Source of the DNA: Hyphomicrobiales bacterium
Lineage (GTDB): Bacteria; Pseudomonadota; Alphaproteobacteria; Rhizobiales; Beijerinckiaceae
NCBI GenBank assembly: GCA_027484655.1
Contig: JAIXSM010000076.1
Location: 1-64,000, forward strand
Direction of reading: 5' to 3'
Length of the DNA stretch: 64,000 bases
Positions 1-64,000 of the stretch are shown piece after piece (position 1 is the stretch's first letter; the number at the start of each line of letters is the position of its first letter). The position numbers and the translations under genes are program-made. The notes beneath the pieces are model-generated. The model was not told where the DNA came from. It worked only from the letters and a program-made list of their open reading frames with translations, and did not search any database.

Positions 1-33
1 GGCGCACCCCCACCCCGGCGCCGTCCGGCGCCC

Positions 34-157
34 ACCCTCCCCCGCAAGCGGTGGAGGGGGGCAATCTCGCTAGATTGAGCCTGTATAATTAAGTACAAAC
101 CAACGTGCGCGACTCCCTCTCCCACAACGTGGGGGAGGGTGGTTTGCAGAGCAAACC
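34..157. repeat. cluster of three small palindromes (REP-like)
   Basis: Three inverted repeats lie close together: 34-61 (CCCTCC arm, GCAAGC centre, GGAGGG arm), 115-139 (CCCTCTCCCAC / GTGGGGGAGGG) and 141-157 (GGTTTGC / GCAAACC). The first resembles the hairpin at 52066-52099. No gene is visible in 1-273. These look like intergenic REP-type elements, not terminators, because no T-tract follows. Confidence 0.5.
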
Positions 158-191
158 GGGAGGGGGATTTTATAAATTCGATTTTAATTAT

Positions 192-241
192 GCGCGCGAG
201 GCCCCGGATCGCTCCGCGTCCGGGGATGTGGCGCGCGGTCC
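192..241. repeat. dispersed repeat, inverted copy of 4410-4457
   Basis: About 50 bp that reads, in reverse complement, almost identically to 4410-4457, apart from a 2-bp indel and one substitution. The two copies bracket the restriction-modification locus in opposite orientation. No transposase is associated. Confidence 0.6.
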
Positions 242-273
242 GCGTCCTTTGATGCGCGCGGTCCCGGCGGGGC

Positions 274-543
274 TTACGCCGCCTGCAGGCGCTTCAACTC
301 CGTCTCGAATTCAAGGCAAAGCTGGGCGGCTTCCTCTGGCGCCAGCCAGCGGCTCATCTGCGGAAACACGGTCTGGTGATAGCGCAGCTTGTCGCGGGTC
401 CACGGCATCGTTTCGGCCGCCTTCGCCTGCTCCAGCACAGCGAGCAGCTTCAGGCGCACCTTTTCGGGGTCCGCCGCGTACGTCGCCTCCGGACGATCCG
501 CAAACAGTTCGGTCTGGGTGTCGAAAAGGTCAGCCTGCCGCAT
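274..543 (-). CDS. small conserved hypothetical protein next to restriction-modification gene
   Basis: An 89-aa acidic, soluble protein starting MRQADLFDTQ and rich in Leu/Ala/Glu, predicted helical, with no signal peptide or membrane segment. It lies 108 bp downstream of the restriction-modification gene on the same strand, so it is probably the second gene of that transcript. From memory, small proteins with this kind of opening occur beside DNA methyltransferases in related bacteria, but I cannot assign a biochemical role. The ATG at 543 has only a weak purine stretch upstream. Confidence 0.6.
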   Translation of the reverse strand: MRQADLFDTQTELFADRPEATYAADPEKVRLKLLAVLEQAKAAETMPWTRDKLRYHQTVFPQMSRWLAPEEAAQLCLEFETELKRLQAA

Positions 544-651
544 CCGCCGCTCGATGGTGTGCCGCTCGTCTCGCGCCGCCCAAATCCGGAGCGCTCGTCA
601 ATGTAGCCGTTTTGGCTACAGCGGGCGAGGGCGCCCGCGCCTTATCGACAG

Positions 652-3600
652 CTAATCGTCGGCCGCCTCCTCAGGCGTCCCGGCGGCGTCCATAAGGCCC
701 GCCTCACGCAGGGCTGCCGGGTCGATCAACGGCCCGTCGCAGATGCGCGCCAGCAGGTCCGCCTGCGCTGGATGAAGGTCGATAACGCCGCCCAGCACGT
801 TCAGCAGATCCAGCAGGTCGGACGTGTATTCCGGCAGCCAGCCGTCCGGCTGAATTTTTTCGAGCGGGGAGGGCGGGCGCCTGTCGCCGATCACGGGCTT
901 GGTGCGGTCGAGCCGGCGATAGGAGAACCATTGCCGCAGCACCTGCTTGCCGGAAATCTCGTAGTCCCACATCGCCTTGGTCACATTGGCGATGTAGCCC
1001 TCGCCGATGTGCAGACGATTGGTTGCGGGATCGTGGCGCATCTCGTTGGGCAGCGGCTCGGGCGCGCCGGGGATGGCCCCGTCCCTTGGGATGGTGGGCG
1101 CCTGCTCCTTGGGCAAGCGCGGCGGCCCCTTGGGGCGGTCGGCTTTGTCATCGACAAAGCGCTCGCCGTAGCAATGCAGCCAGACGACGCGACGCCCGAG
1201 CGCAGCGGCCTCCGCGAAAAGCGCAGCGTCGGCGGTGAGCGGCAGGCGCAGGCCGGGGCGCACAAGATCCTTCTGGAACCGCGCGGTGAAGGCGGGATGC
1301 GCCATGACGCCCGCGATGTAGGCGAACAGGTCTTCGGGCGACACCGTCGCGCCGTAGGTGAGCGTGAGAAGCTCCAGCGCCTCGCGCCGAATGTTGGGCT
1401 GCGTGGCCTTGGCGTCCGCCCAGAGCGGATAAACCCGGCCGCCGCGCCCGTGGTAGTGGTGGAGATCGGGTAAGCAACAAGTAAGAGTGAAAACAGGGCC
1501 GTTGGCGACGGGGCGGTCTTCGACCGCAGTAAAGTAAACCTGTTTCTCCGAATACGCGCTCCACAATCTCGGTCTCGCCATACTGAGCAGGCGATGGTCC
1601 GGGATGATCCATTGCCGGTCGAACGAGCGGAAGGCGTAGCGCACTGGCGGCTCGATAGCGCTCTTATCTGCTGCAATTGTGAAAGGGCGTGCCGCTCGCT
1701 CTCCCAGCGGCACGCTCACACGCTTCAGAATTGTGCGGTCGCGATCTTCATGAAACAGATGCGCCTTCGTCGCATCGTCGCGCGCGCCTGTCAGCGCTTT
1801 CCACCGCTGTTCGAGTGACCACGCATCGGGCGCAATGGGCCACATGCGGTGGGGCGTGACGCCCGAAACCGACCACGCGAACAAGGCGGCCATGCGGGGA
1901 AAACTCTCCCAAGTCTGGCTGCCTTCGGGCAGGAATGGCTCGCGCCAGCCCGTCGGCGCCGGGCGCCACGATTCATGGTCGAGACTGACCTGCGCGAGAG
2001 CTGCGAACTTGTCGTCGCGACGGCCTCGCGGCAGGGCCATGTACTTGGCTTCAGCCGGCGCCGCCCGGTCCTTGGCGGCGGTGCGTGCGGCGATGACGAT
2101 GCACACCGGTTGCTGCACGCCCTGAAAGATGCGGGTTGGCACCTCTGGCTGGTGGCCCTCAGGCGAGCAGTCGATTATCCACAAGTGCGAGGCGTCGCGG
2201 CGCAACTCTGCGCGCATTTTTCCGAAACCGTCGCCGCCCAGAAAACCCGCCGCCGTAATGTAGCAGATGATTCCGGGGCGCTGTTGCTCGGCCTCCCCCG
2301 TCGCGGCGTTCCAGCCGGAGCCGAACACCTTCAACGTCGCCCAGCGCCAGAAGTAGACGTACAGGTTCTTGAGGTTGTGGGTGTGCGCGCCGACGCCCCA
2401 TTCCACAGGCGGCGACCACAACTCCATGGGCGCCGCCCGCCCTTCGCTGCCCTGCTCGATCCAGCCGCCCAGTCCAGCAGCCTTGTTCTTGTACGGCGGA
2501 TTGCCGATCACCACCGTGATTGGCTGGCCGCGCTTCACGCGGTTCGCCTCGCGCCGCGAGCGCGCTACGGGCTCGACGATCTGCGGCAGTTGCTCGTCCT
2601 CCACGAATGGATTGCCGAGCGTGTCGGTGATGTAGAGATTCATGTGCGCCGTGTTCGCGGACACGCCCGCCAGCGCCTGCAATTCGGCGAGAATGCGCAA
2701 CTGCGCCACGGCGAACGGGCCGAACTGAAGCTCGAACCCGTAAATGCGCTTGGCTGCCGCCAGCAGTTCCCCGGCCACTGCGCCTTCGCCCTGATCGTCG
2801 GCGATGTTCTCCGCCACCTTGCGCAGCGCGCCCAGAATGAACGTGCCTGTGCCCACAGCCGGATCAGCGATGGTGACGTCGGGCGAGGCGAGGCCGCGGC
2901 GCCGGTTGAACAACGGCCCGCGCAGCGCCTCGTCCACCAGCCGCGTCATGGCGTCCACCACCTCCGGCGGCGTGTAGTAGGAGCCGGTCTCCTTGCGCCG
3001 CTTGTTGTCGTACACCTCCAGGAAATTTTCATAAAAATAGAGCCACGCGTTCTCGTCGTCCTTCGCGATGGTTTTCCAGTTCACCTGATCGAGCACGCGG
3101 GCCAGCGTATCCAGCGGCGTCTTCAGCTCCGTGCGGCTCTGGGGATCTTCGGTCAGGAGCGACAGCGCCGTGCCGATGAGCGAACTCGACCTCTTGAGTT
3201 TCAGCGCCGCGAACTCGACGCCGTCTTTCAGCTCGATATCGTTGGCCCGGGCGATGAGCAGACCGAAGGTGACCGCCTGCGCGTAGCCATCCGCGAACTG
3301 TTCGTCGTCGGCCTTGGGGAAGAGCAGGGCGCGCCAGTCGAAGGCGAGGCGGCGCAGGCCCACGTTCTCCCGGGCCAGTTGCTCCTGCACCTCGTCGCGC
3401 AGCAGGCGGCACAGGCGGGCGGTGATCTTCGCAAGTTCGCGCGGCGTTTTGGGCGGCACGGGCTGCCAGTTGAGGAAATCCGCCACCAGCGGCAGAAACT
3501 CCGGCGGCGCTGCGAGTTTGGCGCCGGCCGTCTCCACATCGCCGTCGAGATGGATGGGCTTGCCGACGATCTCGCCATCCCGCCACAGCGTGAAGGAGCC

Positions 3601-3966
3601 GCCGTCCGTGTAGAGCACGTTGGGCAGCAGCTTCAGCTTTTGCCACTGCGCCTTGTCGTGGGCGTCCGAGAAGCGGCGCGGATCGGCCCCCTTGCCGGGC
3701 GCCTTCACCTCAATGAAGCCCGCCAGCACGTCGTTGACCGTGACAGCGTAATCGGGCCGCGAGTTGAGGTGGGCCAGTGTGGTTTCGCCAACCAGCGTGA
3801 CCGCGCCCGGCGCAAGCCCGCTGAGCGAGGCGAGTTCGCGAAAAAGTGCTTCGAGAGGCGCCCGCAACTGGTCTTCCGGCGCGCCGGTCAGCGCGGGGTT
3901 GTTCAGTTTGGCTTTGGCGCTTTTTCCGAAACCCGCGATGGCCGCGGCCAGCGTGATCGCAACCAA
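652..3966 (-). CDS. single-chain restriction-modification enzyme (type ISP/IIG-like: nuclease, N6-adenine methyltransferase, specificity domain)
   Basis: Predicted 1104 aa, starting at a TTG (3966) with a GGAG Shine-Dalgarno just upstream. The frame stays open to 4266, but that extension runs through the repeat array and is unlikely to be coding. Near the N-terminus a PD-(D/E)xK-type site is visible: Asp about 72, then Glu86-Val-Lys88 (GFIEVKAPG). Motif I (DPAVGTGTF) is at about 366-374 and catalytic motif IV (NPPY) at about 489, typical of gamma-class N6-adenine methyltransferases. The C-terminal part, with a YEISGKQVLRQWFSYR stretch, resembles the specificity domain of LlaBIII-type ISP enzymes. 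No helicase block is seen, so cleavage would be IIG-like and not translocation-driven. It probably modifies one DNA strand and cuts foreign DNA. Motif residues look intact. Confidence 0.88.
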   Translation of the reverse strand: MVAITLAAAIAGFGKSAKAKLNNPALTGAPEDQLRAPLEALFRELASLSGLAPGAVTLVGETTLAHLNSRPDYAVTVNDVLAGFIEVKAPGKGADPRRFSDAHDKAQWQKLKLLPNVLYTDGGSFTLWRDGEIVGKPIHLDGDVETAGAKLAAPPEFLPLVADFLNWQPVPPKTPRELAKITARLCRLLRDEVQEQLARENVGLRRLAFDWRALLFPKADDEQFADGYAQAVTFGLLIARANDIELKDGVEFAALKLKRSSSLIGTALSLLTEDPQSRTELKTPLDTLARVLDQVNWKTIAKDDENAWLYFYENFLEVYDNKRRKETGSYYTPPEVVDAMTRLVDEALRGPLFNRRRGLASPDVTIADPAVGTGTFILGALRKVAENIADDQGEGAVAGELLAAAKRIYGFELQFGPFAVAQLRILAELQALAGVSANTAHMNLYITDTLGNPFVEDEQLPQIVEPVARSRREANRVKRGQPITVVIGNPPYKNKAAGLGGWIEQGSEGRAAPMELWSPPVEWGVGAHTHNLKNLYVYFWRWATLKVFGSGWNAATGEAEQQRPGIICYITAAGFLGGDGFGKMRAELRRDASHLWIIDCSPEGHQPEVPTRIFQGVQQPVCIVIAARTAAKDRAAPAEAKYMALPRGRRDDKFAALAQVSLDHESWRPAPTGWREPFLPEGSQTWESFPRMAALFAWSVSGVTPHRMWPIAPDAWSLEQRWKALTGARDDATKAHLFHEDRDRTILKRVSVPLGERAARPFTIAADKSAIEPPVRYAFRSFDRQWIIPDHRLLSMARPRLWSAYSEKQVYFTAVEDRPVANGPVFTLTCCLPDLHHYHGRGGRVYPLWADAKATQPNIRREALELLTLTYGATVSPEDLFAYIAGVMAHPAFTARFQKDLVRPGLRLPLTADAALFAEAAALGRRVVWLHCYGERFVDDKADRPKGPPRLPKEQAPTIPRDGAIPGAPEPLPNEMRHDPATNRLHIGEGYIANVTKAMWDYEISGKQVLRQWFSYRRLDRTKPVIGDRRPPSPLEKIQPDGWLPEYTSDLLDLLNVLGGVIDLHPAQADLLARICDGPLIDPAALREAGLMDAAGTPEEAADD

Positions 3967-4157
3967 GTCGTTCTCCGAAAAAGCAAAAAGAAAAAGAACC
4001 CAAGAATCAGCTTGAACTATACAATAAATGCCGGGCGGCGACAGGCAGTTGTTGTTTTCGCGGGCGAGGGCGCCCGCGCTGCGCCGAATGACGGGGAGGT
4101 TGGCGCCCATGCGGCCGTCATGGCCGGGCTTGACCCGGCCACCCAGACGAGAGGCGC

Positions 4158-4295
4158 CTCGCTGGGTCCCGGGTTCGGGCTTCGCCCGCCCCGGGAAAGT
4201 GGCGGGGGCGCCCATCGTCCCCACAGCGTCATGGCGGCGAAGGCAAGAAGCGCCCCTTGCATCCACGACAGGCCAACGCTTCGGCCCTGCGGCCT
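4158..4295 (+). repeat. direct repeat, copy 1 (138 bp)
   Basis: Begins CTCGCTGGGTCCCGGGTTCG and ends in CCCTGCGGCCT. Copy 2 lies at 4471-4608 with only a handful of differences. The even 313-bp spacing suggests a segmental duplication that includes the intervening sequence. Confidence 0.75.
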
Positions 4296-4470
4296 ACCGT
4301 GGATCCCGGCCTTCGCCGGGAGGACGGCGAGGTGGGCGCTCATGTGGCCGTCATGGCCGGGCTTGACCAGACGGGCGGCCGCGTGACGCGGCGGGGTAAG
4401 GCGCCAACTGGACCGCGCGCTACATCCCCGGACGCGGAGCGATCCGGCCTCGCGCGCAAATCGAAGGCGG

Positions 4471-4608
4471 CTCGCTGGGTCCCGGGTTCGGGCTTCGCAC
4501 GCCCCGGGAAAGTGGCGGGGGCGCCCATCGTCCCCCCAGCGTCATGGCGGCGAAGGCAAGAAGCGCCCCTTGCATCCACGGCAGGCCAACGCTTCGGCCC
4601 TGCGGCCT
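4471..4608 (+). repeat. direct repeat, copy 2 (138 bp)
   Basis: Second copy of the 138-bp unit at 4158-4295. The segment between the copies carries the inverted partner (4410-4457) of the repeat at 192-241. Confidence 0.75.
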
Positions 4609-4741
4609 TTCGCGGATTCCGCCCTGCGCCTGTTGCGCGCGGGGACGCGCGCGGTCCACGGCCGGCGCTCGCCATCGCTGCGCCCGCGTTGCAAAGGCAA
4701 GGTGTTCGCAGTATCGAAGGGGCCTCCCGGCACACGCCGCC

Positions 4742-4817
4742 GGGCCGGTAGCTCAATGGTTAGAGCCGGCCGCTCATAACGGTCTGGTTGGGGGTTCGAG
4801 TCCCTCCCGGCCCACCA
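4742..4817 (+). tRNA. tRNA with CAT anticodon (probably tRNA-Ile2, or elongator Met)
   Basis: Full cloverleaf with encoded CCA. The acceptor stem is GGGCCGG/CCGGCCC with discriminator A. The D-arm is TAGCTCAATGGTTAGAGC, the anticodon loop is CTCATAA with anticodon CAT, and the T-arm GGGGGTTCGAGTCCCTC includes the TTCGA loop. The loop and body resemble the lysidine-modified Ile2 tRNA more than initiator tRNA. Isotype cannot be settled without a tilS-recognition model. Confidence 0.93.
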
Positions 4818-4978
4818 TTCCGGTGGCGGTTTCCACACTCCAATGGCCTGCGCCCATTCCCGCCTCCGCACACCTCGGCTTTACGCCGCGCCGACCCTGC
4901 GGCTATAGTGGGCGGCAAGCGCTTGACGCCTGAATTGTGGGACTTTTCCCACCTTCGCCTCGCCCAATTCCCGCCCAC

Positions 4979-5419
4979 ATGGACCCGCACACGACCATGA
5001 CCCCGCTCGACCGGCTCATCGCCGAACAGGACATCGCCCGGCTCATCACCCGCTTCGGGCTTCTCAACGACCAGGCCGACTGGCCGGGCGTCGCGGCCAT
5101 GTTCACCGCCGATGCGCGGTTCGTGCGGCCGGCGGGCGGCGACGCGCTGGTGGGACGCGACGCCATTCGCGCCGCCTTCGAGAGCCGGCCGCCTCGCAAG
5201 TCCTGCCACATCATCGCAAACATTCTCGTGGACGTGACGTCGGCGAACGAGGCGACCGCCCGTTGCACGCTGGTGCTGTACGCCGCGCCCGCCGACGCTG
5301 CGGAGGCGGCCTCGCCAGCCCTTATCGGCGGCTTCAACGACCGACTTGTGCGCGAGGCGGACGGCTGGAAATTCGCCGAGCGCGTCGGCTTCCTCGATCT
5401 GAAGGTGAAGCTGGCATGA
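4979..5419 (+). CDS. NTF2-like / SnoaL-fold protein
   Basis: A 146-aa soluble protein with the pattern of the NTF2-like superfamily: an N-terminal helix (DRLIAEQDIARLITRF), an AMFTADARFVRPAGG strand-turn, a GRDAIRAAFE helix and C-terminal strands ending in a W-K-F-A-E motif. Members are small cone-shaped domains acting as dehydratases, isomerases or binding subunits, and the exact reaction cannot be read here. Start candidates are ATG 4979 and ATG 4997, neither with a clear Shine-Dalgarno. Its stop overlaps the next start (ATGA at 5416), so it is translationally coupled to the MetE-like gene. Confidence 0.8.
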   Translation: MDPHTTMTPLDRLIAEQDIARLITRFGLLNDQADWPGVAAMFTADARFVRPAGGDALVGRDAIRAAFESRPPRKSCHIIANILVDVTSANEATARCTLVLYAAPADAAEAASPALIGGFNDRLVREADGWKFAERVGFLDLKVKLA

Positions 5420-6546
5420 CGTTCATCCACACAACCCATGTGGGCAGCCTGCCGCGCTCGGCGGATCTGGCGGCCATGCTCATCAAGCTGGATCGCGGCG
5501 ACGCGATGGACGAGGCGGCGTTCGATGCGCTCGTCACGTCGGAAATCGAGAAGGCGGTGCGCGCCCAGGCGCAGGCCGGCGTCACCATCGTCAGCGATGG
5601 CGAGCTCGGCAAGGTGGGCTATTCCACCTACATCAACAAACGCCTGTCGGGCTTTGGCGGCCATGTGGACCGGATGCCCTCAAAAGATCTGGCGGACCTG
5701 CCGGACCTGCGCGCGAAGCTCGCCGCGATCATGGGTTCGCAGAGTTTTACGCGCGCGGCGTGCATCGGCCCCGTGCGCCTTGTGGATCCCAAGCCCGCGC
5801 AAGACGACGTGCGCCGGTTCACGACCGCCATGGCGTCCGCGGGCGCCGGCGTGCGCGGGTTCATGAATGCGGCCTCGCCGGGCCTCGTGACCGCGTTCCA
5901 GCCCAACCAGTATTATCCGACGCACGAGGCGTATCTGGCCGATCTCGTGGACGCCATGCGGCCGGAGTACGAGGCGATCGCGGCGGCGGGCTTCGACCTC
6001 CAGCTTGACGCGCCGGACCTCGCGATGGCCGCGCATACGGGGTTTCAGAACCTGAGCGAAGCGGAGTTTTTGAAGCGCGCCGCGCAAAATGTGGAGGCGC
6101 TGAACGCGGCCACCGCCAACATCGCGCCCGAGCGCCTGCGCATGCACATCTGCTGGGGCAACTACGAAGGCCCGCACGATTGCGACATTCCGCTGGAGAA
6201 GGTCATCGACATCGTGCTGCAGGCGCGCCCGTCGCAGCTGCTGTTCGAGGCCGCCAACCCGCGTCATGAGCACGAGTGGATCGTCTGGCGCGACGCGATG
6301 CTGCCGGCTGACAAGGTGCTCGTGCCCGGCCTCATCGACACCTGCTCGAACTACGTCGAGCATCCCGAGCTGATCGCCCAGCGCATCGAGCGGTTTACGG
6401 CCATCGTCGGCCCTGAGCGCGTGATCGCGGGCACCGATTGCGGCTTCGGCACGTTCGCGGGCTACGGCAAGATCGACCCCGCGGTCACGTGGCGCAAGCT
6501 GCGTGCGTTGCGCGAGGGCGCGGACATCGCGGCGGCGCGGCTCTAG
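5416..6546 (+). CDS. cobalamin-independent methionine synthase-like (MetE/2-hydroxypropyl-CoM lyase family) zinc protein
   Basis: Predicted 376 aa. It opens with THVGSLPRS, a hallmark of the MetE C-terminal-type barrel, and has the zinc ligands expected for the family: His244 and Cys246 (HICWGNY), Glu278 and Cys342 (TDCGFGT). The length equals only the catalytic C-terminal half of MetE, so folate-dependent methionine synthesis is unlikely. Related short proteins activate a thiol for alkyl transfer, such as epoxyalkane:CoM transferase. It overlaps the NTF2-like gene by 4 nt, which suggests joint function on a small organic substrate. A dispersed palindromic repeat follows the stop. Confidence 0.85.
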   Translation: MTFIHTTHVGSLPRSADLAAMLIKLDRGDAMDEAAFDALVTSEIEKAVRAQAQAGVTIVSDGELGKVGYSTYINKRLSGFGGHVDRMPSKDLADLPDLRAKLAAIMGSQSFTRAACIGPVRLVDPKPAQDDVRRFTTAMASAGAGVRGFMNAASPGLVTAFQPNQYYPTHEAYLADLVDAMRPEYEAIAAAGFDLQLDAPDLAMAAHTGFQNLSEAEFLKRAAQNVEALNAATANIAPERLRMHICWGNYEGPHDCDIPLEKVIDIVLQARPSQLLFEAANPRHEHEWIVWRDAMLPADKVLVPGLIDTCSNYVEHPELIAQRIERFTAIVGPERVIAGTDCGFGTFAGYGKIDPAVTWRKLRALREGADIAAARL

Positions 6547-6648
6547 AGCATTTTCCGTCCAAGTGGATGCCGGTTGGACGTAAGAAAATGCGGAAAAACA
6601 AGAAATTAGAGCGGCCGAACTGATGCAGTCAGGTCGGTTTCCGCTCTA
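6547..6648. repeat. Hyphomicrobiales-type dispersed intergenic repeat, copy 1
   Basis: 102 bp starting AGCATTTTCCGTCCAAGTGG and ending CGCTCTA. Its first part is an inverted repeat (GCATTTTC... GAAAATGC). The second copy at 60983-61084 has the same length with about 11 differences. The remainder of the gap to 6920 shows no gene. It contains a short stretch with GGAGCGGAGCG near 6664 that resembles, in reverse complement, the sequence following copy 2. Confidence 0.8.
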
Positions 6649-6920
6649 AGCCGCAAACCGGCTGGAGCGGAGCGCGGATCAGTGCGGGCGGGCGCGAGCC
6701 GGTTCGCCTGTGATCCGTAGGTTTTCGGGCGTGCAATTCCACTTGCCTTCGTCTCCGGCTGAACTACCTTCCACCGTCGCAGGCTGCGGGGAAGCGCGGC
6801 TGCGGGGGTGGATTCGTGGATGGCATCAGCGGCGACGTTCGGTCGCCCGGCCACCCTGCGCGAGGCTTCCGAAACGGTCACCGGATCGCTGGACCCAAGG
6901 TCTGGCGTAGGGAGGGATTG

Positions 6921-7382
<462 letters not shown>

Positions 7383-7395
7383 GGGAGGGACTTCC

Positions 7396-9570
7396 ATGAA
7401 CGCCATTGACGTTTCCCGTCGCAAGTTCCTCGTGGGGGCCGGCGCAGCCGCTGGCGGCCTCACGCTCGGCATGTCCATTCCGTTCGACGAGGCGGTCGCC
7501 CAGACGGGCGCCACGCCGGAGGTGAACGCATGGGTCGTGATCCGGCCCGACGACACGGTCGTCGTTCGCATCGCCCGTCAGGAGATGGGGCAGGGCACCA
7601 TCACCGGTCTCGCCCAGCTCGTCGCCGAAGAACTTGAGGCCGACTGGGCCAAGGTGACGTACGAGTACCCGACCCCGGGCCAGAGCGTCGCCCGCAAGCG
7701 CGTATGGGGCGACTACGCCACGTCGGGCAGCCGCGGCGTCCGCAACTCCGAGAAGTACATGCGCGAAGGCGGCGCCGCCGCCCGCATGATGCTGATGCAG
7801 GCCGCCGCCGATCAGTGGAAGGTTCCCGTCGCCGAGCTGACCGTGGCGAGGGGCGTCATCACTCACAAGGCGTCGAACCGCACCACCACCTATGGCAAGG
7901 TGTCGGACGCCGCCGGTAAGCTCGTCCCGCCTGCGAACCCGGCCCTGAAGGATCCCAAGAACTGGACCATCGCGGGCAAGCCGCTGAAGCGCCTCGCGCA
8001 GGATGGCAAAGTCAACGGCAAGCAGATCTACGCGATGGACTACGTCGCGCCGAACATGCTCAACGCCGCGATCAAGGATTGCCCGATCTGGGGCGGCAAG
8101 CTGAAGAGCTTCGACGCTTCGGCGGCTGAAAAGATGCCGGGCGTGAAGAAGGTGCTGCGCATCGACGGCAACGCCGTTGTGGTCGTGGCGGACACGTTCT
8201 GGCGCGCCAAGACCGCGCTGGACGCGGTGAAGATCGAGTATGACGCTGGCGAGAGCGCCAAGCTGAACTCGAAGTCCATCGAGGCGATGCTCGATGAAGG
8301 CCTGACCGCCAAGGAAGCCTTTGTCGGCAATCAGGGCGGCGACGTCCAGAAGGCCATCGCCGGCGCGGCGAAGGTGGTGGAGGCGACCTACCGCTTCCCC
8401 TACCAGAACCACGCGCCCATGGAGCCCATGAACGCCACGGCGCTCTGGACCCCTGAGCGTTGCGATGTGTGGACCTCCACGCAGAACGGCGAGGCGGCTC
8501 TGGCCACGACCTCCCAGGCTGCGGGACTGCCGCTCGACAAGTGCGATGTGCATCGCCTTGATCTCGGCGGCGGGTTCGGCCGTCGTGCGACGAGCCAGGA
8601 CTACGTCCGTCAGGCGGTGCTGATCGCCAAGGAGATGCCGGGCACGCCCGTCAAGCTGATCTGGACGCGTGAGGAAGACCAGTTGCGCGGGTGCTATCAC
8701 CCGATCACCAAGTGCAAGATGACGGGCGCCCTCGACAAGGACGGCAACCTCGTCGGCCTGCACATGCGCCTCTCGGGGCAGTCGATCCTCGCCACCATCC
8801 GTCCGGAAGGTCTCCAGAACGGCCGCGACCCGGCAGCGTTCCAGGGCCTCAACAACGGCGGCACCGAGGGCGCGATCGGCTACACGATCCCGAACATCCT
8901 GGTTGACCACGCCATGCGCAACACGGCGATCAGGCCGGGCTTCTGGCGTGGCGTGAACAACAACCAGAACGCCGTGTACCTCGAGTGCTTCATGGACGAA
9001 CTCGCCCACGCGGCGGGCGTTGATCCGCTCGAGTTCCGTCGTCGCATGATGAAGGATCACCCGAAGCATCTGGCCGTGCTCAACGCTGTCGCCGAGCGCG
9101 GCGGCTGGAGCAAGCCGGCGCCGAAGGGCGTCTTCCGCGGCCTCGCCCAGCACATGGGCTACGGCAGCTACGTGGCGGCCATGGCGGAAGTGTCGATCAA
9201 CGAGTCCGGCACGCTGAAGATCCACCGCATCGTCGCCGCCACCAACTGCGGCCATGCGGTGAACCCGGCCCAGATCGAGCGTCAGATCGAAGGCTCCTTC
9301 GCCTACGGCCTCGGCGCCGCGCTGATGCAGGAGATCACCTTCGACGGCGGCAAGGCGGTCGAGACCAACTTCGACACCTACCCGATGGTCCGCATGGCCG
9401 ACATGCCGGCCGTGGAGAGCATCATCGCCCCGACGAACGACTTCTGGGGCGGTGTGGGCGAGCCCACGATCTTCGTGGCGGCGCCCGCCGTGCTCAACGC
9501 GATCTTCGCGGCCACCGGCAAGCGCGTGCGCAATCTGCCGATCGCCGATCAGGATCTGCGCAAGGCCTGA
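7396..9570 (+). CDS. molybdopterin-binding large subunit of IorAB-type hydroxylase, Tat-exported
   Basis: A 724-aa protein. The N-terminus is a Tat signal (SRRKFL at residues 7-12, hydrophobic stretch, cleavage near Ala35), so the enzyme is periplasmic. GGGFGRR at about 392 and WGGVGEPT at about 685-692 correspond to cofactor loops of the isoquinoline 1-oxidoreductase beta/aldehyde oxidase group, with the Glu in GVGEP as presumed catalytic base. The substrate is not predictable: aldehydes and N-heteroaromatics are both known in the family. A c-type cytochrome 67 bp downstream could accept its electrons. RBS GAGGGAGG precedes the ATG. Confidence 0.92.
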   Translation: MNAIDVSRRKFLVGAGAAAGGLTLGMSIPFDEAVAQTGATPEVNAWVVIRPDDTVVVRIARQEMGQGTITGLAQLVAEELEADWAKVTYEYPTPGQSVARKRVWGDYATSGSRGVRNSEKYMREGGAAARMMLMQAAADQWKVPVAELTVARGVITHKASNRTTTYGKVSDAAGKLVPPANPALKDPKNWTIAGKPLKRLAQDGKVNGKQIYAMDYVAPNMLNAAIKDCPIWGGKLKSFDASAAEKMPGVKKVLRIDGNAVVVVADTFWRAKTALDAVKIEYDAGESAKLNSKSIEAMLDEGLTAKEAFVGNQGGDVQKAIAGAAKVVEATYRFPYQNHAPMEPMNATALWTPERCDVWTSTQNGEAALATTSQAAGLPLDKCDVHRLDLGGGFGRRATSQDYVRQAVLIAKEMPGTPVKLIWTREEDQLRGCYHPITKCKMTGALDKDGNLVGLHMRLSGQSILATIRPEGLQNGRDPAAFQGLNNGGTEGAIGYTIPNILVDHAMRNTAIRPGFWRGVNNNQNAVYLECFMDELAHAAGVDPLEFRRRMMKDHPKHLAVLNAVAERGGWSKPAPKGVFRGLAQHMGYGSYVAAMAEVSINESGTLKIHRIVAATNCGHAVNPAQIERQIEGSFAYGLGAALMQEITFDGGKAVETNFDTYPMVRMADMPAVESIIAPTNDFWGGVGEPTIFVAAPAVLNAIFAATGKRVRNLPIADQDLRKA

Positions 9571-9637
9571 TCTGCCTGTCGTAGATGCAGCTTGCGGCGG
9601 CCCACGGGCCGCCGCCGTTTTCTGGAGAGGAGCCGAC

Positions 9638-9937
9638 ATGCGTGGATCGTCTCTGCTCGCCGCCCTCGCTCTTCTGTGCGCAGCGCCCGCGACCTCAACC
9701 GCAACTTTCGCCCAGTCTCCACCCCCCGGCGCGACCGCGTGCACGGGTTGCCATGCGGGCTCCGACTCAGCGTTGCCAAGCCTGAAAGGACGCGCCGCCG
9801 CCGACATCGAAGCGGCGATGATCGCGTTCAAGACCGGCGCGCGCGAGGCCACGTTGATGGATCGCATCGCCCGCGGGTTCACGGAGGCGGAAATCAAGGC
9901 CATGTCGCAATGGCTGGCGAACGGAGGCGCGAAGTGA
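9638..9937 (+). CDS. monoheme cytochrome c, FccA/SoxE-like subunit
   Basis: A 99-aa protein with a Sec signal peptide ending near TFAQ and one heme site, CTGCH. The remainder (AAMIAFKTGAREATLMDRIA, then FTEAEIKAMSQWLA) matches the cytochrome domain of flavocytochrome c sulfide dehydrogenase, with the Met of TLMDR as likely axial ligand. Only one heme is present, as in SoxE, whereas some FccA subunits are diheme. Its stop overlaps the GTG start of fccB, so the two subunits are probably made together. It may also take electrons from the IorAB-like enzyme upstream. Confidence 0.85.
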   Translation: MRGSSLLAALALLCAAPATSTATFAQSPPPGATACTGCHAGSDSALPSLKGRAAADIEAAMIAFKTGAREATLMDRIARGFTEAEIKAMSQWLANGGAK

Positions 9938-11193
9938 CTCTGCCTCTCGACCGTCGAACTTTCCTTGTGGGCGCCGGCGCCCTGACGCTGGCGGCGCCCA
10001 AGGCTTTCGGTCAGGCCAAGCCCCGCGTCATCGTGGTGGGCGGCGGCTTCGGCGGCGCGACGTGCGCCCGTGCGCTGTCCGAACTGGGGATCTCCGTCAC
10101 GCTCGTGGAGGCGGAAGAGCGCTACGTCGCGTGTCCCTACAGCAATCTTGTGATTCATGGTTCGCGCGCCATCGAGCAGCAGACGTTCGGCTTCGAGGGT
10201 CTGCGCAAGGCAGGCGTCGAGGTTGTGCGCGGACGCGCTGAAAACGTCGATGCGGACGCGCGCCGCGTGATCCTGCAGGGCGGGGCGTCGCTCTCCTATG
10301 ACCGGCTTGTGCTGGCGCCGGGCATCGACATTCGTTTCGATGCGCTGCCGGGCTATGACGCCGCCGCTGCGGATCTTCTGCCCCACGCCTGGAAGGCTGG
10401 CGCGCAAACCGTGCTGCTGCGCAAGCAACTGGAGGCGATGGACGACGGCGACGTCGTGGTGATGTCCGTCCCGGCCAATCCGTACCGCTGCCCGCCGGGG
10501 CCGTACGAACGCGCCAGCCTGATCGCGCATTATCTGAAGACCCGGAAGCCGAAGTCGAAGCTGATCGTGCTCGACGCCAAGGACGCGTTCTCCAAGCAGA
10601 AGCTGTTCATGGCTGCATGGGCGGAGATGTATCCCAACCATCTTGAGTGGGTTTCGCTCGCCTCTGGCGGCAAGACTGTGGCGGTGGACGCGCGCGAGCG
10701 CACGGTGGTCACGGAGTTCGGGCGCCACAAGGGCGCCGTGGTCAACGTGATCCCGCCCCAGCGCGCCGGCGCTATCGCGCAGGCGGCGGGCGTCGCGGAT
10801 CGCAGCGGCTGGTGTCCCATCGATCCCGTGACGTTTGAATCGCGCCAGCGGCCGAACATCCATGTGCTTGGCGACGCCGCCATCGCCGGGACCATGCCGA
10901 AGTCCGCGTTCTCTGCAAACGCGCAGGCCAAACACTGCGCCGATGTGCTTGCGAGCCTCCTGCGGGGGCAGGCGGCGCCGGAGCCGAAGCTCATCAACAC
11001 CTGTTACTCATTCGTGGCGCCAGACTACGGGATCTCCGTCGCCGGCGTGTACCAACCCGCGAAAGGCATTCTCGCCGATGTGGAGGGGGCTGGCGGTACG
11101 AGTCCGGGCGGCGCGTCGCGAGAGACTCGCGCCCTTGAGGCGGTGTACGCCGACGCATGGTTCAAGATCATCACGAGCAGCGTCTATGGCTAG
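9934..11193 (+). CDS. fccB: flavocytochrome c sulfide dehydrogenase, flavoprotein subunit (FccB/SoxF)
   Basis: A 419-aa Tat-exported flavoprotein (DRRTFLVG signal). VIVVGGGFGG binds the FAD ADP moiety. By alignment from memory with Allochromatium FccB, Cys67 (VACPYSN) corresponds to the cysteine that covalently holds FAD, and Cys186 (YRCPPGPYE) and Cys357 (NTCYSF) to the redox-active disulfide. All three are present. The enzyme oxidises sulfide or polysulfide in the periplasm and passes electrons to its cytochrome partner. Start is a GTG overlapping the cytochrome stop (GTGA). It overlaps soxX by 8 nt. Downstream genes make it part of a sox operon. Confidence 0.93.
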   Translation: MTLPLDRRTFLVGAGALTLAAPKAFGQAKPRVIVVGGGFGGATCARALSELGISVTLVEAEERYVACPYSNLVIHGSRAIEQQTFGFEGLRKAGVEVVRGRAENVDADARRVILQGGASLSYDRLVLAPGIDIRFDALPGYDAAAADLLPHAWKAGAQTVLLRKQLEAMDDGDVVVMSVPANPYRCPPGPYERASLIAHYLKTRKPKSKLIVLDAKDAFSKQKLFMAAWAEMYPNHLEWVSLASGGKTVAVDARERTVVTEFGRHKGAVVNVIPPQRAGAIAQAAGVADRSGWCPIDPVTFESRQRPNIHVLGDAAIAGTMPKSAFSANAQAKHCADVLASLLRGQAAPEPKLINTCYSFVAPDYGISVAGVYQPAKGILADVEGAGGTSPGGASRETRALEAVYADAWFKIITSSVYG

Positions 11194-11671
11194 AGCCGTC
11201 GCGGCGCTCGCTCTCGCCGCGTTCTGCGCCACGACGGGCGGCGATGGGGCGGTGGCGCAGCAGGCGGGCCTCGCGCCCTTCGTGGTGACGGGGGACGCCA
11301 TCGAGGCGCCCCTTGGCGGGCTCAAGGGCGATCCTGCACGGGGGCGGGCGATCATCGTGGATCGCCAGAAGGGCCTCTGCCTGCTGTGCCACTCTGGGCC
11401 GTTCCCGGATCAGCGCTTCCAGGGCGATATCGCGCCAAGCCTTGCGGGCGCCGGTGCGCGACTCTCCGTCGCGCAGTTGCGGCTTCGGATCGTGGACGGG
11501 ACGCTGTTGAACCCGGAGACTGTGATGCCATCTTATTACCGGATCGAGGGGCTCACGCGCGTGGCGCGGGCGTTCGAGGGGAAACCCATCCTCGACGCGC
11601 AGGAGGTGGAGGACGTGGTTGCGTTCCTCGGCGCCCTGCGCGACGGGCCTTCGACGGGGGAGACGCGATGA
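11186..11671 (+). CDS. soxX: sulfur oxidation c-type cytochrome SoxX
   Basis: A 161-aa secreted monoheme cytochrome: signal peptide, heme site Cys65-x2-Cys68-His69 (CLLCH) and Met114 (TVMPSYY) as axial ligand, the standard SoxX layout. SoxX pairs with SoxA (12475-13242) to attach thiosulfate to the SoxY cysteine. It is translationally coupled on both sides: an 8-nt overlap with fccB and an ATGA overlap with soxY. The order fccA-fccB-soxX-soxY-soxZ-soxA indicates one transcript. Confidence 0.93.
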   Translation: MARAVAALALAAFCATTGGDGAVAQQAGLAPFVVTGDAIEAPLGGLKGDPARGRAIIVDRQKGLCLLCHSGPFPDQRFQGDIAPSLAGAGARLSVAQLRLRIVDGTLLNPETVMPSYYRIEGLTRVARAFEGKPILDAQEVEDVVAFLGALRDGPSTGETR

Positions 11672-12138
11672 CTGACAACTCATTCCAGCTTGCGCCGACG
11701 CGGCGGCAGGTGCTCGCGATTGGCGCCGGAGTGGCGGCGCTCGCGGTGGCGCCCGCGGCCCGAGCCACGCCGCAGTCCATGCAGAAAGCCATTCTCGCCT
11801 TCACAGGCGGCGTGACGCCCAAGCAAGGGCGCGTGACCGTGGATATTCCGGTTCTGCTGGAAAGCGGCGCCTCCGTGCCCACGAGCGTGAGCGTCGACAG
11901 CGCCATGACCAAGGACGATTTCGTGAGCGCAATTGCCGTGTTCAACGAACTCAATCCGCAGCCCAATGTCGCCGTGTTCCACTTCAGCGCCCGTTCGGGC
12001 AAGGCCGTCGCGTCTACGCGCATTCGCCTGGGGGATTCCCAGCGCATCGTCGGCGTGGCGAAGATGGGGGATGGTTCGTTCTGGATAGGCTCAATCGAGG
12101 TGGTGGTGACGCTGCCCGCGTGCGCGGAGGACGCCTGA
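11668..12138 (+). CDS. soxY: thiosulfate-carrier protein SoxY with atypical C-terminus
   Basis: A 156-aa protein with a Tat signal (TRRQVLAIG at 11-19) and the immunoglobulin-like SoxY domain. SoxY normally ends in a flexible GGCGG arm whose Cys carries the sulfur intermediate. Here the chain ends VVVTLPACAEDA: a cysteine (Cys152) is kept, but the glycines are replaced and four residues follow it. This may change arm flexibility or the partner enzyme. The identity as SoxY is supported by soxZ immediately downstream (1-bp gap) and soxX upstream. Confidence 0.9.
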   Translation: MTDNSFQLAPTRRQVLAIGAGVAALAVAPAARATPQSMQKAILAFTGGVTPKQGRVTVDIPVLLESGASVPTSVSVDSAMTKDDFVSAIAVFNELNPQPNVAVFHFSARSGKAVASTRIRLGDSQRIVGVAKMGDGSFWIGSIEVVVTLPACAEDA

Positions 12139-12139
12139 C

Positions 12140-12472
12140 ATGGCCGGCAGCATGGGACGCGCGCTCATCAATTTCCCGCCCAAGGCGCGCAAGGGCGATG
12201 TGATCGAAATCCGCACGCTCCTGTCGCATCCGATGGAGACGGGCTTCCGCCCTGATTCCTACGGGCGGTTGATTCCGCGCGACATCGTCAATCGCTTCGA
12301 GTGCCTGTTCAATGGCGAGCCGGTGTTCGCTTGCGATCTCTTTTCTGCAATCTCCGCAAATCCGTTTATGGCGTTCACCATGACGGCGACGCAGAGCGGG
12401 GAACTTGTGTTCCGCTGGAAAGACGACACCGGCGCCGTGATGGAAGAAAAGCGGCGCTTCGAGGTGGAGTGA
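12140..12472 (+). CDS. soxZ: SoxZ, SoxY partner
   Basis: A 110-aa protein without signal peptide, carrying SoxZ features (ALINFPPKARKGDVIEIRTL, HPMETG, NPFMAFTM, FRWKDDTG). SoxZ forms the SoxYZ heterodimer and is co-exported with the Tat-targeted SoxY. The gene starts 1 bp after soxY and ends 2 bp before soxA. Length and motifs are normal for the family, so only its partner SoxY looks unusual. Confidence 0.93.
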   Translation: MAGSMGRALINFPPKARKGDVIEIRTLLSHPMETGFRPDSYGRLIPRDIVNRFECLFNGEPVFACDLFSAISANPFMAFTMTATQSGELVFRWKDDTGAVMEEKRRFEVE

Positions 12473-12474
12473 CC

Positions 12475-13242
12475 ATGCGCGCGGCGCTCTTCGTTCTGTC
12501 GCTTGGCGCGGCCTCCGCCGCGCTTGCCGAGATTCCCGCCGATCAGCGCAAATCCGGCGCGGATTTCATGAGCGCCCAGACGCGCGCCATGCAGAACGAC
12601 GACGCCACAAACCCGGCGATGCTCTCTGTGCTGGATGGGGAGAGCCGCTGGAGCGCGAAGGCGGGGGCTGGCGCCAAATCCTGCGCCGATTGTCATGGAC
12701 CCGCCGAAACATCCATGAAGGGCGTCGCAGCGCGCTATCCGGCGTTCGATGCGGAGTCTGGCCGGCCCATTGATCTTGCGGGGCGCATCAACTCATGCGT
12801 CGAGACAAGGCAGCAGGCGCAACCGCTCAAGCCGGAGAGCCCGGGGTTGCTCGCCCTTACCGCGTATGTGGCTTTGCAATCGCGCGGGATGCCAGTCGCG
12901 CCGCCCAGTGATGAGCGACTCGCATCGTTTCGCGCGCGCGGCGAGGAACTGTGGCGCCAGCGTTTCGGCCAGCTCAACTTCTCCTGCGCCCAGTGCCACG
13001 ACGACAACTGGGGCCGCAAGCTGGGGTCGGCGCCGATCCCCCAGGCGCATCCGAACGCCTATCCGATCTACCGGCTCGACTGGCAGGGCATGGGCTCGCT
13101 GCAGCGGCGCTTGCGCAACTGCATGAGCGGCGTAAGGGCGAACGCATACCCTTATGGCGCGCCGGAGTTCGTGGATCTTGAGCTCTATCTCATGCAGCGG
13201 GCGGCCGGCATGCCTATGGAGACGCCGGGCGTGCGACCCTGA
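12475..13242 (+). CDS. soxA: diheme cytochrome SoxA
   Basis: A 255-aa secreted diheme cytochrome: signal peptide to about residue 18, heme 1 at Cys70-x2-Cys73-His74 (CADCH) and heme 2 at Cys171-x2-Cys174-His175 (CAQCH). Cys216 (RNCMSGVRA) is the persulfide-type ligand of the active heme, and Cys108 may be the other conserved cysteine. With SoxX it conjugates thiosulfate to SoxY. All catalytic residues are present. soxB, which would hydrolyse the product, does not follow: the next gene is convergent and begins its 3' end 3 bp after the soxA stop. Confidence 0.93.
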   Translation: MRAALFVLSLGAASAALAEIPADQRKSGADFMSAQTRAMQNDDATNPAMLSVLDGESRWSAKAGAGAKSCADCHGPAETSMKGVAARYPAFDAESGRPIDLAGRINSCVETRQQAQPLKPESPGLLALTAYVALQSRGMPVAPPSDERLASFRARGEELWRQRFGQLNFSCAQCHDDNWGRKLGSAPIPQAHPNAYPIYRLDWQGMGSLQRRLRNCMSGVRANAYPYGAPEFVDLELYLMQRAAGMPMETPGVRP

Positions 13243-13245
13243 CCG

Positions 13246-13923
13246 TCAGCCCGGGCAAACAAGCTCGTCGCAGGCCTTCACCGCGGCGATCATGCGGCTC
13301 AATGACCCGGGGCCAGGGTGTCCGAACAGCCCGATCCCGTTGAGCACGTAAGAGGGCGTCACGTTGAAGCCGATGGCGCCGGAGAGCTTTTCGTGCGCCG
13401 CGAGGGCGAGATCGATCTGCGAGCCCATGTCGGAGGTGGCGTCCGAGACGGGGATCTTTTCCTCCCGGGCGGCCGCCAACGCGCGTGCGCCATCAACCAC
13501 GCCGCGCATCGCGAACAGCCGCATGTGCAACGCATAGGCCGCTTTCGGTCCAGCGATCCGCAGCGCGGCGAGCGTGACGCGCGCGGCCTCCCGCGACTGG
13601 CTGGACAGGATGGGATTGTGAACGAACGCGACTCGCAACCCCTGAACGCCGCGTACGAGCGCGTCCACGTGCAGCGCCGCCTGCTTGCAAACGGGGCAAT
13701 TATAGTCCGCGAACTCGAACAGATGGACCTCGGCCTCGCTCGCCCCGAACCAGAGAAGGCCGGGCAGGCGGAAGGGATCCAGTTCAGACGGGACGCGCAG
13801 GTTGGGGATGGGCGAGCCTGCGTCGTCCGCCACCTCCACCCACTGCTCCGCGCGGGCGGGGCGGGTGGTGAGGCAGAGAGAGCCCGCGAGAGCGATGACG
13901 GCGCGGCGATCAAGACGAACCAT
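13246..13923 (-). CDS. DsbA-like periplasmic thiol-disulfide oxidoreductase
   Basis: Predicted 225 aa with a signal peptide ending near ARA (about residue 25), then a thioredoxin-fold domain with active site Cys76-Pro-Val-Cys79 (YNCPVCK) and a late cis-proline region (VTPSYVLNG). This CPVC family resembles DsbA/DsbG-type enzymes. The start is ATG 13923 with AGGGA upstream, although the frame is open to a TTG at 13941. Lying head-on against soxA and downstream of a cytochrome c2 gene, it could serve heme-protein maturation or keep the SoxY cysteine reduced, which is inference from position only. Confidence 0.85.
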   Translation of the reverse strand: MVRLDRRAVIALAGSLCLTTRPARAEQWVEVADDAGSPIPNLRVPSELDPFRLPGLLWFGASEAEVHLFEFADYNCPVCKQAALHVDALVRGVQGLRVAFVHNPILSSQSREAARVTLAALRIAGPKAAYALHMRLFAMRGVVDGARALAAAREEKIPVSDATSDMGSQIDLALAAHEKLSGAIGFNVTPSYVLNGIGLFGHPGPGSLSRMIAAVKACDELVCPG

Positions 13924-13938
13924 GGCGCCGTTCCCTGT

Positions 13939-13977
13939 CAAAACGAAGAGCCCGCCCGCGCTAAGCGGGCGGGTCTT
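13939..13977 (-). terminator. rho-independent terminator after cytochrome c2
   Basis: On the minus strand a 9-bp GC stem (CCCGCCCGC / GCGGGCGGG) with a short TTAGC-type loop is followed by CTCTTCGTTTT. It sits between the cytochrome c2 stop (14035) and the DsbA-like start (13923), so the two minus genes may be separately expressed. Confidence 0.7.
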
Positions 13978-14034
13978 GCTGGCGGCGCAGTTGAAGGGCG
14001 CAGCTGAAGGGGGCAGCTGAAAGGGGCTTGCCCC

Positions 14035-14424
14035 TCAGAGCCTCTTGCCGTCCTTGCCGAACTGCTTGAGGTAAGCCGTCAGGTCGGCGATTTCCTTGTC
14101 GTTCTTGATGCCCGCGAACGCCATCTTGTTGCCGGGCATGGCGGCGCGCGGGTCGCGGATGTAGTTCGCGAAGGTTTCCTCGGTCCAGGTGATGCCCGAG
14201 TTCTTGTTGGCCGGGGAGTAGTTGTAGCCTTCAACGCTGCCGGCCACGCGGCCGAACAGGCCATTGAGCGCCGGGCCAACGCCGTTCCTGGCGGTTTCGC
14301 CGACCTGATGGCAGGCGCGGCACTTGGCGAACGACTTTTCGCCCGCCGCGACGTCCTCAGCGGACGCGGAGCCGGCGGCGAACATCAGGCTCGTGAAAGC
14401 AAAAGCGATAGCGATCTTCTTCAT
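14035..14424 (-). CDS. cytochrome c2-type class I c-type cytochrome
   Basis: A 129-aa secreted monoheme cytochrome: signal peptide ending at SASA, heme site Cys35-x2-Cys38-His39 (CRACH) and Met101 (GNKMAFAG) as the sixth ligand. The VGPALNGLFGR and PRAAMPGNK stretches are typical of soluble cytochrome c2/c550. It probably carries electrons from periplasmic dehydrogenases (FccAB, SoxXA, IorAB) to a terminal oxidase. A GGAAGGA Shine-Dalgarno precedes the ATG, and a hairpin terminator follows at 13939-13977. Confidence 0.93.
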   Translation of the reverse strand: MKKIAIAFAFTSLMFAAGSASAEDVAAGEKSFAKCRACHQVGETARNGVGPALNGLFGRVAGSVEGYNYSPANKNSGITWTEETFANYIRDPRAAMPGNKMAFAGIKNDKEIADLTAYLKQFGKDGKRL

Positions 14425-14610
14425 ATTGTCCTTCCCATCTGGGGCGGCTATCCGGGCCGGCCCTTGTCAAATGGCGCTGGCGAGCGCGCCGGCAAGGCTG
14501 AATAGCCGCTCTGTGACGCTTTCGCTAGCCGCCCTCGCCGCCCAGGCGGATGCTGGGGCTGTTGCGTCCCCCGCGCGCGGTGTGCATCAGTTGGTCGCGG
14601 AGGAACGCGA

Positions 14611-16254
14611 ATGCCCTTGCGGAACATACTCTTCATCATGTGCGACCAGTTGCGCTGGGACTACCTGTCCTGCGCCGGGCATCCGTTTCTCCATACGCCG
14701 AACATCGACGGGCTGGCGCGCCGTGGCGTGCGCTTCTCCCGGGCTTATGTGCAGTCGCCGGTCTGCGGCTCGTCGCGGATGAGCTTTTACACCGGGCGGT
14801 ACGTAAGCTCGCACGGGGCCGCGTGGAACGGCTTCCCGCTGAAGGTCGGCGAACTCACCCTCGGCGATTATTTGCGCCCGCTCGGCCTGCGCACGGCGCT
14901 GGTGGGCAAGACGCATATGGAGCCCGACGCGGAGGGCATGGAACGGCTGGGCGTCGATCCGCAGTCCATCATCGGCGTGCGCTTGAGCGAGTGCGGCTTC
15001 GAGCCTTACGAGCGCGACGACGGCCTGTGGGCGGAAGGCCCTGATGGCGCCTACGACCCCCGATCCTGCGCCTACAACGCGTATCTCAACGCGAAGGGCT
15101 ACGCGGGCGCCAACCCATGGCACGACTGGGCGAACGCGGCGGAGGGCGAGGAGGGTCTCGCCTCCGGCTGGGCGATGCGCCACGCCCGCAAACCAGCGCG
15201 CGTGCGCGAGGAGGATTCCGAAACGCCCTACATGACGCGGCGCGCCATGCAGTTCATGGACGAGGCGGGCGATGCGCCATGGTGCCTGCATCTTTCGTTC
15301 ATCAAGCCGCACTGGCCTTATGTCGCGCCTGCGCCCTACAACACGATGTATGGGCCAGAACATGTGCCGCCCGCCATGCGCAGCGAGGCCGAGAAGCGCG
15401 ACCCACACCCCGTCTTCCGCGAGTTTATGGAGCACCGCGTCGGCAAGAATTTTTCCCGCGAGGAGGTGCGGCGCGAGGTGATCCCTGTGTACATGGGGCT
15501 CATCAAGCAGATTGACGATCAACTCGGCCAGCTCTTTGCTTTCATGGAGGCGCGCGGGCGGCTGCGCGACACCATGATCGTGTTCACGTCCGACCACGGC
15601 GATTATCTTGGCGACCACTGGCTCGGCGAGAAGGATCTGTTCCACGAGCCGAGCGTCAAGGTTCCGCTGATTATCTATGATCCCTCGCCGGAGGCGGACA
15701 GCGCGCGCGGCAGCGTGTGCGACGAGTTGGTCGAGGTGATCGATCTTGCGCCCACGTTCATTGAGGCGGCCGGCGGCGATGCAAAAGCGCAGGCGCACAG
15801 GCTGGAAGGCCGCTCGCTCATACCGTTCCTGCAGGGGCGGCCGCCGACCGACTGGCGCGCGTTCGCCATCAGCGAGTACGACTATTCCATCGCCCCAGCC
15901 GCGGTGAAACTCGGCGTGGAGCCGCGGGACGCGCGGCTGTTCATGGTGTGCGACAAGCGCTGGAAATACATGCACGCCATTGGTTTCCGGCCGATGCTTT
16001 TCGACATGGACGCAGATCCGCAGGAACTGGTCGATCTCGGGGCTGACCCTGCCCACGAAGCCGTTCGCGCGCGCATGGCGCAGGCGCTGTTTGACTGGTC
16101 GTTGCGCAACGCGCAGCGCACTACGGTTTCGGAAGCGCGCGCAAAGGCCATGCGCGGGCGCAGCCAGCGCAGGGGCATTCTTGTGGGCGTTTGGGACGAG
16201 AAGGAATTGCCGCCGGACCTGTGGTCCAGCTATCGTGGCGACGCCGGCGCCTGA
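14611..16254 (+). CDS. sulfatase / phosphonate monoester hydrolase family protein
   Basis: A 547-aa alkaline-phosphatase-superfamily hydrolase. NILFIMCDQLRWD carries the first metal-binding Asp (Asp12). Cys52 in PVCGSSRMSFYTGR is the formylglycine precursor (C-x-x-x-R form), and FTSDHGDYLGDH supplies further metal ligands. A C-terminal FDMDADPQELVDL block is typical. Such enzymes cleave sulfate, phosphonate or phosphate monoesters, and the substrate is unclear. No signal peptide is evident, so it is probably cytoplasmic. GGAGGA precedes the ATG. The Rieske oxygenase gene follows after 33 bp. Confidence 0.88.
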   Translation: MPLRNILFIMCDQLRWDYLSCAGHPFLHTPNIDGLARRGVRFSRAYVQSPVCGSSRMSFYTGRYVSSHGAAWNGFPLKVGELTLGDYLRPLGLRTALVGKTHMEPDAEGMERLGVDPQSIIGVRLSECGFEPYERDDGLWAEGPDGAYDPRSCAYNAYLNAKGYAGANPWHDWANAAEGEEGLASGWAMRHARKPARVREEDSETPYMTRRAMQFMDEAGDAPWCLHLSFIKPHWPYVAPAPYNTMYGPEHVPPAMRSEAEKRDPHPVFREFMEHRVGKNFSREEVRREVIPVYMGLIKQIDDQLGQLFAFMEARGRLRDTMIVFTSDHGDYLGDHWLGEKDLFHEPSVKVPLIIYDPSPEADSARGSVCDELVEVIDLAPTFIEAAGGDAKAQAHRLEGRSLIPFLQGRPPTDWRAFAISEYDYSIAPAAVKLGVEPRDARLFMVCDKRWKYMHAIGFRPMLFDMDADPQELVDLGADPAHEAVRARMAQALFDWSLRNAQRTTVSEARAKAMRGRSQRRGILVGVWDEKELPPDLWSSYRGDAGA

Positions 16255-16287
16255 GAGCGTCGCAATCAAGAAAACGGGAGTGATGCG

Positions 16288-17577
16288 ATGCTGAGCGAGG
16301 CGAAGAACAAGCTGCTGACGCAGGTGGGCCCGGGCACGCCCATGGGCGACTATCTTCGCCGCTACTGGTTTCCTATCGCCGCGACAGCCGAGTTCGACGA
16401 CAAGAATGTGAAGCCAATCCGCCTGCTCGGCGAAGACCTGACGCTCTACAAGGATCTGAGCGGAACGTATGGTCTCGTGGATCGCCATTGCCCACATCGT
16501 CGTGCGGATCTCTCCTACGGTTATGTGGAGAAGACGGGCCTTCGTTGCAACTACCACGGCTGGCTGATGAATGAGACGGGGGCCTGCATCGAGCAGCCTT
16601 TCGAAGACACCGTTAATCCCAACAACCGCCTCAAGGAGCGCTGCTCCACCAAGGCGTACCCCGTGCGCGCCCTGCGTGGCTTGCTTTGGGCCTACATGGG
16701 GCCGCAGCCGGCGCCGGAACTGCCTGTCTATGAAGCGTTCACGTGGGAGAACGGCTTCGTCGAGGTGGTGACGGCCGACATCCCATGCAACTGGTTTCAG
16801 TGCCAGGAAAACTCCATTGATCCCGTTCATTTCGAGTGGATGCACGACAACTGGAGCATTCGCCAGAAGGGCCAAACGGGGCCCTATTCGCCCACGCATC
16901 TCAAGGTCGCGTTCGATGAATTCGAGCATGGATTCACCTATCGCCGCGTGCGTTCGGACAGCGATGAGACCAGCGCAATGTGGACGGTGGGACGCGTATT
17001 CCTATGGCCGCTCGGCTTCTACCTCGGCGAGCACTTTGAATGGCGGGTGCCGGTGGACGACGAGAACACGCTGAGCATCGGCTGGTTCTACGCGCGCGTG
17101 CCAAGCGACCGCGGTTCTTATGTGCAAGGCGACGTGCCGCACTGGAAGGCGCCCATTCGTCAGGAGGACGGACGCTGGATTTCAAGCCACGTCATCAATC
17201 AGGACATCATCGCCTGGGTGGGGCAGGGAACGATTGCCGATCGCACCAAGGAAAACCTTGGCGCAAGCGACCGCGGCATTGCGATGATCCGTAACCGCTT
17301 CTTCGACGAACTGGAGAAAGTCGCCGCTGGCGCCGAGCCCAAGGGCCTTGTTCGCGATGCGGAGGCCGCGAAACTTGTCGAACTGCCCATCGCCGAGCGC
17401 CGTGCGTTTCTCGCCGGCAAGCCGCTCATCGATTATTACGATCATCCCTATTATAAAAAGCGCCTGCAGGATTTTCCGTGGCATGCGGGCCAGCCGCCCC
17501 ATATTCGCGCGGCGTTTTGCGAGGCCATGGGCGTTGATTTCAACGGTCAGCCGCTCGCGCGCGAGCCAGCTGAATAA
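16288..17577 (+). CDS. Rieske non-heme iron oxygenase, large subunit (phthalate 4,5-dioxygenase-like)
   Basis: A 429-aa protein with a Rieske [2Fe-2S] domain (Cys68-Pro-His70 and Cys87-x2-His90) and the mononuclear iron motif ENSIDPVHFEWMH (Asp178, His181, His186). This is the layout of alpha-subunit-only ring hydroxylases such as phthalate or phenoxybenzoate dioxygenases and O-demethylases. No dedicated reductase gene is seen in the window, so electrons must come from one encoded elsewhere. It is on the same strand as the sulfatase gene. Its 3' end overlaps the convergent kinase-like gene by 31 bp. Confidence 0.9.
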   Translation: MLSEAKNKLLTQVGPGTPMGDYLRRYWFPIAATAEFDDKNVKPIRLLGEDLTLYKDLSGTYGLVDRHCPHRRADLSYGYVEKTGLRCNYHGWLMNETGACIEQPFEDTVNPNNRLKERCSTKAYPVRALRGLLWAYMGPQPAPELPVYEAFTWENGFVEVVTADIPCNWFQCQENSIDPVHFEWMHDNWSIRQKGQTGPYSPTHLKVAFDEFEHGFTYRRVRSDSDETSAMWTVGRVFLWPLGFYLGEHFEWRVPVDDENTLSIGWFYARVPSDRGSYVQGDVPHWKAPIRQEDGRWISSHVINQDIIAWVGQGTIADRTKENLGASDRGIAMIRNRFFDELEKVAAGAEPKGLVRDAEAAKLVELPIAERRAFLAGKPLIDYYDHPYYKKRLQDFPWHAGQPPHIRAAFCEAMGVDFNGQPLAREPAE

Positions 17578-19088
17578 AGCTGCGCCGCCAGTGCCGCCGC
17601 AGTATCTTGCGGCGGCTGCGTTGCGTCCATGCGGACCCACGTCATCGGCTCGCTGCGCGTGGCGAGTTTCGCCTCCTGCTGCAAGAGCACGTCAACCGTG
17701 GCGTCTGACGGGTCGCCCGTGCGTGCGCAAACCCGCGCAGCAAGCGCCGCATGAGGGGCGTCGAGCCACACGCCGATGAAGGTTGCGCCCGCTTCTGCAG
17801 CCACGCGCTCCAATGCGACGCGGTCTTCCGGCCGGTCGAACACGGCGTCTGCGATCACAGGCCAGCCCTGCGTCAGGCATTGCGCGGCTTGCTTGCTCGC
17901 GATCGCGTAGACCTGCTCCGACACTTGGGAGGCGTACGCTTCCTGCGGCAGGCGCTGCGTGGTCGCTGCGCCAAACATCGCCTTGCGGATGCGGTCGCTC
18001 GACAACACGCGGGCGCCGGGCGCAGGCGCCAGCAGGGGCGCAAGCGCCGCCGCAACGCTCGATTTGCCTGAGCCGCTCAAGCCGCCGACGCCCACAAGCA
18101 CAGGCGCTTCGGGGTTGAGGGCGCGGCTTGCGAGCGCGAGATAAGCCAGCGCTTCAGCGCGCAGGCGCTCGCGCGCATCGCCTGCATCCTCGCTCATCGT
18201 CGCGGTGACATGGGCGCGGATCAGCGCGCGCATGGCGATGAACAGCGGCAGCAGAGCAAGTCCGTCCGCCTCGTCGGCCGCGTCCAGATACCGGTTGAAC
18301 AGCACACTCGCGAGCGCAGGTTGCGCACGGTGCAGTAGGTCCATCAACGTGAACGCGAGATCATAGAGCACATCGATGCTGGCGAGCGCTTCGTTGAACT
18401 CAAGACAGTCGAACGGCGTCGGCTCGCCATCGATCATGGCGATGTTGCGCAACGTGAGATCGCCATGGCACCGGCGCACCTTGCCGGCTTGCGCGCGCGC
18501 GTCGATCAGCGCGCCGTTGCGCGCCAGCGCCTCGCGCGTGCGAGCAAGCAGGTCTGGCAGCGACGGCTCGCGCGTGAGAAACGTCGCGGCGATGGATCGT
18601 TCGTTCAGCGCAATGACGTCGGCCATTCGCCCAGCGCCGCCTTCGCGCCGCTCGGCTCCAGCGTGGAACGCGGCGAGCTTGTTCGCCAGTTGCTCCATAT
18701 GCGGGGGCGTCAGCGCGCCCCGCATCGCCATAGCGTCGAGCAGGGCGTCATCGCTGAAGCGATTCATCTCGACGACGGCGTCAACGAGAGGGCCTGGGCC
18801 GTCGAAAGCGAGCCCGTCTTCCTCGCGCGTGATGCGCCGAACGGCGCGATACAGGGCTGGCGCTGTGCGGCGATTGAGGGCTGCTTCGGCTTCGCATGCC
18901 GCAAGCCGAAGCTCTGGCGTGGAGAAGTCAAGGTAGGGCGTGCACACCGCGCGCTTGAGCTTGTAGACCAGCGCGCCCGCGAAGTAGATGCGCGAAATGT
19001 GCGTCGCTGCAGGCGGCGATGCATCTCCTGCAGCGGCGCATAGCCCCTGCAGGAACGCGATAACCTCGCTTTGACCCTCGTCGGACAT
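17547..19088 (-). CDS. two-domain protein: aminoglycoside-phosphotransferase-like kinase plus AAA/zeta-toxin-like P-loop ATPase
   Basis: 513 aa. The N-terminal half has an APH-like kinase fold (YKLKRAV, CHGDLTLRNI with catalytic-loop HGDL, then DCLEF). The C-terminal half has a Walker A motif (GLSGSGKSS, about residues 332-340) and resembles the COG0645-type nucleotide kinases. This fusion is widespread and of unknown physiological substrate. It is the last gene of the minus-strand catabolic run, 26 bp after the dihydroxyphthalate-decarboxylase-like gene, with a small GGCGCCTC hairpin in the gap. GGAGG lies 4 nt before the ATG. Confidence 0.88.
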   Translation of the reverse strand: MSDEGQSEVIAFLQGLCAAAGDASPPAATHISRIYFAGALVYKLKRAVCTPYLDFSTPELRLAACEAEAALNRRTAPALYRAVRRITREEDGLAFDGPGPLVDAVVEMNRFSDDALLDAMAMRGALTPPHMEQLANKLAAFHAGAERREGGAGRMADVIALNERSIAATFLTREPSLPDLLARTREALARNGALIDARAQAGKVRRCHGDLTLRNIAMIDGEPTPFDCLEFNEALASIDVLYDLAFTLMDLLHRAQPALASVLFNRYLDAADEADGLALLPLFIAMRALIRAHVTATMSEDAGDARERLRAEALAYLALASRALNPEAPVLVGVGGLSGSGKSSVAAALAPLLAPAPGARVLSSDRIRKAMFGAATTQRLPQEAYASQVSEQVYAIASKQAAQCLTQGWPVIADAVFDRPEDRVALERVAAEAGATFIGVWLDAPHAALAARVCARTGDPSDATVDVLLQQEAKLATRSEPMTWVRMDATQPPQDTAAALAAQLYSAGSRASG

Positions 19089-19114
19089 GGCGCCTCCGCG
19101 AGGCGCCAGACGCC

Positions 19115-20101
19115 TCAGTGGCCCCCTTCAACCTGCACGAAGAGTTCGTTCACGTCCATACGCCGATCGGTCACATACTGGTCGTGCAGATAGGTGACGA
19201 GCGCCTCAAGCGTAGCGCGGTTGGCCTCGATGCCTGAGGGCCAGGGATCGCCGCCAAACACCTCTTCGAGCTCGTCGAGCTGTTCGGCCATCCACGGCAG
19301 CATATAGCGAAGCGCTGCAAGGTTCTTCATCTTTCCCAGCGCCACATTCTTCGCCTCGTCAAACGCCTTGTAGAGGCTCGTGGCGACGAAGGGATAGCGC
19401 TCGTGCACGCTCTTCTTGATGGCGATGAGGTGCATCACTGGGAAGATCTTTGTTCGCCGGTAGTAGTCGGCCTCGACCTCGTGAAAGTTGGGAAACAGCC
19501 TGCGCACGTGAGGGCAACGGCGCAGCGAGGCGGGCAGGGTGGTGCCGATGATAGCGTCGAGTTCATCGGCCTCCAGAAGGTCGCCAAGGGTGCGCCCGCT
19601 GGTGTTTTGTTCAATATGCACGGGCTTGACGAGTGGCATGACGGTGGGCGCTCCATGCCCGCCCGTGAGGTTGATCGCGCCTTGCACCCAGTTGAGCTTC
19701 GACAGATCGACGCCGTAATCGTGCTGCAAAAAGCCCTTGATGTAGATCGCCGCCGTCATTGTGTAGAGCGGCACGCCGATGCGCTTGCCCTCCAGATCCT
19801 TCGGCGTCTGGATGCCCGACTTCGTGTTGATCGCCACAAGGCCGTGGCGGAACTGCCGCGAGGGAAAGATGGGGATCGCCACATAGTCGCATTTGCCGGC
19901 GGCCGTGCGCGCGACGTATTCGGAGCATGACATCTCCGCGACGTCGAATTCCTGGCGTGCGCCAAGGCGATCAAAAATTTCACGCGGCGCATCGATGGCG
20001 ATGAAATTCAGGTCAATTCCATTGGGGCGCACGTCGCCGGTATAGATAGGCAACATGCGATCATAGAGCCCGCAGGCGAAGCTCAGTTGTAGACGCGCCA
20101 T
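19115..20101 (-). CDS. 4,5-dihydroxyphthalate decarboxylase-like / periplasmic-binding-fold protein
   Basis: 328 aa, no signal peptide. The opening (LSFACGLYDR), FDVAEMSCSEY, EGKRIGVPLY and ADYYRRTKIFPVMHL stretches match the family annotated as 4,5-dihydroxyphthalate decarboxylase, which has a type-2 periplasmic-binding fold. Related proteins are also called ABC substrate-binding proteins, but the absence of a signal peptide favours a cytoplasmic role. A paralogue lies at 31576-32565. It is in the minus operon with an aldolase, a flavin hydroxylase and a cupin dioxygenase. AGGGAGAG precedes the ATG. Confidence 0.83.
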   Translation of the reverse strand: MARLQLSFACGLYDRMLPIYTGDVRPNGIDLNFIAIDAPREIFDRLGARQEFDVAEMSCSEYVARTAAGKCDYVAIPIFPSRQFRHGLVAINTKSGIQTPKDLEGKRIGVPLYTMTAAIYIKGFLQHDYGVDLSKLNWVQGAINLTGGHGAPTVMPLVKPVHIEQNTSGRTLGDLLEADELDAIIGTTLPASLRRCPHVRRLFPNFHEVEADYYRRTKIFPVMHLIAIKKSVHERYPFVATSLYKAFDEAKNVALGKMKNLAALRYMLPWMAEQLDELEEVFGGDPWPSGIEANRATLEALVTYLHDQYVTDRRMDVNELFVQVEGGH

Positions 20102-20116
20102 GGATCGTCTCTCCCT

Positions 20117-20854
20117 TCAGGACTTTTTGTATTCGAGGTAATGCGAGCAGCCGGCCTTGCGCGCCCAATAGTCGATGGCGCGCTGCAATTCGCGCCCGCC
20201 GGGGCCGAAAGAATCGCGGATGTCTATTTCGCCCTTGGTGAGCGGCTTGATCTTGCCGCCCAGACGCAACGCGTCGAGATACACCTGCGCGTTCTGCGGT
20301 AGGTAGATCGATATTTTCAAAACTTCGCCAAGCGAGCGGCCAACTGCGGTGAAGCCGTGTCCGCGCATCAGCGCGACGCGGCTTTCGCCCAGCGTGCGTG
20401 CAAGATCGCGGCCTTGCTCGATGTTGGAGACGAGAAGCCCCGTGTCGCCGAAGCGATCCTGCGAGTCCCAAACGGGCACGCACGGCCCCATATGGCTTGC
20501 GGTGTGAATGACCGTCTGCATCGGCACATCGGAGATGCTGAACGGCAGCACGGCCAGCGCGTGACTGTGCACCACCGCCATCACATCGGGATTGGTTTCA
20601 TACGCGCCGCAGTGAATAAAGCGCTCTACGTAGGGCCCGTCCTTGCGTCCGTCGGCGGGTTCGCCATCGAGCCGGAAGGTCATGATGTCGTCGGGCTCGA
20701 CAAGTTCGGGACTGCGCGAGCGCGACAGCAGGAAAAGCGATGGATCGTGCGGATGGCGCACGCTCACATGACCGAAGGCGTCCACGACGCCCTGGTCCGC
20801 GAGGATGCGGTTGGCGGCGACTAGTTCGCCAATGATGCGATCAAGATCGGACAC
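20117..20854 (-). CDS. class II aldolase/adducin family protein
   Basis: A 245-aa protein with the zinc-binding histidines of the class II aldolase fold: His96 and His98 (VVHSHALAV) and a later His in RGHGFTAVG. GHVSVRHP near residue 28 is also typical. In aromatic catabolism such proteins act as aldolases or as decarboxylases of hydroxy acids. The gene lies 15 bp after the flavin hydroxylase and 15 bp before the decarboxylase-like gene, clearly within an operon. Confidence 0.88.
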   Translation of the reverse strand: MSDLDRIIGELVAANRILADQGVVDAFGHVSVRHPHDPSLFLLSRSRSPELVEPDDIMTFRLDGEPADGRKDGPYVERFIHCGAYETNPDVMAVVHSHALAVLPFSISDVPMQTVIHTASHMGPCVPVWDSQDRFGDTGLLVSNIEQGRDLARTLGESRVALMRGHGFTAVGRSLGEVLKISIYLPQNAQVYLDALRLGGKIKPLTKGEIDIRDSFGPGGRELQRAIDYWARKAGCSHYLEYKKS

Positions 20855-20869
20855 GCTGTTTCTCCCCCT

Positions 20870-22507
20870 TCACGCCGCGCCGCGCACAATGTCGATGACG
20901 CGCATTGGATCGGCGGGTTCTTCGTCGCCGCGCCATGCCACGTGTCCATCCGGGCGCACAAGAACAAGGCGCTTGTCATAAGCTTCCGCCGCAGCGGCAT
21001 GGCAGAGATCCACGACCTGCAGCGGCACGCCGCGCGCCTGCGCCGCAGCGACAAGCCCCGACACATCGGGAGGCGCGCCAAGGAAGCGCAGCATTACAAA
21101 GCCGCGTCCGAACAGATCGAGCGTTGAGCGGCCCTGCTTCAGCCACACGTGCGGCGCGCGGTGGCCGGGTCGCGAGGTTTGCACATACCGCGCCACGTCG
21201 TGCGCAGGCTCCGGCCCCTCTTCGCGCACCACAATGGGCGAATGTTCGTAGCGAAATCCAAGTTGAATGCCGATGGTGAACCATTCCGGCGCAATGATGC
21301 GCGTGTACCAGTCGCCGTAAGTTTTGCGCGCGCTGTCTCCATCCGATCCGCTGGTAAAAATCGCTTGCGGCGGCGCCTCGTTGCGGGGGGCCAGCATGCG
21401 CCCGAGATTGCGCGCAGCTTCCTGCACATTGAAAGCGGCCACTGGCTTGCGCTCGATCTCGTAGCTTTCAAGCAGCTTTGGGCCGCCCCATCCGCGTATG
21501 GTTCCATCCAGCTTCCAGGCGATGTCCACGGCTTCCTGAATGCCCGTGTTCATGCCGAAGCCACCCGTGGGCGAGAGCTGATGCGCAGAGTCGCCTACCA
21601 GAAAGATGCGCTTCGTGCCGTAGCTTTCAGCCACGAGTTCGCGCCGCGTCCACGGCATGGTGGACAGGATTTTGAACTCCACATCGCAGCCCAGCGCGCG
21701 CGCAATTGCCGCGCGCATGTCATCTTCGCTAAGTTTGTCGCGGTTGCGGTTGCCCACGAACGAGAAGCGATATCGATCACGCCCATCAATGGCGACGATG
21801 GTGCACCACGTGCCTTCGGGACCGATGAAGATGTAGCGATACGCGTGCGGGAATGCGTGGATCTTGTTAAAATCCTTGCACTCGAAAATCGCATTCGTTG
21901 TGTAGGTGAGGACTTCCTTGCCCGACAGCGCGATGCCCAGTTGCTCGCGGATAGGGCTTCCTGCGCCGTCACAGGCGATCAAGAATTGCGCCTCCACGCG
22001 CGTGCGCGCGCCGCTCTTCCGATCAACAATTTCGGCGGTTATGCCGGCCTCATGCTCTGCAAACGAGACAAGCTCCGTCTCGTAGCGCATGTCCACGGTG
22101 CGATAGCTGCGCGCATGGCGCGCGAGCACGGGATCGAAGAAATTTTGCGGACACCGCTCGCGCTTCTGCGGGCTCTGCGGCGGCGGCTCTTCATCCGCGC
22201 ATGCGGGAAACGGCTCGCGCCCAAGCTCATATCCGCCATGCAGGCCCGTCACCCACACGCAGTCCTGCGGATGCTCGCGGTTGTAGCCGGCGGACTCGAC
22301 CCACGGCACGATGCCCCAACGGCGGCAGAACTCCATGGTGCGGATGTGCACCATATCCATCTTTGGATTCTCGACGTGGCCGTCGCCGCGCTCGATGAGC
22401 ATGCACTCCATGCCGCGCCAGCCGAGATCGCCAGCGAGCGCGAGGCCTACAGGTCCACCGCCGACGATGAGCACGGGCGTCTTAGTCGTTGTGTTTGTCA
22501 TGGTCAT
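20870..22507 (-). CDS. FAD-dependent aromatic hydroxylase (PheA/TfdB-type)
   Basis: A 545-aa class A flavin monooxygenase. It shows a GGGPVG dinucleotide fold (residues 16-21), then FLVGDSAHQLSPTGGFGMN at about 303-322 (FAD ribityl motif), and a C-terminal thioredoxin-like domain ending with KRLVLVRPDGHVAWRG. The family hydroxylates phenols and hydroxyaromatic acids using NAD(P)H and oxygen. The start is ATG 22507, 7 nt past the cupin stop, and an in-frame ATG lies 6 nt further on. The open frame extends upstream into the cupin gene but is not needed. Likely coupled to ring cleavage by the adjacent dioxygenase. Confidence 0.9.
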   Translation of the reverse strand: MTMTNTTTKTPVLIVGGGPVGLALAGDLGWRGMECMLIERGDGHVENPKMDMVHIRTMEFCRRWGIVPWVESAGYNREHPQDCVWVTGLHGGYELGREPFPACADEEPPPQSPQKRERCPQNFFDPVLARHARSYRTVDMRYETELVSFAEHEAGITAEIVDRKSGARTRVEAQFLIACDGAGSPIREQLGIALSGKEVLTYTTNAIFECKDFNKIHAFPHAYRYIFIGPEGTWCTIVAIDGRDRYRFSFVGNRNRDKLSEDDMRAAIARALGCDVEFKILSTMPWTRRELVAESYGTKRIFLVGDSAHQLSPTGGFGMNTGIQEAVDIAWKLDGTIRGWGGPKLLESYEIERKPVAAFNVQEAARNLGRMLAPRNEAPPQAIFTSGSDGDSARKTYGDWYTRIIAPEWFTIGIQLGFRYEHSPIVVREEGPEPAHDVARYVQTSRPGHRAPHVWLKQGRSTLDLFGRGFVMLRFLGAPPDVSGLVAAAQARGVPLQVVDLCHAAAAEAYDKRLVLVRPDGHVAWRGDEEPADPMRVIDIVRGAA

Positions 22508-22514
22508 TTCATGT

Positions 22515-23477
22515 TCAGCGCGCGGGAACCGGGCGCAGCCAGTCGAGGCGCTCAAGAAGCGGCTTGTCGCTCACGCGCAGGATGTAACTCTCTTCGGATG
22601 CGGTCCATGTCTGCGCGCAGGAGGAGGGCGCAGCGAGCGCGTCGCCGCGCGCGAATGCGAATGTCTGCCCGTCGATGATGGCTTCGCCCGCACCCTGCAT
22701 GATGGCGCAAATCGCGCTCATTGTGGTGGGCTCGACAGACATCGAAGCGCCGGCCTCAAGCCGCGTCACATGCAGCGCGATTGTCGCAAGCGCAGGCGAT
22801 CCCAATTCGATCTCGCGCACGCCGGGCGCTGTTTCCGGTGCGTGCGCGAGGTGCGCGACAGTGTCTCGCCAAGAGAAGCGGCACGGCGAGTTTGCGTCGA
22901 TCTCTGTGGCCTGTTCAAGCGCATCGGGATGATGTTCGAAGAACATCGGCCCGAGCAGATGCACGGTGGGAATGTCGAGAAAATCCATCCAGTACGCGTC
23001 CGCCGGTCCTTCGTTGGCGTGGCCGTGCCAGCGCCAGTTCGGCGTCAGCAGCACATCGCCCGCTTCCATGGGGATCTTCTTGCCGTCGACGATGGTGTAG
23101 GCGTCGGCGCCGGTGTCGAGCACGAGGCGAAGCGCATTCGCCGTGTGGCGATGCGAGCGTGCGACTTCTCCCGCCTTCACCATCTGGTATGCCGCCACAA
23201 GCGTGCGCACGGTCGGATACGTGTTGCCGGGAACAGGGTTCGCGAGAATGAGATTGCGGCGCTCCGCAAGCTCGGTGTTGACGAAGCGGCCTGCTGCGTC
23301 GAGGGCGGCGCGGCCGATGTTCCAGGACCAGTGCGCCGGCGGGAAGTCCTTCTTGGGCAGCGGCCAGAGCGAAGGCTCAGGCTTGTTCCATCCGTTCTGG
23401 ATTCCGCAAGCCGCGAGAAGCTCGTAAAGCTCCTGCATGCTCGCTGCAGCGTTGAAGGCTTGCGCTGTCACGGCCAT
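22515..23477 (-). CDS. gentisate 1,2-dioxygenase-like bicupin
   Basis: About 320 aa from ATG 23477, which has GGGGA 7 nt upstream. An in-frame ATG at 23504 adds 9 residues but lacks a ribosome-binding site. The first cupin holds metal-ligand motifs SHRH and PNWRWHGH, the pattern of gentisate and hydroxynaphthoate dioxygenases, which cleave a ring between the carboxyl- and hydroxyl-bearing carbons using Fe(II). The second cupin has a degenerate site. As first gene of the minus operon (cupin, flavin hydroxylase, aldolase, decarboxylase-like), it is the probable ring-cleavage step. The exact substrate is unknown. Confidence 0.85.
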   Translation of the reverse strand: MAVTAQAFNAAASMQELYELLAACGIQNGWNKPEPSLWPLPKKDFPPAHWSWNIGRAALDAAGRFVNTELAERRNLILANPVPGNTYPTVRTLVAAYQMVKAGEVARSHRHTANALRLVLDTGADAYTIVDGKKIPMEAGDVLLTPNWRWHGHANEGPADAYWMDFLDIPTVHLLGPMFFEHHPDALEQATEIDANSPCRFSWRDTVAHLAHAPETAPGVREIELGSPALATIALHVTRLEAGASMSVEPTTMSAICAIMQGAGEAIIDGQTFAFARGDALAAPSSCAQTWTASEESYILRVSDKPLLERLDWLRPVPAR

Positions 23478-23583
23478 CGGCGTTTCCCCGTTTGTTGGCG
23501 CCATTCAAGGTAGAGGTGGTGGGGAAGTCAACACGCACGCGGAGAAATCGTTTGCGAAAGTATGACGCGGGCGCAATGAGCAA

Positions 23584-23618
23584 TAAAAAAAGCCCCTCCC
23601 GCGTGCGGAAGGGGCCTG
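23584..23618 (-). terminator. rho-independent terminator after CoxM-type gene
   Basis: Read on the minus strand: GCCCCTTCC stem, short loop, GGGAGGGGC, then seven T residues. It ends the coxL-S-M-like transcript 20 bp past the stop at 23639 and separates it from the downstream cupin operon on the same strand. Confidence 0.85.
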
Positions 23619-23638
23619 TCCGACAACGCGTGCGTTCG

Positions 23639-24430
23639 TCAGGCTTCAGCGACTGCGCGGCGGGCCATCACGCCCACGAGATGCGCGCGATACTCGTTGG
23701 TGCAGTGGATGTCCGACAGCAGGCCGTCCGGCGACATTTTTACACCCTTGATGGCGTCGGCCGAGAAGTTCTCCGACAGCGCAGCCTCGAAATCGCTGGC
23801 GCGGAAGGCCGAACCCGCAGCGCCGGTGACGCCGACGCGCACGTCTGCGCCGAACTTCGCGACCATCACGCCCACAACCGCGTAGCCGGACGCCGGATGG
23901 CGGAACTTCTGGTAGGCCGCGCGCTCGGGGATGGGAAAGCGCACGGACGTGATGATCTCGCCCTGCTCGAGCGCAGTCTCGAACAGGTCGATGAAGTAGT
24001 CGTCGGCGGCGATGACGCGCTTGTTGGTGACGATCTTCGCATTGAGGCCGACGACGGCGCCGGGATAGTCCGCGGCCGGGTCCGCGTTGGCGATAGACCC
24101 GCCGATGGTGCCGCGGTGACGTACGGCCGGGTCGCCGATGACGCCAGCGAGCGACGCGAGCGCGGGGATCGCTGACTTCACTACGTCTGACGCGGCGACA
24201 TCCGCGTGGCAGGTCATGGCGCCGATGACGATCTCGTCGCCTTCGCGCTTGATGCCCTTGAGCTCCGCGACGCCCGCGAGATCGATGAGATCTGACGGCG
24301 CGGCGAGTCGCTGCTTCAGCGTGGGCAGCAGCGTCATGCCGCCAGCGATGAGCTTGCCATCTTCCTTGTCGCCGATCAGCGCGACGGCTGCATCAAGGCT
24401 TGCGGGAGCGTGATAGTCGAAATTACGCAT
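23639..24430 (-). CDS. FAD-binding (CoxM-type) subunit of xanthine dehydrogenase family enzyme
   Basis: A 263-aa protein with FAD contact motifs of the medium subunit: [15 protein letters not shown] near residue 28 and [17 protein letters not shown] near residue 107. It would transfer electrons from the iron-sulfur subunit (24423-24914) to an acceptor. The two genes overlap by 8 nt, and the catalytic subunit lies upstream. Last gene of this transcript, followed by a strong terminator. Confidence 0.92.
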
Positions 24431-24914
24431 GGTGATGCTCCTTCACGGCGCCCGGGTTCACCACGGAGAGAATCGCCTCGACGATTCCCTGGTAGCCGGT
24501 GCAGCGGCAGATGTTGCCTTCAAGCTGTTCACGCACGGTCTTCTCGTCGGCGCCCGGAAGGCGGCGCGCGATGTCCACGCCCATCATCACCATGCCGGGG
24601 GTGCAGAAGCCGCACTGAAGACCATGGTGGTCGCGGAAGGCCTCCTGCATGGGGTGCAGCGTTCCGTCTGCGGCCGCCAGCCCCTCAATGGTGACGACCT
24701 TTTTGCCCTGCGCCTGCACGGCGAGCATGGTGCAGGACTTCACGGCCTTGTCGTCCACATGGATGACGCAGCAACCGCACTGGGTGGTGTCGCAGCCTAC
24801 GTGGGTGCCGGTCATGCCGAGTTGGTCGCGAAGCAACTCCACCAGCAGCGTGCGCGGCTCCACTTCCGCGGTGCGCTCCTGCCCGTTCACGTTCAACGTT
24901 ACTTTGGTCTTCAT
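24423..24914 (-). CDS. [2Fe-2S] (CoxS-type) subunit
   Basis: A 163-aa protein with both iron-sulfur sites: Cys41, Cys46, Cys49, Cys61 and Cys101, Cys104, Cys136, Cys138. It belongs between the catalytic gene (30 bp upstream) and the FAD subunit (8-nt overlap). All cysteines are intact. This is the only small subunit in the region, although two CoxL-type large subunits (24945-27269 and 28236-30563) flank the divergent promoter. Confidence 0.93.
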
Positions 24915-24944
24915 GGAACCTCCGGCTGACAGTCGTCAGATCAT

Positions 24945-27269
24945 TCAGGCAGGGGCATTCGCCCGGTTGATGGCGCGCCAGATTTTCTCTGGCGTCGCCG
25001 GCATGTCGATGTGCGTCACCCCATGGTCGCGCAGCGCGTCCACAAGGGCGCCAATGAATGCGGGCGGGGCGCCGCATGCGCCCGCTTCGCCCGCCCCCTT
25101 CACCCCGAGCGGATTGGTCCGGCACGGGGTTGTGTTGAAGCCTGCCTCCACGTGCGCCATGTGGTGCGCGCGGGGCATGCCATAATCCATATATGTCGCG
25201 CTCACGAGCTGGCCGTCTGCGTCATAAAGCGCGTTCTCCACCATGGCTTGACCGAGGCCCTGTGCCACGCCGCCGTACACCTGCCCATGGACGATAAGCG
25301 GGTTAAGCACCACCCCGCAATCGTCGATCGCCACATAGCGCACGATCTCGGGCGTGCCCGTGTCCGGGTCGATCTCCACCTCGCACACATGGCAGCCGTT
25401 GGGGAAGTTCTCCGCCTCGCGCTGGAAGAGGCAGCTCTCGTCGAGCCCCGGCGTCATGCCTTCCGGGATGCGGCGTGCGTCCCACGCGGCGGCCGCCACC
25501 TCGGAAAACGTTGTTTCGCTCGCGCCGGCGCGGAACACGCCCGTCTCGAAGCGAACTGCGGCGGGCTCCGCCTGCATCAGGTGCGCGGCGACGAGGGTCG
25601 CCTTGGCCACGATCTTCTCGCAGGAGGCCTTGAGCCCGCCGCCGCCCATCATGGACGAGCGCGAGCCGAAGGTGCCGATGGAGCCGCGCGGCGTCACGTC
25701 GGTGTCGCCCTGCACGAGGCGAACCCGGTCCGGATCCACGCCCAGAAACTCGTTCACGAGCTGGGAAAAAACCGTGTCGTGGCCCTGCCCGTGGGCGTGG
25801 GAGCCTGAGAACACCGTCACGGCGCCCTCCGCGTCCACGCGCACGCGCATGTCCTCGGTCGGCGCCCGGCCGCCGGCCGCCTCGATGAAGGCGGCGACGC
25901 CGATGCCCCGCAGGCGGCCCCGGGCGCGCGCTTCCGTGCGGCGCTCCTCAAACGTGCTCCACTCCGCCATGCGCAGGGCGTCGTCCATGCCTCGCGCGAA
26001 CTCGCCGGAGTCGATCACGTAGCCCATGGGCGTGCGATAGGGGAACTGCGTGATGTAGTTGCGCCGGCGCACCTCCTCGCGGGGCAGCCCGGTGGCGCGG
26101 GCGGCCTCGTCCATGAGGCGCTCCATGAGGAAGTTCGCCTCGGGCCGGCCGGCGCCGCGATAGGTGTCCGTTGAGACCGTGTTGGTGAAAACCGGCTTCA
26201 CGGAAAAGTGGAACTGCGGCGCGTGGTAGCAGCAGGGAATGATGCGCCCGCCGCCTTCGATGGGCATGCGCGGGCCATTCTCGGCCATGTAGGCGCCGAG
26301 ATTGACCAGCGTCACGATCTTCAGCGCGACCATACGACCGTCGCTGTCGAGGCCCATCTCCGCCTCGTTCACCTGATCGCGGCCATGGTAGTCCGAGAAG
26401 AACGTCTCTGTGCGGTCCGCGCGCCATTTCACCGCGCCGCCGATCTGCTTCGCCGCCCACGCCACCGCCACGAACTCGGGGTAGGTCTGGCCGCGCATGC
26501 CGAAGCCGCCGCCCACGTCCTGCGAAATGACGCGGAGCTGGTCTTGCTCAAGGCGCAGATAGCGCTTTGCGATGTTGGCCTGGATGCGGCGCCCGCCCTG
26601 GGTGGGCGCCCACAGGGTCAGCTTGGCCGCCTGCGCGTCCCACGCCGCCAGCGCCGCCTTGGGCTCCATGGGTGAGGGGACGAGACGATTGTTGACGATG
26701 CGAACGCGCACCCGGTGCGCCGCAGCCGCCATGGCTGCATCGACTGGGGCGCTGTCCTGATTCTGCCAGTGGACCGGAACGTTGGAGCCAAGCGCCTCCC
26801 ACAGGACCGGCGCGTCGGCTGCGAGCGCGGACTCACTATCCGCGACGGCCGGCAGCGGCGCGTACTCCACCTTGAGCAGCTCGGCCGCCTCGCGCGCCTG
26901 CGCCTGCGTGGCGGCGAGCACAATGGCCACGCATTCGCCCACAAACCGCACCCGCCCCCGGGCGAGAATGGGGCGCATGGGCTTCCACATGGGCCGGCCG
27001 GAGAGGTCGGACAGCTCCACCTCGCACGGCATGTCCGGCACGCCGTCGGCGTCGAGATCGGCGATGGTGAACACGGCTGCGACGCCGGGAGCGGCGCGCG
27101 CGGGCGCGGGATCAATCGAGAGGATGTCGGCGTGGGGGTGCGGGGACCGGTAGAACGCCGCCCAGAGCTGCCCGTCGACGTTCACGTCGTCGGTGTAGCG
27201 CCCTTCGCCCCGAAGCAGGCGTGGGTCTTCCTTGCGTCGAAGCGGCTGGCCTATTCCGAACTGTCCCAT
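24945..27269 (-). CDS. molybdopterin-binding catalytic (CoxL-type) subunit
   Basis: Predicted 774 aa from ATG 27269, with GGGAGG just upstream. The frame is open farther, to 27563, but that part overlaps the divergent SDR gene and lacks family similarity. It opens GQPLRRKEDPRLLRGEGRY, typical of the family. Active-site loop TYRGAGRPEANF (about 369-380) and catalytic Glu in GVKGAGEAG (about 726) are present. The loop is RGAGR and not the CSFR form of true CO dehydrogenase, so an aromatic or N-heterocyclic hydroxylation is more likely. First gene of the minus operon with CoxS- and CoxM-type subunits. Confidence 0.92.
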   Translation of the reverse strand: MGQFGIGQPLRRKEDPRLLRGEGRYTDDVNVDGQLWAAFYRSPHPHADILSIDPAPARAAPGVAAVFTIADLDADGVPDMPCEVELSDLSGRPMWKPMRPILARGRVRFVGECVAIVLAATQAQAREAAELLKVEYAPLPAVADSESALAADAPVLWEALGSNVPVHWQNQDSAPVDAAMAAAAHRVRVRIVNNRLVPSPMEPKAALAAWDAQAAKLTLWAPTQGGRRIQANIAKRYLRLEQDQLRVISQDVGGGFGMRGQTYPEFVAVAWAAKQIGGAVKWRADRTETFFSDYHGRDQVNEAEMGLDSDGRMVALKIVTLVNLGAYMAENGPRMPIEGGGRIIPCCYHAPQFHFSVKPVFTNTVSTDTYRGAGRPEANFLMERLMDEAARATGLPREEVRRRNYITQFPYRTPMGYVIDSGEFARGMDDALRMAEWSTFEERRTEARARGRLRGIGVAAFIEAAGGRAPTEDMRVRVDAEGAVTVFSGSHAHGQGHDTVFSQLVNEFLGVDPDRVRLVQGDTDVTPRGSIGTFGSRSSMMGGGGLKASCEKIVAKATLVAAHLMQAEPAAVRFETGVFRAGASETTFSEVAAAAWDARRIPEGMTPGLDESCLFQREAENFPNGCHVCEVEIDPDTGTPEIVRYVAIDDCGVVLNPLIVHGQVYGGVAQGLGQAMVENALYDADGQLVSATYMDYGMPRAHHMAHVEAGFNTTPCRTNPLGVKGAGEAGACGAPPAFIGALVDALRDHGVTHIDMPATPEKIWRAINRANAPA

Positions 27270-27432
27270 TCGCCTCCCGCCCGCCTCTGCGCCGCCCTGC
27301 ATGGTCGCGGCGCTTTTGCCTTGCTCTATAAGCGCGGCCTCGCCCCTGTTGCAAGTGTCCCTTGCAAGTGTCCCTGTCATGTCCGAAGAGTGCTGCGGAG
27401 AACCGGCCCTGCCGGCGCGAGGGAGAGACGCT
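27270..27432. promoter_or_regulatory. divergent intergenic control region
   Basis: A 163-bp gap between two divergent operons (CoxL-type minus, SDR plus). It must contain both promoters. It includes a short direct repeat of CTTGCAAGTGTCCC type: GTTGCAAGTGTCCC at 27349-27362 followed by CTTGCAAGTGTCCC at 27361-27374, a 12-bp phase that could be an operator. No clear -35/-10 pair can be asserted. Confidence 0.4.
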
Positions 27433-28191
27433 GTGGCACGTTTGAAAGACAAGATCGTCATCGTCACCGGCGGCGCACGGGGCATCGGCGCGGCGTTCTC
27501 GAAGGCGGTCGCCGAGCAGGGCGCCGTGGTGATCGTGGCGGATGTGCTCGATGGCGGCCGCACGGTCGAGGAGATCGAGACCGCGGGCGGCCGGGCCGCC
27601 TACTTCCGCGTGGACGTGGCGGACGCCACGTCTGTGAATGGCTTCGTGGGTGAGGTGCTGGCGCGCTATGGCCGCATCGACGGCCTCGTGAACAACGCTG
27701 CGCTGTTCGCCAATCTGAAGCCAAAGCCGTTCTTCGAGATCGACGACGCCGAGTTCGACAAGGTGATGGCGGTCAACGTGCGCGGCCCCTTCCTGCTCTG
27801 CAAGGCGGTGGCGCCGGCGATGATCCGGCAAAAAAGCGGCAAGATCGTCAACATAGCCTCGGGCACTGTGTTCAAGGGCCATGTGGGCATCACCCACTAT
27901 GTGACCTCGAAGGGCGCTATTGTCGCGCTGACGCGCTGCCTTGCGCGCGAACTGGGCGGATCCAACATCAACGTCAACGCGATTGCGCCGGGCCTCACCA
28001 TGAGCGAAGGCGTTCTCGCCAATCCCGACATGGTGGGCGCGCCAGCCGAGGCCACCAAGGGCAGCCGCGCCTTCAAGCGCGAGCAGACGCCGCAGGATCT
28101 CACCGGAACGCTTATTTACCTTCTCTCGGCCGACAGCGACTTCGTTACGGGTCACACCGTCGTGTGCGACGGCGGCTCGGTGATGCGCTGA
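27433..28191 (+). CDS. short-chain dehydrogenase/reductase
   Basis: A 252-aa classical SDR starting at GTG 27433 (GGGAGAG six nt upstream; an ATG at 27379 is in frame but has no better site). TGGARGIG is the NAD(P) motif, VNNAA follows, and Ser in NIASG with Tyr-x3-Lys in YVTSK is the catalytic set. An Asp after the second strand (VADVLD) suggests NAD preference. First gene of the plus operon with a Mo hydroxylase subunit, amidohydrolase and decarboxylase-like gene. It probably oxidises an alcohol or dihydrodiol intermediate. Confidence 0.9.
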   Translation: MARLKDKIVIVTGGARGIGAAFSKAVAEQGAVVIVADVLDGGRTVEEIETAGGRAAYFRVDVADATSVNGFVGEVLARYGRIDGLVNNAALFANLKPKPFFEIDDAEFDKVMAVNVRGPFLLCKAVAPAMIRQKSGKIVNIASGTVFKGHVGITHYVTSKGAIVALTRCLARELGGSNINVNAIAPGLTMSEGVLANPDMVGAPAEATKGSRAFKREQTPQDLTGTLIYLLSADSDFVTGHTVVCDGGSVMR

Positions 28192-28235
28192 TCGACGACA
28201 AGCTGAACCAGACACGTGAGCAAAGGGAGAACGCC

Positions 28236-30563
28236 GTGCTTGATCGCTCCATGAGAAAGTGGCAGGGCCGGTACGAGGACGGGCCGCTCCTGCGCGGCGA
28301 GGGCTGCTACAGCGACGATCATCGCCCCGAGGGCACGCTTCATGCGGTGTTCGTGCGTTCGCCGCACGCCCATGCGCGCATAGTTTGCGTAAATATAGAC
28401 GAGACGCGCGCAGCCGACGGCGTCGTGGCGGTGCTCACCGGCGCTGACTTCGCCGGTCTTGGCTTCGGCCCGGTCACAGCCTCGATCCCGTTTCCCGGGC
28501 GCGACGGCAAGCCGCCGCTCTCGCCGTTCCGCCCCGTGATCGCGCACGAGCGCGTCATGCACGTGGGCGAGCCTGTCGCCATGGTCATCGCACAAAGCCG
28601 CACGCAGGCGCAGGATGCCGCCGACCTCGTGCAGGTGGAGTATGCGCCGCTCGATCCTGTCATCACCATCGAGCAGGCGGAAGCGGCTGCGACGCAGATC
28701 TGGCCGCAGGTTGCCGGCAACGTCACCCACGTGTGGAGCAACCCGCCCGACCCGGACGGCGCCAAGCGCGCTGCGCTGGAAGAGACGTTCGCCCGAGCGG
28801 CCCATGTGGTGAGCGTCGAGCTGTTCAATCAGCGCATCGCGGCTGTTTCCATGGAGCCGCGCGCGGCCACGGCCAGCTTCGATGCGCAGGCCGACCGTTA
28901 CACACTGCACACCGGCACACAGGGCGTGGCCGGCATCCGCGGCCAGATCGCCATGTGCATGAAGCTTGAGCCCGCGAAGCTCCGTGTGCTCACAGACGAT
29001 GTGGGCGGCGGCTTCGGCATGAAGGCGTCGAGCTATCCGGAATACGTGGCGCTGCTGGTCGCGGCGAAGAAGCTGGGCCAGAGCGTGCACTGGGCCTCGA
29101 CCCGCTCCGAGTCGTTCATGAGCGACAACCAGGCGCGTGACTCGCTCTGGAACGTTGATCTCGCGCTCGACGACAACGGCAAGTTTCAGGCGCTGCGCGT
29201 GCGCGGCAAGCAGAACGCGGGCGCTTACCTCACGGGCGTCGCGGTGCTCGTGCCCACGGTGCACATCGCGTTTTGTCTGCCGAGCCTCTACGACATTCCG
29301 CAGATCGTGGTGGACGCAACCACGTATCTCACCAACACCGTGCCCACGGGCCCGTATCGCGGAGCTGGCCGACCGGAAGCAAACTATCTTCTGGAGCGCG
29401 TCATTGAAGCGGCAGCCCACAAGCTTGGCGTGAACTCCGCCGAGCTGCGCCGTCGCAATCTGATCGCGCCTGCGCAGATGCCCTATGCGACCGCCACGGG
29501 CCAGACCTACGACAGCGGCGACTTCCCGGCGATCTTCGAGCGCGCTCTTGTCGCGGCGGATTACGCAGATTTCCCCGCGCGCCGGGCGGAGGCTGCATCG
29601 CGCGGCATGCTGCGTGGCATTGGCGTGTGCGGTTATCTCGAAATATCGGGCGGGCATTATCATGAGCCGGCCGCGATCAAGTTCGAGAATGGCAAGGTCG
29701 TGCTCAGCATCGGCCCGGCCTCCAACGGGCAGGGGCACGCGACTGTGTTCCGCCAGCTCATCGCGGATCGTCTCGGGCTTTCTGATGATGACGTGATCGT
29801 CACGGCGGGCGATTCCGACCGCGACGTGCCGGGCTTCGGCGCTGTCGCCTCGCGTTCGGCGATGCTGGTGGGTAGCGCGATTGCGGTGACCTCCGACAAG
29901 ATGATCGAGAAGGCGACCGGCGTCGCGTCGACCTTGTTGCAGGCGGCGGAGGGCGAGGTCGAGTACCGCAACGGCGTATTTGAAATTCCGCGCACGGGCC
30001 GTCGTGTGACGCTATTTGAAGTGGCCGAGCGCGCCAGCGAAATGGCGTTGCAGGGCGTGCTGCAGGAAAATCTCGACACCGGCGCTGAAGCGCACACCGC
30101 GCCGACGTTCCCCAACGGCGTGCATGTCGCCGAAGTGGAAATCGATCCGGAGACGGGCCGCGTCAGCCTCGAGCGCTACACAGCAGTCGGCGACTGCGGC
30201 GTGTTGCTCAACGAGACCATCGTCACGGGGCAGGTGCAGGGCGGCGTGGCGCAGGGCATCGGCCAGGCGCTGGGCGAGTATTCCAACTATGACGCTGACA
30301 GCGGGCAGCTGCTCGCCGCTTCGTTCATGGACTACACCATGCCGCGCGCCGATCATCTGCCGATGCTGAAGGTGCTGCACCATCCGGTGCCGTGCACCAC
30401 GAACCCCATCGGCGTGAAGGGCACGGGCGAGGCTGGAACCACCGCTGCGCCGCCCACAATCGTCAACGCTATTGAAAACGCGATCTCGCCGGATAAGCCG
30501 CTCGCGTTATCCATGCCGCTCACGCCGCAGGCGGTGTGGCAGGCGATGCAGCAGGCCAAGTGA
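28236..30563 (+). CDS. second xanthine dehydrogenase-family molybdopterin-binding subunit
   Basis: 775 aa from GTG 28236 (AAAGGGAGA upstream). It has the CoxL-type opening (YEDGPLLRGEGCYSDD), VGGGFGMKAS, the loop PYRGAGRPEANYLLE at about 373 and the catalytic Glu in GVKGTGEAG (about 731). Like the divergent CoxL-type protein it lacks the CO dehydrogenase CSFR loop. No iron-sulfur or FAD subunit gene accompanies it on this strand, so it may share the CoxS/CoxM pair at 23639-24914. Flanked by the SDR gene (44-bp gap) and the amidohydrolase (7-bp gap). Confidence 0.92.
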   Translation: MLDRSMRKWQGRYEDGPLLRGEGCYSDDHRPEGTLHAVFVRSPHAHARIVCVNIDETRAADGVVAVLTGADFAGLGFGPVTASIPFPGRDGKPPLSPFRPVIAHERVMHVGEPVAMVIAQSRTQAQDAADLVQVEYAPLDPVITIEQAEAAATQIWPQVAGNVTHVWSNPPDPDGAKRAALEETFARAAHVVSVELFNQRIAAVSMEPRAATASFDAQADRYTLHTGTQGVAGIRGQIAMCMKLEPAKLRVLTDDVGGGFGMKASSYPEYVALLVAAKKLGQSVHWASTRSESFMSDNQARDSLWNVDLALDDNGKFQALRVRGKQNAGAYLTGVAVLVPTVHIAFCLPSLYDIPQIVVDATTYLTNTVPTGPYRGAGRPEANYLLERVIEAAAHKLGVNSAELRRRNLIAPAQMPYATATGQTYDSGDFPAIFERALVAADYADFPARRAEAASRGMLRGIGVCGYLEISGGHYHEPAAIKFENGKVVLSIGPASNGQGHATVFRQLIADRLGLSDDDVIVTAGDSDRDVPGFGAVASRSAMLVGSAIAVTSDKMIEKATGVASTLLQAAEGEVEYRNGVFEIPRTGRRVTLFEVAERASEMALQGVLQENLDTGAEAHTAPTFPNGVHVAEVEIDPETGRVSLERYTAVGDCGVLLNETIVTGQVQGGVAQGIGQALGEYSNYDADSGQLLAASFMDYTMPRADHLPMLKVLHHPVPCTTNPIGVKGTGEAGTTAAPPTIVNAIENAISPDKPLALSMPLTPQAVWQAMQQAK

Positions 30564-30570
30564 GGGCGCC

Positions 30571-31557
30571 ATGATCGATATTTACACCCACATCATGCCG
30601 GAGCGTTTCTTCGCCGAACTGACGAAGACCTCGCCGAAGCTGGGCAACATCGGCGCACGCATGCGCGCGGTGAAGCCGATCCATGATCTCGACGTGCGCT
30701 TCCGTCTCATGGACGGGGCGGGGACGGACTATCGTCAGGTGATCTCGTTGCCCAACCCGCCGCTCGAAGATGTGTGCGGGCCGGAGGATGCCGCGCGCCT
30801 CGCCCGCATCGGCAACGATGGCATGGCGGAACTGTGCGCGAAGCATCCGGATCGCTTCCCCGCGTTTGCCGCATCCATCTCGATGCTGGACATTGACAGC
30901 GCGCTTGTCGAAATCGACCGCGCGGTGACGCAGCTTGGCGCGCGCGGCATCCAGATTTTCACCAACGTCGCTGGCAAGCCGCTTGATCTGCCCGAGTTCG
31001 AGCCGATCTTCGCCGCCATGGCGCGCCATGATCTGCCGATCTGGATGCATCCTGCGCGCACGTCCGACATGAGCGATTACGCCAGCGAGCCGAAATCGCG
31101 TTACGAGATGTGGTGGTGCTTCGGCTGGCCTTACGAGACGTCGGTCGCGATGACGCGCATCGTCTTCAGCGGCCTGCTCGACCGCTATGAGAATCTCAAC
31201 ATCATCACCCATCATTGCGGCGGCATGATTCCGTACTTCGACGGGCGCGTCGGCCCTGGCCTTGAAGTGCTTGGCCACCGCACGCTTGATGAAGATTACT
31301 CCGGTGTGCTGAAGGCGCTGAAGCATCCGCACATGGACTATTTTCATCGCTTCTATGGCGACACGGCGATGTTCGGCGCCTCGAACGGTCTGCACAGCGG
31401 GCTGAAGTTCTTCGGCGCGGAGCACGTGGTGTTCTCGACGGACTCGCCGTTTGCGCCCATCAAGGAAACCATCGCCGCACTCGACGCGCTCGAGCTGTCT
31501 GCGGAAGATCGCGCGACGATCACCAGCGGCAACGCGCGGCGCCTTCTGAAACTCTGA
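30571..31557 (+). CDS. amidohydrolase-2 / ACMSD-type decarboxylase family protein
   Basis: A 328-aa barrel related to aminocarboxymuconate-semialdehyde and resorcylate decarboxylases. Visible metal and catalytic positions are His7 (DIYTHIMP), His160 (WMHPAR), His214/His215 (THHCGG) and Asp291 (STDSPF). The first His of the usual H-x-H is Tyr5 here. Such Tyr variants occur in the superfamily as I recall, so activity is not excluded. A decarboxylation of a hydroxylated aromatic or picolinate-like acid would fit the neighbouring hydroxylases. Operonic spacing is tight on both sides. Confidence 0.87.
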   Translation: MIDIYTHIMPERFFAELTKTSPKLGNIGARMRAVKPIHDLDVRFRLMDGAGTDYRQVISLPNPPLEDVCGPEDAARLARIGNDGMAELCAKHPDRFPAFAASISMLDIDSALVEIDRAVTQLGARGIQIFTNVAGKPLDLPEFEPIFAAMARHDLPIWMHPARTSDMSDYASEPKSRYEMWWCFGWPYETSVAMTRIVFSGLLDRYENLNIITHHCGGMIPYFDGRVGPGLEVLGHRTLDEDYSGVLKALKHPHMDYFHRFYGDTAMFGASNGLHSGLKFFGAEHVVFSTDSPFAPIKETIAALDALELSAEDRATITSGNARRLLKL

Positions 31558-31575
31558 TCATTGAAAGGAGATCCC

Positions 31576-32565
31576 ATGAGCCTGCTGAAGCTATCTATCG
31601 CGACGACCGATTACGATCACTTCCGCGATTTCCGCACCGGCGAGGTGCGGGCAGAAGGCATCGACCATAACTGGTTGAATCTCGGCCACCACGAGTGCTT
31701 TGCGCGCTTCACCGCCAATCGCGAGTTCGACGCCTCCGAACTGAGCTTCGCGAAGTTCACCACGCAGGTCTCGCGCGAGAACCCCGATATCATCGGCCTG
31801 CCGGTGATCTGCTCGCGGCTGTTCCGCTTCTCCTCGTTTTACGTGAATAAAAACTCCAAGATCAAAACCGTTGAGGATCTGAAGGGCAAGCGCATCGGCT
31901 CGCCCGAGTGGGCGCACTCGGCCGCTGTTTACATGCGCGGCTGGATGCACAACGAGTGCGGCGTGAAGCTCACGGATGTGCACTGGTATCAGGCGGGCGC
32001 CAATGCGCCGGGCCGCGCCGAGAAGGTTGAGCTGAACCTGCCTGAAGGCCTCAAGCTGACCCGCGTCACCAACAAGTCGCTGTCTGAAATGCTGGCGTCC
32101 GGCGAGATTGATTGCGCCATCATCGCCCGTCCGCCGACCTGCTACCTTGAAGGCCACCCGGACATCGAGCGCCTGTTCCCCAACTATCTCGAGATGGAAG
32201 AGGAATACTTCGCGCGCACGAAGGTGTGGCCGATCATGCACATTATCGCCGTGCAGAAGCACATCATCGATCAGAACCCGTGGGTCGCGCGCAACCTTCT
32301 CAACGCGTTCAACGAGTCCAAGCGCCGCAGCCTTGAGCGTCTTTTCGATCCTGCGGTGTCGCGCTATCCGCTGCCGTGGCTGGCGACCTACGCGCGCAAG
32401 ATGCGCGACATGGTTGGCTCGGACGTGTTCCCCTACGGCATCGAAGAGAACCGCCCAACGTGGGAGCAGATGCTGCTCTACACCTATCAGCAGGGCATCG
32501 CCCACAAGCACATGAAGCCCGAAGACATCTTCCCGAAGGGGATCATGACCAAAGTGATCGTCTGA
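31576..32565 (+). CDS. second 4,5-dihydroxyphthalate decarboxylase-like protein
   Basis: 329 aa starting at ATG 31576 with AAAGGAGAT upstream. No signal peptide. FDASELSFAKFTTQ, EDLKGKRIGSPEW, EEEYFARTKVWPIMHI and RYPLPWLATYARKM match the same family as the protein at 19115-20101. The two share the architecture but are clearly diverged. Last gene of the plus operon, followed by a strong terminator. Either a decarboxylase acting on a pathway intermediate or a small-molecule-binding protein. Confidence 0.83.
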   Translation: MSLLKLSIATTDYDHFRDFRTGEVRAEGIDHNWLNLGHHECFARFTANREFDASELSFAKFTTQVSRENPDIIGLPVICSRLFRFSSFYVNKNSKIKTVEDLKGKRIGSPEWAHSAAVYMRGWMHNECGVKLTDVHWYQAGANAPGRAEKVELNLPEGLKLTRVTNKSLSEMLASGEIDCAIIARPPTCYLEGHPDIERLFPNYLEMEEEYFARTKVWPIMHIIAVQKHIIDQNPWVARNLLNAFNESKRRSLERLFDPAVSRYPLPWLATYARKMRDMVGSDVFPYGIEENRPTWEQMLLYTYQQGIAHKHMKPEDIFPKGIMTKVIV

Positions 32566-32576
32566 TAGTTACAAAA

Positions 32577-32607
32577 ACAAACCCCGGCCTCGCAGCCGGG
32601 GTTTTTC
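32577..32607 (+). terminator. rho-independent terminator of SDR operon
   Basis: AACCCCGGC stem, TCGCA-type loop, GCCGGGGTT stem, then a run of T. It lies about 10 bp after the stop at 32565 and before the convergent binding-protein gene. Confidence 0.88.
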
Positions 32608-32646
32608 GTTAGGCTAGGCCCCGGATTTCGCCGGGGCCCGATCTCG

Positions 32647-33651
32647 TCAGCGCAGCGCTTCAATCGTGCGCTTCACCACTTCCGCCGGCATGGAGTAGGC
32701 TTCCTCCACCAGTTTCTGCACCGCTTCGCCGCTCACAGGCGTGATCTCCAGCTTCGCCTTCTCGGCTTCGACCAGAAGTTCCTTGTCCTGCAGCGTGTCC
32801 ATGAAGGCCTTGCGCAACACGGCGACGCGCTGGGGCGGGAGGCCCGGAGGCGCCACGAACGGACGGCCCATGACCTGGCGGGCGAACACCAGCTTGAAGA
32901 CGCCGCGCGTGATATCGTCCTTGGCGAAGTCGGTGATGATCGGCACGTCCGGCAGGTCCGGATGCTTCTCGAGCGAGAGCTGCACGAGAACGTTGATCTT
33001 CTTTTCCTTCAGCCAGGACGCCTGCGTTGACACAACCGACGACCACGACCAGCCGCAGCGGCCGCCCACTTCCCCGCGCTCCATGGCGAGGTTGATGTCG
33101 TTGCCGCCCGGATAGCCGGCGACAATTCTCATCTTCGCACCGAGCACGCTGTTGAAGACCTTCGGGAACTGGTCGGTGTCGGCGCTGCCGCCGGTGCCGC
33201 CCACCACGAGTTCCTTCTCAAGCACCTGCTCGAACTTTGTCACGCCGGTGTTGTTCCAGGCCACGCAGACGCTGACTTCATCGTTGGCGCTGCCGATCCA
33301 GGTGAACTTGGTCGCGTCGAACTGCGCGCCGGGCTGGCCCAGCAGCGTATCGAACGCGATGCCGCGCGCGAACGTGCCGATGATGTTGCCGTCTTTCGGG
33401 GCGACATTGTAGAGCCAGTTGGCGAGGCGCATGGAGCCCGCGCCCGGCATGTTGTTGACCAAAACGTTGGGCGTGCCCGGCAGGTGGCGCGAGATGTGCC
33501 GCGCAAGGAGACGGGCGTACACGTCGTAGCCGCCGCCTGCGGAGTAGCCCACATACACGTTGAACGGCTTTTCCTGCGCCGAAGCGGCGCCCGTGAAAAG
33601 CGCCGCCGCAGCCGAGATGGCAAAAGCGGCGGTGGCGAACGATTTCTTCAT
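32647..33651 (-). CDS. Bug/TctC-type tripartite tricarboxylate transporter substrate-binding protein
   Basis: Predicted 334 aa from ATG 33651 (AAGGAGAGG upstream; the frame is open to 33711). It has a Sec signal peptide ending SAQ. The characteristic loop VGYSAGGGYDVYARLLARHI and VNNMPGAGSM are present, as in Bug proteins that bind carboxylates for TTT permeases. No permease genes (tctA/tctB) are in the window. It is a paralogue of the proteins at 45931-46962 and 46980-48005. Convergent with the SDR operon, so possibly involved in uptake of its substrate. Confidence 0.9.
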   Translation of the reverse strand: MKKSFATAAFAISAAAALFTGAASAQEKPFNVYVGYSAGGGYDVYARLLARHISRHLPGTPNVLVNNMPGAGSMRLANWLYNVAPKDGNIIGTFARGIAFDTLLGQPGAQFDATKFTWIGSANDEVSVCVAWNNTGVTKFEQVLEKELVVGGTGGSADTDQFPKVFNSVLGAKMRIVAGYPGGNDINLAMERGEVGGRCGWSWSSVVSTQASWLKEKKINVLVQLSLEKHPDLPDVPIITDFAKDDITRGVFKLVFARQVMGRPFVAPPGLPPQRVAVLRKAFMDTLQDKELLVEAEKAKLEITPVSGEAVQKLVEEAYSMPAEVVKRTIEALR

Positions 33652-33850
33652 TCCCCTCTCCTTGGTTGCTTGGTCTCCGCGCGCCCGCCGATCCGCCGGG
33701 CCGCCGCCCACGCAGCAGCGGAGACGAGGGTTAGATAGCCACGTGTGGGCGGCCTCTCAAGTCGCATTGCGCGGATTGGCGCGCAACGGCAATGTCAGGG
33801 CATGATCGTGTCGCATTGCGCGACGCGGTGTTCTGCCATGCGAAACATTC

Positions 33851-34996
33851 ATGTCGTCTGCCGCTGATCTGGACGTGGTTGTGATCGGAGCCGGCGTGGT
33901 CGGCCTCGCTCTGGCGCGCGCGCTTGCGCTGGCCGGCCGTGACGTGACCGTCGTGGAGCGTGAGAACGCCGTTGGCTGCGGCGTTTCCGCGCGCAGCAGC
34001 GAGGTGATACATGCGGGTATCTACTATGCACCCGGCTCGCTGAAGGCCCGGCTGTGCGTCGCGGGTCGGCGCGCCCTCTATGCCTATTGCGAGTCCCACA
34101 GCGTTCCGCACCAGCGGTGCGGCAAGCTCATCGTCGCCCAGGCGGCGCAGGCTGAGAACCTGGGCTCCATCGCCGCGCGGGCGCAGGCGGCGGGCGTGGA
34201 ACTGATCCGCCTCAACGGTTCGCAGGCACGCGAGCTTGAGCCCGAACTGTCCTGCGCGCTCGCGCTTCATTCGCCGCACACGGGGATCGTGGACAGCCAC
34301 GCGCTCATGCTGGCGCTGCAGGGCGACGCAGAGACTGCGGGAGCCGTGTTCGCGTTCAACACGCCTGTCATCGGCGGTCGTGCGAGCGATGAGCGGGTGA
34401 CGCTTGCCTTTGGCGGCGCCGAGCCGGTCGAGGCCAGCGCGCGGGTCGTTGTCATCGCGGCCGGTTTATCCGCGCCGCGCGTTGCGGCGTCGATCACCGG
34501 GCTTTCTCACGGGGCGATTCCGCGCGCGTTCTTCGCGAAGGGATCATACTTCACGCTTGGCGGACGGGCGCCGTTTTCCCGCCTCGTGTATCCCGTGCCG
34601 CAAGCCGGAGGCCTCGGCGTGCATCTCACGCTGGATCTCGCTGGCCGCGCCCGGTTTGGGCCGGACGTCGAGTGGCTGAACGCCGCGCACGAGAGTGAAA
34701 TCGATTACCGCGTTGATCCCGCGCGGGCGAATGCGTTCTACGCCGCGATCCGGGACTACTGGCCCGGACTGCCCGACGGGGCGCTTGAGCCTGCGTACGC
34801 TGGTGTGCGGCCGAAGATCGTCGGCCCCGGCGCGCCCGACGCCGATTTTCTGGTTTTGGGTCCGCAGGAGCACGGCGCAGGGGGCGTCTTCGGCCTTTAT
34901 GGCGTTGAAAGCCCGGGGCTCACCAGCGCGCTCGCCATCGCCGATCATTTGGCGCGGATGATAGAGCCCGGTGCGGAGAGGATCTGCGATGTCTGA
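33851..34996 (+). CDS. FAD-dependent oxidoreductase, L-2-hydroxyglutarate oxidase-like
   Basis: A 381-aa DAO-family flavoprotein: [17 protein letters not shown] binds [22 protein letters not shown] and [15 protein letters not shown] are characteristic of the L2HGDH/LhgO group, and [19 protein letters not shown] closes the FAD site. The substrate is probably a 2-hydroxy acid. Stop overlaps the following crotonase gene by 8 nt. It is divergent from the Bug-type binding protein. Confidence 0.87.
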
Positions 34997-35777
34997 GCCG
35001 GCAATCGAGTATGCGGTCGAGGGCGCGGTCGCCCGGCTGACGATCACACAACCGGCGCGCCTCAACGCCATCACCCTCGACATGTGGCGCAGCTTGCCCG
35101 GTCTTGTCGGCCGGGCCGAGGCGGATGCTTCGGCGCGTCTCATTCTCGTGGAGGGAAGCGGCGAGCGGGCCTATTCCGCCGGCGCCGACATCTCCCAGTT
35201 CGGCGAGCGGCGCAGCGGTGATGAGGCCGTGCGGGATTACGAGGCGGCTGTTGCGGCGGCGATGGCGGCGCTGGCGAACGCCGACAAGCCGACGCTCGCG
35301 CGCATTCGCGGGCTGGCGTTCGGTGGCGGGCTCGCGCTCGCCCTGTGCTGCGACCTGCGCGTTGGGCCGGCCAACGCGCGCTTCCGCATCCCCGCCGCGC
35401 GCCTGGGGCTGGGCTACGCGTTCGCCGGCGTGGAAGCGCTGGCGGCGCGCATCGGCGTGGACGCCGCCGCCGACCTGCTGCTGACGGCGCGCATTCTGGA
35501 AGGACGCGAAGCCGAGCGGCTGGGACTGCTCACCAAATGTTGGGAGGCGGAGGCGTTCGAAGTTGAGGCGGGCGCCTACATCGCCGGGATCGCCGCCAAC
35601 GCGCCGTTGACGCTGGCGGCGCTGAAACGCGCTCTGATCGAGTGTCGCAAAGTCCCTGCGGAGCGCGACAGGGCCGGCGCCGACGCGCTTGTGGAGGCCT
35701 GCTTCCGCAGCGCCGACTATACGGAAGGGCAGGCGGCGTTTCGCGAGAAGCGCGAGCCGCGGTTTCGCGGCGTCTGA
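34989..35777 (+). CDS. enoyl-CoA hydratase/isomerase (crotonase) family protein
   Basis: A 262-aa crotonase-fold protein with the oxyanion-hole stretch [10 protein letters not shown] and a [18 protein letters not shown] helix. The two Glu residues used by genuine enoyl-CoA hydratases (in GGGxELA and in PEI) are replaced here (GGGLALA and PAARL), so it is probably not a hydratase but another CoA-ester enzyme of the superfamily. Translationally coupled to the upstream oxidase (8-nt overlap). Its stop abuts the stop of the convergent CPCC protein. Confidence 0.87.
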
Positions 35778-36272
35778 TCAGTCCGCCACGAAGCGAGTTC
35801 CCGCGCGCCCCGGCCGCAGGTGCGCAAGCCGCGCATCCTGCGCCACAATTGCGTCCAGCGTCGTGCGCACGGCTCCAAACATCGGATGTCGCTCGGCGTC
35901 TTCGGGTTCGACGCCAAGGCCGAGCTGCTTGAACTCGGGAAACGCGAGCAGATAGGGAATCGTCGGCTTTGCGTCGATCTCCGCGGCGCCCTTCGTGCAG
36001 GCGAACACGAAGCAGACCCGCTCTTCCATGGGCGCGTCCTGCGCCCAGCGTCCGGCTGCGACGCCGATGAGAACCACGGGCTTCGTTCCCATACCGCCGG
36101 ATTCGGCGAAGTAGACGGCGTGGGGCTGCTCATCGTCGTAGACGAATCCGCGCAGGCCGCCCTCTGAACAGCAGGGGCAGCCGGCGGCGAGCGGGTCTTC
36201 GATGGGCTCAACTCTCAGGACCAAGACGGTTTTCCGCTCTCGAGACGTCAAAGCGCATATCGCGTGCGCCAA
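35778..36272 (-). CDS. hypothetical protein with CPCC motif
   Basis: Up to 164 aa. The body contains AAGCPCCSEGGLRGFVYDDE, a Pro-Val-Val-Leu-Ile strand and a C-terminal LPEF/EDAERHP-like region. The CPCC could be half of a zinc site, but no second Cys pair is obvious. No ATG is available upstream of the motif: TTG at 36272 gives the longest form and TTG at 36224 a shorter one. It starts 9 bp after the SbcC-like gene, so it is probably the third gene of that operon. Function unknown. Confidence 0.6.
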   Translation of the reverse strand: MAHAICALTSRERKTVLVLRVEPIEDPLAAGCPCCSEGGLRGFVYDDEQPHAVYFAESGGMGTKPVVLIGVAAGRWAQDAPMEERVCFVFACTKGAAEIDAKPTIPYLLAFPEFKQLGLGVEPEDAERHPMFGAVRTTLDAIVAQDARLAHLRPGRAGTRFVAD

Positions 36273-36281
36273 GGGCGTTCG

Positions 36282-38960
36282 TCAACGCGTGGGCGTCGCC
36301 GCCTCAATGGTGAGCGTCTTGCCGCCCAGCGACCGGAAGCTCGCGCTACGGCATGTGAGCACGATCACCTGCTGGGTGCGCGCCGCCCGGTTCAGCGCAT
36401 CGAACATGTGCTCGATGCGCTCGTCGTCGCTGAAGACCAGCGCATCGTCGAGGATGATCGGCACGTCCTCGCCGCGCTCGCGTAAAAGCGTCCCCATGGC
36501 GAGGCGCACCAGAATGGCGATTTGCTCCTGCGCGCCGGCTGAAAGCCGCTCAAAACGCTCCGCAGCGCCTGCGCGCACGATGCGCTCCACGGCGAAGCGC
36601 TCGTCCAGCGTGATCTCCGCCCGGGGGAACACATCGTCGAGGAAAGGTTGCAAACGCCTGCGCAAGGGGGTCTGCAACCTGTCGCGCTGCTCCTCGTAGC
36701 AGCCAAGAATGGTCTCCTTCAGAAGGATGAGCGCATCGGCCCGGGCCCGCAGCCGCTGGGCCTCCCGCCGCGCCACCTCCTGCTCCTCGCCCAGGCCCGC
36801 CACCCGTTCGCCAAGCCCCTCGCCGCCGCGGGACTGGATGCGCCCGCCGATGCCTGCGATCTCCTGATCGAGGGCGTGGAGGGCGTCCGTGTGATTCGCC
36901 ATGGCGAGTTCCAGACGGGCGACCCGGTCGCGGAGCTTTTCGAGGCGCTCAGGCCCGGGCGCGCGCGTCTGCGCCTGCTCCAGCGCAAGGGCGGCGCTGC
37001 GATGGGCGTCGTGGCGTCGGTCGAACGCCTCGCCGGCCTCCGCAAGGCGGCTCGCCCGTTCCACAGGCGGCAATCGCGCCAGCCCCGCCTCGATCTGGCG
37101 GGCGAGCGCCTCCGCCCGCGCCCGATGTTCGGACGCCCTGGCGCCCACCTCGAGCAAGGATTTTGTGTGCGCCGCGATACTGGCGTTCAGCGCCGCTCGC
37201 TCCACGCCCTTGGCGCGCCGCTGCTCGGACAGCGCGTCCTGCCGGGCGGAGATTGCCGCGGCGTCCGGCGCGACCTCGCCCGCGCCTAGCTCGGCGGAGA
37301 CCTGGGCGCGAACGCCTTCCATTTGCGCCTGAAGCGCCGCGAGGTCGCCGGCAAGGCCTTCATCGCTGGAGCCAAGGGCGAGCACCCGTGCGCCCAGCCC
37401 TGCCAGACGCGCCTCCAGATCCGCCCGGCGCCCCGCCTGCTCCCGCACGCTGCGCTCGTCTGCCAGCCCGGCGTCGGCGAGAACGCGGGCGACCTTGCTG
37501 TCGAGTTCGGCGAGCTTGGCGCGCGCCTCCACGTCGAGCTGCGCAGGAGGCTCTATGGCGATTTCGCCGATCCCGGCGATGGCGATGACCGTGCGCCGTG
37601 TCGCAGGAAACGAGACTGGCCCGGCGACCGCGCGCCCATCGACCGTAACCCCCGATGCGCCGGGTTCGAGCGTCAAAGCCACCCGCGTCGCGGCGGCCTC
37701 AAGGCGCGCCTCAAGAACCGCGCGCTCCTGCGCGATCTTGTCGAGCGCCTGCGTGTGCCGCGCGCTGGCGCGCAGGGGCGCCAGCGACTGGCGCAGCAAG
37801 CGCCGCTCGTTCTCCGCGGCGTCGAGCGCGGCGGCGCGGGCTTCGAGTTCGGGCAACCGCGCGGCCGCTGCGACAACGGTGGCGAGGCGACGCAGATGCG
37901 CCTCCTGCCGCTCGTCGCCCGATTCGCCGGCCTCGATGTCGGACAGGCGGGCGCGCGCGGCCTCAAGTTCTCGCACAAGCTCTTCGCGGCGGGACTCGTC
38001 AGCGCTGATCGCGCCTGAGAGTTCGGCGCGCGCCTCCATGGCCTCGTCGAGGCTCCGGGCGCAGGCGCGCAAGTCCTCAAGGATGCGGGCGGCCTCATCG
38101 CGGGCGAGGGCGGCGAGCTTCTCCTGCTGCGCAAGGCGATCAATCTCCCGCGCCGCGTCATCGCCTGCCGCGCGCTCCCGGCGCGCCTCTTCCAGCTTGT
38201 CCCGCATCTCAGCGATGGTCGCCGGATCGCCGAGGCGGACGCGCTCGCGGCGCTTGCGCTCCAACAGGTCCAGGTCGTTTTCCAGTTCGGCGAGAAGCCC
38301 TTGCGCTGCGGCGAGTTCGTCCGCGGCGGCGCGCGCGCGGTCTTCCGCCAGCCCGAGTGGCCCTCCCTTCCTCACCTGTCCGGTCGGGGTGAACGCGGTC
38401 GCCAGCTCCGCCTCGATGGTTTTCAGCGTTTCGCGCGCGCGTTCGCCGCCCACCAGCGTTCCCACCTCCCGCTCGATGGCGCTCTCCAGACCCTCCCGGG
38501 CGGCGTCCTTCACCTCGGCCTGTTCGAACGAGTTGGTTTGGCGCACCCAGAGCAGGCCGAACGCGCCCTCGTCAACGGCTCGTCCCGCAGCGCGCAAGCC
38601 CAGGAGTTCGTGGAGCTTTTCGTCCGCATGGCCGCCGCCGGCGATCTCGCGCCCGTCGCAGGTCAGCGTCGCGCGCGCTGATGAGAGGAAGGTCTTGCGG
38701 GCCACGTAAGCATGGCCGCCATGCTCAAATCCCACCTCGATGGAGAGAGGCTTGCTCGCCGTCTCGCTCGCCAGCTTCCGCAGGGTCTCGTTCTTCGAGG
38801 TGTGCTTTTCGAACAGGCACGCGCGCACGGCCTCGAAAAGCGTCGACTTGCCGGATTCGTTGGGCGCGCACAGGACGTTGAGCCCCGGGGCAAAGTCCAT
38901 CACGGTCACCGGATCGACGAACCGGCCGCACCCCTCCACCCTGATGTGGGTCAGCCTCAT
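36282..38960 (-). CDS. SbcC/RecN-like AAA ATPase with long coiled coil (YhaN-type)
   Basis: An 892-aa SMC-like ATPase. The N-terminal Walker A is APNESGKSTLFEA (about 31-44). Extended Arg/Glu/Ala-rich coiled coils lie on either side of a central hinge-like part. Near the C-terminus come an LSAGAQEQIAILVRLAMG signature and a Walker B segment (PIILDDALVFSDD). With the nuclease partner encoded 4 nt upstream (ATGA overlap), it probably forms an SbcCD-like complex that processes DNA ends or hairpins. It is shorter than E. coli SbcC. Confidence 0.88.
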   Translation of the reverse strand: MRLTHIRVEGCGRFVDPVTVMDFAPGLNVLCAPNESGKSTLFEAVRACLFEKHTSKNETLRKLASETASKPLSIEVGFEHGGHAYVARKTFLSSARATLTCDGREIAGGGHADEKLHELLGLRAAGRAVDEGAFGLLWVRQTNSFEQAEVKDAAREGLESAIEREVGTLVGGERARETLKTIEAELATAFTPTGQVRKGGPLGLAEDRARAAADELAAAQGLLAELENDLDLLERKRRERVRLGDPATIAEMRDKLEEARRERAAGDDAAREIDRLAQQEKLAALARDEAARILEDLRACARSLDEAMEARAELSGAISADESRREELVRELEAARARLSDIEAGESGDERQEAHLRRLATVVAAAARLPELEARAAALDAAENERRLLRQSLAPLRASARHTQALDKIAQERAVLEARLEAAATRVALTLEPGASGVTVDGRAVAGPVSFPATRRTVIAIAGIGEIAIEPPAQLDVEARAKLAELDSKVARVLADAGLADERSVREQAGRRADLEARLAGLGARVLALGSSDEGLAGDLAALQAQMEGVRAQVSAELGAGEVAPDAAAISARQDALSEQRRAKGVERAALNASIAAHTKSLLEVGARASEHRARAEALARQIEAGLARLPPVERASRLAEAGEAFDRRHDAHRSAALALEQAQTRAPGPERLEKLRDRVARLELAMANHTDALHALDQEIAGIGGRIQSRGGEGLGERVAGLGEEQEVARREAQRLRARADALILLKETILGCYEEQRDRLQTPLRRRLQPFLDDVFPRAEITLDERFAVERIVRAGAAERFERLSAGAQEQIAILVRLAMGTLLRERGEDVPIILDDALVFSDDERIEHMFDALNRAARTQQVIVLTCRSASFRSLGGKTLTIEAATPTR

Positions 38961-40084
38961 GGCGTGGCCTCGCGGGCTCTCGCGACGGTGAGATACAGCT
39001 CCACGAGGGCGTCTTCCGCAATCTTGCGGTCGCCGGCGACGAGACCGGCGTCCTGCGCGCGCGCCTTGAGCCGCTCGGCGGCGGTGCGCAGAACGCCGTC
39101 GAAATCGATGGCGTCGAAGTCCTCGTCGCTGGGACGCGGAAGAACTCCCTCAAGATCGGCGTCCAGATGGTGGAAGACGGCTTCCAGCGCCGCGAGGCGG
39201 GCCCCCAGGTCGGCCCGGGCGGCGAGGGACAGCGCGCCGGCCAATTTCAGGCGCAACACGGTGCGGAATGTGTCGGGCAGAGCGCGCAGGGCGCTATCGA
39301 GGTCCGCCACATCCTCCGGCCGGTCCACTCGCGTTTCGCGGGTTTCCCACCTGTAGGCGCCTGTCGTCAGCTCCTGCACGCGCGGAGGGGCGTCCGGGCC
39401 GGCGATCTCCACAAGCAGGGCCTTGCCGATCTGCTGGCTGCCGGCGCGGTCCGGCTCGGGCGTTCCCGCGTACCAGACCCGCTCGGAAATCTGCAGGGTG
39501 CGATGCCAATCGCCCAGCGCGAGATAGGCGAGCCCCGCCGAGCGCGCCCGCGCCGGATCGACCGGGTTCGAGGCCTCTTGTGCGCTGCCAAAACCCGTCA
39601 CAGCGCCATGGGCGAGGCCGATGCGCAAGGCGCTAGGCGGCGTGGGGGCCTGGTCCCACCACGCGGTCAGGTCAGCCGTCTCGCTCCTGCGCAGAAGCGG
39701 CGCAGGAAGCACGTGCGCGCCGCACGCCAGCGCGACGGGCTTCGGCTCCAGCAGCGGGCGCACGTTCGCGGGCAAGCCGAGCCGGGCGAGGCGATCCCAC
39801 ACTCCATCGGGCCGGTGCGGATCGTGGTTGCCGGGGATGATGAGCCATTCGACGGCGCCGAACCGGCGCATGCGCTCCACCGGCTCCCGCGCGGTGCGGT
39901 CCGAGGGGGCGAAATGGTCGAAAAGGTCTCCGGCGACAAGCACATGGGTGGCGCCGTGGGCCAGCGCTGCCTCGCCGATACGCTCGATAGCGTCGAGGCG
40001 GGCCTGCTTCAGGCCGCCCTCCCGCTCGCCGAAGCGGCGGAAGGACTTTCCAATCTGCCAATCCGCGGTGTGAATGAAACGCAT
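38957..40084 (-). CDS. SbcD/Mre11-like metallophosphoesterase nuclease (YhaO-type)
   Basis: 375 aa from ATG 40084. The frame is open to 40135 but family similarity begins at MRFIHTADWQIGK. All phosphoesterase motifs are visible: HTADWQIG, GDLFDH, GNHD, LAHGAV and LALGDWHR. Its stop overlaps the start of the SMC-like ATPase gene, giving a coupled two-gene nuclease module. Expected function is double-strand-break or hairpin end processing. Confidence 0.9.
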   Translation of the reverse strand: MRFIHTADWQIGKSFRRFGEREGGLKQARLDAIERIGEAALAHGATHVLVAGDLFDHFAPSDRTAREPVERMRRFGAVEWLIIPGNHDPHRPDGVWDRLARLGLPANVRPLLEPKPVALACGAHVLPAPLLRRSETADLTAWWDQAPTPPSALRIGLAHGAVTGFGSAQEASNPVDPARARSAGLAYLALGDWHRTLQISERVWYAGTPEPDRAGSQQIGKALLVEIAGPDAPPRVQELTTGAYRWETRETRVDRPEDVADLDSALRALPDTFRTVLRLKLAGALSLAARADLGARLAALEAVFHHLDADLEGVLPRPSDEDFDAIDFDGVLRTAAERLKARAQDAGLVAGDRKIAEDALVELYLTVARAREATP

Positions 40085-40142
40085 CGCCAAAGCCTGTGAA
40101 CAATCCGGGAACGTATATCCGATTCGCTCACCCAAGGCGCTG

Positions 40143-40182
40143 CAAAAACGCGGGCGGCGCGCAAACCCTGCGCCGCCCGCAT
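40143..40182 (-). terminator. rho-independent terminator after flavin hydroxylase
   Basis: On the minus strand an 11-bp stem GCGGGCGGCGC / GCGCCGCCCGC with a 9-nt loop precedes GTTTTTGC. It separates the hydroxylase gene from the SbcD-like gene. Confidence 0.8.
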
Positions 40183-40186
40183 CCGA

Positions 40187-41773
40187 TCAGCCCTGACCGG
40201 CCGCGCGGGCGAACACGCCGGCCGCGTCCTCGGGCGCCGCGTCCCCGGTCCATGAGACGAACTGGTCCGGCCGCACCAGAACAAGCCGGCTCTCATAGCC
40301 CGTCCGGTCACCCTCATAGCTGTCGCGCACCACCGTGAGCGGCACGCCGCGCTGCGCCGCCGCGCTGGTCATGGCGTTGATGTCGTTGTCCTGTGCGCCG
40401 AAGGCCAACAGCGTGAACCCGCGGCCCAGCGCCTCGAAAACGTTGCGCCCGTCCGACAGCGGCTGCGGCGAGAGGTGATGCCCCGGCCTCGCCTTGAACA
40501 AATGCTCGCCGTGGGCGCCGCTTTGCGCCCCGGGCGAGCCGAACACCACGGGCGAGCCCGCGTAGTTTGGAACGTAACTCTGGGCCCGGGCGCCGCCTTC
40601 GCCGAATCGGGCGTTCCATGCGGTTTCGAACTCATCCCTGTTCACGGTGGGATTGTAGCGGCTGTAGAACGCAGCGTCGGCCTTGATGCGCGCGGCGATG
40701 AAGTCCTCTCCGGTGTCACGGAAGACCGGGCGGCGTTCTTCGCTGTAGGAGGCGAGCAGCGCATCACCGCCCCAGCCATCAAGCCGCGCCGCAAGCTTCC
40801 ACGACAGGTTCACCGCGTCTTCAAGGCCGTTGTTCAGCCCAAATCCGCCATAGGGGGGATGGGTGTGCGCAGCGTCGCCGGCGATGAAAATGCGCCGCTG
40901 CTGATAGCGCTCCGCAACGGAAACGCGCAGATCCCAGAAGCCGACGTGGTCGATATCGCAGGCGAATTCAAACCCGGCCGAGCGATGCAGCAACTTCATG
41001 AAGTCGAAGTTCTTGTCTTGCATGGCGCTGACCGGTACGGGCGCGTGGAAGAACCAGCCTTCGCCCACATCTATGCGACCGAAGAATTCCCAGTACCCTT
41101 TGAGGTTATCGCGCATGACGCGATACGTGGAGCGTTGCGGAAAGCGCTCGAGCGCGGCGTGCAACTCTTTCGAGCGGAACACAGCGAGCACCATCACCTG
41201 GTCGAAGTCTGTGCCGCCGCGCTGGATTCCGGCGCGTTCGCGGACCATGGAATGGCCGCCGTCGCAGCCCACAAGATACTGCGAACGCAAAGTGAGAGGG
41301 TCGGCCCCCTCCTGAGCGATGACTACCTCGCAGCCGTCATCGTCCTGGGAGATTGATTGAGCGGTCCACCCAAAATAGTCATCGACGCAGGCCAGCGACC
41401 CCATCTTCCGGCGCAACACCTCTTCGGTGCGATACTGCGGCAGGCGGTCGTTGTCCTGGAAATAGTAGGGGCGCACCACCTCGCGGCCCGGCGAGGCGAA
41501 CCAGTATTCGCTCATGAGATTATCATAAGCGGTAACTTCACCTATGGGATAGCCGGCCGGCATGGTCCGGGCGGCGCGCAATTCATCGACAACGTTCCAG
41601 AAATAAAAATGCTCAAGCGTGCGCTGGGTGAGGTTCTGGCCCTTGGGAATATTGGGAAGCGAACGGCGCCGCTCGATCAGCGCGCAAGACACGCCGCGCA
41701 TCCCGAGGGAGACGGCGAGCGCCGCGCCGACGGGACCACCGCCCACGATAACGACTTGGTAAGTTTTTTCCAT
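40187..41773 (-). CDS. FAD-dependent aromatic hydroxylase (PheA/TfdB-type), second copy
   Basis: 528 aa from ATG 41773 (GAGGGAGGTT directly upstream; another ATG lies 12 nt earlier). VIVGGGPVGAALAVSLGMRG binds FAD. FIAGDAAHTHPPYGGFGLNN at about 293 is the second FAD motif, and the C-terminal thioredoxin-like domain ends with SRLVLVRPDQFVSWTG. Same family as 20870-22507 but clearly diverged. It stands alone with its own terminator. Probable substrate is a phenol or hydroxyaromatic acid. Confidence 0.9.
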   Translation of the reverse strand: MEKTYQVVIVGGGPVGAALAVSLGMRGVSCALIERRRSLPNIPKGQNLTQRTLEHFYFWNVVDELRAARTMPAGYPIGEVTAYDNLMSEYWFASPGREVVRPYYFQDNDRLPQYRTEEVLRRKMGSLACVDDYFGWTAQSISQDDDGCEVVIAQEGADPLTLRSQYLVGCDGGHSMVRERAGIQRGGTDFDQVMVLAVFRSKELHAALERFPQRSTYRVMRDNLKGYWEFFGRIDVGEGWFFHAPVPVSAMQDKNFDFMKLLHRSAGFEFACDIDHVGFWDLRVSVAERYQQRRIFIAGDAAHTHPPYGGFGLNNGLEDAVNLSWKLAARLDGWGGDALLASYSEERRPVFRDTGEDFIAARIKADAAFYSRYNPTVNRDEFETAWNARFGEGGARAQSYVPNYAGSPVVFGSPGAQSGAHGEHLFKARPGHHLSPQPLSDGRNVFEALGRGFTLLAFGAQDNDINAMTSAAAQRGVPLTVVRDSYEGDRTGYESRLVLVRPDQFVSWTGDAAPEDAAGVFARAAGQG

Positions 41774-41902
41774 AACCTCCCTCATGAAGTAGTTCGTGTT
41801 CGTCGTCGCCAGCTTGTAGCGCCACTCTCGCCAGACGCAAAGTAGCCGCTGCTTAACAAAAGCCAAGCTCTAATGTCGGGACAAGAACTAATGAAACAGT
41901 AG

Positions 41903-41929
41903 TTGAACTCATGCGTTTATTGATATAAA
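41903..41929 (+). promoter_or_regulatory. possible sigma-70-type promoter for small HTH gene
   Basis: TTGAAC and TATAAA are spaced by 15 bp, about 25 bp before the ATG at 41955. Spacing is shorter than the usual 17, but this stretch is much more AT-rich than its surroundings. Confidence 0.35.
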
Positions 41930-41954
41930 TACAGGTGATTGAAGGAGCAAAAGA

Positions 41955-42197
41955 ATGAATCTCTCTCAACAACAAATTCGCAAATTGCAGTCCATTATCA
42001 CTGCTGCCCAGGCTCTTCTTGAAGAAGCGCGCACCTCCACGGGGCGGGCGTCCGAGAAGCCTCGGCGTATCCGCAGGAGTGGAAAAGACCTCGTCGCCTT
42101 CCGCAAGATGCTGATCGCTGAACGCAAGAAGGGCGTGCCCGTCGCGGAGCTGGCTCGCAAGCATAATATCTCATCTGCTTACATATATCAGCTTTGA
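41955..42197 (+). CDS. small helix-turn-helix protein
   Basis: 80 aa. An N-terminal helix (LSQQQIRKLQSIITAAQALL), a basic linker (KPRRIRRSG) and a C-terminal AERKKGVPVAELARKHNIS helix-turn-helix ending almost immediately (SAYIYQL). It is probably a DNA-binding regulator or a relative of transposase HTH subunits. AAGGAG precedes the ATG, and a strong terminator follows. It lies in a lower-GC patch, which suggests acquisition by transfer. It is the only protein in the window that looks like a transcription factor. Confidence 0.75.
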   Translation: MNLSQQQIRKLQSIITAAQALLEEARTSTGRASEKPRRIRRSGKDLVAFRKMLIAERKKGVPVAELARKHNISSAYIYQL

Positions 42198-42227
42198 AAC
42201 AATAGCTTGGCTATATTCGCCAGTTGC

Positions 42228-42260
42228 AGGGCCGCTGTCGAGCAGTGGCCCTTTTTTATT
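42228..42260 (+). terminator. rho-independent terminator of HTH gene
   Basis: GGGCCGCTG stem, TCGAG loop, CAGTGGCCC stem and a TTTTTTA tail, about 30 bp after the stop at 42197. Confidence 0.9.
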
Positions 42261-42452
42261 GGCAAGTCCAACAAAAGCTAAACGGGCGGGGCCACACCGT
42301 CGAAGGACCGCTTCGAGCGGCGCCGCGGCGCAAACCTGATCGACGCCCGAGCCGCGGCGACTGGCGCGCCGACGGGGCGGATCATAGTGCAGGCAGTGCC
42401 GTTGAAAGTTTCACGATCATTGCTCTTGCGGCGGGTGTTTTGGACGCGACAC

Positions 42453-42484
42453 GCCAACCGCCAACCGCCAACCGCCAACCGCCA
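42453..42484 (+). repeat. 7-bp tandem repeat (GCCAACC)n
   Basis: Four perfect copies followed by degenerate units. A simple repeat, potentially variable in copy number. Confidence 0.8.
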
Positions 42485-42660
42485 GCGCCACCGCCAGCGC
42501 CTGTGCTCTGCGACCGCTGGCCGCAGAGACGCCTCGCGGCCCTCTCATTGGTGTTCAGTCCCCATCGACGCTCGCCGGAGCGTCCGCCTCGCTCACCAGA
42601 ACCGGGCCGGCCTGGCGCGCTGGGTCGGAGTTCACGCGCCGGTGCTTCGTCCTTGCTCCG

Positions 42661-42702
42661 GATCTCTTGCTCCAGATCTCTTGCTCCAGATCTCTTGCGC
42701 CG
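42661..42702 (+). repeat. 14-bp tandem repeat GATCTCTTGCTCCA
   Basis: Copies at 42661-42674 and 42675-42688 are perfect, and the third at 42689-42702 diverges at its end. CCTTGCTCCG at 42651-42660 is a partial leading unit. Confidence 0.8.
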
Positions 42703-43252
42703 CACCTCGTGCGCTGATTCATCTGCGGGGAAATTCCTTTGTTTTTCTGCCTTCTCAGGGGGTGATTTGTGTGGCGAGCAATCATGGCGCCGCCGCCCCA
42801 TTTTCAGGAAGACCTGCGCCCGCGTGACGAGAACCCCAATTCGAATAACGATAAAATAACTTCGAACGGCGATGGGCGACACTCAGCCGGTGAGTCACTC
42901 TAAAGCGAAATCCGACGATATCGCACAGGTGATTGTGCGCAAATTGCGTGCGAACACAAAAGCATGGATAGGTCAAACTAATCCAATCACGAAGACTGGG
43001 TCTCTAAATATTTGTTAAAAGTCGTCATTCCTCTGACCCACCTATGGTCGCATTCAGATTGCGTGCAGATTTAAAAGTTCGTGCCGCCGCAATTGCGCCA
43101 CAAGCCTTTCTTTCCGAAACCACAGAGACAGAAAAATATCGCGTCATCCCGATCTTGACACATCTCAGAAACAAGAATTCTATTCGGCGCCATATTGTGG
43201 ACACTTGAATTGATCATCTCCTGTCACCTCGAAACAGTCAGAGGAAAGAGCA

Positions 43253-43642
43253 TTGTTGAAAAAAGCACAATTTTTTGCGCCCGCCGTTCTCACCATTGGG
43301 TTGCTTTATTCACCCGCGCAGGCTTCCCCATTTCAATATCAAGGCGCAACCGCGCCCACATCCGGGCAGGTTGGAAAGGCGTCGTGGTATGGCCCTGGTT
43401 TTCATGGCCGAAGGACCGCGAATGGCGAGGTCTTCAACAAGAATGCGCTCACCGCGGCGCATCGCACGCTTCCATTCGGCACGCGGGTTCGCGTGACGCA
43501 CCGCGCAACGGGCCGCTCAGTCATCGTCCGGATCAATGATCGCGGACCATTCATCCACGGTCGCGTGATTGATCTGTCGAAAGCATCCGCCCAGGCCATT
43601 GGCATTGCTGGCGTTGCGGACGTCGCCCTGTCAGTGCTCTGA
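43253..43642 (+). CDS. RlpA-like septal ring / lytic transglycosylase domain protein
   Basis: A 129-aa secreted protein: signal peptide ending PAQA, then a double-psi beta-barrel with [34 protein letters not shown] and [15 protein letters not shown], the RlpA signature with catalytic Asp and His positions. It lacks the C-terminal SPOR domain of full-length RlpA, a form common in alphaproteobacteria. The start is TTG 43253 or the next codon TTG 43256, both with AGGAAAG upstream. Probably acts on peptidoglycan glycan strands. Confidence 0.88.
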
Positions 43643-43727
43643 CTATCGTCGCAAGCGTTCGCCCCTCGACGATCGTCGGCGGCGCCCCAAGTCTAAACGT
43701 GGGCCGCAGTTGAAAACGAGGTAAGCG

Positions 43728-44618
43728 ATGCTTGAGACCGTCATCAGCGCGCGTCGGCGCGACCTTGGAGGTTTTGAAGTTGGCCGCGTGTTGCCATTCC
43801 CCGGGCGACGCATGGTTGGGCCGTTTGTCTTCTTCGACCATATGGGCCCTGCCATGTTTGCTTCCGGCGCGCCGCGCAGCGCAGATGTGCGGCCGCATCC
43901 ACATATTGGCCTCTGCACGTTGACATATCTGTTCAGCGGCGAAATTCGCCACCGCGACAGCACAGGCGTGGAGCAGGGAATACGGCCCGGCGAGGTGAAC
44001 TGGATGACGGCTGGCTCCGGCATCAGCCACTCCGAGCGCTTTGAGGGGCCCATGCGCGAAGCTCACGCGCGCATCGAGGGCATGCAGGCCTGGATCGCGC
44101 TGCCCGAACAGGACGAAGAAACAGCGCCGGGATTCGTGCATATCCCCTCCACCGCAGTGTCGTCTTTTCGGGATGGCGGCCTCGCGGCAAGCGTGATTGC
44201 GGGCGCTGCGTTTGGCGTTGCGCCGCGCTTCGAGACTTTCTCACCGCTTTTCTATGTTCACGTCGCGCTGGAGGCGGGGGCCGTCTGCCCGCTCCCGGAG
44301 GGTTACTCCGAGCGGGCCGCGTACGTTGTTTCGGGCGCCATCGAGCATGCCGGTCGACGCTACGGCGCCGGCGAGATGCTTGTGTTCACAGGCTCCGGCG
44401 GCGACACGGTTCGCGCATCAGAGCCTGCCGTCCTCATGCTGCTGGGCGGGGAGCCCCTTGGCGAGCGCCACCTCTGGTGGAACTTCGTCTCCTCGCGCAA
44501 GGAGCGTATCGAGCAAGCGAAGGCTGACTGGCTGGCGGGGCGCTTCGCCATGCCGCCGGGCGAGGAAGAGTTCATCCCGCTGCCCGAGGACACAAGGCCG
44601 TCGGAGCCCAAGCCGTAG
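43728..44618 (+). CDS. pirin family protein
   Basis: A 296-aa bicupin. GPFVFFDHMGP, DVRPHPHIGLCTLTYLFSGE (metal-binding His residues), HRDSTGVEQGIRPGEVNWM and the SGISHSER stretch are diagnostic of pirins. Bacterial pirins may act as quercetinases or regulate metabolism, and the role here is unknown. The first-cupin metal ligands are present. Convergent with the binding protein at 44655. Confidence 0.93.
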   Translation: MLETVISARRRDLGGFEVGRVLPFPGRRMVGPFVFFDHMGPAMFASGAPRSADVRPHPHIGLCTLTYLFSGEIRHRDSTGVEQGIRPGEVNWMTAGSGISHSERFEGPMREAHARIEGMQAWIALPEQDEETAPGFVHIPSTAVSSFRDGGLAASVIAGAAFGVAPRFETFSPLFYVHVALEAGAVCPLPEGYSERAAYVVSGAIEHAGRRYGAGEMLVFTGSGGDTVRASEPAVLMLLGGEPLGERHLWWNFVSSRKERIEQAKADWLAGRFAMPPGEEEFIPLPEDTRPSEPKP

Positions 44619-44654
44619 GAGCCCCGGCGGCCGGCGGTCCCGGCGTCCGATCCG

Positions 44655-45731
44655 TCAGCGATTGCTGCGGCGCACGTACTCAGCGAGCCACTCGCGGTCC
44701 GCCGCAGGGACGGTGAGCGCGCGGCGCACGTCTGCCTGCACTGTGTCCCCGGCCTCATAGTCCGGCACGAATTCGAGCAGCTTCGCTGCTTCTTCCGCGA
44801 ATTCGCGGTCGGTCTCCAGCTTGCGCACGGCTTGCTGGAACGCGCGCACGGCCGCCTCCGGCGCGTCTGGTGGAAATGCGACAAGCCGCTGCATGGCGCC
44901 GCTCACGGCGAGCACCTGCCGGTAGACGTCCCAAAGCCTGCCGGACGGCTCCTCGCCCTTCACCTTTCGGTAGAACTCGACGAAGGACGGCATATCCAGA
45001 TCCTTCACCTGGGCGGGCTGCGCCATGCGCGTGCCGTTCCAGCCAGGATTGTAGAACAGTGGCAGGGCCTCGCCGATCGCGATCAGGCTGGGGGCGACGG
45101 TGGAGCGATAGCCGGGCGGAGATTCCGCAAAGAGGTTGATCTCGCCGCGCTGGAAGGCGAGGCGCGCGGCCGAGTTGCTCTTGTAGCCTGTGACGTACTT
45201 GTACTTGAGCCCCAGCATGTCGGCGGTGAGGCGCAGCAGCAGATCCTTGGATGAATCCGCCGAGAGTCCGCCGATCACGAGGTTCGCGCCCTTGATGATA
45301 TCTGCGGGCGTCTTCAATCCCGGACTGACGTCCGCGCGCACAAAGTAAACTGTCGTGCCGGGTTGATATGCGACGAAGCGATAGCTCAGGAAGTCCGTCC
45401 GCGCGGTGTCTTTCGTGGTCACATAGCGCCACGCCGAGCCGCTGAGATACCCCACCATGGTGCCGTCGCGGGGGGCCACCTCCCCAAGATAGTTGACGCC
45501 CGCTCCGCCGCCCGCACCGTCCATGTTCTGAACGATGAATGTCGGCTTTCCTGGAATGTGCTTCGCCACATGGCGGGCAAACAACCGCCCCTCAATGTCT
45601 GTCGGCCCACCGGGTGCGAAGTTGATCAGGAACGTGAGGCGTCGGCCAGCGTAATAAGTCTCGGCGTTCTGCGCGGCTGCGGTTGATGTGAAAACCGCCG
45701 CGAGCGCGCCCGCCATCATCATGCAGCGCAT
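44655..45731 (-). CDS. Bug/TctC-type substrate-binding protein, divergent member
   Basis: A 358-aa protein with Sec signal (AAVFTSTAAAQ). LINFAPGGPTDIEGRLFARHV and VQNMDGAGGGAGVNYLGEVA are the Bug family loops, though diverged from the other three copies in the window. GGAGGA precedes the ATG. Divergently transcribed from two further binding-protein genes. No cognate permease is nearby. Confidence 0.88.
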   Translation of the reverse strand: MRCMMMAGALAAVFTSTAAAQNAETYYAGRRLTFLINFAPGGPTDIEGRLFARHVAKHIPGKPTFIVQNMDGAGGGAGVNYLGEVAPRDGTMVGYLSGSAWRYVTTKDTARTDFLSYRFVAYQPGTTVYFVRADVSPGLKTPADIIKGANLVIGGLSADSSKDLLLRLTADMLGLKYKYVTGYKSNSAARLAFQRGEINLFAESPPGYRSTVAPSLIAIGEALPLFYNPGWNGTRMAQPAQVKDLDMPSFVEFYRKVKGEEPSGRLWDVYRQVLAVSGAMQRLVAFPPDAPEAAVRAFQQAVRKLETDREFAEEAAKLLEFVPDYEAGDTVQADVRRALTVPAADREWLAEYVRRSNR

Positions 45732-45930
45732 TGCTGTCCTCCCCAGGAACGCCGGTCTCCCGCCGGCTCACACCAGCATGACGCAGCGCCGCATTGCGCG
45801 CAATGCCGGACGTTTGACTTGAGGCGCGCGTTGGGTCCATTCTTGGCGCAACGAATAACGACGCATAGGGGAGGAACGCGCGTGGGCTTTGGCCCGCGCA
45901 CGCGCCTCCGTGTCAGTCGGGGAGGACGCG

Positions 45931-46962
45931 ATGACTCGGGCACGACTTGCGGTCGCCTTTGCCGCTTTAGTTGGCGGATGGCCGTTTGCGGCCGCAGCCG
46001 ATGCGGTGGGCGACTTCTATCGGGGCAAGCAGATCAGCATCGTCGTGGGATCGACCGCAGGCGGCGGCTACGATCTCTATGCGCGGCTGGTGGGGCGCCA
46101 CATCGGGCGGTTTCTGCCGGGCAATCCGAACGTCGTTGTCTCGAATATGCCCGGCGCCGGCGGCAACACGTCCGCCGCGTATGTTGCCAACGTTGCCCCG
46201 AAGGATGGCACAGTTATCGGCGCTGTTCAGACGGGCACGCTGCTCGACCAACTCATCAGCGCAAACGCATCGCAGATCAAGCATGATGCGCGCACTCTCA
46301 ACTATCTCGGCAGCGCCAACTCCGAGGTGTTCACCTGTCTGGTGGATGCAACGCTGCCCATCAAGAGCTTTGCGGATCTGTTCGAGCGCGAACTCATCAT
46401 GGGCTCAAGCGGGGGAACAACGCGCGATATGCCAACCGCGCTGAAACATATTCTTGGCCTGAAAATAAGACTTGTGCCGGGATATGGCGGCACGCGTGAG
46501 ATCGGCATGGCGATTGAGCGCAAGGAGGTCAATGGCCTCTGCGGCATGGGCTGGACGTCTATCCAATCGCAGCGCCCGGACTGGTTCGAGAAAAATCTGG
46601 TCCGCGTGCTTGTGCAGGAATCGGCAACAGGTGACGCCGCTCTGAACAAGCAGGGCGTGCCGCTGTCGATTAGCTTCGCGAAGACCGCGGAACAGCGCCA
46701 GATGCTGGAACTGCTCTATTCCCAGGGCGTATTCACCCGGCCGTTCGTGATGGCGCCGGAGGCTCCGAAGGAGCGGGTGGAGGCGATGCGCGCGGCCTTC
46801 GTGAAGGCGCTCTCCGATCCACAGGCGCAGGCCGAGGCGGAGAAGCAAAAGCTTGTCATTACGATCATCCCCGGCCGTGAGTTGCAGGAGATGGTGCGCG
46901 CGATCTACGCCACGCCGCCGCAGACGATCGAGAAGCTCAAGCGGGCGCTCTCGGCTGAGTAG
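45931..46962 (+). CDS. Bug/TctC-type substrate-binding protein
   Basis: 343 aa from ATG 45931 (GGGGAGG upstream; the frame is open to 45889). The signal peptide is followed by VGSTAGGGYDLYARLVGRHI and VVSNMPGAGGN, both Bug-family hallmarks. It is adjacent (17-bp gap) to a close paralogue and in the same run as a luciferase-like monooxygenase and an alpha/beta-hydrolase-fold gene. Confidence 0.9.
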   Translation: MTRARLAVAFAALVGGWPFAAAADAVGDFYRGKQISIVVGSTAGGGYDLYARLVGRHIGRFLPGNPNVVVSNMPGAGGNTSAAYVANVAPKDGTVIGAVQTGTLLDQLISANASQIKHDARTLNYLGSANSEVFTCLVDATLPIKSFADLFERELIMGSSGGTTRDMPTALKHILGLKIRLVPGYGGTREIGMAIERKEVNGLCGMGWTSIQSQRPDWFEKNLVRVLVQESATGDAALNKQGVPLSISFAKTAEQRQMLELLYSQGVFTRPFVMAPEAPKERVEAMRAAFVKALSDPQAQAEAEKQKLVITIIPGRELQEMVRAIYATPPQTIEKLKRALSAE

Positions 46963-46979
46963 GGAAGGGGGACGCTTTC

Positions 46980-48005
46980 ATGGCTCGATCGCTCACAATA
47001 TCTGTCGCCGCCGTCGCGATTCTCGCCGCGTGCAGCGCCTCCGCTGGCGCGCAGGACGTGGCGGCGCACTACAAGACCCACAGGACAATCAATCTTTACA
47101 TCGGCTATGCGCCGGGCGGCAGCTACGATCTCTATGCGCGCATGTTCGCGCGGCACTTCGGCAGGCACGTTCCCGGGGAGCCGACGGTCGTCCCCTCGAA
47201 CATGCCAGGCGCTGGATCCTTGCAGGCCGCTAATTACATCTACGCGGTCGCGCCAAAGGATGGCACAGCGCTCGGCGCGCTGGGTGAAACGCTCGCCATG
47301 GAGCAGGCGCTGCGCAATCCGGGTGTTAAGTACGATGCAACGCGGCTCACATGGATCGGGCGCATGGCGTCGTCCAACAACATTCATCTTGTATGGCACA
47401 CCGCGAAGGCGCAATCCGTGGAGGACGCGCTGAGCCATGAGATGACGGTCGCCGGCACCGGTCCGGCCAACCTCGCAGAAACCGTGCCGCGGCTGCTGAA
47501 TGCGCTCATTGGAACAAAGTTCAAGGTGATCAGCGGCTACGCGTCCTCTGGCCCCGGCATGCTCGCCATGGAGCGGGGCGAGGTGGATGGGGCAGGCACC
47601 TCGTGGGCCGCTATCAAGTCGACGCGGCAGGACTGGCTGCGCGACAAGAAGGTGAAAATCATTCTGCAGGATCTGCCCGAACGCGATCCCGAGTTACCCG
47701 ACGTTCCGGCTCTTCTGGAGTTTGGAAAGACGGATGAGGACAAGCAGCTTCTCAATCTCTACGCGTCGGGCGGCGCGATCGGGCGCGCGATTTCCGCTCC
47801 GCCCAATCTGCCGCCTCACATCACGAAAGCGCTGCGCGCCGCGTTCGAGAGCATGACGCGGGATGCAAGTTTCAAAAGCGAGCTTGAGCGCGCGAAACTT
47901 GATCTGGATCCCGCAGGCCATGAGGCGCTTGAGGCGACGGTCGCGCGTACGGTCGATGTGAACGATCGAATCCGTGAGCGCGTGCGCGCCATTTTCGGCC
48001 CCTGA
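46980..48005 (+). CDS. Bug/TctC-type substrate-binding protein
   Basis: A 341-aa protein with signal peptide ending SAGAQ. The opening region contains an Ala-Cys-Ser sequence but no clear lipobox. GYAPGGSYDLYARMFARHF and PSNMPGAGSLQAANYIYAVA define the family. Probably a tandem duplicate of the upstream gene, since diverged. Followed after 32 bp by the luciferase-like monooxygenase, so substrate capture and oxidation may be linked. Confidence 0.9.
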   Translation: MARSLTISVAAVAILAACSASAGAQDVAAHYKTHRTINLYIGYAPGGSYDLYARMFARHFGRHVPGEPTVVPSNMPGAGSLQAANYIYAVAPKDGTALGALGETLAMEQALRNPGVKYDATRLTWIGRMASSNNIHLVWHTAKAQSVEDALSHEMTVAGTGPANLAETVPRLLNALIGTKFKVISGYASSGPGMLAMERGEVDGAGTSWAAIKSTRQDWLRDKKVKIILQDLPERDPELPDVPALLEFGKTDEDKQLLNLYASGGAIGRAISAPPNLPPHITKALRAAFESMTRDASFKSELERAKLDLDPAGHEALEATVARTVDVNDRIRERVRAIFGP

Positions 48006-48037
48006 GCCGTCCACGAGCATAATAAGGACCAGCCGCG

Positions 48038-49282
48038 ATGATCGATCCTGTTCAACTCTACGCCTGGCACTTCATGTCATACCCGCATTTGCCCGCGGAT
48101 TTCGACGAGAAGTACGACACCGGCTGGGTGACGGTGCCCAACAAGCTTTGGGATAAAGAGCGTTCGCGAGGCCTTCTCAACAGCTACATCGATCAGTTGG
48201 CGTACGCCGACCAACTGGGTTTCGACGGGATGGTGCTCAACGAGCATCATCAGAACATCTATGGGCTGATGCCATCGCCCAACATCATCGCAGCGGCCCT
48301 GACGCAAAAGACAAGCCGGGGCAAGATAGTGGTGCTTGGAAACCTGCTTCCGCTGCATGCCAATCCGCTGCGCGTGGCGGAAGAGTACGCCATGATCGAC
48401 AACATGTCCGACGGGCGCCTCATCGCCGGATTTGCGCCGGGGTCCGGGCCTGAGACTTTCAACTACAACGTTCCATCGGCGCCGTCCCGCGACCAGTTCT
48501 GGGAAGCAGTGGAACTGATCCGCCGCGCATGGACCGAGGAAGGCCCGTTCGCCTTTGAGGGCGAGCACTACCCGCTTCGCTACGTGAATCCATGGCCGCA
48601 GCCGACCCAGCGACCCCATCCGCAGATCTGGATTCCTGGCGCCCGCTCCCGCGATACGCTCACCCAGATCGCGAAGAACGGCTACTGCTATTTTCTGTCG
48701 TCGCGCAGTCATGGACGCGAGACGGGCAAGGCTGTAGATCGCTTCGCCGACACACTGAAGGCCCATGGCGATCGTTATCTTCCGCGTCGCATGGGCATCC
48801 TGATGTCAACGTACGTTGGCGAGACTGACGCCATCGCGCAGGAAGAGGCGCGGGAAGGCATCTGGTACTTTCTGCGCAACTGTCTCAAGGGACACCAACG
48901 TCGTGAAGGCCGCCAACTCACGTTTGGCCCCGGCGTTCCCTACATTCCACCGTCCGAGTTCCGTGATTACCTCGCTCATTCGGATCCGACGACGCCGCTG
49001 CTTGGCGATACGCAGGACTGGGGCGATCTGCAACGGGCGCAATCGATCATCGTGGGCTCGCCCGACACAGTCTACGAGCGCTTTATGAGCGTGCTTGAGA
49101 ACGCGCCGGTTGGCCATCTTCTGATCCAGTTTCACATGGGCAACATGCCGGATGAGTACGCGCGCAAGAGCATGCGCCTGTTCTGGACGGAAGTTGCGCC
49201 GCGGCTCAAGGAGGCCACGGGCAGGATGTTCGAGGAGCGCTTCGGGCGCGACGCCGCCGCGCTTGCAACCGAGCGCGCGTGA
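48038..49282 (+). CDS. LLM-class (luciferase-like) flavin-dependent monooxygenase
   Basis: A 414-aa TIM-barrel monooxygenase. LGFDGMVLNEHHQNIYGLMP, LGNLLPLHANPLRVAEEYAM and SDGRLIAGFAPGSG match the bacterial luciferase family using reduced FMN. Substrates include alkanes, terpenes and aromatic or sulfur compounds. In an operon with two binding proteins and an alpha/beta hydrolase-fold protein (9-bp gap), it is likely part of a small catabolic unit. A reductase must be encoded elsewhere. Confidence 0.9.
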   Translation: MIDPVQLYAWHFMSYPHLPADFDEKYDTGWVTVPNKLWDKERSRGLLNSYIDQLAYADQLGFDGMVLNEHHQNIYGLMPSPNIIAAALTQKTSRGKIVVLGNLLPLHANPLRVAEEYAMIDNMSDGRLIAGFAPGSGPETFNYNVPSAPSRDQFWEAVELIRRAWTEEGPFAFEGEHYPLRYVNPWPQPTQRPHPQIWIPGARSRDTLTQIAKNGYCYFLSSRSHGRETGKAVDRFADTLKAHGDRYLPRRMGILMSTYVGETDAIAQEEAREGIWYFLRNCLKGHQRREGRQLTFGPGVPYIPPSEFRDYLAHSDPTTPLLGDTQDWGDLQRAQSIIVGSPDTVYERFMSVLENAPVGHLLIQFHMGNMPDEYARKSMRLFWTEVAPRLKEATGRMFEERFGRDAAALATERA

Positions 49283-49291
49283 GGAGGTGAG

Positions 49292-50110
49292 ATGTCGCTA
49301 CGTATGATTGATCTGGGCGGCCGTATGGCGTCAGTGCTGGAGCAGGGCTCGGGCGCGCCGCTTGTTTACCTGCATGATTTTGCCGACGTCCATGGCGTTG
49401 CGGCGGACCTGCTGCCATTTCACGAGGCGCTTGCGCATGATCGTTTGCTTCTGGCCCCCGCCCACCCCGGCGTAAATGGGTCAGACGACATGCCCGGCCC
49501 GCATGGCATCGAGGATGTGGTCTTTCACTACTTGCAGGTTTTTGATGCTTTGGGCCTCGCCACGTTCGATCTTGTCGGGCACGGCGTCGGCGGCTGGATT
49601 GCGGCCGAGATTGCAGTCCGTCACCCGGAGAAGATCAGAAAACTGTGTCTCCTGGGCGCGTGCGGCCTGTTCGTTCCCGGCGAACCTATCGCAGACATTT
49701 TCATGCATACCCAGCCGGAGCGCGGGGTCAGCTATGCGACGCTTCGCAGGATGCTCTTCGCGTCGGAGTCAACTGAGCACGGACTGCGCTACTATCCCGA
49801 CGGGCGCGGCGATCTCGATGAGGAAACGCGGCGTTATCAGATGATCAGGTTTTGCTCGTTCGTCGGCTTCAAGCCGCCGTATCTCTATAACCGCAGTCTG
49901 ATCGAGCGGCTCGGGCGTGCGCGCATGCCGTCTCTGGTGGTTTGGGGCGAGCGGGACGGGTTCACGCCGATCGCTCATGGTCGGGCTTATGCGGATCGGC
50001 TGCCCGCGGCTGCGCCTCTGGAGATCATACCGGGCGCCGGCCATTCGCTTCCCATGGAGCGGGGCGAGAGCCTGGCTGCGCTGGTGGGCGCTTTTCTCAA
50101 CCGAGCTTGA
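49292..50110 (+). CDS. alpha/beta hydrolase-fold protein lacking the nucleophile serine
   Basis: 272 aa. The fold is clear: LVYLHDFADVHG oxyanion region, FDLVGHGVGGW nucleophile elbow, VVWGERDGFTP and a catalytic GAGHSLPME. The elbow reads GHGVG, so the usual Ser is Gly (codon GGC, one base from AGC). The His and Asp are kept. It may be a pseudo-enzyme or use another mechanism. GAGGAGG precedes the ATG. Its 3' end overlaps the convergent small gene at 50097 by 14 bp. Confidence 0.85.
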   Translation: MSLRMIDLGGRMASVLEQGSGAPLVYLHDFADVHGVAADLLPFHEALAHDRLLLAPAHPGVNGSDDMPGPHGIEDVVFHYLQVFDALGLATFDLVGHGVGGWIAAEIAVRHPEKIRKLCLLGACGLFVPGEPIADIFMHTQPERGVSYATLRRMLFASESTEHGLRYYPDGRGDLDEETRRYQMIRFCSFVGFKPPYLYNRSLIERLGRARMPSLVVWGERDGFTPIAHGRAYADRLPAAAPLEIIPGAGHSLPMERGESLAALVGAFLNRA

Positions 50111-50405
50111 TGGACTCAAGCTTACGGCGACACTCGGCGGCTTCGCGTGAAAGCCTGTCGAGCCGCGCCCGCGCGATCGCCAGAGCGCGCATGGCTTGAA
50201 TAAGCATCTCCGTGTCGCTGCGCGGGGCGGGCGCCAGCATGCCCTCGCACTCGGTCACAGTGACGGCCGTGCTGATCTCGGTCGCAGGCGCCTCCGCCGA
50301 CGCCTTTCTGCGCGCCGCGTACGTGGCCATGTCGATCACGTTGGTCTGCGCAACTGCCGCAGTCTCTTGAGCGGCGGAAGGCGAAAGATCGTTCTGGCGT
50401 GTCAT
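50097..50405 (-). CDS. hypothetical helical protein
   Basis: 102 aa, Ala/Arg/Glu-rich, with a disordered N-terminal half and a C-terminal helix (MLIQAMRALAIARARLDRL) of coiled-coil character. No signal peptide, membrane segment or recognised domain. ATG start with weak ribosome-binding site. It is convergent with the alpha/beta hydrolase-fold gene. Along with the genes at 50660 and 51117 it forms a cluster of small coiled-coil proteins. Confidence 0.5.
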   Translation of the reverse strand: MTRQNDLSPSAAQETAAVAQTNVIDMATYAARRKASAEAPATEISTAVTVTECEGMLAPAPRSDTEMLIQAMRALAIARARLDRLSREAAECRRKLESIKLG

Positions 50406-50659
50406 GGATGCGTCCGGTGTTCGACGCCAGACCTTCCCAAGAGATGGTTAAATCGGCGTTAAGCCTGTGCCTCGACCATGAACTGAACTGATAGCTGCGG
50501 CGGCTTGAGCCTGCTTGCGTTTGTTAACTATAAAATGAAGCACTTGGGTTGGCGCCAAGCATCCGCCCAGCGGATGGAAGTATCTCCTCGCCTTGCAGGC
50601 GATATCTGTTTAACTTCTTTTGAAACAAACGCGGCTCGTATCCTTCCGGCGGTTCGCAG

Positions 50660-51058
50660 ATGCAGTCGAAATCGCGCTCGCAGCCCTGCCATAGCGATGC
50701 AGGCCAAACAGAACAGGCGCCCTTCGACCAGGAGGGCGTTTTGCGCACTGCCGCTCCCGAGCGCGCTGTCGAGATGGTGGAGCGCGCCATACAATCCATC
50801 GACGGGTTGATCGCCTACGCCGCCAATATTTCTGAGGTGTCGGGCAGGGGCGTCCAGCATTATCGGGAAATGGCCGATGAGGCGGAGAAAGAGGCCGAGG
50901 AGGCGCAGAGGCGCCTCACAAGTCTGAAGGGCGATCACGAGGCCCTTTTGCGCGACTCCCGCACCCGGATTGATGAGCTTGAGCAAAAGGCGCGGAACCA
51001 GGCGCAAGAACTCGATAAGCTGCGTGCGATCCTGTGGCCCCGTCAGGGGCGCACATGA
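50660..51058 (+). CDS. hypothetical coiled-coil protein
   Basis: 132 aa with a flexible N-terminus and a long helix from about residue 40 (ERAVEMVERAIQSIDGLIAY, then AEKEAEEAQRRLTSLK and IDELEQKARNQ) with heptad-like spacing. No known domain. An opposing frame over the same bases gives low-complexity sequence without heptads, so this strand is preferred. The start has no strong Shine-Dalgarno. Confidence 0.5.
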   Translation: MQSKSRSQPCHSDAGQTEQAPFDQEGVLRTAAPERAVEMVERAIQSIDGLIAYAANISEVSGRGVQHYREMADEAEKEAEEAQRRLTSLKGDHEALLRDSRTRIDELEQKARNQAQELDKLRAILWPRQGRT

Positions 51059-51086
51059 AAAAGGCGCGGTGTGAACCGCGCCATTT
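51058..51086 (-). terminator. terminator of coiled-coil gene 51117-51659
   Basis: On the minus strand GGCGCGGT-TCAC-ACCGCGCC is followed by TTTTTC, about 30 bp past the stop at 51117. Supports transcription of that gene. Confidence 0.75.
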
Positions 51087-51116
51087 GTCAACGCCCGACC
51101 GCTAGCAGAAATCCTG

Positions 51117-51659
51117 TTACGCGGCGCTTGAGCGATTCCGGAACATTCCATCCGCCTTTTTGATCGCTTCACCCAGCTGCGCATGGACGTGCGAGCTGAG
51201 GTACTCAAGCCACTGGTTGGCGAGATCGAGATCAGCAGTTGTTTTCTCAAGGCGGTCTGCAAGATCCTGCTTGCCGGCAGCCAGATCCCTCAGTCGGCGC
51301 TCTGTGTCCTGGACAAGGCGCGCACGCTCCGAGAGGGCGATGTCAAGATCGGCCTGAAGCTTGTCTGCGCGCCCCTTCTCGGCGCCGCACTCAGCGCGAG
51401 CGTTCGCCAGAGCGGCCTCGGCATCGGCGCGCAACATCTGATTGCGCTTGACGAGTTCGCTGATTGTGCTCGCCGCCTTGGCGATCGTGTCGGCGAGATC
51501 TTTATAGTTTCGTCCGAGATCAGGAGCGTGGTGGTCTGTCTCGTAACCGCCGTCACGGACGGCGCGGTGCGTCGGCATCCGCGTATAATAGCCGTCATGC
51601 GCTGATAAACGCTGCGCGCTGTCGGACTCGCCAACCCTGTCTTTGACCCGCGGCACCAT
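51117..51659 (-). CDS. hypothetical coiled-coil protein
   Basis: 180 aa. The first 50 residues are hydrophilic and probably disordered. Residues 50-160 form a continuous coiled coil (YKDLADTIAKAASTISELVK, LQADLDIALSERARLVQDTE, RRLRDLAAGKQDLADRLEKT). No membrane segment or signal. A terminator at 51058-51086 follows. Composition and architecture resemble the convergent neighbour at 50660-51058, hinting at a shared complex or a diverged pair. Confidence 0.6.
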   Translation of the reverse strand: MVPRVKDRVGESDSAQRLSAHDGYYTRMPTHRAVRDGGYETDHHAPDLGRNYKDLADTIAKAASTISELVKRNQMLRADAEAALANARAECGAEKGRADKLQADLDIALSERARLVQDTERRLRDLAAGKQDLADRLEKTTADLDLANQWLEYLSSHVHAQLGEAIKKADGMFRNRSSAA

Positions 51660-52349
51660 GTCAGCCCCATTCGTCGAGTTCGCCGGTTTATCGATGCGGG
51701 GTCAGCCCATAACCCCGATCGCCGACAATTAATCTGTTAACGACTAATTAATAAGAAAGAAGCTCAAAGGCGGCTGTCTTGTCAACCTGTTTCGGCGTTT
51801 CAACGACGATGGACGAGCAGTGTGTCCATCGTGCCCGCTCCGGGCTGTGTATAATTTGTTTCTCAATGGGATAGGTTGTGCTGTAAGCGCCTGTTCCCGA
51901 ACACCCTGCGACCCGGCGCGCGGCTGTTTTCGCGCTCCGGCGCCTTGTGGAAGTACGCTGTCGCGAGCGCGCTTAAGGTCATGTTTTCGGCGCCCCGTCG
52001 AGGTTGCTGGCGCTTGGGGCGCTCCGCTTGATTCGCACAGTCGGTCCCGCGGGGAGAAAAACAGAGCGCCCTCGCCCCGCAAGCGGGGCGAGGGGGCGCA
52101 AAAAGGCTAAGCTCACGTTCCTTCGATGCGGCGTCAGGAACGACGGGAAGCCATGCGCCTGGCGGCTGTTGTCTTGGGGGGCCACAACCGCTTCGAGACA
52201 TAGAATCACGTTCAGACAAGCGTTACTATGGGGCTCTCCGGCGATGTTTGTTTATAGTTAATGAAAAGTGCTTTCGGCGTCGGAAGCTCTTGGGCCGGGT
52301 TGCTGCGAGTCCGGTTTGCGAGCGCGCTTCGTTGCGATATGCTTCGCTC
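51660..52349. other. 690-bp intergenic region
   Basis: No gene is supported. It contains one strong REP-like palindrome (52066-52099). An AT-rich stretch lies at 51715-51770, just upstream of the minus-strand coiled-coil gene, and another at about 52240-52265 upstream of the phosphohexomutase. Both are possible promoter sites. Confidence 0.5.
52066..52099. repeat. REP-like palindrome
   Basis: GCGCCCTCGCCCCGC, two-base centre AA, then GCGGGGCGAGGGGGCGC: a near-perfect 15-bp stem related to the hairpin at 34-61. Confidence 0.7.
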
Positions 52350-53831
52350 ATGCCTCCTGCCCCTTCACTTCGCGACCATGCGCCCGCCGTCGGGTTCGGA
52401 ACGAGCGGCGTGCGCGCGCTCGTTTGCGATCTCACGCCGAGCGTCGTTAGCGCCTATGCGCGAGCTTTCGTGCGCCGTGTCAGCGCGTGTGCTGGCCCAT
52501 TGGCCGAATGCGTTGTTGGGTGGGACTTGCGGCCCAGCAGCCCGGCGATAGCGGCCGCCGTGTGCGCGGGGCTTGAGCGCGAAGGCGTTCGTCCGGTCAT
52601 TGAGGGCGCCTGCCCGACGCCTGCGCTGGCCTTGCGCGCCGCGCATCTGCGCGCGCCCGCCATTATCATCACGGGTAGCCACATCCCGTTCGACCGAAAC
52701 GGCATCAAGTTTTACACGCCCACGGGCGAGATCACGAAAACCGATGAAGCGTCCATCGCCTCGATGGACGCTGCTGCGCTGCTTGAGGACGATACCGCTT
52801 TGGCCAGTGCGGTCGCCGCTTGGAGCGTGCGCACGCGGGGGCCGGTCGAGGGCGTCGCTGCGCGGGAGTATGCGGCGCGCCTGGCCGCCGTCGCAGGAAG
52901 CGGGTTCGCCGGTATGCGCATCGGCGTTTACCAGCACAGCGCCGTTGGACGGGATCTTCTTGCGGCCTTGCTTGAGCAGGTCGGCGCGCAGGTTGTTCCG
53001 CTGGGGCGCAGCGATGCGTTCATTCCCATTGATACGGAGGTCGTCTCGGCCGACGACGAGCGCATGGCGGCTGTGTGGTGCGCGCAGCATCGTCTGGACG
53101 CCATTGTCTCGACCGATGGGGACGGCGACCGTCCATGGGTGTGCGACGAGCGCGGCGCGTTCCTGCGCGGCGACCTCCTCGGCGCCCTGTGCGCGCGGCG
53201 CCTGGGAGCTGACGCTGTCGCAACGCCGGTCAGCTCCAACAGCGTGGTCGAGGCGTGCGGCGCGTTCGGCCACGTGGCGCGCACGCGCATCGGTTCGCCA
53301 TACGTGATTGAAGCGATGGAATCGCTGGCGCGCGCCGGTTGGACGCGCGTGGTGGGTTATGAGGCCAACGGCGGGTTTCTCACGCAGTCGCCATTGTCAG
53401 TCGACGGCGTTGAACTCGCGCCGCTGCCCACCCGAGACAGCGGATTGCCCATTCTGCTGGCGCTGAAAATCGCTCATGAACGCGGGGCGCCACTGTCGGC
53501 GCTGGCTGATATGCTTCCGGCCCGCCGCACCGCATCTGGCAGTTTGAAAGGCATTCCGGCGACTGAGAGCGGTGTTTTTCTCAGCCGCCTGCGGGCGGAC
53601 GATGAGCGTCTTGCCGAATTCCTCGCGTTTGCGGGCGCGCTCCCGGTCTCCCGCGACGAGACGGACGGCCTGCGCGTCACGTTGTCGTCTGGCGACGTGG
53701 TGCATCTTCGCCCCTCGGGCAACGCGCCGGAGTTTCGCTGTTACACCGAGGCGACGACACAGCATGAGGCGGATGCACTGCTCGCCCGGGCGCTTCAGGC
53801 GATTGAAACGCGCTTTGACGTCGGGCGCTAA
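52350..53831 (+). CDS. phosphomannomutase/phosphoglucomutase-like phosphohexomutase
   Basis: 493 aa from ATG 52350. The four active-site loops are in order: phosphoserine loop TGSHIPFDRNG (Ser110), metal loop STDGDGDRP (about 255-262), sugar loop GYEANGG and phosphate loop RPSGNAPEF. TGSHIP varies from the usual TASHNP. It interconverts hexose 1- and 6-phosphates for polysaccharide or nucleotide-sugar synthesis. No polysaccharide genes are adjacent. Convergent with the helicase gene, 20 bp apart. Confidence 0.88.
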   Translation: MPPAPSLRDHAPAVGFGTSGVRALVCDLTPSVVSAYARAFVRRVSACAGPLAECVVGWDLRPSSPAIAAAVCAGLEREGVRPVIEGACPTPALALRAAHLRAPAIIITGSHIPFDRNGIKFYTPTGEITKTDEASIASMDAAALLEDDTALASAVAAWSVRTRGPVEGVAAREYAARLAAVAGSGFAGMRIGVYQHSAVGRDLLAALLEQVGAQVVPLGRSDAFIPIDTEVVSADDERMAAVWCAQHRLDAIVSTDGDGDRPWVCDERGAFLRGDLLGALCARRLGADAVATPVSSNSVVEACGAFGHVARTRIGSPYVIEAMESLARAGWTRVVGYEANGGFLTQSPLSVDGVELAPLPTRDSGLPILLALKIAHERGAPLSALADMLPARRTASGSLKGIPATESGVFLSRLRADDERLAEFLAFAGALPVSRDETDGLRVTLSSGDVVHLRPSGNAPEFRCYTEATTQHEADALLARALQAIETRFDVGR

Positions 53832-53851
53832 ACCGCAGTCTGACAGCAGTT

Positions 53852-56800
53852 TTAGGCGCCCACGGTCCGATCAGCCTTGCGCACCAGAATGCGGCGCATG
53901 CGGCCCTCCAGCTCCACTTCTATCTCCTCGTCTTCGTGAGCGCCGAGGAGCGCGGCTCCCAGAGCCGAGGTCGCTGGAACAAAGCCGTTCGCCAGGTCGT
54001 CGCGGTCCTGTGTCAGCGTGATTGTAGCCTGTTGTTGGTCATCCAGATGTTGGATCACAAGCCGGTCGCCGATCTTGGCGCCGTCCGCCGGCGTCTCGGT
54101 CTCGCTCGCAGGCGCGGCGTCCAAGGTGTTTTTCACCGGAGCGCGCATGTGCAGTGTGTAAACTGTCGCGTTGCGGCCGTGTTCGCCGGGCTGGATGTCC
54201 ATCCGCTCCAGCGTTTCAAACAAGTCCGCCATGCATCCTTCCGGGTCGAGGATGTAGCTTGAGGCCCAGCAACGCCAGAACCGCCAGCCCACGCGTTCGA
54301 GAACGCGCTGTCGGCGCATATCTTCCGCCCAGCGTTCTGGCCCGTGGCCGCTGTCTCCGTCGCATTCCACGGCGAGCCTGCGCCCGGACGCGCCTTCCAC
54401 CACGAGATCGATGCGAAAGCCCGATGCGCCCACTTGCAGCGTCACATGGTAGCCCGCGCTCACAAGACGCCTGAAGACCTCACGCTCAAAGTCGGACTCG
54501 CACAAAGCCTCCAGATCGCCCTTTTGCGCGACGCCTCCCGCCATGGGGTCGCGAAAATGCCGGATCACGCGGGCTTTCAGGTCGTTGGGCTTCAGCTCTC
54601 CTTCCTCGACGGAACGCACGAGTACGAGCCTGTCTCTGGCCCGCGACATCGCGACGTTGAAACGCTGCTCGAACTGCGTCGCCGTTTGCGCTTGCTTGCT
54701 CGCAGGGTCGGCGATCATCGACAGGAAGATGACGTCGCGCTCATTGCCCTGAAACGTAGCGCTGTCGCCGCAGGCGATCTTGTGGCGACGGATCACATCG
54801 TCGCCGAGTTGATCGAGGATCATGTGATTGATGAGCGCGGCCTGCTTGGCGCCGATCAGTGAAACGACGCCGATGGTTCGCCAACGATCCTGCGCCTCGA
54901 CGCGGGCGAGCGCAGGATCGTTCACGAACGCGCGAATCTCGTCGACGATCACTTCCGCCTCGCGCCTGTTCTGGCGGTCGCCGCTCCGGCGTCCGTCTGG
55001 CACGTAGATGTCGATGAGCGGGGGATCGAGCCGTTCGCAGGCGGCGGGCACGCGCAAAGGCAGCAGCGGCTCGGGATAGAAATTCATGGAGAAGCGGATG
55101 ATTGGCTCCACGCACCGGAAATGCTCACGCAGCATCACCAGATTGCCGGGGAACATCACCTTGGCGAGTTCATAGAGCGACGTTCCCGGCAGCAGCAGGT
55201 TCTTGTGCGCATGGTCGCGCAGATAATTGTGCTCCAGCCGTTCGATCTTCGCGCTCTCGATGAAGGCCGCAGTGGGGCTGACCTGCCGGTCGTCGCCCAC
55301 CACGAGGATCTTCTTGCCTCGCAGCAAGGCGGGCGCTTCGCGGATGTCGGACTGCGAGGCCTCGTCCATGATGACGAGATCAAATGAGCCGAGTTCGCCC
55401 GGAAGCTGTTCGGCCACGCGCCATGTGGGCATGATCCAGCACGGGACGGAGCTGTAGCATTCCGCCATGGCGAGCTGCGCGTCGCGCCGGTTGCGCGCGG
55501 CGCCCTTGCCCGTTCCCCTGCCAGTGCGCCGGAGCGCCGCCGCGAACATGAGGAGCGCGCTACGCACGCTGGCGGTCATCGTGCGGCTGAGTTCATAGAA
55601 CGTGCGTTCCCGCACGACGCTCTCGAACATCTGCTGCACGTCCTGCTCGAGAGCGAGACGCTGGCGCGCCAATGCGCTCAGGCGCGCGCGGTCGTCGAGG
55701 CTTGCCAGCATCCCGCTGGCTGCGGCCCAGTCCCACGCCTCGCGCCAGTCGTCCGGGACGAGGCTGTCCCATGCGGAATCCGCGTGCTCAACGCGAAGGC
55801 GGCTCGCCCACAGCGGCGCCCCGGCGCACTCCAGAGCCGCCGTCACCTCGCGCACCACGTCGAGATGGGCTCGGAAGTGGTGCAGATCCTCTATCTGGGC
55901 GCGCAGCTTCGACCAGATGGACGCAATCTGCGCGCTGTCCAGATCCCCTCGCCCGAGCGCCTCGTAAAGCACCTCGATGGCGAGCTTGCCGACCTTGCCG
56001 CTGCCCTCGCCAAACATGGCCGCCAGACGCGCAACCTCCGTCCTCACGCCACCAAACTGAGCTGCGGCTGCGCCGTTGCGCAGGGCGGCCCCCAGTTCGC
56101 TCGCGGCGGCAGGATCAGCCCACAACGTCTGCCCCGTGGGGCCGCCTGGCGTGAGCGAGGGCAGGGTGCGCTCAAGCGCGGCGAGCGCTGCAGGCGCTTC
56201 ATGAACTACGGGATCAAGGCCTACCATCAGCTCCTGAAGATCGCGCGCCGACGAGACGGGCTGCGCGCCCAGCTCGTCACTCAGTGTTTTCCAGCGCACG
56301 CACAGCCCGCTCACCTGTTCGCGCCAGGCCAGAAAATCCAGCACCAGCGCCCATTCAGAGGCGTTCGCCGGAGGGCGTCCTTCAATACGGATCGCCTCGA
56401 TCACAGGCCGCAGGGTGCGTTCGCCAAACGACAGGAGGCCGAATGGCTTCTCGCCTCTGGCGAGCTTTACGAGAATGGGATACGCGCCCGCGGCTGCTGC
56501 GTCGAAAGTCTCCGGGATCTCCACGGGCATGGTCAGGAAACGCGGACGCTCGCGCAGGCAGACCCGCGCGTCGCCAGCGAATGCGTCCAGAGCGGCGAGC
56601 ACGCCGCCGTCGCCCGTGCGGGTTACGATCCGGTCCGCCAGCGCGGCCAGCCAGGGCGTCGCGCTGGCGGTCTCGCGAATGGCGCGCAGTCGCTCCAGCG
56701 CGACCGCTGCGGTCGTGGCCATATCGATCGCCGCGGGCGTTTCGATTTGCGCGGGCGGCGAGGAGCCGAGCGCCGCAGCGTCCTCAAACGTCTTGGCGCG

Positions 56801-58627
56801 CAGCAGGTTCTCATGCATTTGCGCGATCGTGGGGCCGTCTGGCAGTTCGTCGAGCCCCGGAGCCTCGCACTCCACATGTTCGAGACGAGCGCCAAGCGCG
56901 ATGCGCGCGGCGCGCAACCGCGCCATATCCTCGTCTGACGGCGCTGCTTCGGACGCCGATTGGGTCGGCCTGTCCTCGAACCAGGCGAAGGCGTCCGATG
57001 CGGATGCGACCCGCCTCGCGAGTTCCGCGGGCGTGAGGCCGTCCAGCGCTGGCGACAGCTGCGCAACGGCGCTCTGTTCAAGCGCAAGGTCGATGGCCGC
57101 AATCTGCCCCTGCAGACGCAACACCTTGGCCTCAAGATCCTGGATCAGTCGCGCCTGTTCAGCCGGCCGCACGCTTTCCACGACGGATTGCAGCATCCGG
57201 ACAGCGGCTTCGAGCTGCCGAAGGCCCGCCTGCTCGGTTGCGGTGATGCTGATCGCAAGGTCGCGCACGCCCTCGGGAAGCTGGTCACGGAGCACCGCCA
57301 ACGCCGGCTCCCCATGGGAGACGACCAGCACGCGACGACCGGTCGCCATGGCGTGGCAGATGATGTTGGAGATGGTGTGCGTCTTGCCCGTGCCCGGTGG
57401 GCCCTGAACAACTACGCCGTCCGATTTCTCAAGCCGGCGCACGATCTCGATCTGCTCGTCGTTAAAAGGCTTTGGAAAGAAAAGATCGAGGCAGGCATCA
57501 GTCCCGGGCTGGCCGTCCAAGTCGCTCGTGGCGCCGACGGAGGAGGGCAGCGGCGCCCATTCCTCTGTGCGCTCGGCGGCGGCGGGGCCCATCGCCAGCG
57601 CGCGCGCCGGACCTGGCAGGGATCCCGTCTCCTGCGCCCGCGCCACGGAGGCTTTCAGCCTCGCAATGTCGGCCAGCAAAAAATTGTCCGAGCGCCGGCG
57701 CGCGAACACCACCCAGCGATCAGTGACAGTCAGCCGATCCGCCGGGGCCGGCGGGGGCTGGTCCGGGTCGAGGGCTTTCTGGTCCGGCAGATAGACGCCG
57801 TCAGGGTCCAGCTGCGCCTGACAAGCGCGTAGCGCGGGCTCGAAGCTTTCGCGATTGAAGGGGCTCACGCCGTCTTCAGGCGGGGCTCCTGCGAGAGCGC
57901 GACGGGCGATGCTGTAGGCCAGAGGCGCGCCCTGCAGGCCGAGTTGGTCGTACGCCCTCAGGTTGATGTTGGCGGTCGCGGCGCGCGGGCGAACCTTGAT
58001 GGCCGCCCCGGCGCTCTCGTCAATCGCGACTTCCACAAGCCGCTCGACCAGCGGTAGATCGATCTCCGCGTCCGCTGTTTTCCATCGCGCAAGACCGACG
58101 CCCCAGACCAGCTCAAACGGCCTGTCGCCGCCGCCCAGTTCCGCCAGCTGCGCGGTCTCGAACAGCCGGTGATAGAGCTTGATGGCGCGACGGACCGGCC
58201 GTTCGCCGGCCGCCCAGGAGGCCCATTCCGCCTCGATCCACGCGGCGCATCGCGCGCCCAGATCGCCTTGATCCTCAATGCGCACACGAACGACAGGGGC
58301 TTTCGCGGGATCAGACGACAGCTCCAGCCAGTCCGCCAAATCCTCCGGCGGAGCCGGCGGCTCCGAGCGCTGCAGGCGCTCCACCTGCAGCCAGATTGGC
58401 CCGTCGTCGTCGGCGAGATCGAGGCTGACGCCCGGCAGCCCATGGAATTCATGCTGATGAAGGACGAGGGACTGCCCGGTGGGAAGCTTGTGCTCCGCGA
58501 GCTTCATGGCGTCGCGCTCATCGAGCCGCACCACCTGCTCGATGTACGTCAGCAACGCGTCAAGACGCTGCGCCGCGGTTTGAATGTTTTCCAAAAGAGA
58601 GTCCCGGCCGCGCCAAAAAGATCCCAA
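53852..58627 (-). CDS. superfamily-1 helicase fused to Vsr-like nuclease and GreA/GreB-C-like domain
   Basis: 1591 aa. After an N-terminal region of about 400 residues with no recognised domain come Walker A GPPGTGKTHTISNI (about 406-419), a roughly 680-residue insertion, Walker B VIMDEASQSD (about 1087) and motif VI NVAMSRARDRLVLV (about 1326): a UPF1-like SF1 helicase. A Vsr/DUF559-type nuclease (MTES_1575-like) follows, with RIDLV and AVECDGD at about 1404-1424. The last 70 residues (VIQHLDDQQQATITLTQDRD, then SALGAALLGAHEDEEIEV) resemble the GreA/GreB C-terminal domain. Helicase plus Vsr-like nuclease is typical of anti-phage or DNA-quality proteins, and the Gre-like tail is unusual. It lies beside tRNA-Gln. 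Confidence 0.88.
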   Translation of the reverse strand: MGSFWRGRDSLLENIQTAAQRLDALLTYIEQVVRLDERDAMKLAEHKLPTGQSLVLHQHEFHGLPGVSLDLADDDGPIWLQVERLQRSEPPAPPEDLADWLELSSDPAKAPVVRVRIEDQGDLGARCAAWIEAEWASWAAGERPVRRAIKLYHRLFETAQLAELGGGDRPFELVWGVGLARWKTADAEIDLPLVERLVEVAIDESAGAAIKVRPRAATANINLRAYDQLGLQGAPLAYSIARRALAGAPPEDGVSPFNRESFEPALRACQAQLDPDGVYLPDQKALDPDQPPPAPADRLTVTDRWVVFARRRSDNFLLADIARLKASVARAQETGSLPGPARALAMGPAAAERTEEWAPLPSSVGATSDLDGQPGTDACLDLFFPKPFNDEQIEIVRRLEKSDGVVVQGPPGTGKTHTISNIICHAMATGRRVLVVSHGEPALAVLRDQLPEGVRDLAISITATEQAGLRQLEAAVRMLQSVVESVRPAEQARLIQDLEAKVLRLQGQIAAIDLALEQSAVAQLSPALDGLTPAELARRVASASDAFAWFEDRPTQSASEAAPSDEDMARLRAARIALGARLEHVECEAPGLDELPDGPTIAQMHENLLRAKTFEDAAALGSSPPAQIETPAAIDMATTAAVALERLRAIRETASATPWLAALADRIVTRTGDGGVLAALDAFAGDARVCLRERPRFLTMPVEIPETFDAAAAGAYPILVKLARGEKPFGLLSFGERTLRPVIEAIRIEGRPPANASEWALVLDFLAWREQVSGLCVRWKTLSDELGAQPVSSARDLQELMVGLDPVVHEAPAALAALERTLPSLTPGGPTGQTLWADPAAASELGAALRNGAAAAQFGGVRTEVARLAAMFGEGSGKVGKLAIEVLYEALGRGDLDSAQIASIWSKLRAQIEDLHHFRAHLDVVREVTAALECAGAPLWASRLRVEHADSAWDSLVPDDWREAWDWAAASGMLASLDDRARLSALARQRLALEQDVQQMFESVVRERTFYELSRTMTASVRSALLMFAAALRRTGRGTGKGAARNRRDAQLAMAECYSSVPCWIMPTWRVAEQLPGELGSFDLVIMDEASQSDIREAPALLRGKKILVVGDDRQVSPTAAFIESAKIERLEHNYLRDHAHKNLLLPGTSLYELAKVMFPGNLVMLREHFRCVEPIIRFSMNFYPEPLLPLRVPAACERLDPPLIDIYVPDGRRSGDRQNRREAEVIVDEIRAFVNDPALARVEAQDRWRTIGVVSLIGAKQAALINHMILDQLGDDVIRRHKIACGDSATFQGNERDVIFLSMIADPASKQAQTATQFEQRFNVAMSRARDRLVLVRSVEEGELKPNDLKARVIRHFRDPMAGGVAQKGDLEALCESDFEREVFRRLVSAGYHVTLQVGASGFRIDLVVEGASGRRLAVECDGDSGHGPERWAEDMRRQRVLERVGWRFWRCWASSYILDPEGCMADLFETLERMDIQPGEHGRNATVYTLHMRAPVKNTLDAAPASETETPADGAKIGDRLVIQHLDDQQQATITLTQDRDDLANGFVPATSALGAALLGAHEDEEIEVELEGRMRRILVRKADRTVGA

Positions 58628-58812
58628 ACGTAGCCGTCAAATCACCCGCGCCGTTTCGAAACGTCAAGCGTAGCTGCTGGTAACCGCGATCAGGCACCTG
58701 ATTTCTTGTTGAAAATGTTAATTTGAGACTTGGCTATACTGTATCGCCGGAGCTGCTTGTCAAGGCTAAGCTTCAAGCTTGGCTTGTTGCAAGCTTCCCG
58801 TTTGTGAGTGGC

Positions 58813-58887
58813 TGGCTGGGGCGGGAGGATTCGAACCTCCGTATGGCGGAATCAAAATCCGCTGCCTTACCGCTTGGCGACGCCCCA
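58813..58887 (-). tRNA. tRNA-Gln (TTG anticodon)
   Basis: On the minus strand: acceptor TGGGGCG/CGCCCCA with CCA encoded, a D-arm with AAGCGG, the anticodon stem GCGGA with loop TTTTGAT (anticodon TTG) and T-arm GGAGGTTCGAATCCTCC. Normal tRNA-Gln. It lies between the helicase-nuclease gene and tRNA-Pro. Confidence 0.95.
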
Positions 58888-59033
58888 ACGCGGGGCGGAC
58901 CATAATCGCAGGGGGCCGCCGCCGCAACTGCGATGGCGTCGTCTCCACCGCATGAAATTCGCTTGTCGAGACCGGGCCGTCTCGCTATAAGGCGGGCGTT
59001 CCGGGCCGCTGTAACGCGGCGCGCCCGGTGGTT

Positions 59034-59110
59034 CGGAGTGTAGCGCAGCCTGGTAGCGCACCTGCTTCGGGAGCAGGGGGTCGGAGGTTCGAATCCTCTC
59101 ACTCCGACCA
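59034..59110 (+). tRNA. tRNA-Pro (CGG anticodon)
   Basis: CGGAGTG/CACTCCG acceptor, discriminator A and CCA. The D-arm has GCGCAGCCTGGTAGCGC, the anticodon loop is TTCGGGA (anticodon CGG) and the T-arm is TCGGAGGTTCGAATCCTCT. 77 nt. Confidence 0.96.
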
Positions 59111-59234
59111 TTTATTCTCAGTCATCCAATCATCCGGACAGACTTCGCGCCCCTCAACTGGGCGCCGGCCATGCTGGGCCGTCGCGCGCCCGTGGGCGCC
59201 GGCTTGACGGCCCGCTGCTCACGGCTCCTGCCTC

Positions 59235-59981
59235 TCACGCGAACGCGTTCCAGATCAGGCGCAGCGCCAGTGCGGTGAGCCCGATCTTGAGAATCAGGCG
59301 GAACCGCTGCTCGCTGGTGCGCGCCAGCGCAATCTCTCCCAGCCAGTTGCCGACAGCCCCGGCGGCGATCATCGCGGCGATGAGCGGCGCATAATCCCAG
59401 ATCGAAAAGCCGATGGCGGTGAACGCCCCCAGCTTCAGGATGTGCACCAGCATCATCAGCGCGCCCAGGGTGGCGGCGTGGTTGCGCCGGTCTGGCGCCA
59501 TGCTGGCCACGAACGGCGCGACAAGGGTTCCAGTGGCGCTGACGAACACGCCGAGAAACGTGGCGCCGAACCCCACAAAGGCGAACCGCCCGCGCTCCGC
59601 GCCGAGGCGGCCGAGTTTCGGCAGCCATGTGACGATGAGAATGAACACCCCGAGAATCCCCATGAGGAGGCTTGGCGGGAGCGCCACGAAGGATTTGGCG
59701 CCCACTATTGCCCCCACCGCGGCGCCGGCGAAAAAGGGGGCCACCGTCCCCCGCATCACCCAGCGCCACATGAGGAGCGTCCGGGTGAAACCCTGGCCGA
59801 GTTGCACGACCGTATGCACCGGCACCACGACTGTGGCCGGCATCACGCTCGCCATGAGCGCAAGCAGGATCAGGCCGCCCGCTGTGCCGGTGAAGACGCC
59901 CAGAAACGCCGTTGCGAATGAGGCGAACGTCAGTCCGCCAAACAGGAGCGGACCCATGTCCGCAGGCAAGATGAGATCCAT
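59235..59981 (-). CDS. TauE/SafE-family sulfite exporter-like membrane protein
   Basis: 248 aa from ATG 59981 (GGGTGGA upstream; the frame is open to 60038). Hydrophobic segments indicate about seven to eight transmembrane helices in two repeats, with GVFTGTAGGLILLALMASVM and GVFVSATGTLVAPFVASMAP as the paired family motifs. The family exports sulfite, sulfonates or organic anions. It could relate to the sulfur metabolism genes at 9.6-14.4 kb but is 45 kb away. Confidence 0.88.
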   Translation of the reverse strand: MDLILPADMGPLLFGGLTFASFATAFLGVFTGTAGGLILLALMASVMPATVVVPVHTVVQLGQGFTRTLLMWRWVMRGTVAPFFAGAAVGAIVGAKSFVALPPSLLMGILGVFILIVTWLPKLGRLGAERGRFAFVGFGATFLGVFVSATGTLVAPFVASMAPDRRNHAATLGALMMLVHILKLGAFTAIGFSIWDYAPLIAAMIAAGAVGNWLGEIALARTSEQRFRLILKIGLTALALRLIWNAFA

Positions 59982-60211
59982 TTCCACCCCGCAGCGCCGC
60001 AGGCGCCGCCTTTCGTTTTTGGACGGCGTCGCCGTCAATGTTGTGCGCGACTCGGAACACGCAGCAGCGCCCTGAATACAGGGCCGGCGCGGGCAGTGCG
60101 AGCCGGCGTGTGAGGGCAGCCTGACGATAGCGGCGTGCGAAAGTCCTTGCCGATCCCCCGGATCGCCTTAAGGTCAAGATGAAGCTTTGTTGAGTTCCCG
60201 GCAGGTGTAGT

Positions 60212-60982
60212 GTGGCGCGCTTGTGCCCGGCAGCGGCTCTTCTCATTGCGCTCGCCATGCTTTCGCCGGCACGAGCGCTTGCCGACGCTTTTTTTGAAAA
60301 GCCGGGCGGCGGCAAGGTGATCGTGGGCGGCGTGTTCGAGGTTGGCGGCGGCGGGACGGCCAACGGTTGGCTGGCGCCCGTCTCCGCTTACAGGGGGGTC
60401 GGCCTATCCACCCACGCGGAGTATGGCCTGACCAAGTCCCTGACCCTTCTGGCCCGCACCGAGAGCGGCTCATCGTGGCTTGGCGACCGGGACGCCCGCG
60501 GCGCTGGCGCCATCGGAGTGAGGGGTCTGCTTTTCGACGCAGGGGCCTTGCAGGTGGCGGCGCAGGCGCTCGCCAGCGTTGGGGCGGGGCTTGATCGCCT
60601 GCCGCTGGGCCGTCACGGATCCGGGTTCGCTCTCGATGCCCGGCTCGCCGCCGTGACGACATTCAAGGCAGCCCAGTCGCCGGCATTCTTCATGGTTTCC
60701 GCGGGCCTGCGCGTGGCGGAGGGGGAGGCTGCCGGCGGGAGACTTGATGCGACGCTCGGCTTTCGGCCATTCGCATCGCTTCTCCTGCTTGCGCAGGTCT
60801 TTGGACGGCTTGATGACGATCCCGCGTTGTCGCGACGGGTGGGCATGTTCCGGGTGCAGGCGAGCGCCATCACCGACCTCACCCCGGAGTGGAGCGTGCA
60901 GGCGGGCGTCTTCGCCGGTCTTCCGACCAACCGGACGGGCCGCGAACGCGGCCTCGTCGCGGCAGTCATTCGACGGTTTTAA
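60212..60982 (+). CDS. putative outer-membrane or secreted beta-rich protein
   Basis: 256 aa from GTG 60212 with a signal peptide (to about ALADA). The mature part alternates hydrophobic and polar residues with many Gly, in strands such as GKVIVGGVFEVGG and LTLLARTESGSSW, and ends in ...AAVIRRF with a C-terminal Phe, a hallmark of outer-membrane barrels. Not recognised beyond this. A dispersed repeat begins at the stop codon. Confidence 0.75.
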   Translation: MARLCPAAALLIALAMLSPARALADAFFEKPGGGKVIVGGVFEVGGGGTANGWLAPVSAYRGVGLSTHAEYGLTKSLTLLARTESGSSWLGDRDARGAGAIGVRGLLFDAGALQVAAQALASVGAGLDRLPLGRHGSGFALDARLAAVTTFKAAQSPAFFMVSAGLRVAEGEAAGGRLDATLGFRPFASLLLLAQVFGRLDDDPALSRRVGMFRVQASAITDLTPEWSVQAGVFAGLPTNRTGRERGLVAAVIRRF

Positions 60983-61084
60983 AGCATTTTCCGTCCAAGT
61001 GGATGCCGGTTGGACGCAAGAAAATGCGGGAAGACAAGAAGCTGGAGCGGACGACCTGATGCAATCAGGTCGGTTCCCGCTCCA
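60983..61084. repeat. Hyphomicrobiales-type dispersed intergenic repeat, copy 2
   Basis: Same 102-bp element as 6547-6648 with about 11 substitutions, placed directly after the stop of the preceding gene, as copy 1 is. Confidence 0.8.
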
Positions 61085-61107
61085 GCGCAGCGATCGGCTT
61101 GGCTGAG

Positions 61108-61200
61108 CCGATCCTCGCTCCGCTCCGGTCGGATTGCGGCTTGGCTCTTTCAGCTACCGCGCAATCTGGCCGATCCTCGCTCCGCTCCGGTCGGATTGCG
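61108..61200 (+). repeat. pair of 31-bp direct repeats
   Basis: CCGATCCTCGCTCCGCTCCG plus 11 further identical bases at 61108-61138 and again at 61170-61200. Both lie between dispersed repeat copy 2 and the KAP NTPase stop at 61203. Confidence 0.85.
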
Positions 61201-61202
61201 CT

Positions 61203-63137
61203 TCAGCGCACCGCCAGCGAGTGGGCTGCGGCGATGGCGCTCGCCTCACGGAGTTGTTTCGTTTTGAGCCCGCCGGCCTCCCGCGCCTGGGCGGCCGCCA
61301 GCGCATCGGCGATGCGCGGGGGCTGGCCCGCAGGTTCAAAAGCGGCGTCTGCGTCGGCGCTTTCCAGCGCCTTTGCGATGCTCGCGCGCTCATCGTCCGT
61401 TCCGCCGATGTCGAGCGCGAGCGCGAACGCAAGCGCTGGCCAACTCGCGGCCCGCGTCCGGGCGAGGCGGTAAACGGTGATAAACTGCGCCACGGCGCCA
61501 GGGCTGCGCCCGGCGAGCGGCGCGAGTTTTTGAAGCAGCTCTGTTTCCTCGGCGCTGACCGGCTGATCCCAGATCGACGTCTTGGCGTCGTGATCGGCCG
61601 TGGCCGCCGCCGCCTCCCGTGGTGCGAGCAGCCTGCGCACGAGATGCGCGTAGTCCTTGCTGGAGGCAGCGTCTATGCGCACGCCAATCTGCGCGCGACG
61701 CGCAAGCCGGCTGGCGCCGTCCGGACCCCAGCCTTGCGCCAGTCGCTCCGCATCCGCCGCAAACACGACGATGAACGGCGATCGGGCCAGCAGAAGCGCC
61801 GCTTCATCAAGGAAAGCCGCGGCCTTGGCGGGGCTGAGCGCATCCAGGTCATCAATGGCGACAATCACCCGATCCGGCCCGGCTCCCCGGGCGGCCTCCT
61901 GCGCCACCGTCTGGAGGAAACGCCTCGCCTGCCTGCGCGCCTCGCTTTCCGCAACCTCGAACGGCGACGCATCGTCGTGGCGGTGGACCGAGCCGCCGGA
62001 CGCGGCGCGCCGCTCCGCTTCCTCGGTGCGTCGGGCCTGGGCGTCCGCTTGCGCCGCAAGATCGTCAACGAGGCGGGTCTGGTTGCCGATCATCGAGTCA
62101 ATCTCACGCTGGCCCGCCTCTGTGTCGGCCTCCAGCAGCGCGACCCCGCGCAACAGCGGCGAGACGAAGCGACTGGCCCGCCAGATGTTCAGCACGACGC
62201 ACCCCAGCGCCGCCCACATGGACAGGGTTCGCAACCCGGAAAGCACGCCAATCTGCGCTCGTAGCCAGGCGGCTGTGCTCTGGCCCAATTCGCCCTGTTC
62301 CCCGATCCAGCCGATCCATGCGCCGCGCGTGTCATTCGCCAGTCCCAGCGCCCACGCGATGAGGACCAGCACGACGGCGAGGACCAGCAGCCGCGCCTGC
62401 CCGCGGAAGGCCCACATGGCGTGCAGGAAGGCGCCAGCGCGGCCTGCGAGGCTGCGGTTGTCCGACACGTCCCGGACGAGATCCTTGTACGTGGCGACCG
62501 GATCGCCAGACTCGAAGCCGAACGCGCGCAGGCGGCTCTCGATCCGCCCCCGGTTCGCCCGCGCCCACGAATCGATCCGTGAGCCGCCCGCCTGGTAGAG
62601 CACGGTCTCCGCAAGGCGCGCCCGGCGCCCGGAAAGCTCCCGCAGGGTCTGGCGCTCTCCGTCGAGGCGCCGCCGCAACTCGATCAGTCGCTCGCTGGCG
62701 ACCCGCACCGCGTCAACGGGATCGGCCCCCGACGCGACCGCCTCTTCCGCCAGAGCCGCATTGTTGCCCCCTGTGGCGCGCATCGCCTCGTAGACGCCTG
62801 CGGCCAGTGTTACTGCCGGCTCGGCGCCGGCGCTGGCGTCCACGCGTGCGATGACCACGTTCGGCGCGAAGGGCGAATCCGGGCCTGCGGAGCGCGAGAA
62901 CGCCTGCGCGAAGTCAAGCAAACGGCCGAGCGCGAAACTCTTTCCGGAGCCGGCGGGCCCGAGCAGGGCCATGGTCAGCGGATTGTTTTCCGACCGGTGC
63001 GCGGCAAGTTCCGCGAGCCCGCGAACGGCCGCGTCAAAGCCAAGCGCATCCGTCGATTCGGGAGTGGTCCTCACCTCGGCCGGGGCGGACGCGGGAACCG
63101 GTTCAACGTCTTGAACAAGCGTGCTGGTTTCGGTCAA
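61203..63137 (-). CDS. KAP-family P-loop NTPase with two membrane segments
   Basis: 644 aa. Walker A GPAGSGKSFALGRL (about 62-75). Membrane segments lie at about 246-268 (LLVLAVVLVLIAWALGLA) and 306-320. The second half has VIVAIDDLDALSPAKAAAFL (Walker B, about 423) and the VVFAADAERLAQGWG stretch, typical of KAP NTPases, where the transmembrane pair is inserted between the Walker motifs. The family is associated with membrane scaffolds and some phage-defence loci. No obvious partner gene is adjacent. The ATG at 63137 has GGAGGGAAG nearby upstream. Confidence 0.88.
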   Translation of the reverse strand: MTETSTLVQDVEPVPASAPAEVRTTPESTDALGFDAAVRGLAELAAHRSENNPLTMALLGPAGSGKSFALGRLLDFAQAFSRSAGPDSPFAPNVVIARVDASAGAEPAVTLAAGVYEAMRATGGNNAALAEEAVASGADPVDAVRVASERLIELRRRLDGERQTLRELSGRRARLAETVLYQAGGSRIDSWARANRGRIESRLRAFGFESGDPVATYKDLVRDVSDNRSLAGRAGAFLHAMWAFRGQARLLVLAVVLVLIAWALGLANDTRGAWIGWIGEQGELGQSTAAWLRAQIGVLSGLRTLSMWAALGCVVLNIWRASRFVSPLLRGVALLEADTEAGQREIDSMIGNQTRLVDDLAAQADAQARRTEEAERRAASGGSVHRHDDASPFEVAESEARRQARRFLQTVAQEAARGAGPDRVIVAIDDLDALSPAKAAAFLDEAALLLARSPFIVVFAADAERLAQGWGPDGASRLARRAQIGVRIDAASSKDYAHLVRRLLAPREAAAATADHDAKTSIWDQPVSAEETELLQKLAPLAGRSPGAVAQFITVYRLARTRAASWPALAFALALDIGGTDDERASIAKALESADADAAFEPAGQPPRIADALAAAQAREAGGLKTKQLREASAIAAAHSLAVR

Positions 63138-63339
63138 GCTTCCCTCCGGGCGGGGCGTCAGCGCTCATTGGCTTGAAGCTTATCACGGCGGCCCTCGCCG
63201 GCACAAAATCGGTCTCGAAAAGGGTTAAACGCAAACCCGAGCTTGCCAGACGCCTCGCGTGGCTGGATTTTTGCGTCATCGGTTCAGAGCCATTCAGCAG
63301 AACCAAGCAGCAGAACCATCCAGAATGAGACCGCCATCC

Positions 63340-64000
63340 ATGGAAAGCTTCGCCAAGGCCACCGCAGCATTCGCATCCGGCGCCGACACGCCCCGCGCGT
63401 TCCTTGAGCGCCGGCTCGCCGCCATCGACGCGCGGGAGGCGGGTGTTCTCGCCTTTGTCGCGCGCGCCGACGTGGCGACGACCCGCGCGCTTGCGGATGC
63501 GGCGACGGCGCGCTGGAAGGAGGGGCGCCCCCTTTCGCCGCTGGACGGGATGCCCGTCGGCGTCAAGGATGTGATCGAGACCATCGACCTGCCCACGGAG
63601 ATGGGCTCGCCCCTTTATCGCGGGTGGCGCGGGGACAAGGACGCCGCATCCGTCAAGGCCTTGCGCGAGGCCGGCGCCATCGTGCTGGGCAAGACCGTGA
63701 CCACGGAGTTCGCCGCCTCCCATCCGGGTCCGACGCGCAATCCGCATGATCCGGCGCGCACGCCCGGCGGCTCCAGCAGCGGCTCGGCGGCGGGCGTCGC
63801 GGCGGGGTTCTTCCCTATGGGTTTGGGCACGCAGGTGGTGGGCTCCATCGTGCGGCCGGCGAGCTTTTGCGGGGTCGTGGGGTTCAAGCCGACCATCGGC
63901 GGCCTCAACCGCGGCGGCAGCCATGACTACATGAGCCAGTCGGCGCAGGGCGTGCTCGCCGCCTCGCTGGACGATGCGTGGTTGAGCGCCTACGCCATCG
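63340..64000 (+). CDS. amidase signature family protein (3' end beyond window)
   Basis: At least 220 residues read to the window end without a stop. The start is ATG 63340, and ATG 63325 in frame is an alternative with equally weak signals. The amidase catalytic triad is visible: Lys76 (GMPVGVKDVI), the cis-Ser in PGGSSSGSAAG (about 146) and the nucleophile Ser169 (TQVVGSIVRPA). FCGVVGFKPT follows. The element before the nucleophile is QVVGS in place of the usual DTGGS. Hydrolyses an amide bond in an unknown substrate. Confidence 0.85.
   Translation, partial: MESFAKATAAFASGADTPRAFLERRLAAIDAREAGVLAFVARADVATTRALADAATARWKEGRPLSPLDGMPVGVKDVIETIDLPTEMGSPLYRGWRGDKDAASVKALREAGAIVLGKTVTTEFAASHPGPTRNPHDPARTPGGSSSGSAAGVAAGFFPMGLGTQVVGSIVRPASFCGVVGFKPTIGGLNRGGSHDYMSQSAQGVLAASLDDAWLSAYAI

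What the first reader, a model, noticed from the sequence alone, without database searches (positions are those of the whole stretch)
53852..58627. Helicase-nuclease protein with a GreA/GreB-like tail
A single 1591-aa protein combines an unrecognised N-terminus, an SF1 helicase with a roughly 680-residue insertion between Walker A and B, a Vsr/DUF559-type nuclease with intact RIDLV and AVECDGD residues, and a C-terminal domain resembling that of GreA/GreB. Gre C-domains dock on the RNA polymerase secondary channel region. The fusion suggests a nuclease-helicase recruited to transcription, or one sensing stalled polymerase or R-loops. I do not know of a described system with this exact order.
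Basis: partly seen in the sequence, partly recalled or inferred. Interest (0 to 1): 0.8.

Follow-up and report, generated by a model that had tools for sequence, protein, structure and literature searches.

The report
Helicase-nuclease with a GreA-like tail
This bacterial gene makes a large nucleic-acid unwinding and cutting protein, resembling known virus-defence proteins, that ends in the part of the GreA factor normally used to hold on to RNA polymerase; if the tail works that way, it would be a defence enzyme aimed at transcription.

Summary
The 1591-aa minus-strand ORF encodes a conserved protein: an N-terminal domain with no solved relative found, a UPF1-type SF1 helicase with a ~600-aa insert, an intact MTES_1575 (Vsr-like) nuclease, a fast-evolving linker, and a constrained GreA/GreB C-terminal domain. 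The predicted tail structure matches only GreA/GreB/Gfh1/Rnk structures below E = 0.001; HelD, an SF1 ATPase that binds RNA polymerase, comes next at E 0.02-0.03. The family is patchy (2 of 51 genomes of the genus), spread over several phyla and found on plasmids. Some members lie beside BREX, GmrSD, type I restriction or toxin-antitoxin genes; these cases were picked, not tested for enrichment. The C-terminal slot varies: Gre-C, nothing, or a DUF3320-type end; Gre-C also follows the same nuclease in the separate DUF4011/PDC-S37 branch. Best explanation: a mobile defence helicase-nuclease docked on RNA polymerase by its tail (0.55). Polymerase binding is inferred, and this copy departs from the GreA contact motif at two positions. 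Helicase-Vsr defence proteins and Gre-C conflict proteins are each in print; I found no paper joining them. New variant of a known kind.

The parts
53852..58627 (-). whole gene, 1591 aa (TTG start as called; start unsettled)
57578..58627 (-). N-terminal domain, about residues 1-350; defines this family
   Evidence: AlphaFold2 model of residues 1-384: pLDDT 85.4, pTM 0.74, low after 353; no PDB fold match below 1e-3; only one PDB sequence match up to E 1, at 0.92; not DUF4011 (hhalign probability 0.1)
57281..57475 (-). SF1 helicase first part with Walker A (K415), residues 385-449
   Evidence: Pfam AAA_11; conservation
55463..57280 (-). insert between Walker A and Walker B, residues 450-1055
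   Evidence: nearly gap-free across 39 members; omega 0.11-0.18 in 7 of 8 pairs, 0.48 in one (residues 480-1000); no PDB sequence match at E <= 0.01
54593..55462 (-). helicase Walker B (DEASQ) to motif VI, residues 1056-1345
   Evidence: Pfam AAA_12; conservation
54182..54520 (-). Vsr-like MTES_1575 nuclease, residues 1370-1482, catalytic residues intact
   Evidence: weak PDB match 3hrl endonuclease-like at E 0.011, beside an unrelated cytochrome P450 at 0.023
54089..54181 (-). fast-evolving linker, residues 1483-1513
   Evidence: omega 0.29-0.78 over 8 pairs
53888..54088 (-). GreA/GreB C-terminal (FKBP-like) domain, residues 1514-1580
58813..58887 (-). tRNA-Gln whose 3' end faces the gene; context only

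Best explanation
A horizontally acquired defence effector. The SF1 helicase and Vsr-like nuclease form the working part that unwinds and cuts nucleic acid. The N-terminal domain and the insert probably sense substrate or hold the nuclease in check. The Gre C-domain, on a flexible linker and without the Gre coiled-coil finger, tethers the enzyme to the beta-prime rim helices of RNA polymerase, so that cutting happens at transcribed DNA, for instance phage DNA being transcribed by the host polymerase. Across the class the C-terminal slot works as an exchangeable address label: Gre-C for polymerase, DUF3320/wHTH for DNA, or none. Shown: domains, conservation, tail fold (predicted), tail constraint, patchy spread, slot variation. 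Inferred: defence role, polymerase docking, DNA as substrate, trigger, address-label role.
For: Tail is Gre-C by profile, genome search (351 of 398 genomes of the phylum hit at E <= 1e-4; the rows shown, a capped list, are mostly GreA-sized frames) and fold (all 14 PDB hits below 1e-3 are GreA/GreB/Gfh1/Rnk; HelD next). Tail omega 0.06-0.14 in 7 of 8 pairs and 0.29 in one, against 0.29-0.78 for the linker. SPxG motif over 30 tails, near-copies included: Ser/Thr in 23 at the serine, Pro in 23, Gly in 27; S127E at the matching serine of mycobacterial Gre abolished RNAP pull-down (PMC3132773, passages). Defence kinship: NCBIfam ProA 8.7e-70 and Hhe 5.1e-53, PADLOC PDC-S37 2.8e-65. Spread: N-terminal profile in 2 of 51 genomes of the genus; plasmid copies. 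Neighbours, picked cases: brxL ends 63 bp upstream on two Acinetobacter plasmids, a GmrSD ORF 8 bp downstream in L019, type I restriction in L029, restriction endonuclease, methyltransferase and AbiE on a Sphingobium plasmid. Gre-C also in the DUF4011 branch.
Against: No binding or defence assay exists. This copy has Pro at the position of E. coli GreA S121 (S121P reduced binding there; PMC7527559, passages; position matched by me on the alignment) and Ala in place of the motif proline. Residues other than Ser/Thr stand at the motif serine in 7 of 30 tails. Sixteen members of one clade lack the tail, so it is dispensable for the core. Of five window neighbours scanned, PADLOC matches one, weakly and partly (PifA, 9.1e-6), so no clear defence partner is seen in this window. 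Neighbours of relatives were hand-picked, so no enrichment is shown. Scores fall far below the ProA and Hhe equivalog cut-offs. The one PDB chain ranked above GreA in the tail profile search is ribosomal protein bS1.
Confidence: 0.55

Rival explanations
1. A host maintenance factor: like HelD or Mfd it docks on stalled RNA polymerase, clears it with the helicase and trims nucleic acid for repair or recycling.
For: HelD, an SF1 ATPase with a Gre-like region including the globular domain, binds RNAP (PMC7749165, passages) and is the next fold match after the Gre proteins. An SbcD-like phosphoesterase lies within 6 kb in 4 of 56 loci (L018, L022, L024, L031), with an SbcC-like gene beside it in L022 and L024.
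Against: Only 2 of 51 genomes of the genus carry it; plasmid copies; restriction and BREX neighbours; kinship with anti-phage models.
Confidence: 0.2
2. The Gre-C domain is an old borrowed fold that no longer binds polymerase here; it holds another protein, another subunit or the protein's own nuclease.
For: Contact motif altered in this copy (Ala for Pro, Pro at the S121 position) and in 7 of 30 tails at the serine; the domain can be absent.
Against: Strong purifying selection in 7 of 8 pairs; SPxG pattern kept in most tails; the same domain sits after the nuclease in two branches.
Confidence: 0.17
3. The tail is a bait or guard: phages that seize or block the polymerase secondary channel displace it, and release switches on the nuclease.
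For: Secondary-channel factors compete for one site (PMC4598747, passages); the rest is inference.
Against: I have no evidence of a phage factor or a release step for this protein.
Confidence: 0.08

Closest known systems
Hhe / PDC-S37 / ProA-type proteins (SF1 helicase and MTES_1575-type nuclease; NCBIfam NF042953, NF058533; PADLOC PDLC05009)
   Same: Helicase with large insert followed by the nuclease; E 2.8e-65 to PDC-S37 and 8.7e-70 to ProA. In the sister branch of the tree (6 rows) four carry Gre-C: L073 and L171-L173, three of them fetched because they had it. Pfam confirms DUF4011 in the four of the six that were scanned (L073, L074, L171, L173); L171 and L173 score 1036 and 1203 bits to PDC-S37.
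   Different: N-terminal domain here is not DUF4011; scores 180-236 bits against cut-offs of 1500-2000.
Giant SF-I helicase + Vsr REase + wHTH proteins of Anantharaman et al. 2013 (PMC3710099; passages)
   Same: Same helicase-Vsr order; proposed to recognise invading DNA with the C-terminal wHTH, which that paper says overlaps DUF3320. Sphingobium plasmid members of this family are named DUF3320 domain-containing in their records and lack Gre-C.
   Different: Here the terminal slot is Gre-C; no HEPN or transglutaminase family is among the 25 of 27 Pfam matches shown.
TPR-GreA/B-C-PIN conflict systems of Kaur et al. 2021 (PMC8195603; passages; Pfam PF20698, PF24388)
   Same: Gre-C in a proposed conflict protein predicted to act on polymerase hijacked by a virus. 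Genes matching those Pfam families lie near a family member in L033.
   Different: In the passages seen: TPR, Gre-C and PIN with a variable N-terminal effector, no helicase-MTES_1575 core.
HelD
   Same: SF1 ATPase carrying a Gre-like region that binds RNAP (PMC7749165; passages; fold ranks 15-16, E 0.023 and 0.031).
   Different: Gre-like part is N-terminal with a coiled coil; role in polymerase recycling; that it has no nuclease domain is recalled.

Membership tests
GreA/GreB C-terminal domain (PF01272) | profile score over gathering cut-off | tested here: met
   29.4 and 28.6 bits against 26.9 for the tail alone and in the translated genome; 22.6 bits in the whole-protein scan, below it
GreA/GreB C-terminal domain (PF01272) | FKBP-like Gre-CTD fold | tested here: met
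   predicted model pLDDT 85.6; 14 of 14 PDB hits below 1e-3 are Gre-family
GreA/GreB transcription factors | N-terminal coiled coil with acidic tip | tested here: not met
   no Gre N-terminal family among the 25 of 27 Pfam matches shown; a nuclease and a fast linker precede the C-domain
Gre-type RNAP binder | binding to beta-prime rim helices | not testable with these tools
   needs a pull-down or complex structure; motif partly kept
Hhe (NF042953) | score over the equivalog cut-off | tested here: not met
   180 bits against 2000
Hhe / PDC-S37 | N-terminal DUF4011 | tested here: not met
   no DUF4011 among the matches shown; hhalign probability 0.1. That PDC-S37 itself contains DUF4011 is inferred from members
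ProA (NF058533) | score over the equivalog cut-off | tested here: not met
   235.6 bits against 1500
TPR-GreAB-C-PIN conflict system | TPR repeats and PIN nuclease | tested here: not met
   neither is among the Pfam matches shown, best 25 of 27
SF1 UPF1-type helicase | Walker A, DEAx, motif VI intact | tested here: met
MTES_1575 Vsr-like nuclease | catalytic E/Q/D/ExD residues | tested here: met
   109.3 bits against 38.2; E1381, Q1398, D1407, E1421, D1423 conserved. Which residues are catalytic is recalled from the nuclease fold
anti-phage defence system | protects a host from phage | not testable with these tools
   no assay; context only

The most novel reading that the evidence does not exclude
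Bacteria carry a class of defence helicase-nucleases whose last domain is an exchangeable address label; in one large family and again in the DUF4011/PDC-S37 branch that label is the polymerase-docking half of GreA, so immunity is delivered to DNA by riding on the host transcription machine.
Probability: 0.4. Interest if true: 0.82.

Novelty: new variant of a known kind. Interest (0 to 1): 0.62.

Why it matters
How defence helicase-nucleases of this kind tell phage from host DNA is, as far as I know, open. A polymerase-docking tail would offer one way: act where transcription is, or where it is abnormal. The variable C-terminal slot gives a ready test by swapping or removing the tail in laboratory strains. 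It would also tie phage takeover of RNA polymerase to immunity, as predicted for the TPR-GreA/B-C-PIN proteins (PMC8195603, passages).

Tried and rejected
Tail as chance match: rejected. The top row of the PDB profile search was ribosomal protein bS1 (2.5e-6), made of weak repeats (15.6 bits at best each) that share a G-D-x-V stretch; GreA follows at 1.7e-5 over the whole domain. I treat bS1 as chance.

N-terminal domain as DUF4011: rejected. N-terminal fold: nothing in PDB below 1e-3; best viral match a myovirus AAA protein at 1.4e-3 with TM 0.25, not pursued. Insert: no PDB sequence match at E <= 0.01; its fold was not predicted. The VIA-align library was not on the machine.

tRNA integration: exact 14-base words from the tRNA-Gln 3' end and its surroundings recur in the window only at 32829 (one word) and in the neighbouring tRNA-Pro gene, so no island end was found. 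On the tRNA-Gln side (0.8-1.7 kb compared) no ORF of this genome clusters with any of 10 relatives; on the TauE side ORFs cluster with at least two, G748 and G745. The site looks variable, no more.

Recurrent partner gene: none is general. Clustering 2114 ORFs within 6 kb of the gene in 56 loci gave one cluster in 7 loci, which I judge to be shadow ORFs, and then clusters of 4 loci at most; one of these is an SbcD-like phosphoesterase (L018, L022, L024, L031), the name being mine from Metallophos matches in two. Gene neighbours were listed for 30 loci (13, 17) and 18 proteins were picked for Pfam scans (8, 10) because they looked telling; this is not an enrichment test. Of 311 plasmid records hit, 7 were opened; the 221 Klebsiella records were not. 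Phage records: 3 hit, none over 32% of the query.

Limits of counts: first looks score only a few candidates per genome; G041, which has a Gre-tailed protein (L073), gave no match at the cut-off. Genome contigs was scanned once with six peptide patterns, which favours close relatives. The tail profile was built from most of the tails it then finds; L072 and L073 (and L068, a near copy of L048) were not in it. In the tree L023 is labelled without Gre although its contig ends there, and L030 with Gre although its tail lies past a break; L023 is ungrouped and L030 still counts as Gre.

Full report
Observation. The ORF at 53852-58627 (-) is real, 1591 aa, with one match in its own assembly. Pfam gives AAA_11, AAA_12 and MTES_1575 above cut-off and GreA_GreB at 22.6 bits in the whole-protein scan, below the 26.9 cut-off. 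The tail alone passes (29.4 bits; 28.6 in the translated genome).

Family. One scan of genome contigs returned 56 related loci; by record title they come from Alpha-, Beta-, Gamma- and Deltaproteobacteria, Acidobacteria, Planctomycetes and others. Aligning 39 members gave 212 near-invariant positions, including the helicase motifs and nuclease residues E1381, Q1398, D1407, E1421 and D1423. The N-terminal domain is predicted with confidence (pLDDT 85.4) but matches no solved structure below 1e-3, has one PDB sequence match up to E 1, at 0.92, and is not DUF4011. The insert has no PDB sequence match at E <= 0.01, but the ProA model aligns through it in one stretch, so large inserts belong to the wider class.

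Tail. Of 44 proteins (the 39 members plus L065, L069, L073, L074 and L075), 22 score over 50 bits with a profile of the tails, most of them being in that profile; 16 that form one supported clade have no match; L023 is cut by its contig end; L030 has a break; L065, L069, L074 and L075 lack it (tree). L059, a fragment, carries the tail (68.6 bits) followed by a cysteine-rich, zinc-ribbon-like stretch (the zinc-ribbon reading is by eye, and one search gave no Pfam match there). The profile of 27 tails finds GreA, Rnk and Gfh1 structures, below ribosomal protein bS1, Pfam GreA_GreB in 26 of 27 members at E <= 0.1, and matches in 351 of 398 genomes of the phylum; in the capped list of rows most are GreA-sized frames and only G000 shows a frame over 1000 aa. 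The predicted tail structure (pLDDT 85.6) hits 14 PDB chains below 1e-3, all Gre-family; ranks 15-16 are HelD at 0.023 and 0.031.

Constraint. In eight pairs of relatives, which share members and so are not independent, tail omega is 0.06-0.14 in seven and 0.29 in the Lichenibacterium pair, while the linker is 0.29-0.78. The tail is thus a bounded, selected domain on a loose tether.

Polymerase contact. The Gre C-domain binds the beta-prime rim helices (PMC7527559, passages; see also PMC4598747, passages). S127E in mycobacterial Gre, the serine of its SPLG motif (placed by me from the primer printed in the paper), abolished RNAP pull-down (PMC3132773, passages). At that column 30 tails, near-copies included, have Ser 15, Thr 8, His 4, and one each of Tyr, Asp, Glu; the next column has Pro in 23, and the Gly column Gly in 27. 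The copy in this window reads SALG: it keeps the serine (S1554) but has Ala for Pro, and Pro1551 sits at the place of E. coli S121, whose change to Pro reduced binding (residue numbers counted by me). Binding by this very copy is therefore less sure than for its relatives.

Slot variation. The same slot holds different things. Seven plasmid proteins that match the N-terminal profile were read: Microvirga ossetica with Gre-C; two Variovorax and two Acinetobacter without; two Sphingobium without Gre-C and named DUF3320 domain-containing in their records. In the sister branch, L171 and L173 carry Gre-C above the Pfam cut-off after the nuclease, L172 carries it by the tail profile, and L073 has it at 22.1 bits, below the cut-off, between nuclease and DUF3320. 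Of 30 loci fetched from a search of 347 genomes of the order, 4 carry the tail, this window's included. Trees need at least 3 or 4 changes of tail state. Recurrent joining or repeated loss are both possible.

Spread and context. The N-terminal profile finds the family in 2 of 51 genomes of the genus. In this window the gene lies beside a tRNA-Gln/tRNA-Pro pair, and its other neighbour, a phosphomannomutase-like gene, has a close relative in only one of the other 40 genomes searched. Of five window neighbours scanned with PADLOC, four gave nothing and one a weak partial PifA match. Elsewhere, picked cases show brxL ending 63 bp upstream on two Acinetobacter plasmids, a GmrSD ORF starting 8 bp downstream in Rhodopseudomonas, as mechanically called (L019), type I restriction in Nitrosomonas (L029), a restriction endonuclease, methyltransferase and AbiE on a Sphingobium plasmid, SbcC- and SbcD-like genes with a UvrD-nuclease (L022) or a DrmD-like helicase (L024), and, in Microvirga sesbaniae, genes matching the Pfam families of the published Gre-C/PIN system (L033). 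These were chosen because they looked telling.

Known work. SF-I helicase plus Vsr nuclease plus wHTH giants were described in 2013, the wHTH being proposed to recognise invading DNA (PMC3710099, passages). Gre-C in conflict proteins, with TPR and PIN, was described in 2021 and predicted to act on hijacked polymerase (PMC8195603, passages). HelD shows that an SF1 ATPase can carry a Gre-like polymerase-binding part (PMC7749165, passages). I found no paper on helicase-nuclease-Gre-C proteins in searches; the library lacks most subscription journals, and domain databases may list the architecture.

Reading. Defence role about 0.75; tail binds polymerase about 0.7; both about 0.55; cutting of transcribed phage DNA about 0.35. 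These are my estimates.

Noticed in passing
L033 14556-20935 (-): Two neighbouring genes match Pfam Permuted_GreAB-C (PF24388) and PIN-TPR-GreABC (PF20698), about 1.6 kb from a helicase-nuclease-Gre gene: two Gre-C systems side by side.
   Followed up: partly
L177 6350-11080; L178 8350-13080: Tail-less family members start 63 bp after brxL in BREX loci on Acinetobacter plasmids.
   Followed up: partly
window 52248-53831 (+): Phosphomannomutase-like gene with a close relative (63%) in only one of the other 40 genomes searched in the genus.
   Followed up: partly
window 58813-59110: tRNA-Gln/tRNA-Pro pair; on the tRNA-Gln 3' side no ORF clusters with 10 relatives compared, on the TauE side ORFs cluster with at least two.
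   Followed up: partly
L171, L172, L173, L073: Proteins of the DUF4011/PDC-S37 branch that also carry a Gre C-domain after the nuclease; in L073 it lies before DUF3320.
   Followed up: yes
L059 2-1969 (+): Family member with a cysteine-rich zinc-ribbon-like stretch after the Gre domain (by eye).
   Followed up: no
window 61203-63137 (-): 644-aa ORF with weak AAA_22/KAP NTPase matches and a partial PADLOC PifA match (9.1e-6).
   Followed up: no
L022 42-7783; L024 5057-10367: SbcD-like and SbcC-like genes next to family members in Bradyrhizobium and a Blastocatellia MAG, with a UvrD-PDDEXK protein or a DrmD-like helicase.
   Followed up: partly
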